From Janthinobacterium lividum (GTDB lineage: Bacteria > Pseudomonadota > Gammaproteobacteria > Burkholderiales > Burkholderiaceae_D), in contig NZ_CP139976.1 of assembly GCF_034424625.1 (NCBI RefSeq), positions 1,922,001 to 1,986,000 on the forward strand: DNA of 64,000 bases, in the 5' to 3' direction. Every line of letters starts with the position of its first letter. Position 1 is the stretch's first letter. Of the stretch, positions 1 to 64,000 are shown in pieces. Below the pieces are notes generated by a model that was given only the letters and a program-made list of their open reading frames with translations, made no database searches and was not told the DNA's origin. Made by a program: the position numbers and the translations under genes.

Positions 1-66
1 AAAATCCGCGGCGATGCGTGTCAGCGTTTGCTCGGTGGCGTCAATCAAAGAAGTCAGATCGCTCAT
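1..66 (-). CDS. cysH: Phosphoadenylyl/adenylyl-sulfate reductase, N-terminal fragment (probable cysH)
   Basis: Only the first 22 codons lie in the window, starting at the ATG at 66 (MSDLTSLIDATEQ...). The start follows the stop of the DUF934 gene by nine bases on the same strand. The order cysI - DUF934 - cysH is the usual one in Burkholderiales, so by context this should be the thiol-dependent reductase that makes sulfite for CysI. The visible residues carry no diagnostic motif, so the name rests on gene order alone. Confidence 0.6.
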   Translation of the reverse strand, partial: MSDLTSLIDATEQTLTRIAADF

Positions 67-75
67 GATTGGCCC

Positions 76-636
76 TCAGATGCCGGCCGCGTTGTCGAGG
101 TCAGGATTCTGGCCTTCGCGCTGGTGGCGGCGGAACAGTGGTGATTTTTGATCCCACGAAGCCTGGTAGGTTTCCGAAAAGACCGACAAACCTTTCAGGG
201 CGTCGTGGATGCTGCGGTCGGGCCGGGTGGCATACGCGTCAAAGCCTACCCTGTGCATGGAAAACAGCTGGTCGCGCAGCACGTCGCCGATGGCGCGCAA
301 CTCACCCTGGAAACCCAGGCGGGCGCGCAGGTTGAAGGCGATCGAATAGCCGCGGCCATCCGTGAATTTCGGGAAGTCCACGCCGATCACGGGCAGTTGC
401 GCCACGTCGGCCGCCAGTTCTTCCGGGCGCTCGTCGCTGGCCAGCCATACGCCGATATCGGGCAGGCGGGCGGCCAGGGTCTCGCGCTGGGCTTGCCATA
501 CGAGCAGGGGCACGATGACCTTGCCTGCAGGCACGACGACCGTCTCCGGCGTGTCGTTTTCATCGAGGCGCAGCAAGCCCCAGGTATTTGGCACCACGGC
601 GGCGTTCTTGATGATTTCTTCGCGTACCTCAAACAT
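76..636 (-). CDS. DUF934 family protein, accessory to sulfite reduction
   Basis: The protein has 186 residues and belongs to the DUF934 family, which is almost always found between cysI and cysH in beta- and gammaproteobacteria and is thought to assist sulfite reduction; its biochemical role is not settled. The open frame runs further upstream through the cysI region, but the ATG at 636 (MFEVREEII...) is the natural start: it overlaps the end of cysI by eight bases, as expected for coupled translation. Conserved-looking stretches are the central GVDFPKFTDGRGYS segment and a C-terminal YQASWDQKSPLFRRHQ segment. No signal peptide or membrane segment is seen. Confidence 0.85.
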   Translation of the reverse strand: MFEVREEIIKNAAVVPNTWGLLRLDENDTPETVVVPAGKVIVPLLVWQAQRETLAARLPDIGVWLASDERPEELAADVAQLPVIGVDFPKFTDGRGYSIAFNLRARLGFQGELRAIGDVLRDQLFSMHRVGFDAYATRPDRSIHDALKGLSVFSETYQASWDQKSPLFRRHQREGQNPDLDNAAGI

Positions 637-2317
637 ATTCGTCCTCTCCCACCAGGTTGCCGACCGTGATCGGCGTTGCATATACGTGTTCCTTGAACGG
701 CGCCACGCCCAGGCGCTGGGCCGTATCGACGAAGCGCTCGCCTTCGTGGCGGTCGCGCACATAGACGTGCAGCAGGCGGCCGATGACTTCAGGCATCTGC
801 AGGGAAGAGAACGATGGTCCGATGATCTTGCCGATGGCCGCATTGTTGCCTTGTGCGCCGCCAATCGACACTTGATACCATTCGCTGCCATCCTTGTCGA
901 CGCCGAGGATGCCGATGCTGCCCACGTGATGATGGCCGCAGGCATTGATGCAGCCGGAAATATTCAGTTCGATCTCGCCGATGTCATGCTGGAAGTCGAT
1001 GCTGTCGAAGCGTTCGGCAATGGCGGCCGCGATCGGCAGCGACTTGGCGTTGGCCAGCGAGCAGAAATCGCCACCGGGGCAGCAGATCATGTCCGTCAGC
1101 AAGCCGATGTTCGGCGTGGCCAGGCCGTGCGCCTTGGCTTCCTGCCACAGTTTGAACAGTTTCGACTGCTCCACGTCGGCCAGCACCAGGTTTTGCTCGT
1201 GGGTCACGCGCAGTTCGCCAAAGCTGTAGCGGTCGGAGAGATCCGCCACGAAGTCGATCTGCTCGGCCGTCGCATCGCCTGGCGGCACGCCCGTTTTCTT
1301 CAGCGACAGTACCACGGCCACGTAGCCGGGACGCTGGTGCGGCTTGACGTTGCGCGCCAGCCAGTTCACATACGCCTTGTTGTCCGCGTGCTCCGCCTTG
1401 TAGTCGAGTTCCGGCAGGGCAAGGTAGGCGGGTGGATTGAAGAAGTCCGCCACGCGCTGCATTTCCTCGGCCGTCAAGGTTTCCGGACCATCTTTCAAGT
1501 CCACCCACTCTGCTTCCACCTGGCGCGTGAATTCTTCCACGCCGATGGCTTTCAACAGGATCTTGATGCGCGCCTTGTATTTGTTGTCGCGGCGGCCGTG
1601 CAGGTTGTACACGCGCATGATGGCCTGGATATACGTCAGCAAATGCTGCCACGGCAAGAATTCGCGCACGACGCTGCCCAGGATCGGCGTGCGGCCCATG
1701 CCGCCGCCGGCCATCACCTTGAAGCCCACTTCGCCAGCTTCGTTGCGCACGGCCGTCAAGCCGATATCGTGCACGGCGATGGCGGCACGGTCTTCTTCGG
1801 CGCCATTGATGGCGACCTTGAATTTACGCGGCAGGGCGATGAACTCGGGGTGGAAGGTGCTCCATTGGCGCAACACTTCCGCGTACGGGCGCGGATCGAT
1901 GATTTCATCGGCGGCGACGCCGGCGAACGGGTCCGATGTTGTATTACGGATACAGTTGCCGGAAGTCTGGATTGCGTGCATTTCCACCGATGCCAGGTCC
2001 GTCAGGATATCGGGAGTTTGCTCCAGTTCGATCCAGTTGAACTGGATATTCTGGCGCGTCGTGAAGTGGCCATAGCCGCGGTCGTACTTGCGCGCGATGT
2101 GTGCGAACATGCGCATCTGCTTCGACGACAGCAAGCCGTATGGCACGGCGATGCGCAGCATGTAGGCGTGGCGTTGCATGTACAGGCCGTTTTGCAGGCG
2201 CAGCGGAATGAACTCCTCTTCCGTCAGCTCATTGGCGATACGGCGCGCAACCTGGTCTCGGTACTGGGCGATGCGTTCTTTGATGATGAGGTGGTCGTAC
2301 TGATCGTAGTGGTACAT
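629..2317 (-). CDS. cysI: Sulfite reductase hemoprotein (beta component)
   Basis: This 562-residue protein is the siroheme and Fe4S4 enzyme that reduces sulfite to sulfide in cysteine synthesis. The cluster and siroheme ligands are visible: a C-x5-C pair at about C413 and C419 (CPGGDFC) and a C-x3-C pair at C456 and C460 (CINACGHHH). The substrate-binding arginine region (FTTRQNIQFNW) lies near residue 88. Length and motifs fit the single-chain NiR/SiR family; no cysJ flavoprotein partner is visible nearby, so electrons may come from ferredoxin or another reductase (inference). It lies downstream of the exporter gene and is coupled to the DUF934 gene. Confidence 0.95.
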   Translation of the reverse strand: MYHYDQYDHLIIKERIAQYRDQVARRIANELTEEEFIPLRLQNGLYMQRHAYMLRIAVPYGLLSSKQMRMFAHIARKYDRGYGHFTTRQNIQFNWIELEQTPDILTDLASVEMHAIQTSGNCIRNTTSDPFAGVAADEIIDPRPYAEVLRQWSTFHPEFIALPRKFKVAINGAEEDRAAIAVHDIGLTAVRNEAGEVGFKVMAGGGMGRTPILGSVVREFLPWQHLLTYIQAIMRVYNLHGRRDNKYKARIKILLKAIGVEEFTRQVEAEWVDLKDGPETLTAEEMQRVADFFNPPAYLALPELDYKAEHADNKAYVNWLARNVKPHQRPGYVAVVLSLKKTGVPPGDATAEQIDFVADLSDRYSFGELRVTHEQNLVLADVEQSKLFKLWQEAKAHGLATPNIGLLTDMICCPGGDFCSLANAKSLPIAAAIAERFDSIDFQHDIGEIELNISGCINACGHHHVGSIGILGVDKDGSEWYQVSIGGAQGNNAAIGKIIGPSFSSLQMPEVIGRLLHVYVRDRHEGERFVDTAQRLGVAPFKEHVYATPITVGNLVGEDEYV

Positions 2318-2398
2318 ATCAATTCCTAAAAAAGCCGGGGTGCTGGAAGATTGCCTGGGATTATGTTCTTGATACTGCTCTTGTCACTTGTTCGGTAA

Positions 2399-3172
2399 TT
2401 AATAGATTAGCTTCACTGCCACGCCGGTCAAGGTCATCGCCAGCAGCACTCGTAAAAACTTTTCCGGCACGGAGCGGGCGACCCAGGAACCGAGCGTGAT
2501 GCCGGGCAGGGAGCCGACCAGCAAGGAGGCCAGCAATTCCCAGTGGATGGAGCCGAGCCACCAGTGGCCCAGGGCAGCGATGGCCGTCAGGGGCACGGCG
2601 TAGGCGATATCGGTGCCCGCCACTTCGGCCGAGCTCATGCGTGGATACAGCATCACCAGCAGGGTCGCGCCGATGGCGCCGGCGCCGATCGACGACACCG
2701 TGACCAGCACGCCCAGCACGGCGCCGGAAATAATGGTCGCAGCGGCAAGCTTGTTACCTTGCAATTGTTTCTCGGGGTGTGCATTGATCCAGGCCAGCAT
2801 GCGGCCCTTGAAAATCAGCGCCACGACGGTCAGCAGCACGGAGCCGGCGATCGAGTAACGGATGATCTGGCCGATTTCCGGCGACAGGGTGCCGAACGAT
2901 TTCAGCGCCAGGGTCGCGATGACGGCGGCGGGCAGGGCGCCCATGCACAGGCGCTTGACGATATCCCAGCGGATGGTGCCGCGCAGGCGGTGCGTCAGGG
3001 TGCCGGCGCTCTTGGTGATCGAGGCGAACGCCAGGTCGGTGCCCACCGCCACGGAAGGCGGCACGCCAAACAGCAAGGTTAACAGCGGCGTCATCAGCGA
3101 ACCTCCGCCCACGCCGGTCATTCCTACGAGTAATCCTACGGCAAATCCTGAGACTATATAAGACAAAGTCAT
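2399..3172 (-). CDS. TauE/SafE (TSUP) family membrane protein, probable sulfite/sulfonate exporter
   Basis: A 257-residue, highly hydrophobic protein with about seven or eight membrane segments and the glycine-rich N-terminal repeat GMTGVGGGSLMTPLLTLLFG typical of the TSUP family. The second half repeats a similar loop (VSSIGAGAIGATLLVMLYP). Family members export sulfite, sulfonates or related anions. It is the first gene of the cys transcript, 81 bases before cysI, and its promoter region faces that of cysB, so export of excess sulfite or sulfur-anion transport tied to assimilation is a fair inference. The start at the ATG at 3172 gives a full-length first membrane helix. Confidence 0.88.
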   Translation of the reverse strand: MTLSYIVSGFAVGLLVGMTGVGGGSLMTPLLTLLFGVPPSVAVGTDLAFASITKSAGTLTHRLRGTIRWDIVKRLCMGALPAAVIATLALKSFGTLSPEIGQIIRYSIAGSVLLTVVALIFKGRMLAWINAHPEKQLQGNKLAAATIISGAVLGVLVTVSSIGAGAIGATLLVMLYPRMSSAEVAGTDIAYAVPLTAIAALGHWWLGSIHWELLASLLVGSLPGITLGSWVARSVPEKFLRVLLAMTLTGVAVKLIY

Positions 3173-3201
3173 GCTTGCACCCCCAAAGTACCCGCAATAG
3201 T

Positions 3202-3220
3202 AATAAACTTAGTGTTTATT
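3202..3220. promoter_or_regulatory. Inverted repeat in the exporter/cysB divergent region, candidate CysB site
   Basis: AATAAAC (3202-3208) and GTTTATT (3214-3220) are perfect inverted arms around a five-base spacer, followed by CC. LysR proteins, and CysB in particular, bind AT-rich dyads in this kind of position. It lies 30-48 bases upstream of the exporter start and 113 bases upstream of cysB. Three ATATGC direct repeats follow at 3247-3267. Role is inferred. Confidence 0.4.
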
Positions 3221-3332
3221 CCAAACTACTAAGTACGCATTTGCTTATATGCGATATGCGTATATGCATGAACGTAAAATCATGGGTGGGGCGGAAACTC
3301 GGCAAATCACGGCAATCTAGGGCAAACCAGCA

Positions 3333-4274
3333 ATGAATCTCCATCAATTGCGCTTCGTGCGCGAAGCGGTCCGGCAGAATTACAACCTGACGGACGCCGC
3401 CAAGGCCTTGTTTACGTCGCAACCGGGCGTATCGAAAGCCATCATCGAGCTGGAGGAAGAGCTGGGCGTGGATATTTTTACGCGCCACGGCAAGCGCATC
3501 CGCGGCTTGACGGAGCCGGGCCGCCTGGTGCTGGAGTCCGTCGAGCTGATCATGCAGGAAATCGACAGCATGAAGCGCATCGGCAAGGAATTCGCGGCGC
3601 AGGACAGCGGCAGCTTTACCATTGCCACCACGCATACGCAGGCGCGCTACACCTTGCCGAAGGTGGTGCAAGCCTTCATGTTGAAGTTTCCGAAGGTAAG
3701 ATTGTCTTTGCTGCAAGGCAACCCGCGCCAGATCGCCGAAATGGTGCAGCGCGACCAGGCCGACCTGGCCATCGCCACGGAATCGATCGCCGCCATCGAT
3801 GGCTTGATCACCTTGCCATGCTATCAGTGGGAGCACGTGGTGGTGGTGCCGGTCGACCATCCGCTGCTCAAGTCGAAGTCCGTGACCCTGGAAGAAATCG
3901 CCGCCTTCCCCCTGATTACCTATGACAGCGCGTTTGCCGGACGTAACAAGATCGACCACGCTTTCGTGCTGCGCGGCCTGAAGCCTGACATCTTGCTCGA
4001 AGCCATCGATGCGGATGTGATCAAGACTTATGTCGAGTTGGGCATGGGGATTGGTATCATAGCGGGTATGGCCTTCGATGCCGAGCGCGACAAAGGCTTG
4101 CGCGCCATCCCTGTCGGCCACCTGTTCGGCATGAATGTGTCGCGCGTGGCTGTCAAGCAAGGCGCGTATTTGCGCAGCTATATTTATACCTTTATCGAGT
4201 TGCTGACGCCGACCCTGAACCGCAAGCTCATCGAGCAGGCGATGAGCGGTGATAAAGAGCACTACGAACTATAA
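3333..4274 (+). CDS. cysB: LysR-family transcriptional regulator CysB
   Basis: A 313-residue LysR-type regulator with an N-terminal winged helix-turn-helix (about residues 1-60, MNLHQLRFVREAVRQNYNLT) and a periplasmic-binding-protein-like effector domain (about 90-300). The N-terminus, in particular the FTSQPGVSKAIIELEEELG recognition region, is the CysB/Cbl type. CysB activates cys genes in response to sulfur limitation through N-acetylserine. It is divergent from the exporter-cysI-DUF934-cysH unit, which it most likely controls. A dyad in the shared region at 3202-3220 is a candidate operator. Confidence 0.93.
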   Translation: MNLHQLRFVREAVRQNYNLTDAAKALFTSQPGVSKAIIELEEELGVDIFTRHGKRIRGLTEPGRLVLESVELIMQEIDSMKRIGKEFAAQDSGSFTIATTHTQARYTLPKVVQAFMLKFPKVRLSLLQGNPRQIAEMVQRDQADLAIATESIAAIDGLITLPCYQWEHVVVVPVDHPLLKSKSVTLEEIAAFPLITYDSAFAGRNKIDHAFVLRGLKPDILLEAIDADVIKTYVELGMGIGIIAGMAFDAERDKGLRAIPVGHLFGMNVSRVAVKQGAYLRSYIYTFIELLTPTLNRKLIEQAMSGDKEHYEL

Positions 4275-4335
4275 CAATGCACGAAGCCGGCCGGGCGAGG
4301 TGCCTGGCCAAGATTATTTAAGAAGAGAAGAAACA

Positions 4336-4986
4336 ATGATTACCGATCAGCTTGCCAAATATTACGCCACCATCGCGCAGCAGTACGAGCGCGTCTATGA
4401 CAAGCCCGAACGCCAGGAAGACCTGGAAGTGTTGCGCGACAAGGTCGCCGACGTGCTGGAAGGCCACACCGTGCTGGAACTGGCTTGCGGCACCGGCTAC
4501 TGGACGGAAGTGGTCGCCGAGTCGGCCGAGTCCGTGCTGGCTACCGACATCAACGATGAAATGCTGGCGCTGGCCCAGGCGCGCGGCTTGCCCGACAACG
4601 TCACCTTCGCCAAGCTCGACGCGTTCAACTTGCCAGACGATTTGCTGGGCAAGTTCACGGCCGTATTTGCCGGCTTCTGGTGGTCGCACGTCAAGCGTGA
4701 AGACCAGGACAAATACCTGAAGCAATTGCGCAGCAAGCTGGGCAAGGACATCCTGCTGGTACTGATCGACAATTCCTATGTCGATGGCAGCAGCACCGTT
4801 ATCGCGCGCACCGACCTGGAAGGCAATACCCACCAGTTCCGCACGACGGATGGGGGCGAGCGCTATGAAGTGCTGAAGAATTTCCCGTCGGATAGCCACC
4901 TGCGCAAGAAGTTCGCCCATTCGGCCCGCGAAATCCGCATGAAGCGCCTGGAATACTACTGGCTGCTGAGCTGCCGCCTGAAGTAA
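4336..4986 (+). CDS. Class I SAM-dependent methyltransferase
   Basis: The protein has 216 residues from the ATG at 4336, which is preceded by a purine-rich AGAAGAGAAG ribosome site; a longer frame from 4249 overlaps cysB and lacks such a site. Motif I (VLELACGTGYWTE, about residues 41-53) and an acidic post-I position (ATDIN) show the Rossmann methyltransferase fold. Substrate is unknown. It follows cysB on the same strand and ends in a clear terminator, so it may share the cysB transcript. No membrane segment or signal peptide. Confidence 0.85.
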   Translation: MITDQLAKYYATIAQQYERVYDKPERQEDLEVLRDKVADVLEGHTVLELACGTGYWTEVVAESAESVLATDINDEMLALAQARGLPDNVTFAKLDAFNLPDDLLGKFTAVFAGFWWSHVKREDQDKYLKQLRSKLGKDILLVLIDNSYVDGSSTVIARTDLEGNTHQFRTTDGGERYEVLKNFPSDSHLRKKFAHSAREIRMKRLEYYWLLSCRLK

Positions 4987-5006
4987 GGCCGGACTGCCGC
5001 CACAAG

Positions 5007-5028
5007 CCGCCCTCGGGCGGTTTTTTTT
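5007..5028 (+). terminator. Rho-independent terminator after the methyltransferase
   Basis: CCGCCC and GGGCGG arms (5007-5012 and 5015-5020) are followed directly by eight T residues. It closes the cysB-methyltransferase unit. Confidence 0.85.
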
Positions 5029-5046
5029 CGCCTGTTGTTTTTATCT

Positions 5047-5080
5047 GACAAGATATTGTGCCAAAAAACAACATCTTGTC
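5047..5080. promoter_or_regulatory. Long inverted repeat upstream of the porin gene
   Basis: GACAAGAT (5047-5054) is the exact inverse of ATCTTGTC (5073-5080); the arms extend inward (TTGT/ACAA) with one bulged base on each side. It lies about 90 bases before the porin start and after the terminator, so it is either an operator or a hairpin in the porin leader. Function is not shown. Confidence 0.45.
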
Positions 5081-5171
5081 GATGTCATATTGTTGAAGTA
5101 TTTGGTGGGCATGATTCGGTTCAGCAGCTAAGCAGCAACATTCTTGTCCAACCTAATGTAGAGAATCTCAA

Positions 5172-6119
5172 GTGAAAAAAATTACTCTGGCAGCATTGAT
5201 CATCGGCACCTTCGCAGCAGCTACGGCACAAGCACAATCGAACGTCACCGTGTATGGCTTGGTTGACCTCGGTATTGCCAAGACCACTGGCCAGCCGACG
5301 GTACAACGCGAAAACAATGCGTCGCGCCTCGGTTTCAAGGGTACGGAAGATCTGGGTGGCGGTCTGTCCGCAATTTTCAACCTGGAAAGTGAATTCCTGG
5401 CCGATACCGGCGCGCAAAAAGGCGTGTTATTCGACCGTCAAGCTTACGTGGGCTTGAAAGGCGCGTTTGGTACCGCCATCCTGGGCCGCACCAAGAACCT
5501 GGTCGATGGCACCATCGCCCGCGTCGATCCATTCAACACCTACGGCGTGGTCGGCAAGAACAATGAAACCCTGCTGCGTTCGGGCGTCGGCACATCGCGC
5601 GTCAACAACGCCGTGACCTACAACAGCCCAAGCTTTGAAGGTTTCGTGGGCAGCCTGCAATACGTGCTGAGCGAAGTCAACAGCGCTGACGCAGGCGTGA
5701 TCGGCCTGGCAACCTACGACAATGGCCCGATCAGCTTGCACGCCGGCTACGAAAAAGCCGTGCAAGCAACGGCAACGGCCGCCAAGCCTGACCTGTGGTC
5801 CATCGGTGGCGGCTATAAATTCGGCCCAGCCAAGATCACGGCCGCCTACTCGAAAGGCGACACCAAAGTTGCCACGACCGGCGAATTCAAGTCCTACCTG
5901 ATCGGCCTGAACTACACGGTTGGCGGCGGCGATGCCAAAGTGTCGTATGGCAAGCAAGAGCAAAGCAACAACAAGTTCAAGGATCAGGATACCATCAAGG
6001 AATTCGGCGTCGGCTACGACTACCACCTGTCGAAGCGCACCGACGTGTACGCTTACGCTGGCCGCGAGCGCGTCAAATCGCTGACCTCGTACCAGATCGG
6101 CCTGGCACACAAATTCTAA
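5172..6119 (+). CDS. Gram-negative general porin (OmpC/Porin_4 type)
   Basis: A 315-residue outer-membrane porin of the betaproteobacterial 16-strand trimeric family. It has a signal peptide of about 21 residues (MKKITLAALIIGTFAAATAQA), then the family start SNVTVYGLVDLGI, and a terminal phenylalanine (AHKF) that serves as the assembly signal. The region around SRLGFKGTEDLGGGLSAIF is a family signature. Alternating polar and hydrophobic strands run through the rest. It stands alone, with an inverted repeat upstream and a strong terminator downstream. Selectivity cannot be read from the sequence. Confidence 0.93.
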   Translation: MKKITLAALIIGTFAAATAQAQSNVTVYGLVDLGIAKTTGQPTVQRENNASRLGFKGTEDLGGGLSAIFNLESEFLADTGAQKGVLFDRQAYVGLKGAFGTAILGRTKNLVDGTIARVDPFNTYGVVGKNNETLLRSGVGTSRVNNAVTYNSPSFEGFVGSLQYVLSEVNSADAGVIGLATYDNGPISLHAGYEKAVQATATAAKPDLWSIGGGYKFGPAKITAAYSKGDTKVATTGEFKSYLIGLNYTVGGGDAKVSYGKQEQSNNKFKDQDTIKEFGVGYDYHLSKRTDVYAYAGRERVKSLTSYQIGLAHKF

Positions 6120-6143
6120 GCATCGTTCGATGTGACGAAGTGA

Positions 6144-6167
6144 AAGGCGCCTGCGGGCGCCTTTTTT
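6144..6167. terminator. Terminator after the porin gene
   Basis: AAGGCGCC and GGCGCCTT arms around a TGCG loop (6144-6163), followed by TTTT. The stop codon of the convergent kinase gene falls inside the T tract, so the two genes nearly touch. Confidence 0.85.
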
Positions 6168-7359
6168 ATTGCATCGCCGCTGCTGCTGCCGCCTCCGCAT
6201 GCATGGGCAGCGAGATGTCGATTCGCGTGCCACCCAATTCGCTATCGGCGCCGATATGGATGCTGCCGTTCAAGCCCCACACCCGTTCGCGCATGCCCAG
6301 CAAGCCCAGGGCCGTGGCTTTTTCCAGGTCGTGTTCGGCAATGCCGCGGCCGTCATCCTGGATGGTGATGGCGAGCGAGGAATCGATGCGGTGCAGAGCG
6401 ATGGTGATGTGGCTGGCCTCGGCATGGCGCGCGATATTCGTCAGCGCTTCCTGCACGATGCGATAGATGGCCGTGCTGCGCGCATCGTCGAGCACGAGGT
6501 CGGCTTCGTCGGCCAGCAAGTCGAAATGGATGGCGCGGCGCAGCAGGAAGTCGTGCCGCAGTTTTTGTAGCGCAAAATATAAGCCCCCTTCATCGAGCGC
6601 GCGCGGACGCAGGTTGCTGGCGATGCGCCGCAGCGAGGTGATGGCCGTCACCAGCAAGCCGTCCATGCTGTGCAGCAGTGCTTGCAAGGATGCGGTGGTA
6701 TCCGTGTGCTGGCGCACCAGGGTCAGGTCGACGCGCAAGGTGGCCAGCAGCTGCCCCAGGTCATCATGCAGTTCGCGTGCGATATGCTTGCGCTCCTCTT
6801 CGCGGATGGATTGCAGCGCGCTCGACAATTCGCGCAGTTGCGAAAAGGAGCGGGCCAGCTGTTCATGCATTTGCTGGCGCGCACTGATATCGCGCACGAT
6901 GATGGTAAACACGCTATGGCCGTCTTCCTGCATGGCCGAGAGCGAACCTTCGAGGGGAAACATGGCGCCATCGCTGCGCCGGCCCGTCAAGGTGTAATCG
7001 GTGGCGCGCCGGCCCGTCAGGCGCAGCTCCTGGCTGATGTCGCCAAACGGCGGATCGCCATCGTGCTTGCCCAGGCCGTCAAGGGTACGCAAGTCGCGCA
7101 GGATGTAGTGGCCCAGGCGCATGCCGCGCATGCCGCCTGGTGTGTCATCGAACAACCTGGCTGCCGCCGCGTTCGCATGCAGGATGATTTGCCCGCTGTC
7201 GATGCTGATGATGGCGTCGCTGGCGCTATCGATGATGGCCTGGCCACGCGCCTGCCGTTGCCGGAGGGCTTTCAGGGGAGGAAACAAGCACAGCAAAAGC
7301 GCTGCCGCCATGCCCAGTGGCAGGATGCGCAGCAGTGTGGAACTGCCTCGGTCAGGCAT
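6166..7359 (-). CDS. PAS-domain sensor histidine kinase, NarX/UhpB (HisKA_3) type
   Basis: A 397-residue kinase with one hydrophobic segment (about residues 12-31), a PAS domain (about 35-155), a HisKA_3 dimerisation domain with the phospho-acceptor His at 198 (IARELHDDLGQ) and a C-terminal ATPase domain (IVQEALTNIARH; DDGRGIAEHD; LGLLGMRERV). Such kinases usually pair with NarL-type regulators, but none is adjacent: the next gene on this strand encodes a LytTR regulator that has its own kinase. The cognate regulator is therefore probably elsewhere. The sensed signal is unknown. Confidence 0.88.
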   Translation of the reverse strand: MPDRGSSTLLRILPLGMAAALLLCLFPPLKALRQRQARGQAIIDSASDAIISIDSGQIILHANAAAARLFDDTPGGMRGMRLGHYILRDLRTLDGLGKHDGDPPFGDISQELRLTGRRATDYTLTGRRSDGAMFPLEGSLSAMQEDGHSVFTIIVRDISARQQMHEQLARSFSQLRELSSALQSIREEERKHIARELHDDLGQLLATLRVDLTLVRQHTDTTASLQALLHSMDGLLVTAITSLRRIASNLRPRALDEGGLYFALQKLRHDFLLRRAIHFDLLADEADLVLDDARSTAIYRIVQEALTNIARHAEASHITIALHRIDSSLAITIQDDGRGIAEHDLEKATALGLLGMRERVWGLNGSIHIGADSELGGTRIDISLPMHAEAAAAAAMQ

Positions 7360-7515
7360 GGGGTTCTCCTTGCGAACGTGAACGAAGGCAAGACAGGAAT
7401 GGCAGACAGGACTTTAGCCTATGCCTGTTGGCACGGCGCGGCTTGATGTGGCGCAGGAAGGGGAAAGAAGAGAGTGATGCGCCGCGCCGGCCTGGGCCGG
7501 GCGGCGGCGAGAGAC

Positions 7516-8274
7516 TTACATTTGCTTGAACAGGTGCAGGAAGCTGCGGCTCACTTCGAGCTTGTCGGACTTGCCTTTGATGAGCACCAGGTGGCGGCCG
7601 CGGATGTCGCGCGTCACGCCTTCGATGGCATTCACATTGACCAGTGTGGCGCGGTGGATTTGCCAGAACAGCGAAGGATCGAGCTCTTCGGCCAGGTCGC
7701 GCACGGGCTTGCGGATCAGCGCCTCATACTTGGCTGTCTGCACGCAGGTGTATTTCTCGTCAGAACGGAAGAACAGAATCTCTTCCACGGGGATCATGCG
7801 CAAGTCCTGGCCGATACTGGCCTGTATCCATTGCAGATACGTGGGCTTGGCCGTGATTTTTTCCGCCAGTTGCGACAGCATGGCCGTGACGCTGCTGTTG
7901 ACGTCCAGGGCCGGCTTGTTCAAGTGGGTTTTCAGGCGCTCCACCGTGACCAGCAAGCGCTCATGCTCGGGCGGCTTGAGCACGTAGTCGACGGCGCCCC
8001 GCTCGAAGGCTTCGACGGCGTGGGTATCATAGGCCGTGACGAAGACGATATGCGTCTTGCCGCCAATCACTTGCGCTGCTTCCATGCCTGTCTTGCCCGG
8101 CATGCGGATATCGAGGAAGGCAAAGTCCGGCTTGAGTTGCTCCACCAGTTCGATCGCTTCGTCGCCATTCTTGGCTTCGCCGATGATTTCCAGTTCAGGC
8201 CAGGCTTGGCCCAGGCGCAGGCGCAGCTGGTCGCGCATCAGTCTTTCGTCGTCGGCAATAATAGCGGTAGGCAT
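7516..8274 (-). CDS. LytR/AlgR-family response regulator (LytTR DNA-binding domain)
   Basis: A 252-residue regulator with a receiver domain (about 1-120; acidic DDE near the start, phospho-acceptor in FAFLDIRMPGKTG, conserved lysine in VLKPPEHERLL) and a C-terminal LytTR domain (about 145-250: ILFFRSDEKYTCVQT; LFWQIHRATLVNV). The open frame extends three codons upstream to a TTG at 8283, but the ATG at 8274 is preferred. It lies 68 bases after the LytS-like kinase gene, on the same strand, so the two form a two-component pair. Confidence 0.92.
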   Translation of the reverse strand: MPTAIIADDERLMRDQLRLRLGQAWPELEIIGEAKNGDEAIELVEQLKPDFAFLDIRMPGKTGMEAAQVIGGKTHIVFVTAYDTHAVEAFERGAVDYVLKPPEHERLLVTVERLKTHLNKPALDVNSSVTAMLSQLAEKITAKPTYLQWIQASIGQDLRMIPVEEILFFRSDEKYTCVQTAKYEALIRKPVRDLAEELDPSLFWQIHRATLVNVNAIEGVTRDIRGRHLVLIKGKSDKLEVSRSFLHLFKQM

Positions 8275-8342
8275 AGGTCTCAAGTGTGAACAGGCGAAGA
8301 TTGATTATTCAATGATTTAGCGTTTTTATCAACTACTCTGTC

Positions 8343-9623
8343 TTATTTGGACAATTGATATGGCACTTCGATCACGGCGCATACGCCGGACGGTTGATTA
8401 GGCGTAATGGTCAGGCTGCCCTGGTCGCCATGCAGCAGCTTCAGGCGCTCACGGATGGTGGGCAAACCGAGTCCCGTGCCATCGCTGGGTACCACGCCAA
8501 AGCCGAGGCCGTCATCGGTCACCGTGACGCGCAGCTTGCTGTGCGCCACTTCTGCCACGATGCGCAGGGTGCCGCCTTCCGGTTTGACTTCCAGTCCGTG
8601 TTTGATGGCATTCTCTACCATCGATTGCAGCATCATGGGCGGGAAGGCGGCGCTGCGCAGGCCGTCTGGAATCTGGAAATCGACGGTCAGGCGTTCTTCC
8701 ATGCGCATTTTCAGCAGGTTCAAGTACGCTTGCACCATATCCGCTTCGCGGCCCAGGTTGGTAATCAGGGCGTTGTCGCGCATTTGCGGCAGCACGGCGC
8801 GCAGATACTGGATCAGGCTGCGCTGCATCTTGGCCGCGCGCGGCGGATCGACCTGGATCAGGTGTTCGACGGAGGCCAGTGTGTTGAACAGGAAGTGCGG
8901 CTCGACTTGCGCCTGCATCATCTGCATCTTCGCCTCGCTGAGCTGGCGCTGCATGGATTCGCGCTCGGCGGCCTCGTTTGCCGTGACAGTTTCCGCTTCC
9001 GCACGTTTCTTGCCGCCAACCAGGGCTTTCATGGCAAACAGGGCCAATACCAGCAAGGACACAAAGCTCTTGAACCAGGTCGATGCCTGCTGGTGATAGC
9101 GCGACACTTTTTGTTCTGCCGCATCATCGACCGCTTCTTCAATAGCATTCGACAGCTCTTCGCCGATTTGCGGCGGCAATTCAATATGGACTTCTTCGCC
9201 CGAGGCATTCGTCGTTACTGGATAGCTGGGTTTGGCAGGGGCCGCCGGTGGTTCAGGCGGTTCGGGCGGCACGGCACCGGCTTGTGCGTCTGCCTCGGCC
9301 GCATCGGCTGGATCGGCCGAGCTGCTACGGCGGTTCTTGCTGTTGCGGGGATTGAAGTGAATGCCCGTATCGTCGATCAGGATATTGGTTTCACCCGAGC
9401 CCTTGCTGCTGCGTTTATGCGACTTGATGACCACTTCCTCGTCCGGGCTGGACGAGAACAGCTCATCTTGCAAAATGGAGCCGGCGATCAGTGCCAGTGC
9501 AGCGAACAGGAAGAATTTCCACCAGGACAGTTGGGTAACCCAGGTCGTCGTCGCGTCGAATGCCCGTTGCAACCAAGCGAGGATGGTTTTCAACAATTGG
9601 GGCAGGCTGGAAATCGGAAGCAT
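8343..9623 (-). CDS. LytS/YehU-type sensor histidine kinase with a large periplasmic insert
   Basis: A 426-residue kinase. Membrane segments lie at about 35-51 and 186-201. Between them sits a predicted periplasmic stretch of about 130 residues containing a proline-rich run (PPEPPEPPAAPAKP). The catalytic part has the His_kinase motif QVEPHFLFNTLASVEHLI with His243, and an ATPase domain (MVENAIKHGLE; VTDDGLGFG). LytS-type kinases usually have many membrane segments; this two-segment layout is the simpler type seen in proteobacteria. It is transcribed with its LytTR regulator and starts just before the rRNA promoter region, facing away from it. Confidence 0.9.
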   Translation of the reverse strand: MLPISSLPQLLKTILAWLQRAFDATTTWVTQLSWWKFFLFAALALIAGSILQDELFSSSPDEEVVIKSHKRSSKGSGETNILIDDTGIHFNPRNSKNRRSSSADPADAAEADAQAGAVPPEPPEPPAAPAKPSYPVTTNASGEEVHIELPPQIGEELSNAIEEAVDDAAEQKVSRYHQQASTWFKSFVSLLVLALFAMKALVGGKKRAEAETVTANEAAERESMQRQLSEAKMQMMQAQVEPHFLFNTLASVEHLIQVDPPRAAKMQRSLIQYLRAVLPQMRDNALITNLGREADMVQAYLNLLKMRMEERLTVDFQIPDGLRSAAFPPMMLQSMVENAIKHGLEVKPEGGTLRIVAEVAHSKLRVTVTDDGLGFGVVPSDGTGLGLPTIRERLKLLHGDQGSLTITPNQPSGVCAVIEVPYQLSK

Positions 9624-9816
9624 GAGGGCACTTTCAAGTACAAGAGTTAATCGACGCAGCGGGCAAGTTTAACCCCTTGTTGAGTAGCGTCAGAGTCTGA
9701 TGTTGCCACTGTGCCTAAAGACCACGAACTACGCCAGCCGATTGCGACAGGCTGCACAAAAAGGCGCTTGAAGTGAAGACTATGCTTGCTGGGCGGTGAG
9801 GGTGGAAAAATAGCGC

Positions 9817-9845
9817 TTGCGGGGCGTGCGGGGCAAGGCTATAAT
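9817..9845 (+). promoter_or_regulatory. rRNA promoter P1
   Basis: TTGCGG (9817-9822) and a perfect TATAAT (9840-9845) are 17 bases apart, followed by the GC-rich discriminator TCGCCCCC, the form expected for stringent control of rRNA genes. Confidence 0.75.
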
Positions 9846-9903
9846 TCGCCCCCTCGCTGAACGACGCATGCAAATGCAGCGTAAAGTGAGAAAAAAGAAG
9901 GAG

Positions 9904-9932
9904 TTGACGGACGTAGCGAAATGCTTCATACT
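9904..9932 (+). promoter_or_regulatory. rRNA promoter P2
   Basis: TTGACG (9904-9909) and CATACT (9927-9932) are 17 bases apart, with an A-rich stretch just upstream (9890-9900) resembling an UP element. With P1 it makes a tandem pair about 90 bases apart. Confidence 0.7.
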
Positions 9933-9996
9933 CTTCCTTCTTCGCGGCTGACAAACACAACGCTTTGTCGATAGCGCGAAAGCAGTAACCGAATGC

Positions 9997-10010
9997 AGTT
10001 CTTTAACAAT
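9997..10010 (+). promoter_or_regulatory. boxA antitermination site in the rRNA leader
   Basis: AGTTCTTTAACAAT matches the rRNA boxA form (CTCTTTAACA) and recurs before 23S at 12147. It recruits NusB/NusE antitermination factors. Confidence 0.75.
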
Positions 10011-10017
10011 TAACAGT

Positions 10018-10039
10018 CGATAAGTGTGGGCATTTGATG
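10018..10039 (+). other. Left arm of the 16S RNase III processing stem
   Basis: These 22 bases can pair with 11792-11813 beyond the 16S gene along their full length, counting two G-U pairs. Such a stem is the usual RNase III site that releases pre-16S rRNA. Confidence 0.8.
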
Positions 10040-10228
10040 TAAGTGCAGCAGTGATCTTCGGATCGCTGTAAAACTTAAAATATCAAATGTTCACAAGAAA
10101 TAATGAAATAGGATACTTCTTCGGAAGTAGCCTGTCAGTTTTTTGAGTGAGCAAATCTTTTGCAATGCAAAAGATTTGGATGGTAGTGATACTGTCCGAC
10201 CTGTCAGAAATGACATTAAACAGAGATT

Positions 10229-11762
<1,534 letters not shown>

Positions 11763-11791
11763 GAGTTTGCACGAATCAGTAATGATTCACG

Positions 11792-11813
11792 CATCAAATG
11801 TTCACACTTATCG
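11792..11813 (+). other. Right arm of the 16S RNase III processing stem
   Basis: Pairs with 10018-10039. Fourteen of its bases (11793-11806) are repeated exactly in the leader at 10082-10095, so the left arm has two possible partners. Confidence 0.8.
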
Positions 11814-11857
11814 GCTGTTAGTAAGAGAAGAAACAGTAGTCGTAGTAGTTCCGCGTT

Positions 11858-11934
11858 GGGGCTGTAGCTCAGCTGGTTAGAGCACCGTGTTGATAACGCG
11901 GGGGTCGTTGGTTCGAGTCCAACCAGCCCTACCA
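11858..11934 (+). tRNA. ileT: tRNA-Ile (anticodon GAT)
   Basis: A 77-base cloverleaf with encoded CCA. The acceptor stem GGGGCTG pairs with CAGCCCT (first pair G-U), the anticodon loop TTGATAA holds GAT at 11892-11894, and the T-loop is GTTCGAGTC. Position between 16S and 23S is standard. Confidence 0.97.
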
Positions 11935-11966
11935 GTAAAAACAGACCCGGGGGTAAGGTGGACACT

Positions 11967-11988
11967 AGTCCAGCCAGACCTACCAGTA
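11967..11988 (+). repeat. Degenerate copy of the tRNA-Ile 3' end in the spacer
   Basis: Twenty of 22 bases match the tRNA-Ile tail at 11916-11937, including the CCTACCAGTA end. No D-arm or anticodon arm precedes it, so it is not a tRNA gene. Confidence 0.75.
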
Positions 11989-12000
11989 TGTAATACCCCA

Positions 12001-12076
12001 GGGGGATTAGCTCAGCTGGGAGAGCACCTGCTTTGCAAGCAGGGGGTCGTCGGTTCGATCCCGTCATCCTCCACCA
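12001..12076 (+). tRNA. alaT: tRNA-Ala (anticodon TGC)
   Basis: A 76-base cloverleaf with encoded CCA. Acceptor GGGGGAT pairs with ATCCTCC (one G-U), the anticodon loop TTTGCAA holds TGC at 12034-12036, and the T-loop is GTTCGATCC. Confidence 0.97.
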
Positions 12077-12146
12077 CGTTTTACTCGAAAGTGCAAACGT
12101 AAGCCGGTTAGGTTTAGGTTTGATCTTTTAGCGATCAAAGCTGTTT

Positions 12147-12160
12147 CGTTCTTTAACAAT
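12147..12160 (+). promoter_or_regulatory. boxA in the 16S-23S spacer
   Basis: CGTTCTTTAACAAT repeats the leader boxA core; a second boxA before 23S is usual. The rest of the spacer from 12077 to 12315 holds no further gene. Confidence 0.7.
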
Positions 12161-12315
12161 CTGGAAGAAGTAAAGATTATTTATTGATCGGTTTGCCGTA
12201 AAAGGTAAATCGATGGGTAATGATTGTATGTATCAACAAACAAGCAACAACGTTGTACTTTCTTATCCCTGTAGCGCTCTTTGATGACTTCGGTAATCAG
12301 AGGCTAACGTTATAG

Positions 12316-15205
<2,890 letters not shown>

Positions 15206-15341
15206 ATAACCTTAGCAGGTACAGAGGATAAGACGGTACAACGTTGCGTGTGTGTTGATACAACTATTCATTACCCTAATCTTTGCTTCTTCCAGATTCA
15301 GGCTTTGTCGTCCCACAGGAGACAAACGCCAGTACAAGTTA

Positions 15342-15457
15342 TGCCTGATGACCATAGCAAGTTGGTCCCACCCCTTCCCATCCCGAACAGGACCGTGAAA
15401 CAACTTTGCGCCGATGATAGTGCTGCAACCAGTGTGAAAGTAGGTTATCGTCAGGCT
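15342..15457 (+). rRNA. rrf: 5S ribosomal RNA
   Basis: About 116 bases, from TGCCTGATGACC to ATCGTCAGGCT; the ends pair. Conserved internal parts CCCATCCCGAACAGG and GCGCCGATGATAGT are present. Confidence 0.95.
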
Positions 15458-15466
15458 TGTTATTCG

Positions 15467-15503
15467 AAAAAACCCCTTCCGGTGATCCGGTTGGGGTTTT
15501 TTT
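15467..15503 (+). terminator. rRNA operon terminator
   Basis: AAAAAACCCC (15467-15476) pairs with GGGGTTTTTT (15493-15502). An inner CCGG-TGAT-CCGG stem-loop and a T run complete a strong rho-independent terminator nine bases after 5S. Confidence 0.9.
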
Positions 15504-15557
15504 ACGTCCGCTGGTTTTAACTGCACCAGCGATTGCCGGGTTTTTGAAAGGGATGTC

Positions 15558-16865
15558 TTGTCTGCTGTGCATACACTGGAGCAATTACGGGCTGGCCAAC
15601 TGGCCGGTCTGCGCCGCCTGAAGCTATCCTGCGGCTTGACGGACTTCCCCCGCGAAATCTTCGACCTGGCCGACAGCCTGGAAATCCTCGACCTCTCGGG
15701 CAACGCGCTGTCCACTTTACCCGACGATCTGCCGCGCTTGCACAAGCTGCGCATCATTTTTTGCTCGGACAACCTGTTCACCACCTTGCCTGTCGTGCTG
15801 GGGAGCTGCGAAGAACTGAGCATGATCGGTTTCAAGGCGAACCGGATCCGCCACGTGCCTGCTGCCGCCTTGCCAGCCAGGCTGCGCTGGCTGACCCTGA
15901 CCGACAATGCCATCGAAGCCTTGCCGGACGAACTGGGCAAGTGCAGTGAGCTGCAGAAACTCATGTTGGCGGGAAATTGCCTGGACAGTTTGCCCGCTTC
16001 GTTGACGAACTGCTGCCGTCTGGAACTGGTACGTATCGCCGCCAACCGTTTTACGGCGCTGCCCGACTGCCTGCTGTCCCTGCCACGCCTGAGCTGGCTC
16101 GCGTATGCGGGCAATCCCTGCACGGAAGCGCGGGAACTGGCGGCCTTGGCCGGTACGGCTGCGGCAGGCGTGGCATGGCAGCGCCTGGCATTGGCGCAGC
16201 AGCTGGGCGAGGGCGCATCGGGGGTGATTTACCGTGCCTGTCTGGATGGCGCGGATGATGTCGCCGTCAAAGTGTTCAAGGGGGCGATGACCAGCGACGG
16301 CTTGCCGCGCAGTGAAATGGCCGCCTGCGTCGGCGCCGGTGCGCACCCGGGCCTGATTCCCATCCTCGGGACGCTCGATGCGCATCCGCAAGGGGCAATG
16401 GGACTCGTCATGCCGCTCATCGACGCGGCCTTTCGCAACCTGGCGGGACCGCCGAGCCTGGAATCGTGCACGCGCGACGTGTATGCCGATGACGCGCGCT
16501 TTACCCCTCCGCAAGCGCTGGCCATTGCCCATGGCATCGCTTCGGCCGTGTGCCAGCTGCACGCGCGCGGCATCGTGCATGGCGACTTGTATGCACACAA
16601 TATCCTGCATGCGGACGCTGGTACCTCCCTGCTGGGCGACTTTGGCGCGGCGTCCATGTTTGTGCCGGGCTCGCCGCGCGGGGACTTGCTGCAGGGCATA
16701 GAGGCGCGTGCCTTTGGCGTGCTGCTGGGCGAACTGATCGCGCATTGTGCGACGCCTTTGCCGGCCCTGCAAGTCATGATGGACGCTTGCCTGCAGGAAG
16801 AAGCATTGCAGCGGCCCAGCTTTAATGTGATCGAACGGGCCTTGCGGGACATGCTCCCCGCATAA
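15558..16865 (+). CDS. Leucine-rich-repeat protein fused to a protein kinase-like domain
   Basis: A 435-residue protein. Residues 18-185 hold about seven leucine-rich repeats of the short bacterial form (LEILDLSGNALSTLPDDLPR and similar). Residues 210-433 are a protein-kinase fold: glycine loop LGEGASGVIY (216-225), VAVK lysine K238, a possible helix-C glutamate E253, and DFG 361-363. The catalytic loop reads HGDLYAHN (341-348): the Asp and Asn remain, but Arg of HRD is Gly and the usual Lys is missing. The start is a TTG at 15558 with AAAGGGA five bases before it; the nearby ATG at 15553 is out of frame. It stands alone between the rRNA terminator and its own terminator. Substrate unknown; family known as LRR-containing protein kinase. 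Confidence 0.85.
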   Translation: MSAVHTLEQLRAGQLAGLRRLKLSCGLTDFPREIFDLADSLEILDLSGNALSTLPDDLPRLHKLRIIFCSDNLFTTLPVVLGSCEELSMIGFKANRIRHVPAAALPARLRWLTLTDNAIEALPDELGKCSELQKLMLAGNCLDSLPASLTNCCRLELVRIAANRFTALPDCLLSLPRLSWLAYAGNPCTEARELAALAGTAAAGVAWQRLALAQQLGEGASGVIYRACLDGADDVAVKVFKGAMTSDGLPRSEMAACVGAGAHPGLIPILGTLDAHPQGAMGLVMPLIDAAFRNLAGPPSLESCTRDVYADDARFTPPQALAIAHGIASAVCQLHARGIVHGDLYAHNILHADAGTSLLGDFGAASMFVPGSPRGDLLQGIEARAFGVLLGELIAHCATPLPALQVMMDACLQEEALQRPSFNVIERALRDMLPA

Positions 16866-16866
16866 A

Positions 16867-16900
16867 AAAATGGCGCAGCCTTCGCAGGCTGCGCCATTTT
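16867..16900. terminator. Bidirectional terminator between the LRR kinase and nitronate monooxygenase genes
   Basis: A perfect 14-base stem (16867-16880 with 16887-16900) around TTCGCA. Terminal A and T runs let it work in both directions for two convergent genes. Confidence 0.88.
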
Positions 16901-16919
16901 CATTTCAGGCTGGCAAGAT

Positions 16920-18185
16920 TCAGCTTGCCACCAGGATTTCTTTTTCCGGCAGGGCGATCTGGTTGTCGACGCTGAACTGGTAATCCTTGAAGACGTGTTC
17001 GGCCGTCAGGATCTGGTATTCGCCATTCTCCAGCTTATGCGTGGTGTCCTTCAGGCGATACGTGTAATGGCCGCAGGTCCAGCAGTTGAAGTTGCGCATG
17101 TGGGTGCACAGGCACGTCTTGTCCATCACGACGACGGTTTTTTGTTCCGGATGGGCCGCCACTTCGCGGTTGTACGAGTTGATGTACGCGCAGTTGCCCG
17201 TCGCGTCGAGCAGGTAGCCATACGATTCGCAGCCTGGGCGGATGCCGGCGCCGATGGCGGGCGTGTTCTTCAGCATGCGCATCGGGTAGCCCGTCGGCGA
17301 GACGCCATTGACGATGATGTCTTCTTCCGAGGCCTTGTAATACTCCTGCTTGACCTTGTTTGGCAAGCCGCATTCCTTGGTGACGGTAAAGCGCGTCGCC
17401 ACTTGCACGCCAGCCGCGCCCGCTTCCAGGAAGGAGACGGCGTCGCTGCCCGTGAAGATGCCGCCAGCGGCGATCAGTGGGATATCCAGCTGTTCTGCCT
17501 TCAGGTAGGCCAGCAGTTCCGCCGTGATCGTGTGCAGGTCGTAATTGGCCCAGTCCATGCCGAAACCAAGGTGGCCGCCGGCCAATGGCCCCTCGACGAT
17601 GATAAAGTCGGGCAAACGGTCGAGCTTGGCGTTCTTGCGCAGGAAAATCTGCAGGGCGCGTACGGACGAGACGATGATGCCCAGTTTGGCATCACGGAAA
17701 CGCGGATGGTCGGCCATCAGGGCGAACGAGCCGAAGTGCAAACCGGCGGACAGGGTGATGCCGTCGATGCCTGCGTCCAGCGCCGCATTCAGACGCACGC
17801 GCAAGGTTTCACGCGGGCCATTCATGGTCAGCTTTTCCATGCAATTGACGAAGATCAAACCATCGCCTTTTTTTGCTTCCATGGTGCGGCCAATATGCAA
17901 CCGCTGCGCTTCCGCCAGACGGCCCAGGTCGAATTGCACCACGGCCTTGTCGCTGTTATTGATGTTGAACTTGTACAGTTTCGTCTTGTCTTTGACGAAG
18001 GTGGTGTCGAAACGGCGATCCGACACGTCTTCCACCATGGCATCGGAGATATGCCCGATACCGTTCAGCCGGGCCGCTTCCAGGGCCAGCTCCGACGTGG
18101 AAATATCCACACCCATTCCGCCTATCATGATGGGCACATATTCTTTTTTGCCAAATCGCAGGCGGAAATCATCAACACGTTTCAT
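16920..18185 (-). CDS. Nitronate monooxygenase family flavoprotein with a C-terminal cysteine cluster
   Basis: A 421-residue FMN-dependent TIM-barrel protein of the nitronate monooxygenase/2-nitropropane dioxygenase family. FMN-binding features are visible: IMIGGMGVDIS near the start, VEGPLAGGHLGFG in the middle and the phosphate loop IAAGGIFTGSDAVSFLEAGA with GVQVATRF. The family oxidises nitronates or related compounds. An unusual addition is the C-terminal segment with four cysteines in the pattern C-x-C-x7-C-x2-C (C358, C360, C368, C371), which could bind iron-sulfur or zinc; this is inference. It is convergent with the LRR kinase gene and monocistronic as far as seen. Confidence 0.82.
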   Translation of the reverse strand: MKRVDDFRLRFGKKEYVPIMIGGMGVDISTSELALEAARLNGIGHISDAMVEDVSDRRFDTTFVKDKTKLYKFNINNSDKAVVQFDLGRLAEAQRLHIGRTMEAKKGDGLIFVNCMEKLTMNGPRETLRVRLNAALDAGIDGITLSAGLHFGSFALMADHPRFRDAKLGIIVSSVRALQIFLRKNAKLDRLPDFIIVEGPLAGGHLGFGMDWANYDLHTITAELLAYLKAEQLDIPLIAAGGIFTGSDAVSFLEAGAAGVQVATRFTVTKECGLPNKVKQEYYKASEEDIIVNGVSPTGYPMRMLKNTPAIGAGIRPGCESYGYLLDATGNCAYINSYNREVAAHPEQKTVVVMDKTCLCTHMRNFNCWTCGHYTYRLKDTTHKLENGEYQILTAEHVFKDYQFSVDNQIALPEKEILVAS

Positions 18186-18368
18186 TGCTATCCTTAGACT
18201 ACCGTGGTTATCACTGAGCCAGATGTACGGTCAAGCCCGCCGCCGGTCAGGCGCGCGGGCGCATGTAGCTGCGCGCAGCTTCAATTCTACCCCAAGCGGG
18301 CAGGCGCTCCGAGGCAGCTTGCCGCCATGCCGGTGCAAGCGCAGGCCGGAGCGTGCGCATCATCGAAA

Positions 18369-18854
18369 TTAATCGCGGAAATTGTTAAATTCCAGCGGCA
18401 TGTCGGGCACGTCCTTGCGCAGCATGGCCATGGCCGCCTGCAGGTCGTCGCGCTTGGCGCCCGTGACGCGCACGGCTTCGCCCTGGATGCTCGCTTGCAC
18501 CTTCATCTTGCTGTCCTTGATGACACGCACGATTTTCTTCGCATCATCCGATTCGATGCCATTCTTGATCTTGATGATCTGCTTGACCTTGTCGCCGCCG
18601 ATCTTCTTGATGTCACCTTCGTCGAGGAAGCGCACATCGACCTTGCGTTTGGTCAATTTGTTGGTCAGCACGTCGCGCACCTGGCTGAGCTGGAATTCCG
18701 AGTCCGCAAACGCGGTCAATTCGTTTTCCTTGTGCTCGACGCGGGCGTCGCTGCCCTTGAAGTCGAAGCGGGTCGTGATTTCCTTGTTGGATTGCTCGAC
18801 TGCATTCTTGACTTCGATCATATCGGCTTCGGAGACTACATCAAATGACGGCAT
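18369..18854 (-). CDS. yajQ: YajQ family cyclic di-GMP-binding protein
   Basis: A 161-residue protein matching the whole length of the YajQ family ([49 protein letters not shown]). Members bind nucleotides; in Xanthomonas and Pseudomonas homologues bind cyclic di-GMP and affect transcription. That is of interest because a wsp cyclic di-GMP operon lies 2 kb away, though no operon link exists. It is cytosolic, with no membrane segment. The start is divergent from murB. Confidence 0.92.
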
Positions 18855-19039
18855 GGTCTGTTCCTTTTCTTGTTAAAGCGAGCGCACGCTCGGCGCGCTG
18901 GGCCTTGGCGGCTGATTCTGCGCCATGGGACGGCCCTGTTAAAGATGCGACATTTTAACGGACAACGGGCAAGTCGCCCTTGTCCTGAGGTGGTTTTTTG
19001 TCGCTTTCGCTCTATAATCGAGCAAAATTTCCCTATCCC

Positions 19040-20068
19040 ATGTCTGCAGAGCTCACCATCGAACACAATTACTCCCTCCAGCGCCTGAATACCTTCGGCA
19101 TCACGGCCAACGCGGCCGCCTACGTACGCATCACCTCGCAGGCCGAATTGCACGCCGCGCTGCAAGATCCCGCCCTGTCCGCCATGCCGCGCCTGATACT
19201 GGGCGGCGGCAGCAACATCGTGCTGACGGGCGACTTTCCCGGCGCCGTGTTGCACATGGCTACGCGCGGCATGCGCCTGGCGCAGGCGGATTTCGAGACG
19301 GTACTCGTCACGGCCGCGGCCGGCGAAAACTGGCACGATTTCGTGCAATGGACCCTGGCGCAAGGCGTGGGCGGGCTGGAAAACCTGTCCCTGATTCCCG
19401 GCACGGTAGGCGCGGCGCCTATCCAGAATATTGGCGCGTATGGCGTTGAAATCAAGGATTATCTGCATAGCGTGAGCGTCATGCACAGCGCCAGCGGCAT
19501 CGTCTTCGACATGGACCGCGATGCTTGCCGCTTCGCTTACCGCGACAGCATCTTCAAGCAGGCGGACGGGCGCGAGCTGATCGTGCTGGAAGTCACGTTT
19601 GCCTTGCCGGCCGAGTGGCAGCCGAACTTGCGCTATGCGGAACTGGCGCAGGCCGTGGCCGAGCGCAATCTTGCCGAGCCGACAGCACAACAGGTAGCCG
19701 AGACGGTGATGGCGATCCGCCGGAGAAAATTGCCCGATCCGGCCGTGATCGGCAATGCGGGTAGCTTCTTCAAGAATCCGGTGGTGTCGCGCGAGCAATG
19801 TCTTGCTTTGCTGGAACGTTTCCCGACCCTCGTGCACCATGCGCAGCCCGATGGCACGGAAAAGCTGGCGGCCGGCTGGCTGATCGATCAGTGCGGCTGG
19901 AAGGGGAAAAACCTGGGGCCCGCGGGAGTGTATCCCAAGCAGGCTCTGGTTCTGGTGAATAATGGCGGCGCTCGTGGCGCGGACATTACCCGGCTGGCGG
20001 CAGCGATACAGGATGATGTAGAGGCGAAATATGGCGTGCGCCTGTCGCCCGAGCCTGTGTTTATCTAA
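19040..20068 (+). CDS. murB: UDP-N-acetylenolpyruvoylglucosamine reductase
   Basis: A 342-residue enzyme that reduces UDP-N-acetylglucosamine enolpyruvate to UDP-N-acetylmuramate in peptidoglycan synthesis. FAD-binding features (LNTFGI; LILGGGSNIVL; IPGTVGAAPIQNIGAYG) and the proton donor Ser in GNAGSFFKNP are present; the C-terminal SPEPVFI carries the conserved Glu. The length suits the type I (E. coli-like) form. The start is the ATG at 19040; a TATAAT at 19013-19018 upstream suggests a promoter with a very short leader. An upstream TTG at 18998 would extend the frame but crosses that promoter. Confidence 0.95.
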   Translation: MSAELTIEHNYSLQRLNTFGITANAAAYVRITSQAELHAALQDPALSAMPRLILGGGSNIVLTGDFPGAVLHMATRGMRLAQADFETVLVTAAAGENWHDFVQWTLAQGVGGLENLSLIPGTVGAAPIQNIGAYGVEIKDYLHSVSVMHSASGIVFDMDRDACRFAYRDSIFKQADGRELIVLEVTFALPAEWQPNLRYAELAQAVAERNLAEPTAQQVAETVMAIRRRKLPDPAVIGNAGSFFKNPVVSREQCLALLERFPTLVHHAQPDGTEKLAAGWLIDQCGWKGKNLGPAGVYPKQALVLVNNGGARGADITRLAAAIQDDVEAKYGVRLSPEPVFI

Positions 20069-20087
20069 ATAGTCAATCCGCGCTTGG

Positions 20088-20134
20088 AAAAATGCTCAGG
20101 GCAAGGCAGTGCAACGCAGCCATGGACGTTTTTT
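20088..20134. repeat. Short copy of a dispersed stem-loop repeat
   Basis: This stretch matches the ends of an 88-base element at 57121-57208 (AATG(C/T)TCAGGGCAAGGC ... TGCAACGC(A/C)GCCATGGAC followed by a T run) but lacks its roughly 40-base centre. It lies between the convergent ends of murB and ppnP, where it may also act as a terminator. Confidence 0.65.
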
Positions 20135-20143
20135 CTGCGTGGA

Positions 20144-20458
20144 TTAGCCGAAGTGGCAGACGTAGTCGACGGTTTCGACCGTTTCAATATCAAAATAGCT
20201 ATTGCCCGGCACCTTGAATTGCGTGCCCGCGGCATAGCTGTTCCATTCTGTCGCGTCGGCCAGGCGCACCTTGCACAGGCCGCTGACGATTTCCATGATT
20301 TCCGGCGCGCCCGTATTGAAGCGCAACGATGACGCGAAAATCACGCCCACGCTTTTCTTCGTGCCATCGGCCAGGATGACGTTATGCGAGATGCATTTGC
20401 CGTCAAAGTAAATATTCGACTTCTTGACGACGCTGACATTGTCCAGTTGTGTGCTCAT
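20144..20458 (-). CDS. ppnP: Pyrimidine/purine nucleoside phosphorylase
   Basis: A 104-residue cupin-fold protein of the PpnP (YaiE, DUF1255) family, which splits nucleosides with phosphate into base and ribose-1-phosphate. Family features are NVSVVKKSNIYFDGKCISH, KKSVGVIFA and YFDIETVETVDYVCHFG at the end. Full length for the family. It follows wspR on the same strand by 25 bases, so it could be read through from the wsp operon, though no functional link is known. Confidence 0.92.
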   Translation of the reverse strand: MSTQLDNVSVVKKSNIYFDGKCISHNVILADGTKKSVGVIFASSLRFNTGAPEIMEIVSGLCKVRLADATEWNSYAAGTQFKVPGNSYFDIETVETVDYVCHFG

Positions 20459-20483
20459 GCTTCACTTTCCTTGCTGTTAAAAA

Positions 20484-21509
20484 TCAGTCCTGGACGTCAG
20501 CGGCGCTCAACACGCTGTTGCGTCCGCCGCGCTTGGCCGCGTACAGGGCCTGGTCGGCGCGGTTGATCAATTGCTCGACCGTCGAGTCCGGCGAAGGCAC
20601 GATAGTGGCCACGCCGATCGAGATGGTGACGATGCCCGTGCTTGCCGCCGGATTCTCGATCTGCAAGCCTTCCAGATGGCGCCGGCACGCTTCGGCGATC
20701 AGCAGCGCGCCGGCCGGATTCGTTTCCGGCAGGATCAAGGCGAATTCTTCGCCGCCGTAACGGGCGGCCAGGTCGGCCGGGCGTTTCAAATGTTCCGTCA
20801 GCACGGCGGCGACTTTTTTCAGGCCCAGGTCGCCCGCCAGGTGGCCAAAGTGATCGTTATAGCTTTTAAAATGGTCGATATCGCAGAACAGCAAGCTCAG
20901 CGGTGTTTTGTCGCGCTGGCCACGCTGCCATTCGAATTGCAGGGTTTCATCGAAGCGGCGGCGGTTGGCGATGCCCGTCAAGCCATCGAGGGCGGCCAGT
21001 TTCTGCAGCTCGATATTCGCGTCGGCCAGGTTTTTTTGACTTTCTCGCAGGAAACGAAAAGCCTGGTCGCGCTGCAAGCGGCTGATGTGGGCCGCCGAGT
21101 GATAGCGTATGCGCGCCAGCAACTCCAGGCGGTCTGGCAGTTTCACCACGTAATCGTTGGCGCCGACGGCAAAGCTGTGCGCCTTCAGCTTCGGGTCATC
21201 CTTGGCCGACATCACGATCACCGGCACATGCGCCAGCGCCTCGTTTTCGCGGTACAGCTTGATCAAGGCGAAGCCGTCGATGCCCGGCATCACCAGATCC
21301 TGCAGGATGACGGTCGGTTGCAAACGCAGCGCCGTGTCCAGCGCCTGGGTGGCGTCGGTCATATAGTGAAACTCGATATCCTGCTGATCGCTCAGCATGC
21401 GCCGGATTGCCTCAGCAATAATCAACTGGTCGTCCACCAGCAGGACGCTGACCTTGAATTCGGTCAATGCGGGTTCTTGCTGGATGAAGCTGGAGGAAAA
21501 TTCTGGCAT
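20484..21509 (-). CDS. wspR: Response regulator with GGDEF domain (diguanylate cyclase WspR)
   Basis: A 341-residue protein: receiver domain (about 15-140; phospho-acceptor in ILQDLVMPGIDG), a linking helix, and a GGDEF domain (about 175-335) with an active RYGGEEFA site. An RxxD inhibitory site (RPAD) sits five residues before GGEEF, so product feedback is expected. WspR makes cyclic di-GMP once phosphorylated by WspE. The start at the ATG at 21509 lies 10 bases after the wspF stop. It is the output gene and last of the wsp cluster. Confidence 0.93.
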   Translation of the reverse strand: MPEFSSSFIQQEPALTEFKVSVLLVDDQLIIAEAIRRMLSDQQDIEFHYMTDATQALDTALRLQPTVILQDLVMPGIDGFALIKLYRENEALAHVPVIVMSAKDDPKLKAHSFAVGANDYVVKLPDRLELLARIRYHSAAHISRLQRDQAFRFLRESQKNLADANIELQKLAALDGLTGIANRRRFDETLQFEWQRGQRDKTPLSLLFCDIDHFKSYNDHFGHLAGDLGLKKVAAVLTEHLKRPADLAARYGGEEFALILPETNPAGALLIAEACRRHLEGLQIENPAASTGIVTISIGVATIVPSPDSTVEQLINRADQALYAAKRGGRNSVLSAADVQD

Positions 21510-21519
21510 TGCATTCTTT

Positions 21520-22572
21520 TCAGATGTTAGGGGAGGGCTCCCACCCATTGTTGAGTTTGGCGCCCAGGCGGCTGCGCAGGCTGGCGCCAATTCTATCCAA
21601 TGGCAGGATGTGCTGCGCCGCATCGAGTTCGGCCGCCGCGCGCGGCATGCCGTACACGGCGCTGCTGGCCTGGTCTTGCGCGATGGTCGTCTTGCCGGCG
21701 CGACGCATGGCCAGCAAGCCATCGCCGCCGTCGCGCCCCATGCCTGTGAGCAATACACCGATGGCGTCGCCGCGCCAGTGCTCCGCCACGCAGTTGAAGA
21801 ATACATCGACGGAAGGACGGTAAACATACTCGCGTGGTGCTGCATCGTAACCCAAACGATAATTTTGATCTAGCAGCAGGTGATCATTGGTCTTGGCGAT
21901 CAGTACCGTGCCGGACACCAGTTCGTCGCCTTCGGCAATCACGCGCACAGGCATGCTGAGCTGGTCATCGAGCCATTTGGCGAAGTGCGAGGCAAAGGTT
22001 TCATCGATGTGCTGCACCACCACGATGGCGCAGCCGGGCGGCGCCGTCCAGCCGGACAGCACCCTGGCCACGGCCGAAGGGCCACCCGTCGAGGCGCCGA
22101 TGGCCACCAGGGTCGATACCTGGCCATCGCCCCGTTCGCCGCCATTGCCGTTCGCCTGGCGCGGCGGCGGAGGTTCTGCGCTGTGGCGTATCAGCTTGCC
22201 GATGGTCTTGATCTTGGCCAGCAGCTCGCTGTCGCCGCCCACTTGTCCCTGCAGCACGGGGGTGGCCGTGACGTCGAGCGCGCCCGCGCCCAGTGCGCGG
22301 AAGACCTGGTTGACATTGTCTTGCGGGCGGCCCGTGACCACCAGGATGGCGCACGGGCTTTGCTCCATGATCAGGCGCGTCGCCTCGACGCCATCCATCT
22401 CCGGCATGTTCAGGTCCATCAGGATCAGGTCGGGGCGGTTGCCTTCGCACATGCGCACGGCTTCGAGCCCCGTGCGGGCGATCCACAGCACCTGGTGTTC
22501 CTGCGTGCTGGCCACCACGCGGCGCAGGGCCTCGGCGGCCATGGCGACATCGTTGGCAATGGCAATTTTCAT
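21520..22572 (-). CDS. wspF: CheB-type methylesterase/response regulator WspF
   Basis: A 350-residue protein: receiver (phospho-acceptor in LILMDLNMPEMDG) and a methylesterase domain with the catalytic triad visible as GASTGG (Ser), VVQHID (His) and GMGRDGGDG (Asp). In Pseudomonas, WspF removes methyl groups from WspA and so resets the pathway; loss of WspF locks it on. An ATG at 22596 would add eight residues and overlap wspE, but the family starts at MKIAIANDV, hence 22572. Confidence 0.93.
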   Translation of the reverse strand: MKIAIANDVAMAAEALRRVVASTQEHQVLWIARTGLEAVRMCEGNRPDLILMDLNMPEMDGVEATRLIMEQSPCAILVVTGRPQDNVNQVFRALGAGALDVTATPVLQGQVGGDSELLAKIKTIGKLIRHSAEPPPPRQANGNGGERGDGQVSTLVAIGASTGGPSAVARVLSGWTAPPGCAIVVVQHIDETFASHFAKWLDDQLSMPVRVIAEGDELVSGTVLIAKTNDHLLLDQNYRLGYDAAPREYVYRPSVDVFFNCVAEHWRGDAIGVLLTGMGRDGGDGLLAMRRAGKTTIAQDQASSAVYGMPRAAAELDAAQHILPLDRIGASLRSRLGAKLNNGWEPSPNI

Positions 22573-22582
22573 GAAGTACAAC

Positions 22583-24871
22583 TCATAAGCGGGCATCTCC
22601 TATCAGGTCGGCCACCGCGTCGAGCAAGGTCTCGTCGTGGAAGCTGCCTTTGGTCAGATAATAGTCGGCGCCGGCGGACAGGCCGCGCGCGCGGTCTTCC
22701 GGACGGTCCTTGTACGAGACGATCATCACCGGCAGCTTGTGCAGGTGCAGGTCCTTCTTGATCAGCGATACCAGTTCGATGCCATCCATGCGCGGCATGT
22801 CGACGTCGGTGATCACGAGGTCGTACTCGCCGCTGCGCACCACGTTCCAGCCGTCGATGCCGTCGATGGCCACGTCGACCTCGAAGCCGCGCGCCAGCAG
22901 CAGCTTGCGCTCCATTTCGCGCACCGTCAGCGAATCGTCGACGACGAGGATACGCTTGGCGCGGCGCTGCTGCGCGTGGCCCGCCTGCGCCAGCTGGTGC
23001 AGGCCGCCTTCGTGCAGCAGCTTGTCGATCGACAGCAGCAAATCGGGCACGTCGAGGATCAGCACCGGTTCGCCGTCGTCGAGCAGGGCGGCGGCGGAAA
23101 TGTCGCGCATCTTGCCGAAAATCGGATCGATGGCTTGCACCGCCAGGCTTTGCTCGCCGCGGATGGCGTCGACCACCAGGGCATAGCTTTGCTTGCCGCG
23201 CCCGATCACCACCACCGGCAAGTCCTCGGCCTGGTTCGCCGCTTCGCCCAGTTCCAGCACCTGCGCCGCCGAGACCAGGCCCAGATGCTCGCCCTTGAGT
23301 TCGAAGAACTGCTTGTTTTCCAGGGTATGGATGGCCGCTTGCGGCACGCGCACCACGCTTTCCACCTTGACGATGGGGATGGCGTAGGCTTCACCCTGGA
23401 TATCGATCACCAGCGCGCGCACGATCGATTGCGTCAGCGGCAGGGTGATGAGGGCGCGGAAACCCCGGCCCGGCTCCGATTCCAGGCGCACCGTGCCGTT
23501 TTGCTGGCGTATCGTCTCGTGTACGATGTCGAGGCCCACGCCGCGGCCGGACAATTGGTTCGCCTTTTCCTTCAGGCTGAAGGCAGGCAGGAACAAGAAT
23601 TCCAGCAGCTCGCCCGGCGACAGCGCAGCGGCCATGACGGGGCTGGCCATCTTGCGCTCGATGACGGACTGGCGGATTTTTTCCAGGTCGACGCCACGGC
23701 CGTCGTCGCTGATTTCGATGCTCAGCATGCCGGCGCGGTGGCGCGCCTCCATGCGTATCGTGCCCAGCGCTTCCTTGCCCGCGTCGATGCGCTCGTACGG
23801 GCCTTCCATGCCATGGTCGATGGCATTCCTCAGCATGTGGTTCAGCGGGCTTTCGATCTTCGCCAGGATGTCGCGGTCGACCAGGGTGTCTTCGCCCTCG
23901 ATCTCCAGCTGCACTTCCTTGCCCAGGCTGCGCGCCAGGTCGCGCACCATGCGGGGAAATGCATGGATGCCGTCGCGGAAGGGGCGCATGCGCAGGGCCA
24001 GCACTTCGTCGACCATGCCTTGGGAGACGGCCAGCAGGCGCCGTTCATAGGTTTCGATGTCAGCGATGTGCTCGAGCATGAACTGCTTCAGGGGCTGCGT
24101 CTTTTGCAGCGCCAGCAGCGACTTTTCCATCAGGCCCGCGTCGCCCGCGCGGGCAATGGCTTCGTGCAGGTGCTCGATGGCGGAAAACAGGCTGCTCTGG
24201 TTGCGTTTGAAGCGCTGCAGCGCGCCGATGAACGGGTGCATCTGGTGCGCGTTGATGCGCGATTCGCTGGCCAGCGACAGCAATTTGTCGAAGTTTTGCG
24301 CCGGGGCCTTGGCTGGTGCGGCCCCCGTGCGCGGCGCAGGCGCGGCCGCTTCCGGCTCCTCTACCGCCAGGCCGCTGGCCACGGGAGCCTGTGGTGTGGC
24401 CGCTGCCGGCGCCGGCATGGGCGCAGGCGCCGAGGGCAGGGCCGGCAATTCGGGCAGCTCGGCGATGCCGGCGATGGCGTTCAGGGTCTGGTCGATCTGC
24501 GCCGCATTCGCGGCCAGCCATGCTTCGGCGCCCGCGTCGTCCAGGCGCGACAGCTGCACGATCAGGTCGACGCCCGAGAGCAGCACGTCGACCCGCTCCG
24601 GCGTGAGCTTCAGTCGGCCATGCTGGGCGGCGACAAAGCTGTCTTCCATGCCGTGCGCCAGCTGCACCACCACCTGCAGGCCGACGATGGCGGCCGCGCC
24701 CTTGATCGAGTGCGCCGCGCGCATCATCGCTTCGACGGCGGCCGCGTCGCCCGCATGGCGCTCCATCGCCAGCAAGCCGTCGGTGAGAATCTGGGTCTGG
24801 CTGTCCGCCTCCATGCGGAACAGGTCCAGCATGGAAAAGGCACTCAGGTCGCCGTGCTGGTCCTGGCTCAT
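22583..24871 (-). CDS. wspE: CheA-type hybrid histidine kinase WspE
   Basis: A 762-residue hybrid kinase: Hpt domain with phospho-acceptor His54 (RAAHSIKGAAAIVG), an Ala/Pro-rich linker (about 125-185), dimerisation and ATPase domains (HMLRNAIDHGME; EISDDGRGVDLEKI; GRGVGLDIVHETI), a CheW-like domain, and a C-terminal receiver (LVITDVDMPRMDG). It passes phosphate to WspR and WspF. The frame is open far upstream through wspD, but the ATG at 24871 overlaps the wspD stop by four bases and gives the family start. Confidence 0.94.
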   Translation of the reverse strand: MSQDQHGDLSAFSMLDLFRMEADSQTQILTDGLLAMERHAGDAAAVEAMMRAAHSIKGAAAIVGLQVVVQLAHGMEDSFVAAQHGRLKLTPERVDVLLSGVDLIVQLSRLDDAGAEAWLAANAAQIDQTLNAIAGIAELPELPALPSAPAPMPAPAAATPQAPVASGLAVEEPEAAAPAPRTGAAPAKAPAQNFDKLLSLASESRINAHQMHPFIGALQRFKRNQSSLFSAIEHLHEAIARAGDAGLMEKSLLALQKTQPLKQFMLEHIADIETYERRLLAVSQGMVDEVLALRMRPFRDGIHAFPRMVRDLARSLGKEVQLEIEGEDTLVDRDILAKIESPLNHMLRNAIDHGMEGPYERIDAGKEALGTIRMEARHRAGMLSIEISDDGRGVDLEKIRQSVIERKMASPVMAAALSPGELLEFLFLPAFSLKEKANQLSGRGVGLDIVHETIRQQNGTVRLESEPGRGFRALITLPLTQSIVRALVIDIQGEAYAIPIVKVESVVRVPQAAIHTLENKQFFELKGEHLGLVSAAQVLELGEAANQAEDLPVVVIGRGKQSYALVVDAIRGEQSLAVQAIDPIFGKMRDISAAALLDDGEPVLILDVPDLLLSIDKLLHEGGLHQLAQAGHAQQRRAKRILVVDDSLTVREMERKLLLARGFEVDVAIDGIDGWNVVRSGEYDLVITDVDMPRMDGIELVSLIKKDLHLHKLPVMIVSYKDRPEDRARGLSAGADYYLTKGSFHDETLLDAVADLIGDARL

Positions 24872-25554
24872 CGTAATAGTCTCGCAAGTTGAAAGCCGAT
24901 CAGCGCCGTGTCGAGGCAGCCGATGCGCATGTCGCCTTCGGTGATGACACAGGACAGATAGCGCGACAGGCCCTTGTTGATGGTGGCCGCCGGCGCCTGC
25001 ACGGTGCTTGATGCATAGCGCACGATGCCGTGCAGGTCGGCCACGGGCAGGGCGTAGGCCTGCTCTTCCCAGCGCATCAGCAGCAGGCGCGCGAACGTGT
25101 GGCGGCCCTTGGCCGGCGGCGCGCCCTGTTCGTCGATACCCAGCAAACTGGCCAGCGACATGCATGGATACAGCTTGCCGCCGATATTGACGATGCCCGC
25201 CAGGCCGCGCCCGCCGCGGTGCGGCAGCACGTGCGGCTTGGCCTGCGGCGCCACGGAGTCGAACACGCGCGTGGGCAGCGCCAGCCATTCGCGGCCGATG
25301 CGAAACACCAGCACCGAGCTGTCGCGTACTTCGCCGCCCGCATCGATCTGGCGGAAGTGGCTGGCCCAGTCGCGCTGGTAGTGTTCATCCACGGGCCGCT
25401 GCAGGTTGCGCTGGGCGGCGCCCGCATACACGTCGCAGTTGCGGCAATGCACGTTGGCCGGTAGCTTGGGGCAGCTCTGGTCGCCGACCACGCCGATATG
25501 GTTCCAGCAGTCGTCGATGGCGGCGGGGGACTCGGTGGCGATGAGGTTGGTCAT
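24868..25554 (-). CDS. wspD: CheW-type adaptor WspD
   Basis: A 228-residue CheW-domain protein. The first 60 residues hold an extension with cysteines in the order C-x12-C-x8-C-x2-C (CWNHIG...SCPKLPANVHCRNC), seen in the longer WspD-type adaptors and possibly metal-binding. The CheW fold follows (SSVLVFRIGREWLALPT; GIVNIGGKLYPCMSLASLLG). WspB and WspD link the receptor WspA to the kinase WspE. Its stop overlaps the wspE start by four bases. Confidence 0.9.
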   Translation of the reverse strand: MTNLIATESPAAIDDCWNHIGVVGDQSCPKLPANVHCRNCDVYAGAAQRNLQRPVDEHYQRDWASHFRQIDAGGEVRDSSVLVFRIGREWLALPTRVFDSVAPQAKPHVLPHRGGRGLAGIVNIGGKLYPCMSLASLLGIDEQGAPPAKGRHTFARLLLMRWEEQAYALPVADLHGIVRYASSTVQAPAATINKGLSRYLSCVITEGDMRIGCLDTALIGFQLARLLR

Positions 25555-25563
25555 GCTTGCCCC

Positions 25564-26814
25564 TTAGTTGGACGCCTGGCGGCGCTGGTAGATGCGCGCC
25601 GCACGCGCCTTCAGGGTGGCGGCGGCCGTGTGGTTGCCATTGCGTTCGGCCAGCAGGGACAGGTGGCACAGCGCTTCGTAATGGTCGGGCTGCAGGTAGA
25701 TGCAGCGGCGCCAGTAATCGTCGGCCAGGTCCATCTTGCCGGCCAGTTCATTGATGATGCCCAGCATGAAATACGCTTCCGCCGCCTCGGGCACTCTGGC
25801 CAGGTGGGCGTGGCATTTTTCGCCGGCCTCGCGCAGCTGGCCACGGTCGGCCAGCAGGCGCGCCTCGGCCAGCAAATCGGCCTGCGCGGCTTGCGCGGCC
25901 GGCGCCGGCGATGGCACGGACACGGGGCGCGTGCGCGGCGCTGTCGCGGCAGCAGGGGCGGCTGCGGCGGCGCGCCTTGGCGCGGGCGGCACGCTGCGCA
26001 GGGTACGCAAGGCCGGCAGCGGCGCCACTTGCGCGGGGCTGGCCGGCGCCGCCGTTCCCTTTTTCAGGGCGAAGGCCTGGCGGAACTGCAGCGTCGCAAA
26101 GCCGTTCTGGCAGAACGACGGCACTTCCGCATAGCCGGCCAGCAGCATGCCGTCGTCGGCCAGCAGGGCGGACAGGTTGTGGATGGCCGCGCGCGTGGTC
26201 GGCTTGTCGAAGTAAATCAAGAGGTTGCGGCAGAAGATGACGTCGTAATGGCGGCTGTAGGTGGCGGTATCGAACTGCAGCAGATTGCCCTGCCTGAAGG
26301 TCACCTGTTCGCGCAGGGAGTCGATGATGCGGTAGGCGTCGTCGGCCACGTGCGTGAAATAGCGGTCGCGGAAGGCCACGTCCTGCGCGCGGAAGGCATT
26401 GCGGCCATACACGCCGGCTTGCGCACGCTCGATGCAGCCGGGACTCAGGTCATACGCGTCGATGCTGAACGCCTGTTTCGGCACGCCGCCGTCGCGCAGC
26501 GCCATGGCCATCGAATACGGTTCCTCGCCGCCCGCGCAGGGAATCGACAGGATGCGCGTGGCGCGCCCCCGTGCCCAGCGTTCCTGCACCAGTTCGACGG
26601 TGGCGTAGAACGCCTGCGGGTCGCGGAACAGCCACGATTCCGGCACCACCACCAGCTCGATCAATTGCGTCATTTCGGCCGGCGTGAGCGCCTGCAGGTA
26701 GGCTTCGCTATCGCTGAAGCCCGTTTGCTCCATGCGCTGGCCGACGGCCCGTTCGGCCACGGCTTTGGAGACGGACAGGCCGGTCGCGCGGCGCAGCAGG
26801 GCTTGTGCCGTCAT
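25564..26814 (-). CDS. wspC: CheR-type methyltransferase with TPR domain, WspC
   Basis: A 416-residue protein: CheR N-terminal and SAM-binding domains (SIPCAGGEEPYSMAMAL; DVIFCRNLLIYFD), an Ala/Pro-rich linker of about 60 residues, and C-terminal tetratricopeptide repeats (EAYFMLGIINELAGKMDLAD; YLQPDHYEALCHLSLLAE). It methylates glutamates of WspA, opposing WspF. The start overlaps the end of wspB by four bases. Confidence 0.92.
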   Translation of the reverse strand: MTAQALLRRATGLSVSKAVAERAVGQRMEQTGFSDSEAYLQALTPAEMTQLIELVVVPESWLFRDPQAFYATVELVQERWARGRATRILSIPCAGGEEPYSMAMALRDGGVPKQAFSIDAYDLSPGCIERAQAGVYGRNAFRAQDVAFRDRYFTHVADDAYRIIDSLREQVTFRQGNLLQFDTATYSRHYDVIFCRNLLIYFDKPTTRAAIHNLSALLADDGMLLAGYAEVPSFCQNGFATLQFRQAFALKKGTAAPASPAQVAPLPALRTLRSVPPAPRRAAAAAPAAATAPRTRPVSVPSPAPAAQAAQADLLAEARLLADRGQLREAGEKCHAHLARVPEAAEAYFMLGIINELAGKMDLADDYWRRCIYLQPDHYEALCHLSLLAERNGNHTAAATLKARAARIYQRRQASN

Positions 26815-27266
26815 GCCGCGCCCGCGTCTTGAAACAGCAGCGCGCGCACGTCGGGCGGCAGCAGGTGCTCGAGTTCCACCAGTTGCACGATGCCGTCGGC
26901 GTCGCTGGCCACCTGGCCCAGGAAGGGCGCCGTCGTCACGCCGCTGTCGTCGAGCTTTTCCGCATCGATGTCGGCGATGCCGCGCACCTGCGAGGCCAGC
27001 AAGCCCAGCGCATGCGTGGCGCCGCCGGGCGCGCGGTAGTCGACGATGACGATGCGCGTGTCGAACTGCGCGGCGGCGGCAGGCAGCCCGGCCAGGCGCG
27101 ACAGGTCGATCACGGGCACGGGCGTGCCGTGCAAGTCCATCAGGCCGGCCACGTAGTCTGGCGTGAGCGGCAACTGTTTCAGCTCCAGCAGCGGCAAGAC
27201 GCGCACGATGCCGGCCAGGGGCAGGCCATAGCGGTCGCGTCCGATGTGAAAGAGCAGTACTTTCAT
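26811..27266 (-). CDS. wspB: CheW-type adaptor WspB
   Basis: A 151-residue single CheW domain (MKVLLFHIGRDRYGLPLAG; PDYVAGLMDLHGTPVPVIDL; HALGLLASQVRGI). The ATG at 27266 is chosen because it gives the family start and lies four bases after the wspA stop; an upstream frame extension runs into wspA. It is the short adaptor of the pair WspB/WspD. Confidence 0.9.
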   Translation of the reverse strand: MKVLLFHIGRDRYGLPLAGIVRVLPLLELKQLPLTPDYVAGLMDLHGTPVPVIDLSRLAGLPAAAAQFDTRIVIVDYRAPGGATHALGLLASQVRGIADIDAEKLDDSGVTTAPFLGQVASDADGIVQLVELEHLLPPDVRALLFQDAGAA

Positions 27267-27270
27267 GGGA

Positions 27271-29082
27271 TCAGATGGTGACGGCGAAGGTCGATACGCT
27301 CGACTGCAGGTCGCCCGCCGCATATTGCAACTGGTGCACCGCTTCGCTGGTGGCTTTCAGCGATTCCACCGTCTGCTGCGTGGCATCGTTGAGCTGCATC
27401 ATGGTATCGGAAATCTGCGAGGCGCCGATGGCCTGCGATTGCATGCCTTGCAGAACGGCATCGAATTGCGGCGTGAGTTTCTGCACCTGGTCCATCACGG
27501 ACGACAATTGTTCCGCCACTTGGCGCACCTCGCCCACGCTGCGGCGAATTTCTTCCGAGAATTTATCCATGCCCATCACGCTGGCCGAAACGGCCGACTG
27601 CATTTCCTTGAGCATTTGCTCGATATCCCAAGTGGAGACGGACGTCTGGTCGGCCAGGCGGCGGATTTCCGTCGCCACCACGGAAAAGCCGCGGCCCGCT
27701 TCGCCCGCTTTTTCCGCCTCGATGGCGGCGTTCAGCGACAGGATGTTGGTCTGGTCGGCCACCTTGGTGATGGTGATCAGTACGCTATTGATATTGCTGG
27801 CTTTTTCCGACAGGGCGGCCAGCTTGGCATTGATGGAATCGGTCGCCGAGACCATGTGCTGCATGGTCGAGTCCATGCGCTTGAGGTTGTTTTGTGCTTC
27901 GGCCGTCGCATTCGTCGTGTAGTCGGCCACGGCGGTGGCGTCTTCCATGGTTTTCAGCAACTGGCTCGTGTTGGCCGAGATTTCCTTGGTGGTGCTGAGA
28001 ATTTCCACGCTGGTTTGCGCCTGTTCGATGCCCGTGGCTTCCTGCTGGCGTGCCGAGGCGGCGATTTCCGTGGCCGAGGTCGTCACCTGGATGCCGGCTT
28101 TTTGCACATTGTTGAGCAAGCTGCGCAGATTTTCGAACATCTTCGCCAGGCCGTTGCCCAGCTGGCCGATGGCGTCATTGCCCGTGATGCCGACCTTGCC
28201 CGTCAGATCGCCCGAGGCCGCCTTCGACACCACTTCCAGCAGGGAATCGACCTTGGCCCGCAAGCTATTCGTTGCGGCCAGTTCGTTAGCCTGGTTGTCC
28301 TGGATGGTTTGCGCCATGCGGTTGAATTCTTCCGTCACCTTGCCCAGCTCGTCGCGCGAGATGATGGCGGCGCGCGCGCCCTGCTCGCCGCCGGCGATGC
28401 GTCCGACGGCGTCCGTCAGGCTGTTCAGCGGGCCGAGGATGGAACGGCCCAGCAGGTAGGAAATGCCCAGCGCCAGCACCACGCACAGCAGGCCGCCCAG
28501 CGCCAGGGTCAGCAGCATGGTTTCCTGCAATTTTGTCGTGGTGGCCGTGCGTTCGACCAGCAAGCGGGATTCTTCGGCAGCGACTTCGTCAAGCAGCTTG
28601 TTCGCTTGCGCGACGGCCGGATAGCCGGTCGGCGGCATGGTGCGCGCCACCGCTTCCGTGGCGCCCGGCGCGTTGCCCAGCGCGCGGCGCTTCTCGATCA
28701 GGGGATTGATCCACTCCTTGACCCAGGTGGTGGTCAGCTGGTCGATCTTGCGGAAGCGTTCCGACTGTACCTTGTTGTCGACCGTCATGGCGATGGCTTT
28801 TTGCGTGTGCTGGCTCAGCACCGCCATCTCGTCCGTTCCAGGGTTCAGCGAGGCTTCGTTGCCTGTGAGGATGAAACCGCGTGCTTCCACCTGGATTTGC
28901 AGGATGGAATTGTGAATCCTGTCGATCTCGACCAGCACTTCCATCGTGTGGCGGTCCCATGCATTGGCTGCCGACAGGCGCGAAAAGCTGTTGTAGGCCA
29001 CGCCCAGCAGGATCAGGATGATGGCCACGATGGAGCCGAAGCCCAGGTACAGTTTATTCTTGATACTCAGGTCTTTGAACAT
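27271..29082 (-). CDS. wspA: Methyl-accepting chemoreceptor WspA
   Basis: A 603-residue receptor: membrane segment at about 10-31, CHASE3-like periplasmic helical domain (about 35-185), second membrane segment (about 190-212), HAMP (about 213-268), and the cytoplasmic signalling coil with the conserved hairpin tip (AGEAGRGFSVVATEIRRLAD). In Pseudomonas, WspA forms lateral patches and responds to surface contact. It is the first gene of the operon; the order A-B-C-D-E-F-R on one strand is identical to that of Pseudomonas. The C-terminal residues do not form an obvious CheR-tethering pentapeptide. Confidence 0.93.
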   Translation of the reverse strand: MFKDLSIKNKLYLGFGSIVAIILILLGVAYNSFSRLSAANAWDRHTMEVLVEIDRIHNSILQIQVEARGFILTGNEASLNPGTDEMAVLSQHTQKAIAMTVDNKVQSERFRKIDQLTTTWVKEWINPLIEKRRALGNAPGATEAVARTMPPTGYPAVAQANKLLDEVAAEESRLLVERTATTTKLQETMLLTLALGGLLCVVLALGISYLLGRSILGPLNSLTDAVGRIAGGEQGARAAIISRDELGKVTEEFNRMAQTIQDNQANELAATNSLRAKVDSLLEVVSKAASGDLTGKVGITGNDAIGQLGNGLAKMFENLRSLLNNVQKAGIQVTTSATEIAASARQQEATGIEQAQTSVEILSTTKEISANTSQLLKTMEDATAVADYTTNATAEAQNNLKRMDSTMQHMVSATDSINAKLAALSEKASNINSVLITITKVADQTNILSLNAAIEAEKAGEAGRGFSVVATEIRRLADQTSVSTWDIEQMLKEMQSAVSASVMGMDKFSEEIRRSVGEVRQVAEQLSSVMDQVQKLTPQFDAVLQGMQSQAIGASQISDTMMQLNDATQQTVESLKATSEAVHQLQYAAGDLQSSVSTFAVTI

Positions 29083-29208
29083 GGGAGGGCTCCGGAAGCG
29101 GGAAGGTCAGCACAATTGCACTGTAGCATTTTGCCATGCGGACAGCAAAATGGGGGCGATCTCGGGACGTGGCGGGGCGTAATTTGCGGCAGAGTGCGCT
29201 CCAGACGC

Positions 29209-29230
29209 AAAAAAGCCGCCCGTGGGCGGC
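29209..29230 (-). terminator. Terminator after argG
   Basis: On the minus strand, GCCGCCC and GGGCGGC arms (29230-29224 and 29221-29215) are followed by six T residues. It closes the argF-argG unit ahead of wspA. Confidence 0.85.
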
Positions 29231-29268
29231 TCAGGCAGCTGCGGGAGGCAGTGCCTCCCGGCAACTAA

Positions 29269-30504
29269 TTACTTCTGGCCGCGCTTTTCGCGGGCGATGG
29301 CGGCGATGCGCATGCGCAAGGCGTTCAGCTTGATGAAGCCGCCTGCATCGGCCTGGTTGTAGGCGCCGCCGTCTTCGTCGAAGGTGGCGATGTTCATGTC
29401 GAACAGCGAATCCGTCTTCGAATCGCGCGAGACGACGATGACATTGCCTTTGTACAGCTTGATGCGTACCCAGCCGTTCACGGTTTCCTGCGTGTGGTCG
29501 ATCAGGGTTTGCAGGGCAACGCGCTCAGGCGCCCACCAGTAGCCGTTGTAGATCATCGATGCGTAGCGCGGCATCAGGTCATCTTTCAGGTGGGCCACTT
29601 CGCGGTCCAGGGTGATCGATTCGATGGCGCGGTGGGCTTTCAGCATGATAGTGCCGCCCGGGGTTTCATAGCAGCCGCGCGATTTCATGCCGACGTAGCG
29701 GTTTTCCACCAGGTCCAGGCGACCCACGCCATGCTTGCCGCCAACCTTGTTCAGTTCGGCCAGCACGGTGGCAGGCGACATGCGCACGCCGTTGATGGCG
29801 ACGATGTCGCCTTTTTCGTATTCGATGTCCAGGTATTCCGCTTCGTCCGGGGCCTTTTCAGGGCTGACGGTCCAGCGCCACATGGTTTCTTCCGCTTCGG
29901 CGCTCGGGTTTTCCAGGTGGCGGCCTTCAAAGCTGATGTGCAGCAAGTTGGCGTCCATCGAGTACGGCGCGCCGCCGTTCTTGTGCTTCATGTCGATTTC
30001 GATGCCGGCGTCTTCCGCGTACTTCAGCAGTTTTTCGCGCGACAGCAGATCCCACTCGCGCCATGGAGCGATGATTTTCACGCCTGGCTTCAGCGCGTAG
30101 GCGCCCAGCTCGAAACGCACCTGGTCGTTGCCCTTGCCGGTCGCGCCGTGCGAGATGGCGTCGGCGCCGGTGGCGTTGGCGATTTCGATCAGGCGCTTGG
30201 CGATCAGTGGACGGGCGATCGAGGTGCCCAGCAGGTATTCGCCTTCATACACGGTATTGGCGCGGAACATCGGGAAGACGAAATCGCGCACGAATTCTTC
30301 GCGGACATCTTCGATATGGATGTTTTCCGGCTTGATGCCGAACTTGATGGCCTTGGCGCGTGCCGGTTCCAGTTCTTCGCCCTGGCCCAGGTCGGCCGTG
30401 AAGGTGACGATTTCGCACTGGTAGTTATCTTGCAGCCATTTCAGGATGACGGAGGTGTCGAGTCCGCCGGAATAGGCCAGGACTACTTTTTTAATGTCGC
30501 TCAT
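29269..30504 (-). CDS. argG: Argininosuccinate synthase
   Basis: A 411-residue enzyme that joins citrulline and aspartate with ATP to form argininosuccinate. The ATP-pyrophosphatase loop AYSGGLDTS is at residues 10-18, and the substrate-binding stretches [14 protein letters not shown] and YETPGGTIM are present. Full length. It lies 69 bases after argF on the same strand and ends in a terminator, so the two consecutive arginine steps are probably co-transcribed. Confidence 0.97.
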
Positions 30505-30573
30505 ATTGCTTCCAGTTGTCGTTGTCGATGTATGTATTGCGATGCTGCCAGAGTGTATGCAGTGCCTGGCGAA

Positions 30574-31494
30574 TTAGTTGATTTTACCCAGTAACAGGTA
30601 TTCGATCAGCGCTTTTTGCACGTGCAAACGGTTTTCCGCTTCGTCCCACACCACCGATTGCGGGCCGTCGATCACTTCGGCGGCCACTTCCTCGCCGCGG
30701 TGGGCGGGCAGGCAGTGCATGAACAGCGCGTCGGGCGCGGCGCGGGCCATCTTCGCGCCATCGACGATCCAGCCGTCGAAGGCGGCGATGCGGGCCGCGT
30801 TTTCCGCTTCGTAGCCCATGCTGGTCCACACGTCCGTGTTGACCAGGTGCGCGCCTTCGCAGGCGTCGGACGGGTTGGCGAAGAAGGTGTAGCGCTCGGT
30901 CTTGACTTGCGACAGGTCGATGTCGTAGCCCTTCGGCGTCGACACGTTGACGTGGAAGCCGAACACCTCGGCCGCCTGCAGCCACGAGTACAGCATGTTG
31001 TTGGCGTCGCCGATCCAGGCGACGACCTTGCCAGCGATCGAGCCGCGGTGTTCGATGTAGGTAAAGATGTCGGCAAAGACCTGGCACGGGTGGTGTTCAT
31101 TGGTCAGGCCATTGATCACCGGCACGCGCGAATTGGCGGCGAAACGCTCGATGATTTCCTGGCCGAAGGTGCGCACCATGATGATGTCGCACATGCGCGA
31201 CATGACCTGACCCGCGTCTTCCACCGGCTCGCCGCGGCCCAGCTGGGAGTCGCGCGTGTTCAGGTAGATGGCGGCGCCGCCCAGCTGGTGCATGCCGGCT
31301 TCGAACGACAGGCGCGTGCGGGTCGAGTTCTTTTCAAAGACCATCACCAGGGTGCGGTCGATCAGGGGATGGTAGATTTCATAGTTCTTGAACTTGCGCT
31401 TGATCAGATGGGCGCGTTCGATCACATATTCGTACTCTTCCAACGTGAAATCGGAGAACTGGAGGTAGTGCTTGATCGGTTTTTTTGTCGACAT
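30574..31494 (-). CDS. argF: Ornithine carbamoyltransferase
   Basis: A 306-residue enzyme that makes citrulline from ornithine and carbamoyl phosphate. The carbamoyl-phosphate motif FEKNSTRTRLSFE and the ornithine-site motif MHCLPAHRG are intact, as is HPCQVFADI. A GTG at 31503 would extend it by three residues; the ATG at 31494 is preferred. It is the first gene of argF-argG, and the next step, argG, follows. Confidence 0.97.
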   Translation of the reverse strand: MSTKKPIKHYLQFSDFTLEEYEYVIERAHLIKRKFKNYEIYHPLIDRTLVMVFEKNSTRTRLSFEAGMHQLGGAAIYLNTRDSQLGRGEPVEDAGQVMSRMCDIIMVRTFGQEIIERFAANSRVPVINGLTNEHHPCQVFADIFTYIEHRGSIAGKVVAWIGDANNMLYSWLQAAEVFGFHVNVSTPKGYDIDLSQVKTERYTFFANPSDACEGAHLVNTDVWTSMGYEAENAARIAAFDGWIVDGAKMARAAPDALFMHCLPAHRGEEVAAEVIDGPQSVVWDEAENRLHVQKALIEYLLLGKIN

Positions 31495-31691
31495 AATGAC
31501 CACTTGAAGATGCGCAGGCCGCCGGCGGCGTGCCTTTCCCGCCGGGTTGCATCAGCGTAAAACATCTCGTCTGATGACTGCCTCGCCCGGCGCGCTGCTG
31601 TGTTGATCGGTGCCAGCGCGACGCCTGTCGCGCGGTACGATGCGGTTTGCCAAGTTGAAAATAATGCAATGGCAAGTACTTCAGCCGTTCA

Positions 31692-31720
31692 ATTATAAGG
31701 GTTTTGCTTTTAGATTGGAA
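31692..31720 (-). promoter_or_regulatory. Candidate argF promoter
   Basis: On the minus strand, TTCCAA (31720-31715) and a perfect TATAAT (31697-31692) are 17 bases apart, about 190 bases before argF. The -35 is weak. Nothing else is seen in the 285 bases between argF and the next gene. Confidence 0.35.
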
Positions 31721-31779
31721 AGACTGGCCGGGCGCGTACTTGTATAGGCAAGCCTGCGCCCGGGCAACGGGGCGGTGGA

Positions 31780-34635
31780 TTAATAGATGCTGGCGGGCGC
31801 AGCGCCGTCCAGCTGCGGCGCCACCAGGGGCAAGTCCAGGGTGAAGCGGGTGCCGGCAGGGCTGCTGGCCACCTGGATGGTGCCGCCCAGCAGGGCCGTG
31901 ACGATGTTGTAGCTGATCGACAAACCCAGGCCGCTGCCACCCTGGCCCAGCTTGGTGGTAAAGAAGGGGTCGAAGATGCGCGACAAATGCTGTTCGGCGA
32001 TGCCGCCGCCATTGTCTTCGAAGACGATCTGCACGCGCGCCGCCTCCATCGTGGCGGACAAACGCATGCAGCCCGTGCCGGCGCCACCATCGTTGGGCGC
32101 GGGGGGGAAGGCGTGCAGCAGGGCATTGTTGATCAGGTTGGTGATCACCTGGCCGAACGGGCCAGGATAGCTGTCCATGGCGATGCCGAAGGCTATCTCC
32201 ACTTCGATGCGGTGGCCCGAGCTGCGGATGCGGTTCATGACGGTGGCGATGATTTCATTGCTTACTTGTTGCAAGTCAAACCGGCGCCGCTGCTCGGTGG
32301 TGCGGTCGACGGCCACCTGCTTGAAACTGTTGACCAGGTCGGCCGCGCTGCGCAGGCCGCGCATCACCAGCGCCGACGCCTTGTTCGCATCGTCGATGAA
32401 GGCGGCCAGGTCCGAGCGGCGCAGGCCGGGGCCGTTCATCAGGCGTTCCACGTCTTCCGTCTTTTGCTGCATGGTACTGGCGATTAATAAACTGTTGCCG
32501 ATCGGGGTATTCAGTTCATGCGCCACGCCGGCCATCAGCGAACCGAGGGCAGCCAGTTTTTCCTGCGATACCAGTTGCGCCTGGGCATCTTGCAATTGCC
32601 GGTAGGCGCTGGCGTTGTCGAGCGCGATGGCGCCATACGCGCACAGGGTACGGAAGATCAGCCGCTCGCGTTCGCCATACGCGTTGGCATGGCAAGCTTG
32701 CACCGTCATCACGCCCAGAACGCGTTCGCCCACCATCAGCGGCACGTACAGCACGCTCTGGTTATGCAGGGTGCCGGGCACCGTGTAGGCATGGCGGCGC
32801 GGCGGTACCTGGTCGATATACACTTCGCGCCGGCCCAGCAGGCAGCGCACGGAGTAGGCGCGTGGATTGCTCAGTGGAATGGCGTTGTCGGGCAGGGGAC
32901 GGCCCGCTTCCATGCCGTGCGCGCGGCGCAGCGCCGTGCCAGCCGGATCGAGCATGTAGACGGCGAAGGTGTTGACTGGCAGCAAGGCGTGCACATGGCG
33001 GTCCAGCACCTGGAATACGGCGCTGGCGTCCAGGTGGGTGGTGATTTCCTGGCCGATGGCCGACAGCCGTTCCAGGGTGTCGCTGGTCTGTTGCAGCACT
33101 TCGGCGCGGCGCGCTTCGGAGGCGGCCAGTTCGCGGTGGTGATAGCCTTCCGAGCGCGCATGTTCCGTCTGGTGGTAGACCTGCATGGCGGTAGCGCGGT
33201 TGCTCGCCTGCTGGGTGTGGCTTTTTTCACGCGCCATGCCCGCATCGAGGGCGATATCGTAGGCGCGCGCATAGTCGCCCGCATGCGCGTATTCGCGCGC
33301 CAGCGCATCGAGCAGTTCGCCGGGCGGCGAATAGCCTTCGATGGAGGCGGCCACCTGCAGCGCCTGGTGCAGGAAATGCAGGGCGGGATTGCGTTCCTGC
33401 ATGCCTGCGGGCGGCGGCAGCTCGTGGCGCGCATGCAGCATGGACAGGACGCGCAGCGCCGCCACCTGATGCATGGCGTCGCCTTGCGCGGTGGCCAGCT
33501 GGCAAGCCCGTTCGGCCGCCTGCAGCGCTTCATCGGGGCGATCCAGATAGGACAGCGCGTGCGCGCTGCCGCGCTGCGCCATGCTGCGGAAATCGGCCTG
33601 GCCCAGCGCTTCGGCGCGCTGCGCCAGCCGGCTGAAAGCGTCGAGCGCCGTGTCGTAGTCGCCCTTGTCCAGGCTCAGTTCACCCAGGTGGAATAGGGCG
33701 TTGGCATAGGTGCGCGCGCCTGCCACGGGGGCCAGGATGAGCAGCGCCTGGCGCAGCAAGTCTTCGGCCGCGGCCAGCCGCCCCAGCTTGCGCATGGTTT
33801 CGGCCGTATGCGTCTGGCAGGCGCCGATGCTGCGGGGCCAGCCGGTGGGGCGCGCCAGGTCCAGCGCGCACTGCATCCATTCGAGGGCCGATTCGTTGTC
33901 GTTGAGACTGGCGAAGCAGTCGCCGATATTGATGGCGGCCGTGATGGCGCCGCGCAGCTGGCCGCTTTCCAGCGCCGCTTCGTAGCTTTGCATGTAGTGG
34001 CCGGCGGCCGTGCCCAGGTCGCGCGAAGTGTGCGCCAGCAAGCCGCGGAAATCATGCACCCAGGCAGCCAGCGGCGCGGGCAGCTTGCCGCTGGCGCCGT
34101 CGGCCTGGAAGTGGCTGCCCCAGCGCGCTTGGGCGGCCGGCGCATCGCGCAGCACGGCCCAGCGCGCCGTGGCCGCGTCGGCCAGGCTGGCGCGCATCGC
34201 ATCGCCGGCGCTGCGCGCCTGTTCGGCAGCGGCCAGCAGTTCGGCATCGCAGCGGGCATGGTCGCCCCGGTCGACGGCAATCGAGGACAGCAGCCAGTGC
34301 GCATCGGCGCAAGCGGCGCCGTCGCCATGCGCGCACAGGATGGCGTGCGCCGCCATGGCCAGGCTTTCGGCCGCATCGAGCGCACCTTGCAGCCAGGCCA
34401 CTTCCGCCTGCACCAGTTGCAGGCGCGCCTGCGCCATGGCCAGGGCGTGGGCCGGCAGCTGGGCCTGGGGCAACAAGGTTGCCGCTTCGTCTGCATGGTG
34501 CAGCGCCTGTGCGCAGTTACGCTGGCGCAAATGCCATGCCAGCAACATCAGCAAGGGCAAGCGCTCCAGGGCGCGCAATGGTCGCAGTGTGTCTTCCCAC
34601 TGTGCAATGTCATGTTCGAGGGCGAACATTTCCAT
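31780..34635 (-). CDS. Cytosolic TPR-GAF sensor histidine kinase
   Basis: A 951-residue protein without membrane segments. Residues 1 to about 480 are alpha-helical repeats of TPR type (LRGAITAAINIGDCFASLND; ANALFHLGELSLDKGDYDTALDAF). A coiled linker follows, then a GAF domain (about 550-685) and a kinase core with phospho-acceptor His706 (LMAGVAHELNTPIG) and ATPase motifs (NLINNALLHAF; FEDNGGGIAEQHLSRIFDPF; GGSGLGLSISYNIV). There is no receiver domain, and no response regulator is adjacent. TPR-GAF kinases may sense protein partners or small molecules inside the cell; signal and target are unknown. Confidence 0.88.
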   Translation of the reverse strand: MEMFALEHDIAQWEDTLRPLRALERLPLLMLLAWHLRQRNCAQALHHADEAATLLPQAQLPAHALAMAQARLQLVQAEVAWLQGALDAAESLAMAAHAILCAHGDGAACADAHWLLSSIAVDRGDHARCDAELLAAAEQARSAGDAMRASLADAATARWAVLRDAPAAQARWGSHFQADGASGKLPAPLAAWVHDFRGLLAHTSRDLGTAAGHYMQSYEAALESGQLRGAITAAINIGDCFASLNDNESALEWMQCALDLARPTGWPRSIGACQTHTAETMRKLGRLAAAEDLLRQALLILAPVAGARTYANALFHLGELSLDKGDYDTALDAFSRLAQRAEALGQADFRSMAQRGSAHALSYLDRPDEALQAAERACQLATAQGDAMHQVAALRVLSMLHARHELPPPAGMQERNPALHFLHQALQVAASIEGYSPPGELLDALAREYAHAGDYARAYDIALDAGMAREKSHTQQASNRATAMQVYHQTEHARSEGYHHRELAASEARRAEVLQQTSDTLERLSAIGQEITTHLDASAVFQVLDRHVHALLPVNTFAVYMLDPAGTALRRAHGMEAGRPLPDNAIPLSNPRAYSVRCLLGRREVYIDQVPPRRHAYTVPGTLHNQSVLYVPLMVGERVLGVMTVQACHANAYGERERLIFRTLCAYGAIALDNASAYRQLQDAQAQLVSQEKLAALGSLMAGVAHELNTPIGNSLLIASTMQQKTEDVERLMNGPGLRRSDLAAFIDDANKASALVMRGLRSAADLVNSFKQVAVDRTTEQRRRFDLQQVSNEIIATVMNRIRSSGHRIEVEIAFGIAMDSYPGPFGQVITNLINNALLHAFPPAPNDGGAGTGCMRLSATMEAARVQIVFEDNGGGIAEQHLSRIFDPFFTTKLGQGGSGLGLSISYNIVTALLGGTIQVASSPAGTRFTLDLPLVAPQLDGAAPASIY

Positions 34636-34778
34636 CCGAAATCTCCCGCAAGGCGATGGTGTTGGCCCGCGGCCAGTGACACCTTATTGGATCGCATTGT
34701 AAGCTGCATTCGGATGCAGTTGTTTGGCCGACTCGACAGTATTTTTTGCGCGCGCCATTTCAGGCGGCGCAAAGCAGG

Positions 34779-34818
34779 CGGGGCGTGCATCAGCCCCTGC
34801 CGGCTGATGCACGCCCCG
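34779..34818. other. Perfect 17-base inverted repeat
   Basis: Arms 34779-34795 and 34802-34818 are exact inverse complements around a six-base loop. It lies downstream of a small secreted-protein gene and upstream of the TPR kinase. There is no adjacent T run in either direction, so a terminator role is only possible; an RNA-processing or operator role is equally open. Confidence 0.6.
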
Positions 34819-34864
34819 TGGACAGCCTGGCGATGGCCGTGCCGCCTGTACCGTACTGCTTGTG

Positions 34865-35281
34865 CTAGCGGCCGGCGAAGTGCACGGTGCTGGCTGTTTC
34901 GCCAGCCTTGGCGATGGCGCCCGGAATATTGTTCAGTCCGGTAATGGCGATGACGTCGCCATCGTTGCGAAATTCCATGCGGGTGCCGCTGGCCGTTTCA
35001 AAGACGCCGGGCGCGCGGCCGAACAGCTCTATTTCGGGCTGTCCCTTGATTTGCGTGAAGTAACGGTTGACTTGCTGGCGCAGCAGCAAGGTATCGCCCG
35101 TGTCGAGCTGGTAGCGATTGCCGTACTGGCTGAATTCCTGCGGGGCCAGTTTATAGACCTTGCCGGAGATCTGGACCTTGTCCTGATCGCCGATTTCCAG
35201 CGCGCTGGCGCTGAGGCAAGAAAGGCCGAGGACGAGGGCGGCGCTACCGAGGGCGAGGGTACGCGAGAACGATGCTTTCAT
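34865..35281 (-). CDS. Secreted hypothetical protein
   Basis: A 138-residue protein with a signal peptide of about 27 residues (ending SCLSASA before LEIGDQ). The mature part is about 110 residues, largely beta by composition, with no cysteines. No family was recognised. It lies alone: 281 bases to rsgA on one side, which hold no gene, and a 17-base-arm palindrome after its stop. A periplasmic or extracellular location is inferred from the leader. Confidence 0.65.
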   Translation of the reverse strand: MKASFSRTLALGSAALVLGLSCLSASALEIGDQDKVQISGKVYKLAPQEFSQYGNRYQLDTGDTLLLRQQVNRYFTQIKGQPEIELFGRAPGVFETASGTRMEFRNDGDVIAITGLNNIPGAIAKAGETASTVHFAGR

Positions 35282-35530
35282 GATTTCACCTTGTGATCAA
35301 AATGCTGGTTGGAGTTAGACCAATGTTGTCTCCAGCAGGTTCGCTGGCGGGGACAATGCCAAGGTAGCAATCGGACCTGCGCGATGCCAGCGCAAAGCGA
35401 TGAAACGCAGGAATTCGGCGCTGAAACGCGAAATCGGACGATGGATGGTTTTGGAATGAATGCAGGAAAGCGGGCTGAGCGGCAGAATTTAATTCTGTTT
35501 AATTCGCGTTGATAATGTTTTTGTCGGTTT

Positions 35531-35555
35531 GGCGCCCGCTCCGATGGCGGGCGCC
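35531..35555. terminator. Hairpin after rsgA
   Basis: GGCGCCCGC (35531-35539) and GCGGGCGCC (35547-35555) form a nine-base stem eight bases beyond the rsgA stop. No T run follows, so termination may be weak or Rho-assisted. Confidence 0.45.
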
Positions 35556-35562
35556 AGGCGCG

Positions 35563-36468
35563 TTAATACAGCGTTTGCGCCGATTCGTGCAGCAGCTGGC
35601 CGTACAGGGTATGGCGCATCTTGGAGATTTTTCCTTCGGACAAGGCTTGCAGGATGGCGCACTGCGGCTCGATCAGGTGGCGGCAGTTATAGAACTTGCA
35701 GCCGCCCAGGTAGGGCTGGAATTCGCGGAAGGCCCGTTCCAGCATGCCCTCGGATAAGTGGTACAGGCCGAATTCCTGGAAGCCGGGCGAATCGATGATG
35801 GAGCTGTTCGCGCCCAGTTCGTCGAGCTTGTACAGGCGCGTAAAGGTGGTCGTGTGCTTGCCCGTGTCGAGCGCGGCGGAGATTTCGCGCACGGCGATGT
35901 CCGCGTCTGGCACCAGCAGGTTGATCAGGGACGACTTGCCCATGCCCGACTGACCGATGAGGATCGACGACTGGCCCGCCAGCAGGGGCGCCAGGGTGGC
36001 CACGGCGTGCTCCGGTTCGGCGCGCGCCGACACTTCATCGACGGGATAGCCCATCGAGGAATACGGCAGCAGGCGTTCCCGGGCACGCTCCAGCGAAGCG
36101 GTCACGTCCGTCTTGTTGAGGATGATGCGCGCTTCGATGCCGGCCGCGTCGGCCGCCACCAGCGAGCGCGAGATCAGGTCGTCGGCAAAGCCCGGTTCCG
36201 TCGCCACGACGATGAACAGCTGCGTCAGGTTGGCGGCCAGCAATTTCGACTTGTACTGGTCCGAGCGGTACAGCAAGGTCTTGCGCTCCTCGATGCGGTC
36301 GATGACGGCCTGGTCGTTGGAAGTGCGCGTCAGGTGCACGATGTCGCCCACGGCCACATTGGTTTTCTTGCCGCGCGTTACGCATTGCAGCTTGGCGCCG
36401 TCCACGTCGGCCAGGTAATGGCGGCCGTGGGCGGCGATGATGATGCCCGTCAACTTGCCTTCGCTCAT
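35563..36468 (-). CDS. rsgA: Ribosome small-subunit GTPase RsgA
   Basis: A 301-residue circularly permuted GTPase that acts in late 30S subunit maturation. Order of motifs: N-terminal OB fold (about 1-75), NKTD (G4), GQSGMGKSS (G1), DSPG (G3), then the zinc finger [16 protein letters not shown]. The ATG at 36468 overlaps the phhB stop by four bases; the frame stays open upstream in phhB but without cause to begin earlier. Third gene of the M48 protease-phhB-rsgA unit. Confidence 0.95.
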
Positions 36469-36830
36469 GGGGCCACCTGGCTGCTCTGGTAGATAAGGTC
36501 GGCCTTGGCGGCGCAGATGAAGTCGTTTTCGGACAGGCCGCCGGCACCCTGGTTGACCGAGTGCGTGTCGTAGCGCACGGCGCAGGTTTTGTAAGTAATG
36601 ATGAGCTCCGGATGGTGGTCTTGCGTATGGGTCATATAGGCCAGGGCGTTCACGAACGCCAGGGTCTGGTAGTAATTCTTGAAGCCGAAGTCGCGGCACA
36701 GCTTGCCGTTTTGCACCGTCCACTGGGGCAGCAGGGCGTGCAGGGTGGCGATATCCGTGTCGCCCAGCGCCTGCTGGCGCGGCGTGCAGCTCAGTTGGGC
36801 CAGGTCTTGCGAAGTGGATGGCGTATTCAT
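36465..36830 (-). CDS. phhB: Pterin-4a-carbinolamine dehydratase
   Basis: A 121-residue member of the PCD/DCoH family, which dehydrates 4a-hydroxytetrahydropterin. The signature is [20 protein letters not shown] with the conserved His pair, followed by [16 protein letters not shown]. Usually it recycles the cofactor of phenylalanine hydroxylase, but no phhA lies nearby. Four-base overlaps join it to the protease gene before it and rsgA after it. Confidence 0.92.
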
Positions 36831-38107
36831 GCGGAAGCCCCTTTCAGGTGGCGGATGCGCACGCTGGCCGGCGGATGCGAGTCATAGAAGGCCGAGTGCA
36901 GCGGGTCGGGCGTCAGGGTCGACGCATTGTCTTCATACATTTTGACGAGCGCCGACACCAGGTCGTCCGCCTGCGTGTGCGTGGCGGCAAAGGCGTCGGC
37001 TTCGAATTCGTGCTTGCGCGAGCTGAGCGACGTCAACGGCCCCAGCAGGAAAGTGAAGACGGGCAAGGCCAGCATGAACAGCAGCAGCGCCAGCGCGTCC
37101 GTCGGCTGGCCCGTCAGCGCCAGCGCCACGGGATCGACGCCCAGGCCCGCGTAAAACCACGGCTGCGTCTTCAGGAAGCCCAGCAGCGCGAGGAAACCCA
37201 GCGAGATGACGAACATCATGGCGATGCGCTTGACGATGTGCTTGAGCTTGAAGTGGCCCAGTTCATGCGCCAGTACGGCTTCGATTTCCTGTGGCGCCAG
37301 GCGCGACAGCAGGGTATCGAAGAAGACGATGCGCTTGTTGGCGCCAAAGCCCGAGAAATACGCATTGCCGTGGGCGCTGCGCTTCGAGCCATCCATGACG
37401 AACAAGCCTTTCGAAGCGAAGCCGACGCGCTGCATCAAGCCTTCGATGCGGCTTTTCAGCGCTTCGTCGGCCAGCGGCGTGAATTTGTTGAACAGCGGGG
37501 CAATGACGGTCGGGAACAGCACCATCATCAGCAGCTGGAAGCCGCTCCAGACGAACCACGCGTACAGCCACCACAGGTCGCCCGACTTGGCCATCAGGGT
37601 CAGCACGACCCAGATCAGCGGCAAGCCGATGACGGCGCCCAGGCCCACGCCCTTGAGCATGTCCGTGAAAAACAGCTTGCGCGCCATGGTGTTGAAGCCG
37701 AAGCGCTGCTCCAGCACGAACTGGCGGTAATAGTCGAAGGGCAGGTCGATCAGGCCGGAAATGGCGGCAAAGGCGGCGATCAGGCCGATCTGGTACAACA
37801 TGGGCGAGCCGGGACCCATCCATTCATTCAGGTGCAGCGCCAGCCATTGCAGGCCGCCCAGCAAGGTAAAACCGATCAGCACGGCATAGTTGATCAGCAA
37901 GGTCAGCAAGCCGAATTTGGTCTTGGCCACTGTGTAGTCGGCCGCCTTCTGGTGCGCGGCCAGCGGGATTTTTTCCGCAAATTCGGGCGGGACAACGGCG
38001 CGGTGCGCCAGCACGTGGCGAATCTGCCGCGAAGCGAGCCAGAAGCGCACGGCGAGAGTCAAAACGAGGACGGATACAAACAAAATCGAAAACGCGAGTG
38101 AATACAT
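36827..38107 (-). CDS. M48 family metalloprotease (Ste24/CAAX prenyl protease type)
   Basis: A 426-residue membrane zinc protease with about six or seven hydrophobic segments. The active site [10 protein letters not shown] and the third zinc ligand in [12 protein letters not shown] are intact. The N-terminal part matches the Peptidase_M48_N region of Ste24 enzymes, so it probably cleaves membrane or misfolded proteins in the envelope. It heads an overlapping unit with phhB and rsgA and is divergent from orn by 56 bases. Confidence 0.9.
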
Positions 38108-38163
38108 TCTGTGCCTGTGAGAAAATGGCTGATTATTTAGTTTGATTAGGCCAAGAGAGAATT

Positions 38164-38760
38164 ATGTCACAAGCGACCGACTTAACTGCATCCACCCCCG
38201 CACCCGCGGTGCCCGCACGTCCAAATGAGATGAACCTGGTCTGGGTCGACATGGAAATGACGGGTCTGGAGCCCGATACCGACCGCATCATCGAGGTGGC
38301 GGTAGTGGTGACGGACATGCACTTGAACCTGCTGGCCGAAGGCCCCGTGTTCGTGATTCACCAGTCGGATGAAACCCTGAACAAGATGGATGCCTGGAAC
38401 AAGGGCACGCACGGCCGCTCGGGCCTGATCGACAAGGTCAAGGCGTCGACCGTGACGGAAGCCCAGGCGGAAGCGGAACTGATCGCCTTCCTGAAGAAAT
38501 ACGTGCCGGCAGGCAAGTCGCCCATGTGCGGCAACACCATCGGCCAGGACCGCCGCTTCATGGTACGCGGCATGCCGAAGCTGGAAGCATTCTTCCACTA
38601 CCGTAATGTTGACGTGTCGACACTGAAAGAGCTGTGCAAGCGCTGGAAGCCGGAAATCGCCACCGGTTTCAAGAAGCACCAGAAGCACACTGCGCTGGCC
38701 GATATCCTCGAGTCGATCGAAGAGCTGAAGTACTACCGCGAGCACTTCATCAAATTGTAA
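38164..38760 (+). CDS. orn: Oligoribonuclease
   Basis: A 198-residue 3'-5' exonuclease of the DEDDh family that degrades two- to five-base RNAs, including pGpG from cyclic di-GMP breakdown. Motifs: [20 protein letters not shown] (first Asp/Glu pair), GQDRRFM, and [17 protein letters not shown] (final His/Asp). An N-terminal extension of about 20 residues, rich in Ala/Pro/Thr, precedes the core. AAGAGAG before the ATG is the ribosome site. With wspR in the same window, it would be the last step in cyclic di-GMP turnover. Confidence 0.95.
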
Positions 38761-38767
38761 TAGTGTT

Positions 38768-38802
38768 GTCGGCTTACGCGCCCAGGCGCTAAGCCGACCT
38801 AC
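38768..38802. repeat. REP-like palindrome, copy 1
   Basis: Begins GTCGGCTTACGCG and ends CTAAGCCGACCTAC. It is nearly the exact inverse complement of copy 3 at 38886-38920. Confidence 0.8.
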
Positions 38803-38825
38803 ATATGGCGCGCCGCGCCGGGGGC

Positions 38826-38855
38826 GTAGGTCGGATTAGCGGAGCGTAATCCGAC
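38826..38855. repeat. REP-like palindrome, copy 2
   Basis: GTAGGTCGGATTAGCG...CGTAATCCGAC, the widespread variant with GATTA/TAATC arms, in the same orientation as copy 3. Confidence 0.8.
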
Positions 38856-38885
38856 GATCCTCCGCCGCGAAGATATCCAGGCGGC

Positions 38886-38920
38886 GTAGGTCGGCTTAGC
38901 GCCCTGGCGCGTAAGCCGAC
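38886..38920. repeat. REP-like palindrome, copy 3
   Basis: Starts GTAGGTCGGCTTAGCG and ends GTAAGCCGAC; inverse of copy 1. It overlaps the 3' end of the next gene and supplies its stop codon. Confidence 0.8.
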
Positions 38921-39261
38921 GCACCCGGGGCCGCGAAGATCAGGCCGTGCCATTCGGCATCCTCGCCCTGCCACTCCAGCGCAAACGGTCCCGTTTGCCG
39001 CAAGCCCGTGAGCCACACTGTCTCGCCAGGTTCGCGAAAATACGCCACGCACTGCCCGAACGGTTGCTCCAGCCGGCACAGCACCAATCCCTCGCCCGCC
39101 ACGGCACACCATTGCTCATTGACATCGATCAAGGCCACGGCCGGATCGCCATAGAATTCGCCCAGGCTGGCATGACGCCCATCGGCCGCCGTCACCTTGG
39201 CATGTTCGTATTCATGCTGGACAATATATTGGGCGCTGCGCGCCAGTTCCCTGCTCGTCAT
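38896..39261 (-). CDS. Hypothetical protein coupled to a LysR regulator
   Basis: A 121-residue cytosolic protein of no recognised family, beginning MTSRELARSAQYIVQHEYEH. The ATG at 39261 overlaps the stop of the LysR gene by four bases, which favours translation as a unit; the frame remains open upstream but only as a shadow of that gene. The last seven codons and the TAA come from REP copy 3, so the natural C-terminus may have been replaced when the repeat arrived. A Trp/Gly-rich second half suggests a small beta domain. Confidence 0.6.
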   Translation of the reverse strand: MTSRELARSAQYIVQHEYEHAKVTAADGRHASLGEFYGDPAVALIDVNEQWCAVAGEGLVLCRLEQPFGQCVAYFREPGETVWLTGLRQTGPFALEWQGEDAEWHGLIFAAPGASAYAPGR

Positions 39262-40202
39262 GCTGTCTCCACGGTGGGCCAGACGGTTTCCTGGTCGGCG
39301 CGCGCCTCGGCGATCAGCCATTCGCAGAAGGCGTGCACGAGGGGGCGCGTTTCCGCCTGGGGCGAACGCAGCAGATAATAGCAGTGGGGGCCGCGCACGG
39401 TATGTTCGAACACGCGCACCAGGCGGCCCGAGCGGAGATCGTCGCCGATCAGGGGGCTGGCGGCGATGGCCACGCCCTGGCCGCTGGCGGCCGCGTCCAG
39501 GCACAGATACGTGTGCGAAAAGCGCGCGCCGCTGTTGCCGCTATTGCCGCTGTAATGCACGCCGCAGCTGTGCAGCCAGCGCGTCCAGTCGATTTCGCCG
39601 GGCAGGTGCACTTCCGGCTCGTCGTGCAGCAGCGGGTAGCGCAGCAGGTCGGCGGGCTGGCGCAGGCTGGCCGCGTTGGCGCGGAAATCGGGGCTGCAGA
39701 CGGCGGAAAACCATTCTTCCATCAATAAATCCACTTTCAGGCCCGGATAGCGGCCCGGTCCCAGGCGGATGGCCACGTCCACGCCATCGCGCGCCAGGTC
39801 GACCGGGTGCATCGAGGCCAGCACGCGCAGTTCAATCTGCGGATAGCGGTCGCGCAAGCGTCCCAGGCGCGGCATCAGCCAGCGCGAGACGAGCGAGCTG
39901 GTGGCCGTCACCGTCACCACCTTGTCATCGCCCTGGCGCCGCGCCTGCTCGGAGACGTCGGCCAGCTGGTTGAGTATCGGCCCCAGCGAGGCCGCATAGC
40001 GCTGCCCGGCGCTGGTGAGCACCACGCCGCGCGGCAGGCGCTGGAACAGCACGATGCCGAGCCACGCTTCCAGCTGTTTCACATGATGGCCGATGGCGCC
40101 GGCCGAGACGTGCAATTCTTCGCCCGCGCGCTGGAAGCCTTCGTGGCGGGCGGCGGCCTCGAAGGCGTGCAGGGCGGCAAGTGGGGGCAGGGGACGTGAC
40201 AT
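39258..40202 (-). CDS. LysR-family transcriptional regulator (GcvA-like)
   Basis: A 314-residue regulator with an N-terminal HTH (PLPPLAALHAFEAAARHEGF; AGAIGHHVKQLEAWLG) of the GcvA/AmpR subgroup and a C-terminal effector domain. A short low-complexity insert, SGNSGNSG, sits near residue 223. It is divergent from the EamA transporter gene, with a 230-base gap that holds a perfect palindrome, the typical arrangement for a LysR protein controlling an exporter. Confidence 0.88.
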   Translation of the reverse strand: MSRPLPPLAALHAFEAAARHEGFQRAGEELHVSAGAIGHHVKQLEAWLGIVLFQRLPRGVVLTSAGQRYAASLGPILNQLADVSEQARRQGDDKVVTVTATSSLVSRWLMPRLGRLRDRYPQIELRVLASMHPVDLARDGVDVAIRLGPGRYPGLKVDLLMEEWFSAVCSPDFRANAASLRQPADLLRYPLLHDEPEVHLPGEIDWTRWLHSCGVHYSGNSGNSGARFSHTYLCLDAAASGQGVAIAASPLIGDDLRSGRLVRVFEHTVRGPHCYYLLRSPQAETRPLVHAFCEWLIAEARADQETVWPTVETA

Positions 40203-40318
40203 GGCATTCTCAAGAGAATTGAGCCTCAGTATTATTTGGCCTATCCGTGAAGAATATTGGTTTGTTTCATTTTGCGCAAGCGAATATGATGCCGGCTATG
40301 CGTGAAGTGACCCGCAAT

Positions 40319-40338
40319 ATGATTCACGCATGAATCAT
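40319..40338. promoter_or_regulatory. Perfect palindrome between LysR and EamA genes, candidate operator
   Basis: ATGATTCA and TGAATCAT arms surround CGCA. It lies about 115 bases upstream of each start region. Related TGCGTGAA words occur just before it (40298-40305). LysR binding is inferred. Confidence 0.45.
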
Positions 40339-40432
40339 CTACCAGCCTTGCTTGGCATTTATATTTACAACGCCTGGGAAAACCGTCGCGATGCGCAGCA
40401 GGTTTGCCCGGGTGTACTCAAAGAGGTTAGTC

Positions 40433-41332
40433 ATGTCTGATCGCCGCGCTGTTGCGCTGGTGTTGCTGTCGGCCGCCGGATTCGGCAGTTCCGCAGTGTT
40501 TGCCAAGGCGGCATATGCGTCCGGGGTCAACCCGTCGACCATGCTGGCCTTGCGTTTCGTCATCGCCGCCATGCTGTTGCTGCCGCTCGTGTGGCTCGGT
40601 GGCTGGCGCTTGCCGCGCGGCCGCCTGCTGGCCGGCTACATGCTGATGGGCCTGATGTACACGGCCCAGTCGCAAGGCTATTTCAATGCGCTCATGTATG
40701 CCAGCAGCGGCCTGTGCGGCATGCTGCTGTACGTGTATCCCGTGCTGGTGACCATCCTCGCGCTGGCGCTGGGCTGGGAAAAGCTGGACCGGCGCATGCT
40801 GGTGCTGATGGCGCTGGCCATTGCCGGCATGGCCATCACCCTGGGCGGCAAGCTGCAGGGCCAGCCCATCGGCATCGCGCTGGCATTGATGGCCGCCGGC
40901 GTGTATGCCGTGTACATCCTGTTTGGCAACAGCCTGTCGAAAAGCCGCGAGAATATTCACCCATTGGCCGCCTGTGTGGTGATCCTGGGCACGGCCGGCC
41001 TGTCGAACAGTGCGATTGCTTTGTGGCAAGGCGTGTCCTTGCCGGGTACGGCGACGGGCTGGCTGGCCGTCAGCGCCATCGCGCTGTTCTCGACGGCCAT
41101 CGCGATTGCCGCCTTCTTTGCCGGCGTGGCGCAGATCGGCGCGGCCAAGGCATCCATCATTTCCACGTTTGAACCCGTCATCACGATGGCGTTCGGCGTG
41201 ACCTTGCTGAAGGAATCCGTCAGCGGCACGCAATTGCTGGGCGGTGCCATGGTGCTGGCCGCCGTGGTCTTGCTGGCACAGCGGCCCAGTGCCAAGCCGG
41301 TTTCCATGCCTGGCGTGCAAGCCAGCGCCTGA
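40433..41332 (+). CDS. EamA-family (DMT) transporter
   Basis: A 299-residue membrane protein with about ten helices in two EamA repeats (first from VALVLLSAAGFGSSAVFAKA; second from GIALALMAAGVYAVYILFG). Family members export amino acids, nucleosides or drugs. The ATG at 40433 has AAAGAGG seven bases upstream; an earlier in-frame ATG at 40352 would add a hydrophilic stretch in front of the first helix and has no such site. Substrate is unknown; the divergent LysR gene is the likely regulator. Confidence 0.9.
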   Translation: MSDRRAVALVLLSAAGFGSSAVFAKAAYASGVNPSTMLALRFVIAAMLLLPLVWLGGWRLPRGRLLAGYMLMGLMYTAQSQGYFNALMYASSGLCGMLLYVYPVLVTILALALGWEKLDRRMLVLMALAIAGMAITLGGKLQGQPIGIALALMAAGVYAVYILFGNSLSKSRENIHPLAACVVILGTAGLSNSAIALWQGVSLPGTATGWLAVSAIALFSTAIAIAAFFAGVAQIGAAKASIISTFEPVITMAFGVTLLKESVSGTQLLGGAMVLAAVVLLAQRPSAKPVSMPGVQASA

Positions 41333-41375
41333 ACTTTTTTCCTGAACTGATCGGCAATACCGATCGGTCTCCTTT

Positions 41376-41412
41376 GCGCCGCGACGGGTTTCCTGCCGCG
41401 GCGCTTTTTTTT
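41376..41412 (+). terminator. Terminator after the EamA gene
   Basis: GCGCCGCG (41376-41383) pairs with CGCGGCGC (41397-41404), followed by eight T residues. It separates the exporter from the heme operon promoter. Confidence 0.85.
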
Positions 41413-41431
41413 GGCCGCGTACAAATAACAC

Positions 41432-41459
41432 TTGATTGCGAATGATTCTCATTTATAAT
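41432..41459 (+). promoter_or_regulatory. hmuSp: Fur-regulated promoter of the hmu operon
   Basis: TTGATT (41432-41437) and a perfect TATAAT (41454-41459) are 16 bases apart. Between and across them, 41435-41454 reads ATTGCGAATGATTCTCATTT, a classic Fur box. Fur bound here would block RNA polymerase when iron is sufficient. Confidence 0.8.
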
Positions 41460-41526
41460 TGATTTCAAGATTCCCCCACCACCAGCCAGCCCATGCCAGC
41501 CAGTGTTCGCCTTGAAAGGAGACACC

Positions 41527-42621
41527 GTGACGAGCATGCCCCCTATTTGCAATACCGAGCTGGTCGCCGGCGAATTTGCCCGCCTGCGCCGCGAAAAGAA
41601 AGCCCGCCACCGCGATATCGCCGAGGAACTGGCCATTTCCGAAGGCGAGCTAATCGCCGCGCACGCCGGCCTGTCGCTGGCCGATGGCGCCTTGCTGGGC
41701 GCCGAGCGCCTGCAGGCCGACTGGCCCGCCATCATCGCCGCCCTGGAACCGCTGGGCGAAGTCATGGCGCTGACGCGCAACGCCTCGTGCGTGCATGAAA
41801 AGACGGGCGTGTATCGAAAAGCCAGCCACAACAACCACGTGGGCCTGGTGCTCGGTGGCGATATCGACCTGCGCGTGTTTTACCGCCAGTGGGCGCATGG
41901 TTTTGCCGTTCGCGAGATGGGCGAGAAGGAAGTGCAGCGCAGCCTGCAGTTTTTCGATGCGGCCGGCCATGCCGTGCACAAGATTTTCCTCAAGCCGCAA
42001 AGCGACCTGGCCGCCTACGACGCGCTGGTGGCGCGCTTCGCCGATGCGGATCAGGCGGCCGGCATTGCCGTGACGGCGCCGGCGCCGCCGCCGGCGGAAC
42101 TGCCCGACGCGCAGATCGACGTGGCCGGCTTTCGCGCCGCCTGGGCCGACTTGCGCGACACGCATGAATTTTTCACCGTGCTGAAAAAATATTCGGTCTC
42201 GCGCCTGCAAGGCCTGCGCCTGGCCGAGGCGCGTTTCGTGCAGCAGCTCGACAAATCCTGCGTGCTCGACCTGCTCAATAATGCCGCCCTCGAAAAGGTG
42301 GCCATCATGGCCTTCGTCGGCAATGCCGGCATGATCCAGATCCATTCGGGGCCCGTGCACAAGATCGCCGTGATGGGGCCGTGGATCAATGTCCTGGACC
42401 AGCGCTTCAACCTGCATTTGCGCGAAGACCATATCGCCAGCGCCTGGGTGGTGAAAAAGCCGACCGTCGATGGCCTGGTGACATCGGTGGAGCTGTTCGA
42501 CGCCAAGGGCGACACCATCGTCATGTTCTTCGGCGAACGCAAGCCGGGCGTGCACGAATTGTGCGAATGGCGCAACGTCGTCGAGCGGGTGCTGCAGGAG
42601 GGCGAACTATGCGCCGCATGA
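41527..42621 (+). CDS. hmuS: Hemin-degrading/heme-handling protein HmuS
   Basis: A 364-residue protein of the HemS/ChuS/HmuS family, which binds heme in the cytoplasm and in some members opens the ring. The two-fold repeated architecture is visible: the half starting LRREKKARHRDIAEELAISE and the half starting FRAAWADLRDTHEFFTVLKK. The GTG at 41527 is the preferred start since AAAGGAG lies five bases before it; an upstream GTG at 41503 lacks a good site. First gene after a Fur-box promoter. Confidence 0.92.
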   Translation: MTSMPPICNTELVAGEFARLRREKKARHRDIAEELAISEGELIAAHAGLSLADGALLGAERLQADWPAIIAALEPLGEVMALTRNASCVHEKTGVYRKASHNNHVGLVLGGDIDLRVFYRQWAHGFAVREMGEKEVQRSLQFFDAAGHAVHKIFLKPQSDLAAYDALVARFADADQAAGIAVTAPAPPPAELPDAQIDVAGFRAAWADLRDTHEFFTVLKKYSVSRLQGLRLAEARFVQQLDKSCVLDLLNNAALEKVAIMAFVGNAGMIQIHSGPVHKIAVMGPWINVLDQRFNLHLREDHIASAWVVKKPTVDGLVTSVELFDAKGDTIVMFFGERKPGVHELCEWRNVVERVLQEGELCAA

Positions 42622-43544
42622 TCGCCGCCAGCGTGGCGCGCCGCATCGCGCTGAAAAAAATGGGGGCGGGAGCGCTGGCGCTGGCCGCGCCGATGCAGGT
42701 GCTGGCCGCCGTCAGCGACGCGTCCAAGCCGATGGTCAAGGCGCGGCGCATCGTCAGCGTGGGCGGCGCGTTGACGGAAATCGTCTATGCGCTGGAAGCG
42801 CAGGGGGAACTGGTGGGCGTCGATACCACCTCGCTGTATCCGGCCGTGGCGCAACAGCTGCCGCAGGTGGGCTATGCGCGCACCTTGTCGGCCGAGGGCG
42901 TGCTGTCGCTGGCGCCCACGCAGCTGATCGCCACCGAGGAAGCGGGACCGCAAACGGTGCTGCGCCAGGTGCGCGACGCGGGCGTGCCGGTGGCGGTGCT
43001 GAACGCGAATAACAAATTCGAAGGCTTGCTCGAACGGGTGAAACAGGTGGGCCAGATCACGGGACGTGCCGACCCCGCCGCGCGCCTGGCGCATACCTTG
43101 CAGCAGCAATGGAGCGGCGCCCTGGCCAAGGTGCAGCAGCGCCAGCATGCGCCCGTGCGCGTGCTGTTCATTCTCGCGCATGCGCCGAACCAGGTGATGG
43201 TGGGCGGGCGCGAGACGGGCGCCGACGCCATGCTCGCGTACGCGGGTGCCGTCAACGTGATGGGCGGACAGGGCGGCCAGGGTGGATTCGCCGGCTACAA
43301 GCCGCTGACGCCCGAAGCCGTGATCGCCGCGCGGCCCGACCTGCTGCTCGTCACGGACCAGGGCTTGAAGGCCTCGGGCGGCGTGGACGGCATCTTGAAA
43401 CTGCCAGGCCTGGCGCAGACGCCGGCCGGGCGCAAGCACCGCATCGTGTCGCTGGAAGCCATGCTGCTGCTGGGCTTTGGCCCGCGCATGCCGCAGGCGC
43501 TGGCCGAACTCGACGCCGCCTTCGTCAAAGCCATGACGGCATGA
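42609..43544 (+). CDS. hmuT: Heme ABC transporter periplasmic binding protein HmuT
   Basis: A 311-residue cluster A binding protein for heme (RIVSVGGALTEIVYALEAQGELVGVDTTS; PDLLLVTDQGLKASGG). The leader has a twin-arginine-like ARRIALKK motif before its hydrophobic stretch, so Tat export is possible. GGAGG six bases before the ATG at 42609 fixes the start, which overlaps hmuS by 13 bases; a second in-frame ATG lies at 42618. It delivers heme to HmuUV. Confidence 0.9.
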   Translation: MRRMIAASVARRIALKKMGAGALALAAPMQVLAAVSDASKPMVKARRIVSVGGALTEIVYALEAQGELVGVDTTSLYPAVAQQLPQVGYARTLSAEGVLSLAPTQLIATEEAGPQTVLRQVRDAGVPVAVLNANNKFEGLLERVKQVGQITGRADPAARLAHTLQQQWSGALAKVQQRQHAPVRVLFILAHAPNQVMVGGRETGADAMLAYAGAVNVMGGQGGQGGFAGYKPLTPEAVIAARPDLLLVTDQGLKASGGVDGILKLPGLAQTPAGRKHRIVSLEAMLLLGFGPRMPQALAELDAAFVKAMTA

Positions 43545-44593
43545 ACGTGGCCTCCCTGGCGTCTGTCGCCCCGTGGCGCTGGCCACGCTGGGGCGCTGGC
43601 GGATTGCTGGCCGTGGCGCTGTTTGTCGGCTTGATCATCGCCGTGCAGGCGGGCGCCGTGCCGGTGACCCTGGCCGACTGGCTGGCGCCGTTTCAATCTG
43701 GCGAGGAGACGCTGTCCGGCGGCGCGTATGTGCTGTGGCATATCCGTTTGCCGCGCGCCCTGTTTGCCATCCTGATCGGCGCCGCGCTGGCGCTGGCCGG
43801 CGGCCTGACGCAAGGGCTGTTCCGCAATCCGCTGGCCGATCCGGGGCTGCTGGGCGTGAGCAGCGGCGCCGCCTGCGCGGGCGCGGCCACCATCGTCTTC
43901 GCGGCCAGCCTGCACGTGGCGCCCGAGCTGCGCGTGTGGCTGCTGCCGGCCGCCGCGTTTGCCGGTGCCATGCTGATCTGCGTGCTGCTTGACAGGGTTG
44001 CGCGCTGGGCCACCCCCGGCTCCATCGTCGGCTTGCTGCTGACGGGCGTGGCGCTGAACGCCATCACGGTGGCCGTCATGGGCTTGTGCATCTACCTGGC
44101 CAGCGACGACCAGTTGCGCACCCTGACTTTCTGGACCCTCGGTTCGCTGTCGGCCGGCAGCTGGCGCCAGGTGGCGGCTTTGCTGCTGGTGCTGGCCGGC
44201 GCGCTGTGGGCCACGCGCTTCCTGATGCGCTCATTGAATGCGCTGGCGCTGGGCGAGGCGCAGGCCCTGCACGTGGGTATCGATGTGGGCCGGCTGCGCA
44301 CGCAGGTCATCGTGCTGGTGGCCGTGCTGACGGGCTTTGCCGTCGCCTGGTGCGGCGGCATCGGCTTCATCGGCCTGATCGCGCCGCACCTGGTGCGCAC
44401 CTGGCTGGGCGCCGACCAGCGCCGCGTCCTGCCCCTGGCGATGCTGGCCGGCGGCTTGCTGCTGCTGTTGGCCGACACGCTGGCGCGCACGGTGGCCATT
44501 CCGGCGGAAGTCCCCGTCGGCATTTTCACGGCCTTGCTGGGCGGGCCATTTTTCCTGATGCTGTTGCGGCGCTTCCGCCACGGCACTGCCTGA
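43541..44593 (+). CDS. hmuU: Heme ABC transporter permease HmuU
   Basis: A 350-residue FecCD/BtuC-type permease with about ten membrane helices. Family signatures: RLPRALFAILIGAALALAGG, FRNPLADPGLLGVSSGA and FIGLIAPHLVRTWLG. The ATG overlaps the hmuT stop by four bases; a much longer open frame upstream is a shadow of hmuT. It forms the inner-membrane channel with HmuV. Confidence 0.93.
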   Translation: MNVASLASVAPWRWPRWGAGGLLAVALFVGLIIAVQAGAVPVTLADWLAPFQSGEETLSGGAYVLWHIRLPRALFAILIGAALALAGGLTQGLFRNPLADPGLLGVSSGAACAGAATIVFAASLHVAPELRVWLLPAAAFAGAMLICVLLDRVARWATPGSIVGLLLTGVALNAITVAVMGLCIYLASDDQLRTLTFWTLGSLSAGSWRQVAALLLVLAGALWATRFLMRSLNALALGEAQALHVGIDVGRLRTQVIVLVAVLTGFAVAWCGGIGFIGLIAPHLVRTWLGADQRRVLPLAMLAGGLLLLLADTLARTVAIPAEVPVGIFTALLGGPFFLMLLRRFRHGTA

Positions 44594-44603
44594 AAGGATG
44601 CGC

Positions 44604-45392
44604 ATGACGCCCCTGCTGGAACTCTCCTTCGCCACCACACAACTGGGCCAGCAGTATTTCGGCCCGTTCAATCTGCGGATCGCGGCCGGCGAGCGCGTCG
44701 CCATCCTCGGCCCCAGCGGCGCGGGCAAGTCGACCCTGCTCAAATTGATGGCGCGCGAACTGCACCCGCAGGCGGGCCAGGTGGCGTTCGCCGGCAGGCC
44801 GCTGGCGCAGTGGCCGCTGGCTGACCTGGCGCGGCGCCGCGCCGTCCTGCCGCAGGGCTCGAACGTGGCCTTCGGACTGCAGTGCGAGCTGGTGATCGGC
44901 CTGGGACGGGTGGCGCGCCTGGTCGACCCACAGCTGGGGCGGATCGTGCAGGACGCGGCTACCCTGGCGCACGCCGGGCATTTGCTGGGCCGCCGCCTGG
45001 ATACCCTGTCCGGCGGCGAGCAGGCCAGGGTGCAGCTGGCGCGCATCTTCGCGCAGATGTGGGACGTACAGGATGGCTTGATACTCGTCGACGAACCGCT
45101 GGCGGCGCTCGATCCCGGCCTGCAGTTCGATTTGCTCGATAGCCTGCGGCAGTTTTGCGCCGCGCGCGGCCACGCCGTCATCGCCATCCTGCACGACATC
45201 AATCACGCCTTGCTGGGCTTCGAGCGGCTGCTGCTGGTGCGTTCGGGCCAGCTGGTGGCCGATATCGCCAGCGATGCCGGCGCCGTGCCGGCCCTGGCCG
45301 CGCTGTACGGCATCGCCCTGACGACGGCGACCAGCAGCGATGGCGACGTGTGCGTCATCCCTGCCAGAAGCGCCGTCCGCAGGGTCGCCTGA
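44604..45392 (+). CDS. hmuV: Heme ABC transporter ATPase HmuV
   Basis: A 262-residue ATPase with Walker A (GPSGAGKST), signature LSGGEQARVQLARI, Walker B (LILVDEPLAALD) and switch His (ILHDINHA). AAAGGA precedes the ATG at 44604 by six bases; the ATG at 44598 lies inside that site and is less likely. Last gene of hmuSTUV. No TonB-dependent heme receptor gene is attached to the operon in this window. Confidence 0.93.
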   Translation: MTPLLELSFATTQLGQQYFGPFNLRIAAGERVAILGPSGAGKSTLLKLMARELHPQAGQVAFAGRPLAQWPLADLARRRAVLPQGSNVAFGLQCELVIGLGRVARLVDPQLGRIVQDAATLAHAGHLLGRRLDTLSGGEQARVQLARIFAQMWDVQDGLILVDEPLAALDPGLQFDLLDSLRQFCAARGHAVIAILHDINHALLGFERLLLVRSGQLVADIASDAGAVPALAALYGIALTTATSSDGDVCVIPARSAVRRVA

Positions 45393-45421
45393 CGGATACA
45401 CTCACTCGCTGAATCAATTCA

Positions 45422-45856
45422 TCACCACACGTCCGCCGCGCGCGGCCGCGCCATCTGGCCGCTGCCCAGCAGCCATACCATCAGGGCCTCGGCCTGTTCG
45501 CGCGTGGCCGCCACCTCTTGCAGGATACCGAAGGCTTTCATGGCGCCGGCCGCCATCGCCTGCAGGCGCGCGCGCTGTTCCGCGTCCGCCTCGACCGATA
45601 CGAGGCCCCGGCAAATGGCGGCCAGCGCTACCTTGTTGTGCTTGAGCCAAAGGCCGCGCCGCTTGCGGTCGATGTGCGCTTCATCGCTGCGTTCCTCTTC
45701 GAACAGCATGACGAACGGTTCGCCATGGCGCAGCAGGGCGTCCATGTCGTTTTCCCACAGCGGGGCATAGCCGGTAACGGCCGTTTCAGGACGAAAGCGC
45801 ACGACGGGAAAGTCGCTGACGTCGTGGATGGAGAACTGTGCGGGATTCGGTTTCAT
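45422..45856 (-). CDS. Hypothetical protein coupled to an efflux operon
   Basis: A 144-residue cytosolic protein of unrecognised family (SIHDVSDFPVVRFRPETAVTG; PFVMLFEEERSDEAHIDRKR; GLWLKHNKVALAAICRGLV). It overlaps the efflux outer-membrane gene by four bases and is the last gene of that operon, convergent with hmuV at a distance of 29 bases. Its place suggests a role tied either to export or to the heme genes it faces, but nothing in the sequence decides. Confidence 0.7.
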   Translation of the reverse strand: MKPNPAQFSIHDVSDFPVVRFRPETAVTGYAPLWENDMDALLRHGEPFVMLFEEERSDEAHIDRKRRGLWLKHNKVALAAICRGLVSVEADAEQRARLQAMAAGAMKAFGILQEVAATREQAEALMVWLLGSGQMARPRAADVW

Positions 45857-47292
45857 GGCGTGCTTCCTTGCGAGGTGGTTGAAAATGCTTGCCAGCCGCC
45901 GCCCAGCGCCTTGTAGACCTGGACCAGCGACAGCGACGCGGTGGCACGGCTGTCGACCAGCGCCGCTTCGTTGTTCAATAAGGTGTTTTGCACATGCAGC
46001 ACGTTGATCAGGTCCGTGCCGCCCTGGCGGTACTGCAGTTCCGCGCTGCCCAGCGCCCGCCGTCCCTGCTTGACGGCTTCATCGAGGCTGGCCTGGCGGC
46101 GGGCGTTGGCCTGGTAGCCAGATAGCGCATCCTCCACCTCGTGCCAGGCGGCCAGCACCGTCTGGCGGTAGGCGATGGCCGCTTCCTGTTGCTGCGCCTC
46201 GCGCAATTGCAGGTTGCCGCGCAGGCGGCCGCCATCGAACAGGGGCACGCTGAAGCCGGGGCCGAAAGCGAAGCGCCTGGCGTCCCAGCCGATGTCGGAC
46301 AGCTGCATCGCTTGCAGGCCGACGCTGCCCGAGAGCGTAATGCGTGGATAAAAATCGCCCTGCGCCACGCCGATGGCGGCCGTGGCCGCGTGCAGCTGCG
46401 CTTCGGCGCGGCGGATGTCGGGCCGCCGTTCGGCCAGGCTGCTCGGCACGCCCAGCTGCACCTGCATGGTCATGGCGGGAATGTCCTTGCCCGCCGCCAG
46501 TTCCGCCCGCAAGCCTTGTGGCGGCAGCGCCAGCAGGAGGGCGAGGGCATTGCCCAGGCGCGCTTCGCGCTGCTGCAGCGGCGGAAGGCGCGCTTCGATG
46601 GTGGCGACATGGGCCGCCGCCTCGGCCTCGTCGAGCTGCGTCGCCGCGCCTTCGCGCAGGCGGATGCGGGTCAGGTTCAAGGTATGGCGGGCGATATCGA
46701 GCAGCTGCTGCGTGATGGCCAGCGTCTGCTGCGCGCCGCGCAGCTCGATGTAGTCGCGCGCCGTTTCGGCCAGCACGGCCAGCAGCACGCCGCGCTGCGT
46801 TTCCACTGCCACGTCGACGCGCGCATCGGCAGCTTCCACTTCGCGCCGCACGCGGCCCCACAGGTCCAGTTCCCAGGCTGCGTCAAGGTTGCTTTGCCAC
46901 AGGTTGTAGGCGGACTGGCCATTGTTGCGCGACGGGTCGCTCAAGCCCTGTTCGCTGTTGCGCGCGCGGCTGTAGCCGCCATTCGCACCCAGCGACGGGC
47001 CTTGCGCGGCGCCGATGACTCCGCGCGCGGCGCGGCTTTGCTCCAGCCGGCTGGCGGCCGCCAGCATGTCGAGGTTGGCGCCGGCGGCGCGCTGCAGCAG
47101 TGACGACAGGGTGGTATCGCCAAAGCTGTCCCACCAGCGCTGCTCGATGGCGCCATCCTGCTGTGCGGCGAAACTGGCATCCTGCGCCTGGCGCCATTGC
47201 TGTCCCAGCTCGTGGTGCGGGCGCTGGAAGTCGGTGCCGACGCTGGCGCAGCCGGCCAGGCCCAGGGCCGTGAAGAGTATCCATGCTTTCAT
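45853..47292 (-). CDS. Outer-membrane efflux lipoprotein (NodT/OprM family)
   Basis: A 479-residue TolC-like channel with a lipoprotein signal (ALGLAGCAS, lipidated Cys15) and two outer-membrane efflux protein repeats (VQLGVPSSLAERRPDIRRAEAQ; YPRITLSGSVGLQ; AELQYRQGGTDLINVLHVQ). It forms the outer-membrane part of a tripartite pump with the HlyD and MFS proteins encoded just upstream. Four-base overlaps bind it to both neighbours. Confidence 0.93.
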   Translation of the reverse strand: MKAWILFTALGLAGCASVGTDFQRPHHELGQQWRQAQDASFAAQQDGAIEQRWWDSFGDTTLSSLLQRAAGANLDMLAAASRLEQSRAARGVIGAAQGPSLGANGGYSRARNSEQGLSDPSRNNGQSAYNLWQSNLDAAWELDLWGRVRREVEAADARVDVAVETQRGVLLAVLAETARDYIELRGAQQTLAITQQLLDIARHTLNLTRIRLREGAATQLDEAEAAAHVATIEARLPPLQQREARLGNALALLLALPPQGLRAELAAGKDIPAMTMQVQLGVPSSLAERRPDIRRAEAQLHAATAAIGVAQGDFYPRITLSGSVGLQAMQLSDIGWDARRFAFGPGFSVPLFDGGRLRGNLQLREAQQQEAAIAYRQTVLAAWHEVEDALSGYQANARRQASLDEAVKQGRRALGSAELQYRQGGTDLINVLHVQNTLLNNEAALVDSRATASLSLVQVYKALGGGWQAFSTTSQGSTP

Positions 47293-48359
47293 CGCGCGCT
47301 CACCTGTTGCAGATGTTGACGGCGCATGGCCGTATCGATGCGCACTTCGGCCGACATGCCCACGCGCAGGCGGGCGTCGCCATCCTGGCCCGGATCGAGC
47401 GCGATCCTGACGGGGATGCGCTGTACCACCTTGGTGAAGTTGCCGGTGGCGTTTTCCGGCGCGATGGCGGCGAACGTCACGCCCGTGGCGGGCGCGATAC
47501 TGTGCACCGTGCCGCGCAGGAGCATGCCCGGATAGGCGTCGACGGCGATGCTGGCGCGCTGGCCCTGGCGCACGTGGGTCAGCTGGGTTTCCTGCAGGTT
47601 GGCGACGACAAAGCTGCGGTTCAGGGGCACCACGGCCATCAGGCTGGCGCCGGGAGCCACCAGGGCGCCGACGCGCACGATGCGGCGTCCGACGATGCCG
47701 TCGATGGGGGCGCGCAGCTGCGTATGCGATAGATCCAGTTCGGCCCGTTGCAGGCTGGCGCTGGCGCGCAGCAAGGCCGCTTCAGCCGCGTCTTGCTGCG
47801 CTTGCAAAATTTCCGTCTGCTTGCGGGTGGCGACGAGGGCGGCGCGGTTTTGCGCCAGGCGCGCGCGGCTCACGTCGAAGCGCGATTGCGCCTGCTGCGC
47901 GTTCTGCACGCTGCCCGCGCCCTGGCCAGCCAGGTGCTGCGAGCGGGCCAGTTCCTGCTGCGCCAGTTTGTCTTCCGCCTGGTTGGCGTCGACCAGGGTG
48001 CTGGCTTGTTCGATCACCGATTGCTGGCGCTGCAAGGTGGCGCGGGCATTCGCCAGTTGCGCTTCGGCGCCGGCTACCTCGGCACGGGCCGAGGCGGCGG
48101 CGGCCTGGTAGTCGCGGTCGTCGATGCGCGCCAGCAGCTGACCCGCCTTGACAGTCTGGTTGTCTTCCACCAGCACTTCCCGCACGATGCCGCCCACCTT
48201 GGGGGAAAGCACGGTGTAGTCGGCGCTGACAAAGGCGTCGTCGGTGGCTTGTTCGTCGCCACGGGCGAACAGCAGTTGCCAGGCGCAAAAGGCGAGGGCG
48301 CAGGCCAGCAGGGCCAGGCCGAGAAGAAATGCGCGCGAGCGCAGTATGGGTGTTTGCAT
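47289..48359 (-). CDS. HlyD/EmrA-type membrane fusion protein
   Basis: A 356-residue periplasmic adaptor: single N-terminal membrane anchor (about 8-30), lipoyl half-motifs (DYTVLSPKVGGIVREVLVEDNQTVKAGQLL and, after the hairpin, LRAPIDGIVGRRIVRVGALV), a long alpha-hairpin (about 90-210) and a beta-barrel domain (VVANLQETQLTHVRQGQ). It connects the MFS pump to the outer-membrane channel. Its stop overlaps the channel gene by four bases. Confidence 0.93.
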   Translation of the reverse strand: MQTPILRSRAFLLGLALLACALAFCAWQLLFARGDEQATDDAFVSADYTVLSPKVGGIVREVLVEDNQTVKAGQLLARIDDRDYQAAAASARAEVAGAEAQLANARATLQRQQSVIEQASTLVDANQAEDKLAQQELARSQHLAGQGAGSVQNAQQAQSRFDVSRARLAQNRAALVATRKQTEILQAQQDAAEAALLRASASLQRAELDLSHTQLRAPIDGIVGRRIVRVGALVAPGASLMAVVPLNRSFVVANLQETQLTHVRQGQRASIAVDAYPGMLLRGTVHSIAPATGVTFAAIAPENATGNFTKVVQRIPVRIALDPGQDGDARLRVGMSAEVRIDTAMRRQHLQQVSAR

Positions 48360-48386
48360 GGTGAAGCTCTTTCGTAAAAATGGAAA

Positions 48387-49910
48387 TCAGGCGGCGCGCG
48401 GAGGGAATACGCGTGTCGGCAGGATGGGAATGATCACAATCATGGCCAGCGCGATGGCGGCCACGGTGAGGTACAGGTCGGACGAGGTCAGGGTGACGAC
48501 TTGCGCATGCATGCGCTGCGCAATTCCCGCCATGTCCACGCCGGCTGGCAGGTTGCCCAGGCGTTCGCTAAGCACCGTCGAATGAAAATGGTTGCGGCGT
48601 GTGATCAGCGCATCGAGCACGCCGGTGGCGACGACGGCCGACATGCCCTTGATGGTGTTGAACCAGGCCGAGGCGAACGGGCCATCCTGCGGCGCCAGGC
48701 CCGTGGTGGCCAGCAGCAGCAAGGGAATCACGGCCATCGGTTGCGCGAAGATCTGCACCGCTTGCAGCAGGTAGAAATGCGTGCGGATCCAGTCCGGCGA
48801 CATGCGCGCGCCCAGCACGCAGGACAGTGCCAGCAGGGCCAGGCCGATGGCCAGCACCCAGCGACAGTCGACGGCACGGATGTTGCACAGGGCGGCCACC
48901 AGCGGCAGGGCGATCAACTGCGGCAGCGCCACCATCAGCATCACGGGCGCCGTTTGCAGCGGGCGGTAAGCGTGCACCTGCGCCAGGTAGGACGAGGGAA
49001 TCAGGATCACGGCCAGCAGCACGAACAGCACGCCGCCCAGGGTCAGCAGGGCATGGCTGAGATTGCGCCGCGACAGCAGTTGCAGCTTGAAGAACGGCAG
49101 CGGGTGCGACCACTCGTTGATGAAGAACAGCACCAGCAGCAACAGACCGCCGCCCAGCAGCACGCAGATCAGCGGCGAGGCGAACCACGCCAGGCGTTCA
49201 CCCTGCAGCAATCCCACCACCAGCATGCTGATGGCGGGCAGGCCAAGCAGCAGGCCGCGCCAGTCGAACTGGCGCAAGCGCTCCAGGCGCAGCGGGTCTT
49301 GCGGCAAGCCCCAGGACACCATCAGCAGGGCGACGATGCTGCCCGGGACGACTTGCCAGAAGGCCCATTGCCAGCCCAGGTATTCGGTCCAGAAGGCGGC
49401 CAGCGGCGTGCCCAGGCTGGGACCGAAGGTGGCGCTCAGCGCATAGCCGCCCAGGCCATACAGCTTGATGTTCGGCGGCAGGAAGCGCAGCGCCACCGTC
49501 ATCAGCATGGGCGGCAGGGCGCCGCCGGCCGCGCCCTGCACCACGCGCAGGACCATCAGCACGGACAGGTTCGGCGCGAACGGGCATAGCACGCCGGCGG
49601 CCATGCAGACGATGATGGCGGTGGCCGTCAGCCGGCGCAGCGAAAAGGTGACGGAGCACCACGGCGCGAACGCCATGGCCGAGACCGAGGCGGCCGCATA
49701 CAGGGCGACGAGCCAGCTGGCGTCGTCGCGCGCGATGCCCATGGCGCCGCGGATGTCGGCCAGCGCGACCTTGGTGATGTTTTCATTCAGGCCGGATACC
49801 AGCACGGCCAGCAGCACGCCAGCCAGGCCCGTGGCCAGGCGCAGTCCGAAGATGGGAGGCGCGGGCGGCGCGGCCGCGGGGGCGGCGCCAGGAAGGGGTA
49901 CAGCAGACAC
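48387..49910 (-). CDS. MFS drug transporter, DHA2 (EmrB) family
   Basis: A 507-residue transporter with about 14 membrane helices, the DHA2 layout. The motif C-like region GYALSATFGPSLGTPLAAFW and LRVVQGAAGGALPPMLMTVAL support an antiporter. An Ala/Pro-rich N-terminal tail of about 20 residues precedes helix one. It is first in the pump operon and is preceded by a 116-base gap after the LysR gene on the same strand. Substrates unknown. Confidence 0.92.
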   Translation of the reverse strand: MSAVPLPGAAPAAAPPAPPIFGLRLATGLAGVLLAVLVSGLNENITKVALADIRGAMGIARDDASWLVALYAAASVSAMAFAPWCSVTFSLRRLTATAIIVCMAAGVLCPFAPNLSVLMVLRVVQGAAGGALPPMLMTVALRFLPPNIKLYGLGGYALSATFGPSLGTPLAAFWTEYLGWQWAFWQVVPGSIVALLMVSWGLPQDPLRLERLRQFDWRGLLLGLPAISMLVVGLLQGERLAWFASPLICVLLGGGLLLLVLFFINEWSHPLPFFKLQLLSRRNLSHALLTLGGVLFVLLAVILIPSSYLAQVHAYRPLQTAPVMLMVALPQLIALPLVAALCNIRAVDCRWVLAIGLALLALSCVLGARMSPDWIRTHFYLLQAVQIFAQPMAVIPLLLLATTGLAPQDGPFASAWFNTIKGMSAVVATGVLDALITRRNHFHSTVLSERLGNLPAGVDMAGIAQRMHAQVVTLTSSDLYLTVAAIALAMIVIIPILPTRVFPPRAA

Positions 49911-50026
49911 AGGGAACTCCGTGGATGAGGATCAGTCCACGCAGTATAGGTAGCCGTCAATCTTGTGAAAATTGATAATTAATGAATTCTGAATTGCGTC
50001 TGGCGCAATGATTGTGGGCTCAGACC

Positions 50027-50947
50027 CTAAGCGTCGGGTGGCGTGCCGTCGCACAGCTCCTTGATCATGCGGCGCAGCCAGCGGTGCGCATGGTCGTGGT
50101 CGAGGCGCGGGTGCCAGGCCTGGAAGACTTCCACGCTGTCGACGGGGATGGGCAGCTGGAAGGTGCGCAGCTTCAAGCCCAGGCGCTCGACGATGGCCAG
50201 CAGGGGCGTGGGCATCAGCGGCAGCAGCAGGCGCGAATCGGCCACGGCGAAGATGGCGGACTGGAAGTTGGGGCTGATCAGCGAGACCAGGCGCGTGTAG
50301 CCCCGCTCGGCCAGGATGGTGTCGAAGGGACCGCGCGCCAGGCCGCGCCGCGAGACGCTGATATGTTCGTATTCGGTAAAACTGTCGAGGTTGATGGGGC
50401 CGTCGAAGATCGGGTGGTCGCTGCGGGCGATGCCGACAAAGCCGGTGGTAAACAGCTGCTGCAGCTTGATGTCGGGCGCGAAGGCGCGCCGCGCGCTGAT
50501 GTACAGGTCGATGCGGCCAGCGTGCAGGGCGTCGTTTTCCGTGGCGCCATCGCCCTCTGGCACGAAGCGCAGCACCGTGTGCGGCGCATGGCGGGCCAGC
50601 AGGTCGCGCAGCTTGCCGCCGTAGGAACCGACAAACACGTCGTTGGCGCACAGGCTGAAGGTGCGTTCCAGCGTGCGCAAGTCCACTTCGCGGCCCGACG
50701 TGAAGATGGCGTGCGCCTGTTCCACCACGCCGCGCACCTGCTCGCGCAATTCCAGCGCGCGCGGGGTGGGCGCCAGACCGCGCCCGGAGCGCACGAAGAC
50801 GGGGTCGCCGATGGCGTCGCGGATGCGCGCCAGGGTGCGGCTCATGGCAGGCGCGCTCAAATTCATGCGCCGCGCGGCGGCCACGGCGCTGCCTTCCTCG
50901 AGCAGGATGTCGAGGGCGACGAGCAGGTTCAGGTCAGGGAGTTTCAT
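50027..50947 (-). CDS. LysR-family transcriptional regulator (NodD/NahR-like)
   Basis: A 306-residue regulator beginning MKLPDLNLLVALDILLEEGS, the N-terminus typical of the NahR/NodD/PnbR subgroup, with HTH region APAMSRTLARIRDAIGDPVF and an effector domain. It stands just upstream of the efflux operon on the same strand, so it probably regulates the pump in response to an aromatic or phenolic compound; the effector is inference. Confidence 0.88.
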   Translation of the reverse strand: MKLPDLNLLVALDILLEEGSAVAAARRMNLSAPAMSRTLARIRDAIGDPVFVRSGRGLAPTPRALELREQVRGVVEQAHAIFTSGREVDLRTLERTFSLCANDVFVGSYGGKLRDLLARHAPHTVLRFVPEGDGATENDALHAGRIDLYISARRAFAPDIKLQQLFTTGFVGIARSDHPIFDGPINLDSFTEYEHISVSRRGLARGPFDTILAERGYTRLVSLISPNFQSAIFAVADSRLLLPLMPTPLLAIVERLGLKLRTFQLPIPVDSVEVFQAWHPRLDHDHAHRWLRRMIKELCDGTPPDA

Positions 50948-51025
50948 GCGGCGATTATAGCCCGGGGGCCAGCGCCAGCGCTGCGCCGGCAGGACGCCGG
51001 CACAGAGAGTGATGCTACTGCGGGA

Positions 51026-51724
51026 TTACTCGGCTGCCGGCTCGGCGCCGCAGCATTTCTTGAACTTCTTGCCGCTGCCGCAAGGGCAGTCGTCGTTGCG
51101 GCCCACTTTCGGCTCTTCGCGCTTCATGGTCTGCACGGGAGCCTTGCGGCGCGGGACCCAGAAACGGTGGATGGCCGGCAGGTTCGCTTCCAGTTCCTGC
51201 GCCAGCTTGTGCGCCTTGACCGGGTCTTCCACCAGTTTCAGCTCTTCTTCCTTGATTTCGTCGGCGCCCAGCAGGTAGATCGGCTGCATCAGCTCGGCCA
51301 CTTCGGAATCCCAGATTTCGTTCCACGAGCCAGGACGCAGCTCCATGCCGTCCCAGAAGCCCCAGCACCAGGCTTCGGCGTCGATCAGGGTCTGGCCTTC
51401 GTAGTCGTGCTCGACGAACAGGGCTTCGAATTCCTTCGGCGCCACTTCAAACGTCACCAGCACTTCGTTCATGAATCGCATGATCAGGTTGACGATGCGC
51501 TCTTCTTCCTTGCTGTTCTTGAATTTCGGCGCATCTTCGGCATCTTCGCCCCACACGCGCGGCAACCACTCGGCCGGCATGATCGGTTCCGGGCCGATGG
51601 CGACGGCCGTCAGATAGCCGTGCAGCATATCCATGGTCATCGCGTCTTCGGAGCAGCGCTCCGACAACAGGAATTGGTCTAATTCGTCGAATTCTTTTTC
51701 TGATAATGGCTGTTCGAGTTGCAT
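51026..51724 (-). CDS. UPF0149/YecA family protein with C-terminal SEC-C zinc motif
   Basis: A 232-residue protein. Residues 1 to about 190 match the UPF0149 helical family ([39 protein letters not shown]), and the end is a SEC-C motif ([20 protein letters not shown]), as in SecA tails. E. coli YecA binds ribosomes through its SEC-C-like tail, so a ribosome or protein-quality role is likely. Divergent from srkA. Confidence 0.88.
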
Positions 51725-51817
51725 GGCTTGCTCTTTATTGAATGTAAGCAGACAGTATACGCCTAGCGGCGCTTCCTCACCTAAGTGTTTGCACCGGCGG
51801 CCCGCGCGCGCCTTACA

Positions 51818-52840
51818 ATGTCGCTTATGCACAATGAAAACCAGCCGCACGAGGACGACCGGCCCGTCCATCCCTTTTCCGCCCTGAGCCCCGATTGCGT
51901 GCTCGACGCCCTCGACAGCGTGGGGCTGCGCGGCGATGGCCGTCTGCTGGCCCTGAACAGCTATGAAAACCGCGTCTACCAGGTGGGCATCGAAGACAGC
52001 GCGCCCCTGGTGGCCAAGTTCTACCGTCCCGAGCGCTGGAGCGATACGGCCATCCTGGAAGAGCACGCGTTCGTGTCCGAGCTGGTCGAGCGCGAAATCC
52101 AGGTGGTGCCGGCGCTGGAAATCAACGGCAGCACCCTGCACCAGTACCAGGGCTTCCGCTTTGCCGTCTTTCCCCGCCACGGCGGCCGCGCGCCCGAGCT
52201 GGACGACCCGGCGACGCTGGAGTGGATAGGGCGCTTCATCGGCCGCATCCACGCCGTCGGCGCGCTGTCCACGTACAAGGAGCGTCCGGCGCTCGACCAC
52301 CAGACGTTCGGCGTCGAGCCGCGCGAATTTTTGCTGGAGGGCAATTTCCTGCCGCCCGAACTGCTGGCCGCCTATTCCAGCGTGGCGCAACAGGCGCTCG
52401 ATGGCGTCAAACGCTGCTATGACCGCGCGGGCGACGTGGCCATGCTGCGCACGCACGGCGATTGCCATGGCGGCAACGTGCTGTGGACGGATGCCGGCCC
52501 CCATTTCGTCGATTTCGACGATAGCCGCATGGGCCCGGCCATCCAGGACCTGTGGATGATGCTGTCGGGGGAGCGGGGCGACATGGTGCGCCAGATGAGC
52601 GACATCCTGGCCGGTTATGAAGACTTTTGCGATTTCGACCCGCGCCAGCTGTACCTGGTCGAAGCGCTGCGCACCCTGCGCCTGATCCATTATTCGGCCT
52701 GGCTGGCGCGCCGCTGGGACGATCCCGCCTTCCCCGTCGCCTTCCCGTGGTTTAACACGCAGCGCTACTGGCAGGACCGCATTCTGGAACTCAGGGAGCA
52801 GGTTGCCTTGATGGATGAAGCGCCGCTCTGGCCCATTTGA
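51818..52840 (+). CDS. srkA: Stress response kinase A (YihE/RdoA)
   Basis: A 340-residue Ser/Thr protein kinase of the choline-kinase-like fold that protects cells from stress-related death in E. coli. Key parts: [11 protein letters not shown] (nucleotide loop), LVAKFYRP (lysine), [12 protein letters not shown] (catalytic loop) and [12 protein letters not shown] (metal-binding Asp). No Shine-Dalgarno precedes either ATG (51818 or 51827); a TACAAT at 51814-51819 makes a leaderless message from 51827 possible. Confidence 0.92.
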
Positions 52841-52965
52841 CCTAAACGCGGGAAAAGGGCGGTAAACGCCCCTCTTCTTGCCGCGCTGATTTGCGCATGC
52901 CTGTTCGATAATGGTGGTAATAAATTCCCATAAGCAACGGAATTCACCCGAATAAGCGAGAAATC

Positions 52966-55416
52966 ATGCAAGCACAGCAAAATCAGCGCCAGGCCGCCTC
53001 CCTCACCGTCGCGTATTCCGCCGACGACGAGTTCGACCAGGACAGCATGGTCTCGCTGCATGATTTCAAGGACCTGGAGCGCAAGGCCGATGCGCCAGCG
53101 CCGCTTCCTGCCGCTCTTGCCGCTCCCGTCACCGCGATGCCCGAGCCGCAAGCCGGGCCGGCAGCCGACGTTGATGGCAAGGCACCGGCCGCCGAACGCC
53201 AGAAAATGGAATTGAAAGCCATCCACGAGGCGATTGCCCGCGTGGAAGCGGAAGCGAAGGCCACCTGCGCCGCCGAAAGCCGCGCGCTGGCCGAGGCGCG
53301 CGTGCGCTCGCTGGCCGAGGACCGCGCCGCCATCGACGCCGCCGCCGCCGCCGCCGCACAGCAAAATGCCCAGGCAGCCGAAGAAGCGATTGCCGCCAAC
53401 CGCGAACGTCTCGACACCATGCGCGCCGCCGCGCAAGCCAGCGTGGCCCGCCTGGAAGCCGTCAAGCAGGAGACGGCGGAATTGCGCGCCCGCGTGGAGT
53501 CGGACAATGAAATCCGCCTGGCCGCCGAACAGCGTTCGCGCGCGGAACAGGAAAGCCGCTTGCGCGCCAGCGAGCAGGTGGCCGTGCAGTCGGAACTGGC
53601 CGAACAGGCCGCCCGCGCGGCCGAAGAATTGCAGGTGCAGACGGAGCAGGCGCGCCTGCAGGCCGTCGAGCGCGTCGCCGCCGTGCAGGCAGCCAAGGAA
53701 GAAATGGTGGGCATCGCCTCGGCCGATGCAAGAGTTGCCGTGCTGGCGCGTGAGCGCGAGCGCCATGCGCACGGTGCGCGCCAGACGGCGCAGATGCTGG
53801 CCGAGGCGGAAAGCGAAGCGCTGGACTTGACGGTGCAGCGCGAGCGCGCCGACCAGATCGCGCTGGAATCGGCCTTCAACCGGGCCGCCGCCGAAGTGCG
53901 CGCCCTGGAAGAAGCGCGCGCGCTGGCGCACCTGGAGCAGGAACGCGAAGCCATCGCCCTGGCACAGGCGGAATCGGAACGCCATGCGGCGCAGTCCCTG
54001 CGTTTGCGCCTGCAGACGGAAAAGGAACTGCGCGACGCGGCCATCCACCGCGAGCGCCTGGAAATGGTCGCCGTGGCCAGCGCGCAGGCGCGCCGCGATG
54101 CCGACGTGCGCATCCTGGCCGCCACCGAAGCACGCATCGAGGTAGACCGCCAGCTGCGCGCCGTGGCGCTGGCCCGCGTCGCCGCCGAACAGGATGCGGA
54201 AATCGCCGGCCACGCCAAGCTGGAAGCGGAAACGGCGGCCCTCGAAGAAACCAAGGCACGCGAAGCGGCCGAGCAGGCCGCCGCCGTGGCGGCAGCCCGC
54301 GAACTGGAAGAGCAGCAGCGCGCCGCCAGCCTGGCGCACGAAAGGGCCGAACTGGCGCGCCAGGCCGCGGAACTGGCCGCCAGCCAGAATGAAGCCGAGC
54401 AGGCCGAGGTCGATGCCGGCCGGGCGACATTGGCCGCGCAGGAACAGGCGTCGCAACTGGCACAGGAAAAAGCGCAGCAGGCAGAGCAGCTGCTGCAGGC
54501 GGAGCAGGAGCGCCTGGCCGCCGAACAAGCCGCCATCGCCGCCTTGAAAGAGAAACTGGAAGCGGAAGCGCTGGCGTTCAACGCGGCGCAGGAACGCATC
54601 GCCGCCGAAGGCGCGCAAGCGGAACTGCTGCGCGGCCAGCAGGCGGCCGAACTGGCCTTGACGGAAGCGGCGCAAAAAGAAGCGGACGCCATCCGTATTT
54701 TGATGGATCAGGCCCTGGTCGAAGGCGAGCAGAAAGCCGCTGCCGCGCAAGCCGTACAGGCACAGGCGCGCCTGGCCGTGGAACTGGGACAAGTGCATGC
54801 CGAGCGCGCCCGCGTGGAAGAATCCAAGGCGCAAGCGGCCGATGCGCTGCTGGCGTCCGAGCGCGATTTCGTCGCGGCCGAGCGCGAGTCGCTGGCCCTG
54901 ATCGCGCAAAAGCTGGTGCAGCAGCGCCAGACCAGCAGTGCCGAAGAGCGCGCCTCGCAAGCCATCGCCGGCCGCCTGGAAGCGGAAAAACAGGCGACGG
55001 CGGCAGCGGAAACGCGTGCTGCCATGGAACAGCAGGCGCTGGAAGCCATGCGCCAGCGCGAGCAACTGGAACTGGCCGCGCAGCAGGCGGCCAGCGAGAA
55101 GCTCGCCGCGCAGCAAGCCTTGCTGGCCAGCGCCCAGGCCCATGCAGCCCTGCAGCGCAAGGCGGCCGAGACGACACGCGCGATGGCGGCGGCCAAGCAA
55201 CAATTGCTGGACCTGGAAACGGCGCGCGCGCAGCAGCAAGAGCGCGAACTGGCCGCCTTGCGCGCCAGCCTGGAGCAGCCGCAAAGCGCGTTTTCCAGTT
55301 CCCTGACCGCCGCCCGCGCGAAAGCAGAACAGGTCAGCTCGGCCAGTTTGACGCGCGAAGTGATCGAGCGCTTGACGCAGCCGAACGACGCGGGAGCCGT
55401 CTGGCGCTCACGTTGA
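52966..55416 (+). CDS. Large Ala/Glu-rich coiled-coil protein
   Basis: An 816-residue protein, almost wholly charged and alanine-rich helix from about 75 to 790, with heptad-like spacing and strings such as AEQAAAVAAARELEEQQRA. A short acidic N-terminal part (about 1-75, including DDEFDQDSMVSLHDFKDLE) and a Ser-rich tail are not coiled. No signal peptide or membrane segment is present, so it is likely a cytoplasmic filament or scaffold; no family was recognised. It stands alone, 125 bases after srkA, and is followed by a palindrome. The opposite strand is open over the same stretch only through composition. Confidence 0.8.
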   Translation: MQAQQNQRQAASLTVAYSADDEFDQDSMVSLHDFKDLERKADAPAPLPAALAAPVTAMPEPQAGPAADVDGKAPAAERQKMELKAIHEAIARVEAEAKATCAAESRALAEARVRSLAEDRAAIDAAAAAAAQQNAQAAEEAIAANRERLDTMRAAAQASVARLEAVKQETAELRARVESDNEIRLAAEQRSRAEQESRLRASEQVAVQSELAEQAARAAEELQVQTEQARLQAVERVAAVQAAKEEMVGIASADARVAVLARERERHAHGARQTAQMLAEAESEALDLTVQRERADQIALESAFNRAAAEVRALEEARALAHLEQEREAIALAQAESERHAAQSLRLRLQTEKELRDAAIHRERLEMVAVASAQARRDADVRILAATEARIEVDRQLRAVALARVAAEQDAEIAGHAKLEAETAALEETKAREAAEQAAAVAAARELEEQQRAASLAHERAELARQAAELAASQNEAEQAEVDAGRATLAAQEQASQLAQEKAQQAEQLLQAEQERLAAEQAAIAALKEKLEAEALAFNAAQERIAAEGAQAELLRGQQAAELALTEAAQKEADAIRILMDQALVEGEQKAAAAQAVQAQARLAVELGQVHAERARVEESKAQAADALLASERDFVAAERESLALIAQKLVQQRQTSSAEERASQAIAGRLEAEKQATAAAETRAAMEQQALEAMRQREQLELAAQQAASEKLAAQQALLASAQAHAALQRKAAETTRAMAAAKQQLLDLETARAQQQERELAALRASLEQPQSAFSSSLTAARAKAEQVSSASLTREVIERLTQPNDAGAVWRSR

Positions 55417-55440
55417 AGGCCTGAAAACCCGATAACACCC

Positions 55441-55466
55441 GGGGTCGGACCTTAAGGTCCGACCCC
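55441..55466. repeat. Perfect 26-base palindrome (REP-like or terminator)
   Basis: Thirteen-base arms, GGGGTCGGACCTT and its exact inverse, meet without a loop. It lies 24 bases after the coiled-coil gene and faces the convergent outer-membrane gene. The GGGTCGGAC/GTCCGACCC form resembles dispersed palindromes common in environmental betaproteobacteria. Confidence 0.65.
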
Positions 55467-55498
55467 AGTCCCAAGTTTGGGTTACGTCTGCATCTCGC

Positions 55499-56452
55499 TC
55501 AAAACTTCCGTCCCACCCCCACCAGCAACACATCCGCATCGCGGTGGTAATCCGTCACCACCCGGTTCCACGCCGCCTGCGCCACCCAGCGGCGGTTGAC
55601 GTGGTAGCGGCCTACGGCTGACAGCAAGCCTGTCAGGCGCGTGCTGTGGCCTTGCGTGTCGCGGCCGTCCCATGCCACGTACGGGCCGGCGCCCATGCCG
55701 AATTCCACTTTTTCGTTGAGCGAACGGATCAGCCACAGCTGCGCGGCCGCGCCGCGCCGGTGCGCCAGCGCCGTGCTGCCTTCGTCGATGAGCGTGGCGC
55801 TCCAGTCCACGTATTTTCCCGCCGCGCGCCGGTATTCCACGGTGAACGGGCGCGAGGACTCGGAGCGGAAGCTGTTGACGATGGTGTGGCCTGTCGATAA
55901 GGTCAGGGTGTCGTCGTGCGCCCAGTTCTGCAAGTGCAGCTTGGCGCCCGGCACGCCGTCATAGCGGTAGCCGGCGCCGATCAGCAGGTGCGTGGTAGTG
56001 TCCTTGCCGCTGGGGCGGATGCGGTTGACCTGGGCCAAGGCATACCAGCGGTTGTCGAATTGCCAGCGCGCCTGCAGGCTGGCGATGGAGCCCCAGCCAT
56101 GGTCATTGTCGAAATTGTGCGGTGCCTCGTCCGTCTTGGCCGTGTCGAAGAAGAAGTAGCGGCCGATGCCGGCGCCCAGCATCAGGCCCTGTTCCACATT
56201 TTTCGTGCGCAGCCACACCTGGCCCGCCATGCCGTCGCGGTGATGGTCTTCAGGATGCCCCTCGTTGATATACGACAGGCTCACTGCGTTGTAATTGCCC
56301 ACCGGCTGCGTGTAGCTGATGGCGCCGACAAAGGTGCGCTCGTTGGTCGAGTTGACTTTCAGGGAACCGGCCATGCCGGCCAAGTCCTGTGCGTGGATGG
56401 ACAGGGGGAGCGAGGCGGCCAGCAGGGCCAGGACGGTGAATGGCAGGCGCAT
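55499..56452 (-). CDS. Outer-membrane beta-barrel protein of unknown function
   Basis: A 317-residue protein with a signal peptide of about 21 residues (MRLPFTVLALLAASLPLSIHA). It has alternating beta strands and a terminal phenylalanine (VGVGRKF), the BAM assembly signal. The ATG at 56452 follows GGAAACGTC; an upstream ATG at 56518 would hide the signal peptide behind 22 residues. The number of strands cannot be read reliably, perhaps 10-14. No enzyme motif was recognised. Confidence 0.72.
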   Translation of the reverse strand: MRLPFTVLALLAASLPLSIHAQDLAGMAGSLKVNSTNERTFVGAISYTQPVGNYNAVSLSYINEGHPEDHHRDGMAGQVWLRTKNVEQGLMLGAGIGRYFFFDTAKTDEAPHNFDNDHGWGSIASLQARWQFDNRWYALAQVNRIRPSGKDTTTHLLIGAGYRYDGVPGAKLHLQNWAHDDTLTLSTGHTIVNSFRSESSRPFTVEYRRAAGKYVDWSATLIDEGSTALAHRRGAAAQLWLIRSLNEKVEFGMGAGPYVAWDGRDTQGHSTRLTGLLSAVGRYHVNRRWVAQAAWNRVVTDYHRDADVLLVGVGRKF

Positions 56453-56713
56453 GACGTTTCCATTGATGGGTGAATACACGCTAACGATAGGCTGGCGAAA
56501 TGCCATGCGATTGCGCAAGAATCTTGCACATTGACTACATTTGTAAACTGTTTAGCCAGGACTTGTCACAAGTGTATAAGAAAGCGGGAATGCGTGATGC
56601 GCGCCAATATTTTCTTGTTGAAAATACATCGGTGGCGGGCGGGAGGGGAGGCGCCGGCCTGAAGGGGCTGGCCGGCGCGGGACTGCTGGACTTGCGGTCG
56701 TATTGCTGTCTTA

Positions 56714-57088
56714 TTACTGGCTCAATACGACTTTATCGGCAAAATATTCCGTCTCGCCGAAGCATTGCGTGGGCACGCCCTTGTGCTGGCTGTAGGTGAC
56801 GAGAATGCGCTTGCCGGCCGCGGCCGACAATTGCCTGGCCACGTCTTCATCGCGCACGCTGAACTGGAATTTTTCCGGGATGGTGCCGGGCAGTGCCGTC
56901 AACAGCAGTTCACCTTCCCATGTCTTGCAAATCCAGCCCCGCTTGGAGAACTTTTGCAGGTAGCCCGCCCGTTCGCCTTCCGAGTACGAGAAGCTGAGGG
57001 CCATCCACGTGTAGGCGGCCAGCAGCAGGAAGCCGGCCACGAGGAAGATGGCGAAGGCGAAGGTGACTTTTTTGGTCGTAGGGGTCAT
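56714..57088 (-). CDS. Conserved hypothetical membrane-anchored protein
   Basis: A 124-residue protein with one N-terminal membrane helix (about 8-30, FAFAIFLVAGFLLLAAYTWMA) and a periplasmic part of about 90 residues (SKRGWICKTWEGELLLTALPG; ILVTYSQHKGVPTQCFGETEYF) with two cysteines. This type of short protein recurs in Burkholderiales; some databases misname it. Function unknown. The 261-base gap after it holds a GCGCCGGCC hairpin (56651-56678) and no gene. Confidence 0.72.
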   Translation of the reverse strand: MTPTTKKVTFAFAIFLVAGFLLLAAYTWMALSFSYSEGERAGYLQKFSKRGWICKTWEGELLLTALPGTIPEKFQFSVRDEDVARQLSAAAGKRILVTYSQHKGVPTQCFGETEYFADKVVLSQ

Positions 57089-57120
57089 GGTAGGGTTGTC
57101 TAAGTAAAAAAATGGGGATG

Positions 57121-57208
57121 CTTAAAAATGTTCAGGGCAAGGCGCATTGCCGAAGACAGTACGATTAGTACGGCAAGGCAATGCAACGCCGCCATGGACT
57201 TTTTTAAG
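57121..57208. repeat. 88-base stem-loop repeat element, long form
   Basis: Terminal inverted repeats CTTAAAAA and TTTTTAAG bound the element; its centre contains a second hairpin built on TTGCCG...GTAC-GATTA-GTACGGCAA. The outer parts match the short copy at 20088-20134. It sits between the small membrane-protein gene and the end of the TerA-like gene. Confidence 0.7.
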
Positions 57209-57215
57209 TGTTCCC

Positions 57216-58460
57216 TCAGTCTTTGCGGCCGGCTTTCCAGTTCAGGCCAAAGCTGTAGCGCTCGTCCATGGCCTGGTGCGCCGTGATTTTACCTTGGCCG
57301 CCGAAGTATTCCACCAACTTTGTCACCTGCAGGTTGCCGCCGTGGTTTTCCAGCATGGCGATGGCGCACATGGCGTGCTGGCTGTCGCTGTCGAGGCGCA
57401 CTTCCACCGTCGGCTGGCCGGGAATCTCGATCGTCACGACGCCATCGGTGGCGGCCCAGTTCGGCACGCCTTCGTAGATGAAGGCGTACACGAGCACGCG
57501 CTTGATCTGGTCGAAATGGGTGCCGTTGATGAAGATGTTTTCGCCGCTGCTGATGCTGCCCGTGCGGTCGTCGCCTTCCAGGTGGATGTACGGCGGACGG
57601 TCGTAGGCGCCCCAGCTGTTGCCCAGCGCCTGCACGGCGCTTTTGCTGCCATTGCTCATTTCGAACAGGCAGCCGATGTCGAGGTCGATGCCGCCCGCAC
57701 GGCCGGCCGGTTTGTTGAACAGCTTGCCGAGGAAGCCCGTGTCCAGCTTCGACGCGGGAGCCTGGCCTTGCGACGCGCTCTGGTTCCAGTTCAGGTTGAC
57801 CCGGATGCGGCCATAGCCGCCGCTGTCGCGCTTGTCGAGCGAGATCTTGTCGCCGCGTTTTTCCAGGCGGATTTTCGACAGCGAGATTTTATTCGCTGGC
57901 GGCGGGGCCGCCGGCGTGGGCACGGAAGCCGGCGCTGGCGCCGGGGAGGATGCCCCCGCTTCGCTGCCGCCAAAGTGCTTCAGCAGGGCCGCCAGGCCGC
58001 CCGCGAAACCCTGGCCCACGGCGCCGAAGCGCCAGCTGCCGTCGCGGCGATACAGTTCGCCGATGATGACGGCTTTTTCATCCTGGAAGTCATTGCCCGT
58101 GAAGGCAAACGTGGCCGCCTGGCCCAGCGCCATGCTGGAATTGCCCAGCGCGCGCATGCTGCCCTGTTCCGTCGCCGCCGTGAACACCAGCTTGTCGATC
58201 GAGGCGGGCAGGCGGGAAAGGTCGACCTGGAAGGTGGAGCGGGGGCCGTTCAAGTCTACCGTGATGGCGTTGTCCGGCGCGCTTTTCTGGTTGAAGAACA
58301 CCATGTAGCGGTCGTCCGACAGCTTGCCGGCCGCATCGACGCCGAAGCAGCTGACGTCCACTTCCATCGAGCCCGAAACGATATCGAGCGTGACGGCAAA
58401 CGGGCCATTCAAGCCCAGGTCAGCCAGTTTGCCTTTTTGTCCGCGTGTGAAATTGGTCAT
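57216..58460 (-). CDS. TerD-domain tellurium resistance/stress protein (TerA-like)
   Basis: A 414-residue protein with two parts. Residues 1 to about 155 form a TerD-type domain (GQKGKLADLGLNGPFAVTLDI; TFAFTGNDFQDEKAVIIGELYRRDGSWRFGAVGQGF). An Ala/Pro linker follows (about 165-190), then a short KISLSKIRLEKRGDKISLDK motif and a second domain (about 215-414; IDLDIGCLFEMSNGSKSAVQALG; RVLVYAFIYEGVPNW). This matches TerA of ter clusters. TerD domains bind calcium and are linked to phage, colicin and tellurite resistance. It ends an operon with overlapping genes. Confidence 0.85.
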   Translation of the reverse strand: MTNFTRGQKGKLADLGLNGPFAVTLDIVSGSMEVDVSCFGVDAAGKLSDDRYMVFFNQKSAPDNAITVDLNGPRSTFQVDLSRLPASIDKLVFTAATEQGSMRALGNSSMALGQAATFAFTGNDFQDEKAVIIGELYRRDGSWRFGAVGQGFAGGLAALLKHFGGSEAGASSPAPAPASVPTPAAPPPANKISLSKIRLEKRGDKISLDKRDSGGYGRIRVNLNWNQSASQGQAPASKLDTGFLGKLFNKPAGRAGGIDLDIGCLFEMSNGSKSAVQALGNSWGAYDRPPYIHLEGDDRTGSISSGENIFINGTHFDQIKRVLVYAFIYEGVPNWAATDGVVTIEIPGQPTVEVRLDSDSQHAMCAIAMLENHGGNLQVTKLVEYFGGQGKITAHQAMDERYSFGLNWKAGRKD

Positions 58461-59452
58461 GGTCGTGCAGTCCCTTCGTCGCTGGAGAGTTGAGTATTCA
58501 AGGAGTGGTGCAAATGGGGGGCGGGCGCCGCGGCGCCATCGGCCGCATGGCGGATGCCGAACAGGCGCGCCTGCTCGATGATGCGCAGCGCCCAGCTGCT
58601 GTGCGTGGCCACTTCGCACATCGATTCCTGCATGCGGAACACGGCCGGGCTGTCCGGGTCGATGATGCGCAGCGCCAGTTCGATGTCCGACTGCGCCACC
58701 TGGTAGTGGCGTTCGATCTGCGGCACCTGGTCCGGGTGGATGGCCGTCTTGGCGATCATGCCGTGCGCCATGTCCTGCGCCACTTCGGCATCGAGCCAGC
58801 TGCCCTGCGACAGGTGCTCGAAGACGGGCGCCGTCAGCTGGAAGCCGTGCGGCTTGAAGATGGTGACCAGGCGGCCGATGACCTGGCCCAGCGGCGTCTG
58901 GTAGATGGTGCCGCTGGTAGGGCGGCGCAATCCCAGCAGGGCCAGCAGATCGTTGCCGCCGATGCGCAGCGCCAGGATGCGGCGCCGCACTTCCGGCGCC
59001 GACAGGATGATGCGGAACTGCTTCATTTCCTCGTCGTCGAACACTTCCGCCGTTTCCAGGGTCGGCATCAGCAGATGGTGCGTGTGGCGCACCAGCTCGA
59101 AATACGCGGCAAAGTTGTGGCGCGTGGATTTCGGCAGCACGAAGCCGCTCAATTTGTCGGCGCCGGGCATGGCCAGCACGCGCGCCAGCACGTCGAGATT
59201 GCGCACGCGCACGAAGCGCAAGGTATCCGATTCGTCGCACATGTTTTGCAGCGCCAGCGACAGGTTGAACAGCGCGTAACTGAGGTCGCGTTCCGCGATG
59301 GCGTCTTCGGTGCAAAGTATGACCGAACGCAAATGGCTGAATTTGTCGCCATTGGCGATCGCCAGCAAGTCCTTGTGCGTGGTCGGCACATACATGGAGG
59401 CGCCCAGCGCCGCTTTATGCTCGCTTTGCGGGTGTAGGGAGTTGTTATCCAT
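58457..59452 (-). CDS. HpcH/HpaI-type C-C bond lyase of ter clusters
   Basis: A 331-residue protein of the TIM-barrel C-C bond lyase family related to citrate lyase beta subunits, a regular member of ter gene neighbourhoods. Features: RSVILCTEDAIAERDL (barrel start), VRVRNLDVLARVL, LDAEVAQDMAHGMIAKTAIHPDQVPQIE (the end-of-barrel HP motif of this superfamily). The start overlaps the StiP gene by eight bases and the stop overlaps the TerA-like gene by four. Substrate unknown. Confidence 0.82.
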   Translation of the reverse strand: MDNNSLHPQSEHKAALGASMYVPTTHKDLLAIANGDKFSHLRSVILCTEDAIAERDLSYALFNLSLALQNMCDESDTLRFVRVRNLDVLARVLAMPGADKLSGFVLPKSTRHNFAAYFELVRHTHHLLMPTLETAEVFDDEEMKQFRIILSAPEVRRRILALRIGGNDLLALLGLRRPTSGTIYQTPLGQVIGRLVTIFKPHGFQLTAPVFEHLSQGSWLDAEVAQDMAHGMIAKTAIHPDQVPQIERHYQVAQSDIELALRIIDPDSPAVFRMQESMCEVATHSSWALRIIEQARLFGIRHAADGAAAPAPHLHHSLNTQLSSDEGTARP

Positions 59453-60551
59453 CGACTGCGCTCCTGATAAGGGCGACCGCCTGGTAAGGCAGCGCCGGTT
59501 CTACTGTGACGGGTATGGCTTTTTCCTGCGCCAGAAGCAGCAAATGTGCCACGTCCGGCGCATTCGTGTCGCGCACGATCAGGCGCTCGGGCACGCGGCG
59601 CAGCAGCACGCGCGTCGCTTCGCCGATGCCTGGCTTGATCAGGTTGATGTCGCTGATGCCGTATTCCTGCTGCGCCGCAGCCATATAGGCTTGCGAGCGG
59701 GCCGCCATGGCTGGCGCATCGCTCGCTTCGGCCAGCGGGATGCCGCTGCTGGCGGCAATCGCCATGGCGTCTGCCACCAGGCCGTCGGCGAAATCGCGCG
59801 ACTGGTCATGCGCTTCGAACTGCGCGTAGTACACGCAGCCATGGAAGTCGTCCGGACCGATGGCATCATTCAACACGGAGCGGCTGACCAGGCCCGAGAC
59901 CGTGGCATTCAGAATGCTTGACGGGATCAGGTAGTCGCTGGCCGATGCGGCGCAGGCGGCCGTGCCTGCCAGGTCGGACAGCACGAACAGGCCGCCGTCG
60001 ATGGCCGTGCCATGCGCCGCGTTGAAATCGTTGACGGTCTGGCGCAGTTCGCGCGAAATCACGCCCTTGCCCGTCCAGCCATCGACGAAGACGAGGGATT
60101 CGGCCGCATGGCCGTGCGCCAGGATGTGCTGCAGGGCATTGGCGTCGATGCCGCGGTCGCGGATGATGGAGACGGAATAGTGGCTGCATTCGCGCTGGAA
60201 CACCTGGCGCAGCAAGTGGCCCAGGATGACGCCCACGGGCGTGCCGGCGCGCGCCAGCGAGACCAGCGTGATGGGGCCCGTGCGCCGCGCCGCGATCAGG
60301 GCGGCCAGGCGCAGGCAGTCGCGCGCCATCTGCAGGCGGTTGGCCGCGAACGCGCTCCGGAACAGGGCCAGGTAGGCGGGCGAGGGCAGGGATTCGGGCG
60401 ACAGCATTTCGCTGTAGTGGCGCTGGCCAGACTGGATCAAGCGCTCTTTTTCGGCCAGGTCGAGGATGGGTTCGAGCGCCATCGGCGTGAGCAGGAACTC
60501 CACGTCTTCCTGGCGGTAGCTGCCGCTGAAATGCTGCGTGCCGTCGGTCAT
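59445..60551 (-). CDS. StiP-family protein: phosphoribosyltransferase-like plus PELOTA domain
   Basis: A 368-residue protein of the family called cysteine protease StiP in databases. A phosphoribosyltransferase-like core carries a PRPP-loop-like LVFVDGWTGKGVISRE. The C-terminal 60 residues (VLLRRVPERLIVRD; DVAHLLLLAQEKAIPVTV) fit the PELOTA RNA-binding domain of these proteins. The ATG at 60551 overlaps the HAD gene stop by four bases. Both enzymatic labels come from family knowledge; activity is unproven here. Confidence 0.8.
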   Translation of the reverse strand: MTDGTQHFSGSYRQEDVEFLLTPMALEPILDLAEKERLIQSGQRHYSEMLSPESLPSPAYLALFRSAFAANRLQMARDCLRLAALIAARRTGPITLVSLARAGTPVGVILGHLLRQVFQRECSHYSVSIIRDRGIDANALQHILAHGHAAESLVFVDGWTGKGVISRELRQTVNDFNAAHGTAIDGGLFVLSDLAGTAACAASASDYLIPSSILNATVSGLVSRSVLNDAIGPDDFHGCVYYAQFEAHDQSRDFADGLVADAMAIAASSGIPLAEASDAPAMAARSQAYMAAAQQEYGISDINLIKPGIGEATRVLLRRVPERLIVRDTNAPDVAHLLLLAQEKAIPVTVEPALPYQAVALIRSAVDG

Positions 60552-61300
60552 AGCGCCGCCACCGTGAGTGCCGCCAGCTGGGTGCCGTTGGGGATGATGG
60601 CGTAGTCGCAGGCGGCCATGAAGCGGGCGTCCGAACGGCTGTCGCCCATGCCGAAGCTGACGATGGGGCCATGTTCGGCTTCCAGCTCCGCGCGCAGGTA
60701 AGCGACGGCGCGTGCCTTGTTCAGGGTTTTCGGCAGCACGGCCAGGTTGTTGCCGTTGCGGTGGATGAAGTAGTCGCTGCCTTCGGTGGCGATCCACTGC
60801 TGCAGCACCTGCTCTTCGATATCGGCCAGGCGTTCGCCGCGCGCTTCGTGATCCTTGACGACGATGTAGAACGGCGTGTTGTAGTCCTCGATCAGGCGCG
60901 CGCGCGAAGGCATGCCCGTCTTGGCCTGGAAATCGTCGATGATGCGCATGGCTTCCCGCAGGCCGGGCAAGGCCGTCTGCATGTCGTCCTGCATCAGGGC
61001 CAGCCAGCCCGCGTCGAGCGCGCCGCCCGGCTGCAGCACGATGCCGCCGTAATCGAGCACGCTGTAGCTGGTAAACGGCAGGTCGACCCTGCGGAAGGCG
61101 TCGCCATTTCTCGCCGTGGCGGGAATCAGGGTCATGCCGCTGTGCGCGAATTCAAAGAAGGCGCGCTGGCGCGCCGTCGTAAACGAGCAGGCGTCGCCAT
61201 TTTTCAGATAGGCGGCCGGCTGCAGGTCGGTCTCGCCCGGGCATTTTTTCGGGGTCTGGAACAGTGTGTCGTCCAGATCAACAAACAGGAATTTCTTCAA
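60548..61300 (-). CDS. HAD-family hydrolase of ter clusters
   Basis: A protein of about 250 residues with HAD motif I (FVDLDDTLF), motif II (LIPATARN), motif III lysine (PKTLNKARAV) and motif IV (GMGDSRSDARFM). Probably a phosphatase acting on the pathway product. Start is uncertain: the TTG at 61300 puts DLDDT near the N-terminus as in relatives and has GAGACC before it, while the ATG at 61336 adds 12 residues without a ribosome site. Either start overlaps the preceding gene. Confidence 0.8.
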   Translation of the reverse strand: MKKFLFVDLDDTLFQTPKKCPGETDLQPAAYLKNGDACSFTTARQRAFFEFAHSGMTLIPATARNGDAFRRVDLPFTSYSVLDYGGIVLQPGGALDAGWLALMQDDMQTALPGLREAMRIIDDFQAKTGMPSRARLIEDYNTPFYIVVKDHEARGERLADIEEQVLQQWIATEGSDYFIHRNGNNLAVLPKTLNKARAVAYLRAELEAEHGPIVSFGMGDSRSDARFMAACDYAIIPNGTQLAALTVAAL

Positions 61301-62435
61301 TTTTGGTCTCTGACTGAAAGTGGAACAGGCGGCCATTCAACTGGCCGGCGAGTTGCATGAGGGCCGGGCTGGCCGGGGTTTCATGGCAGATGAAAACGTG
61401 CTGGTACTGGCCAGGTGCCACGTTGTACAGGTAATTGGCGATGCCTTCGCCGTAGTTGTCGTCGCAGTTGACGATGTGGCCGACGGAGCCCCATGACAGG
61501 ATGGGCGAGCGCGTGGTCGATTGCACCACCACGTTCTTGCCCAGCGCTTCCAGCTCGCGCGCCAGCAGGAACGACGGGTGCATGAATTCGCCCGTGCCCA
61601 GCACCAGCACGGAGTCGCCGGCGCCGATTTCCTGCGCCAGCTGCACCGCCAGGCCTTGCGGCGGCGCCAGGGCGCGTCCCACGCCGATGCGGCCAAACGC
61701 GGGGCTGGCGCCCCGTTCCGCATTCGCCTCGAAGCGCTGCGCGCTGGCTGCTACCGGAGCAGGCGCATCGCCTGCCTGGAAGGCGTACTGGCCGGAGAGC
61801 GCCGCGCCGATGCTGGTGGGCAGGCCGAAACGCTCGCTCAAGCCCGCGTTGGCGGCCTGGCCCATGAAATTGGTGATCACGCCCAGGTGCAGCTTTTCCA
61901 GCTGCGGATAGCGCGCGCGGCACACTTGCACCAGGTTGGCGAAGGTGTTGCCGGTCGACGCTTCATCGTCGATCAGCACCAGGCTGCGGGCCGTGGAAAA
62001 CAGCGCGCTGGCGGCGTCCGATAAATGCAGGAACTGGCGCGGCGCGTGGCTGTGCGACTCCTCGAATTCGAAGAAGGGCACCGTGCCCACGCGGTAGCGC
62101 GAGCTGTGCAAAAACAGGGCTTTCCCATGCGGGTTGGCGCGCAGCCATGCCTCGAACACGCCCTGGCCCAGGCCGACGGCCGTTTCCGCCATGGCGATGA
62201 AGACCACGGGACCGGGCAGGCTGGGGGGGATCTGCGCGGCCAGGTCGTCGTGGATGGCTTGCATGGCGCGCGGCGTGACGGGCCAGTGCTTGCCCAGCAC
62301 CTTGGACAAAAACAGGAAGCCCCGCTTGGCGTTGGCGCGCGCGGCAAAGCCGATCAGCCAGTCCAGCGGAAAGCGCGCCTCGTCCACTTTCAAGGTCAGC
62401 TCGCCCGTGGGCATCTGCTGCTTGACGATGTTCAT
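61278..62435 (-). CDS. Phosphoribosyltransferase with TRSP domain
   Basis: A 385-residue protein: N-terminal phosphoribosyltransferase with the PRPP loop LVLIDDEASTGNTFANLV, then a C-terminal TRSP domain (SVLVLGTGEFMHPSFLLARE; QSTTRSPILSWGSVGHIVNC). These fused enzymes occur in ter-linked biosynthetic clusters and are thought to attach or remove a ribose-phosphate unit. Four-base overlap with the ATP-grasp gene before it and a 23-base overlap with the HAD gene after it. Confidence 0.83.
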   Translation of the reverse strand: MNIVKQQMPTGELTLKVDEARFPLDWLIGFAARANAKRGFLFLSKVLGKHWPVTPRAMQAIHDDLAAQIPPSLPGPVVFIAMAETAVGLGQGVFEAWLRANPHGKALFLHSSRYRVGTVPFFEFEESHSHAPRQFLHLSDAASALFSTARSLVLIDDEASTGNTFANLVQVCRARYPQLEKLHLGVITNFMGQAANAGLSERFGLPTSIGAALSGQYAFQAGDAPAPVAASAQRFEANAERGASPAFGRIGVGRALAPPQGLAVQLAQEIGAGDSVLVLGTGEFMHPSFLLARELEALGKNVVVQSTTRSPILSWGSVGHIVNCDDNYGEGIANYLYNVAPGQYQHVFICHETPASPALMQLAGQLNGRLFHFQSETKIEEIPVC

Positions 62436-63469
62436 GGCAGCTCCACGGCGTAGGCGGCTTCGCCCACGCGCATGCCTTCGTGGATGGCGGGCACGGTGAG
62501 CTTGTCAAAGCCCTGGTCGAAACCGGCCAGCGCCAGGTAGGGCAGGTTCGGGCCGGCAGCGCACGCCATGCCGATGCCGCCCGACATGCGCGGGTTGATT
62601 TCCAGCAGCGCCAGGCCATTCGCGCCTTCGCGGAACTGGATGTTGAAGACGCCATTCAGGCGGTAGTCGCGCGCCAGTTTGTCGCAGGCTGCCAGCAAGT
62701 CGTCGCGCAGTTCGATCAGCTGGCCGCTGCCGCCCCCGTGCAGCTTCTTGCGCGGCACGGCGCAAACGAGCTTGCCCTGGTCGGCGACGCAGTCGGCGCT
62801 GTATTCGTGGCCGTCGAGGTATTCCATCAGCAGCAGGGTCTTGAACGATGCCATCTGCGCCAGGCCGCTGCGCAGCTCTTGCGCATTGATCTGGTAGGCG
62901 GCGCCGGCCAGCAGCAGCTGGGCGCTGGTGCGCTCTTCATCGAGAATGGCAAAGCCCAGGGCATACACGGATTCGGACGGCTTGATGCACAGCTTGCGAT
63001 GCAGCGGACGCAGTTCGGCGTAGGCGGCGTCGTATTCTGCGATCGTGGTGACGGCGCGGTAGTCGGCCGGGCGCGCCATGGACAGATCGAGTCCGTCGCA
63101 GAAGCGCGCCTTGTCGTGCATCAAATTCAGGGTGTCTTCGCTGGCCACGCTGAGCACGCGCGTGCCGATGGCGGCGAAGCGCGCGCTGGCGCTGCCGATC
63201 AGGCCCGCTTCCTTGCCGGGCCAGAAAATCGTGATGCCCCGCTCGCGGCAGAATTCCAGGCACCACTCGACATAATTGAGGCCCGTCAGTCCCGACGGTT
63301 CGACCGCGTATTCGTGGGCCGACAAAAAGGCGGCCGCGTGCGCGTTCGTATTGCTGCACACGATGTGGTAGCGGGGCGCGCCGCTAGTCGCGGCCATGTC
63401 GGCCTCGCGGATCAGGCGCATGGCCGTGCCGACCGAGGAAAATGTTTTGTTGAACCAGACTCTTTGCAT
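62432..63469 (-). CDS. ATP-grasp protein of ter clusters
   Basis: A 345-residue ATP-grasp enzyme resembling carbamoyl-phosphate synthase large-subunit domains: KLCIKPSESVYALGF, FKTLLLMEYLDGHEYSADCV (nucleotide-binding hinge) and ALLEINPRMSGGIGMA (metal and ATP site). Such enzymes form amide or ester bonds using ATP. First gene of the six-gene overlapping unit; the 165 bases upstream up to the AIM24 gene hold a GC-rich inverted repeat but no clear promoter. Confidence 0.83.
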   Translation of the reverse strand: MQRVWFNKTFSSVGTAMRLIREADMAATSGAPRYHIVCSNTNAHAAAFLSAHEYAVEPSGLTGLNYVEWCLEFCRERGITIFWPGKEAGLIGSASARFAAIGTRVLSVASEDTLNLMHDKARFCDGLDLSMARPADYRAVTTIAEYDAAYAELRPLHRKLCIKPSESVYALGFAILDEERTSAQLLLAGAAYQINAQELRSGLAQMASFKTLLLMEYLDGHEYSADCVADQGKLVCAVPRKKLHGGGSGQLIELRDDLLAACDKLARDYRLNGVFNIQFREGANGLALLEINPRMSGGIGMACAAGPNLPYLALAGFDQGFDKLTVPAIHEGMRVGEAAYAVELP

Positions 63470-63634
63470 GTACGGGGACCGGGTAAAGAAAGGGAAAGCC
63501 GCGCGCAGGTGCGCGCGCGGGGAGTCTAACCAGCCAGACTTAACCTGGCCTTAGAATTTTTTTGAACAACAATGTTGAACAACAAACTAGCAGCGCTTTT
63601 GGTACCTGCGCATGGCAGGTATGCTCACGAGAAC

Positions 63635-64000
63635 TTAGCCAGCTTTGCCGGAGGCAGTCCATTTCAGGAAGGCGTCGCGGTTGCGCGAGCAGATGAACAC
63701 CTTGCCCGAGCCGGAAAAGCGCAGCACGATGCCTTCGCCGCTGGTGACGCTATTGACGATATTGCCGAGGAAGCCGCCGATGCCGCCGCCGCTGGCGCCG
63801 CCGCCCGTGGTCACGGAAATCTCGTATTTCAGGCTGTTGTCCCAGCATACGACGTGGGAATTGTCGATCACGACATCCTTGCCCGGCTCGACGTCGAGCT
63901 GGAACATGGAGCCAAAGCCCGACACCACCACCTGGCCCGTGCCGGCCGTCTCCATGACGAAGAAGCCGCCCGACTGGGCGAACAAGGCGTTGCCGATGCT
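63635..64000 (-). CDS. TIGR00266/AIM24 family protein, C-terminal part
   Basis: About 120 C-terminal codons before the window edge; the frame is open to the last base, so the gene continues outside. Residues match the TIGR00266/AIM24 beta-rich family (SGGFFVMETAGTGQVVVSGFGSMFQLDV; GIGGFLGNIVNSVTSGEGIVLRFSG). Members are often found with ter genes and stress proteins. It is on the same strand as the ter-associated unit, 165 bases upstream, and may belong to it. Confidence 0.78.
   Translation of the reverse strand, partial: SIGNALFAQSGGFFVMETAGTGQVVVSGFGSMFQLDVEPGKDVVIDNSHVVCWDNSLKYEISVTTGGGASGGGIGGFLGNIVNSVTSGEGIVLRFSGSGKVFICSRNRDAFLKWTASGKAG

Follow-up and report, generated by a model that had tools for sequence, protein, structure and literature searches.

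The locus studied here raises the question of what a run of overlapping enzyme genes in Janthinobacterium lividum makes, and whether this run belongs to a Ter stress system. Anantharaman, Iyer and Aravind reportedly described in 2012 a Ter-linked biosynthetic module for which a nucleoside-like metabolite was predicted. Our results identify the unit as a chromosomal Janthinobacterium copy of this known module. In our reading, to which we give a probability of about 0.7, it supplies the enzymes of a chromosomal Ter stress system, building a ribosylated nucleoside- or glycoside-like molecule that would be sensed by TerD-domain proteins and TerC. The Ter-linked module is treated in PMC8115787 and PMC7824862, the former linking a K. 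pneumoniae ter locus to gut fitness.

Gene content and order

The window, that is, the whole stretch of 64,000 nt that was analyzed, is taken from J. lividum NZ_CP139976.1 (positions 1922001-1986000). The Pfam scan and reading of the sequence located the ter-associated unit at 57216-63469, with six overlapping genes on the minus strand. An earlier note on this DNA had listed these genes in the same order; all of them are present, and each family that it named was borne out by domain matches. The genes code for an ATP-grasp ligase (ATPgrasp_Ter, 345 aa, 62432..63469; PF15632, E=9.9e-44), a type I phosphoribosyltransferase (PRTase) with a C-terminal TRSP domain (PRTase_2, 385 aa, 61278..62435; PF15609, 7.3e-59; PF12500, 8.1e-20), a HAD-IIB phosphatase (60548..61300; PF08282/PF05116, ~8e-6), StiP, which is type I PRTase-like and carries a PELOTA RNA-binding domain (368 aa, 59445..60551; PF11202, 4.9e-99; PF15608, 2e-33), a CitE/HpcH-like TIM-barrel C-C bond lyase (C-C_Bond_Lyase, 331 aa, 58457..59452; PF15617, E=1.7e-90), and a TerA-like two-part TerD protein (414 aa, 57216..58460; PF02342, 6.3e-33). 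PRTase_2 (+TRSP), HAD, StiP (+PELOTA), and the lyase in one gene run, with ATPgrasp_Ter nearby, are the composition by which a Ter biosynthetic module is recognized.

The claimed overlaps were also read from the sequence. They are 4 bases for ATP-grasp/PRTase_2 (62432-62435), HAD/StiP (60548-60551), and lyase/TerA-like (58457-58460), 8 bases for StiP/lyase (59445-59452), and, if the conserved TTG at 61300 is taken as the HAD start, 23 bases for PRTase_2/HAD. The longest HAD ORF has 262 aa from ATG 61336; the start is probably the TTG, the context of which is retained in 4/4 relatives examined. For StiP the longest ORF opens at 60797, but the gene start is 60551.

Adjoining Ter genes and transcription signals

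The earlier note saw no TerB, TerC, or TerZ gene within the window. This is true inside the window, but only because the window ends there: when the contig was extended beyond 64000, an AIM24-like gene, terD, and terC were found. The AIM24/TIGR00266-like gene has its C-terminal half at 63635..64000 (minus strand; PF01987, E=1.2e-55; TIGR00266 above cut-off) and runs past the window to L008:10352. A TerD domain lies just outside the window at contig 1986473-1987033, and terC/DUF475 is next after terD (L008:11135-12217). TerC and TerD-domain genes adjoin the unit at L008:10459-12217, in addition to the TerA-like gene itself, and a cluster without Ter genes was rejected as a window-edge effect. 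No TerB adjoins the unit, two TerB domains being found elsewhere in the genome, and the genome contains no TelA. A second TerC-TerD-AIM24-like-TerD set occurs elsewhere in the same genome (L010) without the enzymes, which may thus be dispensable to the Ter core.

In 9/9 Janthinobacterium loci examined, terD is followed by a conserved terminator, GCCGCCTG...CAGGCGGC-T8 (in L008 at 10372-10394), which separates terC-terD from the biosynthetic unit. This suggests that the whole locus is not one transcript, and a single operon including terC was rejected on the same ground. A G+C hairpin with a weak T tail was found by the scan for terminator-like sites between the AIM24-like and ATP-grasp genes (63499..63520, minus strand; L008:9500-9521). 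It was seen in L008 and L047-L051 and was absent from L052-L054, and is a possible attenuator; 18 terminator-like sites were observed in this region of L008 against 11.1 expected (sd 3.8). The sigma-70 promoter scan found 0 sites against 1.6 expected, which is uninformative.

Catalytic residues and predicted folds

Loss of catalytic residues, which the earlier note had set as a refuting condition, was not seen in the five enzymes, and the expected residues are near-invariant among relatives. In the ATP-grasp protein, whose nearest solved structure is 2pn1 (E=3.5e-9), K163 and E222 are retained in 48/48 sequences and E290, N292, and R294 in 47/48. The lyase retains R82, E133, and D168 in 71/71; it matches RipC at E=2.3e-9, far below the cut-off of the RipC model. 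The PRPP loop of PRTase_2 (D156, D157, G162, T164) is kept in 68/68, and its AF2 model (pLDDT 94.4) has APRT/XPRT as best Foldseek matches (prob 1.00, E 4.7e-6). Five of the top 50 rows have no functional name, and the remaining ones we take to be PRTases, by name or by what is known of them. The end gene was confirmed as a two-part TerA-like protein: on hhalign comparison its N half, which carries PF02342, matches TerD at E=1.7e-39 and its C half at prob 96.8 (E=2.1e-10), and no match was obtained between the halves (prob 7.5). By these profiles, it appears to be an N-terminal TerD domain with a second, diverged TerD-like half.

StiP is also predicted to have a PRTase fold. Its AF2 model (pLDDT 94.9) gave HGPRT as the best Foldseek match, which is remote (E=4.5e-4; HGPRT/PyrR/APRT rows at prob 0.96-1.00), with low TM-scores of ~0.25 by query length and up to 0.54 by target. 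Of five matches at E<=0.001, three are PRTases and two are PLP enzymes at lower probability. The residues D157, W159, T160, K162, and G163 are present in 73/73 sequences, the second acid position of the PRPP loop being G158 in 71/73, and the PPi-loop-like and PRPP-loop residues S98, R101, G103, and D157 are invariant. The profile comparison of StiP with PRTase_2 was non-significant (prob 0.5%).

The C-terminal part of StiP leads to another explanation, in which the L7Ae-like domain would dock the PRTase-like domain on structured RNA and the unit would make or install a modified nucleotide. This part has matches to L7Ae-type proteins (best E=6e-4) and to PF15608, and its residues K306, E311, R314, R318, and R319 are found in 73/73. 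PELOTA folds are capable of other roles, and neither an RNA target nor an RNA-modifying partner gene was seen among the neighbours, which were examined in part. In addition, the carriage of the Ter module on plasmids and, according to PMC7824862, by a jumbo phage is ill-suited to housekeeping RNA, though not decisive against it. An action on RNA is improbable, and a small ribosylated product is preferred.

HAD phosphatase and trehalose

The sole close solved relatives of HAD are PDB 6cj0/6d3v/6d3w (E=1.2e-30 to 6cj0/6d3v), all deposited as "trehalose phosphatase". In a Ter module on a P. aeruginosa plasmid, the gene flanked by PRTase_2 and StiP is 99.6% identical to the crystallized protein, and the window HAD shares 35% identity with the HAD of this module. 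D20, D22, T74, K207, D232, and D236 (262-aa ORF numbering) are retained in 75/75. On this similarity, the window HAD and the crystallized enzyme are members of one family; the link between that enzyme and the Ter-module HAD is new here, and it makes HAD the module enzyme with a biochemical handle.

Taken at its name, HAD would be a true trehalose-6-phosphate (T6P) phosphatase, and the unit would make or salvage trehalose as a stress protectant. According to PMC6838324, the extrachromosomal P. aeruginosa enzyme, a homologue of the window HAD, was assayed as a TPP with phosphatase assays described, and T6P hydrolysis by that enzyme is reported. However, OtsA over cut-off is missing in 28 of the 52 module genomes with HAD (1 of these 28 has weak sub-cut-off matches), so this HAD probably does not have T6P as its general substrate, even though T6P could come from uptake or another enzyme. 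This test took in 54 genomes, 34 with StiP over cut-off and 20 hand-picked from the 80 related loci, and two without HAD near StiP were left out. A canonical OtsB is also present in 19 of the 24 module genomes with OtsA, and otsA and otsB are adjacent in the window's own genome. The HAD profile did not match this OtsB at E<=10 (E-values for a set of ~80 sequences). Similarly, PF02358 and the OtsB model gave no match at E<=10 for four HADs with Pfam and three with NCBIfam, including the P. aeruginosa HADs (usual HMMER filters), the threshold for the window HAD against NCBIfam being E<=0.001. The remaining genes of the unit have no match to trehalose families in Pfam or NCBIfam, and P. aeruginosa is said in PMC11046441 to be without the OtsA-OtsB route. 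A trehalose pathway is quite improbable, and the assignment of the crystallized protein to trehalose metabolism may be wrong.

The nearest curated families of HAD include two that act on phosphorylated glycosides, sucrose-phosphate phosphatase and mannosyl-3-phosphoglycerate phosphatase, as well as the broad Hydrolase_3/Cof group. The Ter metabolite might be a ribosylated glycoside, that is, ribose on a sugar- or polyol-like acceptor, and not a nucleobase nucleoside. The T6P activity in P. aeruginosa would then reflect the real substrate, in which the anomeric carbon of a sugar-5- or 6-phosphate is linked to a second ring. This proposal is tentative and stays on the doubtful side; if it is true, the solved HAD structure is the entry point to the product.

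The Pfam and NCBI names offer a further explanation, in which StiP is a cysteine protease and the unit a regulatory proteolysis system. C239 is Cys in 69/73 sequences, two residues past the invariant H237. However, this column is Ser or Ala in the other 4/73, and no other column is more than half cysteine. The predicted structure matches PRTases, no protease is among the best 50 of 1548 Foldseek rows, and the PPi-loop-like and PRPP-loop residues are invariant. Proteolysis is therefore very improbable, and StiP, judged by its model, looks like a PRTase.

Conservation across Janthinobacterium and other bacteria

StiP was found in 38/40 and TerC in 40/40 Janthinobacterium genomes, and in 35 of the 38 the two lie ~5-6 kb apart on the same contig, as read by eye. 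Six chosen loci were used for dN/dS, which is 0.06-0.16 for all six genes against the Janthinobacterium loci L048, L050, and L052, indicating purifying selection. Against L054 and L057 it is 0.21-0.56, which we read as dS flattened by high G+C, and L058 yielded no value. The low dN/dS within the genus and the recurrence of the same gene order far outside it show that the unit is not a chance arrangement. With such dN/dS values, retained catalytic residues, and StiP kept throughout most of the genus, a decayed or silent unit is scarcely credible.

The relatives were the best 80 of 588, so that close relatives and Proteobacteria are over-represented in the counts, and many records are metagenome bins; gene content was counted at 63 of these 80 loci, the flanks of the other 17 being too short. 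PRTase_2, HAD, StiP, and the lyase are all present at 53 of the 63, in that order on one strand at 49 of these 53. A TerD-domain gene is present at 49/63 and was not seen at 14/63. At these loci the ATP-grasp gene was not found in 21/63 and the lyase in 6/63, suggesting that the pathway may differ between hosts. Clustering of neighbour genes recovered a TerB-like gene at 19 loci (named by eye) and a HAD-IB-like gene at 5 (annotated so in L127), which are plausible recurrent extra members; most other clusters look, in our judgement, like antisense ORFs. With the window proteins as queries, HAD was detected on 2563 and StiP on 2568 of 72,556 plasmid records, counted separately for each gene, with nearly equal organism counts. 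The StiP-bearing records are mostly from Klebsiella, Escherichia, Enterobacter, and Salmonella.

The Janthinobacterium copy shares with the module of 2012 the enzyme classes beside TerC/TerD genes and the prediction of a nucleoside-like product. It differs in being chromosomal and genus-wide, with an AIM24-like gene and a DUF475-type TerC, and in having no adjoining TerB and no TelA in the genome. The enterobacterial plasmid ter locus of Klebsiella pS245-2 (L131) has the same order of ATP-grasp, PRTase_2, HAD, StiP, and lyase, but there the module and the ter resistance genes are divergent and terW is present, whereas the Janthinobacterium module follows downstream of terC-terD, on the same strand as these genes. 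The P. aeruginosa plasmid modules (L127, L128) also have HAD between PRTase_2 and StiP, with TerB/TerC/TerD beyond the lyase; L127 has a HAD-IB gene after the lyase and IS1182 copies, and L128 an unannotated gap at that place.

Proposed pathway and significance

The earlier note's view of a complete Ter-associated biosynthetic unit is supported by the gene families and their order, by the overlaps, by the retention of the expected catalytic residues, and by the Ter genes beyond the window. In the pathway that we infer, a small carboxylate acceptor would be made or activated by the lyase and ATP-grasp protein, 5-phosphoribose from PRPP would be added to it by one or both PRTases, and HAD would then take off the phosphate, setting free a ribosylated product of nucleoside- or glycoside-like type. 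The TerD-domain proteins, among them the TerA-like one, and the adjoining membrane protein TerC would respond to this molecule, and the response might alter metal or envelope physiology under stress. In butirosin-type ribosylation, a PRPP transferase is likewise followed by a phosphatase, a likeness in logic of phosphoribosyl transfer and then phosphate removal. Neither an identified product of the Ter module nor a link between trehalose and Ter was found among the open-access literature listed.

Ter modules of this kind are carried on more than two thousand plasmids, going by the StiP records. Through its crystallized relative, HAD offers a first chemical lead to the missing product, and with a crystallized, assayable pathway enzyme the open prediction becomes a direct test of the true phosphatase substrate.

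Six-Gene Unit and Its Ter Neighbors

The unit occupies 57216-63469 on the minus strand of the window, which covers G000:C1:1922001-1986000 in a genome of 6.76 Mb. Domain and sequence reading agreed with the earlier note, which had described six overlapping ter-associated genes here. Arranged head to tail, they code, in gene order, for ATPgrasp_Ter, PRTase_2+TRSP, HAD, StiP+PELOTA, C-C_Bond_Lyase, and TerD-domain proteins. Successive genes overlap by 4, 23, 4, 8, and 4 bases as read from the sequence, with no gap between genes inside the unit; the 23-base overlap holds only if HAD starts at TTG. The last gene had been called a two-part TerA-like gene, and our results bear this out. Its protein carries a TerD domain in the N-terminal half, and the C-terminal half matched the TerD profile in profile comparison (probability 96.8, E = 2.1e-10); the two halves did not match each other (probability 7.5).

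The same note had seen no TerB, TerC, or TerZ gene. This stands within the window and fails at the locus, since on the wider stretch of the source genome (L008) a TerD gene (L008:10459-11088, whose true start is probably the internal MAISLQKG) and a TerC/DUF475 gene (L008:11135-12217) lie upstream on the same strand. The absence from the window is thus an edge effect. An AIM24/TIGR00266-like gene (L008:9636-10352), also on this strand, precedes the unit with a spacer of 165 bases.

An intrinsic terminator with a perfect stem (GCCGCCTG, a variable loop, CAGGCGGC, and T8 or more) separates terD from the AIM24-like gene in 9/9 Janthinobacterium loci examined (L008, L047-L054). A weaker GC hairpin 5' of the ATP-grasp gene was present in L008 and L047-L051 and absent in L052-L054, and a promoter scan found no sigma-70-like promoter. 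Judging from sequence, terC-terD would form one transcript and the six genes, perhaps with the AIM24-like gene, another. Several repeats were also observed. At 63530-63552, before the ATP-grasp gene, lies an inverted repeat of the GGCCAGGTTAAGTCTGGCC type, a possible regulatory site; it recurs in L008, L047, and L049-L051, and in altered form in L048. Just downstream of the TerA-like gene (57144-57176) is a dispersed hairpin-forming repeat, whose 26-base core has 6 genome copies (≤3 mismatches; reversed control pattern, 0). The spacer that separates terD from the AIM24-like gene also holds long hairpins, at L008:10424-10450 and in the corresponding spacer of L049-L052; they belong to a repeat-like element differing in length among strains.

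HAD Phosphatase and Its Substrate

In a single-sequence search of the PDB up to E = 1, the HAD matched only 6cj0 and 6d3v (with 6d3w), entitled 'Trehalose phosphatase' (E = 1.2e-30). Over residues 8-246, the crystallized chain is 99.6% identical to a P. aeruginosa plasmid gene (CP109686.1). In this plasmid module (L127), the gene is flanked by PRTase_2 and StiP, and lyase, TerB, TerC, and TerD follow farther on; a second module (L128) carries a 92.9% copy in the same place. These observations therefore describe the surroundings of the nearly identical gene on the plasmid rather than those of the crystallized gene itself. A profile built from the HADs of L008 and the StiP loci, with L127 and L128 left out, matched the HADs of those two at E = 2.8e-69 and 3.5e-70, and gave no match at E ≤ 10 to the OtsB of the window's genome. 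Cross et al. in 2018 reportedly described one chromosomal and one extrachromosomal enzyme and solved the chromosomal one; the activity is said to be specific for trehalose-6-phosphate (T6P) and Mg-dependent. An extrachromosomal P. aeruginosa T6P phosphatase has cysteines 85 and 231, according to PMC6838324. In the L127 HAD, cysteines occupy precisely these two positions, and the L128 HAD also has one at 239. The locus is a further copy of an already known module type; what is new here is that the family of a solved structure is reassigned to the Ter biosynthetic pathway. In the open-access library searched, we found no paper linking the trehalose phosphatase structure to this pathway.

The HAD probably has a natural substrate other than T6P. 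Among 54 module genomes, 52 of them with HAD near StiP, OtsA (PF00982) exceeded the cut-off in 24, all within the 52; it was missing over the cut-off in the other 28 HAD genomes, one of which had weak sub-cut-off matches. Canonical OtsB was also present in 19 of the 24 OtsA-bearing genomes. Two further points lean the same way: the window's genome has otsA and otsB adjacent, and P. aeruginosa lacks the OtsA-OtsB route as stated in PMC11046441. Action on T6P after all would fit the activity reported for the P. aeruginosa enzyme, T6P could come from uptake even without OtsA, and some of the tested genomes are drafts. However, given those 28 genomes, we consider T6P an unlikely general substrate.

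Proposed Pathway and Its Enzymes

The lyase and ATP-grasp would shape an acceptor, which would be ribosylated in a PRPP-dependent step; the HAD would then remove the phosphate to give a small molecule, to which TerD-domain proteins and TerC may respond. The neighboring families of the HAD and the reported T6P activity suggest, with a probability of roughly 0.2, that the product is a ribosylated glycoside. We infer both the order of the steps and the role of the small molecule as a signal, the latter an idea of Anantharaman et al., as restated in PMC7824862.

Residues which we take to be the catalytic positions of the respective folds were conserved in PRTase_2 (D156, D157, G162, and T164 in 68/68), HAD (D20, D22, T74, K207, D232, and D236 in 75/75), lyase (R82, E133, and D168 in 71/71), and ATP-grasp (K163 and E222 in 48/48; E290, N292, and R294 in 47/48). 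AlphaFold models of StiP and PRTase_2 (pLDDT 94.9 and 94.4) both matched type I PRTases in the PDB. StiP resembles them distantly, with a best E of 4.5e-4 and TM-scores of about 0.25 when scaled to the query and at most 0.54 when scaled to the target, and its five matches at E ≤ 0.001 were three PRTases and, at lower probability, two PLP enzymes. No protease was among the best 50 matches listed. Only one column of the StiP alignment has cysteine in most sequences (69/73), so the name 'cysteine protease' is unsupported.

Conservation of the Module

StiP was present in 38/40 genomes of the genus, 28/145 of the family sample, and, over the cut-off, 7/249 of the phylum sample. As read by eye, 35 of these 38 genomes have a TerC on the StiP contig at a distance of about 5-6 kb; the remaining 3 are draft assemblies in 360-550 contigs. 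The StiP-adjacent TerC of one Janthinobacterium genome (G416:C1:5618357-5619275) matches in two overlapping pieces, which suggests a frameshift. Among the best 80 StiP loci of 588 relatives are some whose record titles name Cyanobacteria, Planctomycetota, Myxococcales, and Clostridium; metagenome bins account for several of these. Gene content was counted in the 63 loci whose flanks reached 5 kb or more upstream and 1.5 kb or more downstream: PRTase_2 in 57, HAD in 59, lyase in 57, ATP-grasp in 42, a TerD-domain gene in 49, and TerC in 20. PRTase_2, HAD, StiP, and lyase occurred together in 53/63, in identical order on one strand in 49 of these. The order was broken in L068, L069, and L078, where TerD-domain genes lie between PRTase_2 and HAD, and in the rearranged Clostridium module (L126). 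For all six genes, dN/dS was 0.06-0.16 against L048, L050, and L052; it was 0.21-0.56 against L054 and L057. A StiP relative with 37.7% identity is encoded at 7238-8296 of MT836648.1, an unannotated 15 kb record of human faecal origin titled 'Bacteriophage sp.'; the only other phage matches were two records, both of jumbo phage ME3.

Other Ter Loci of the Genome

TelA was not found in the genome, which has two TerB domains elsewhere and two further TerD loci. One (L009) contains three TerD-domain genes. The other (L010) contains TerC, TerD, an AIM24-like gene (by sequence), and TerD, and no biosynthetic enzyme genes were seen there. Having Ter genes and no biosynthetic genes seen, L010 offers a natural control for the contribution of the enzymes.
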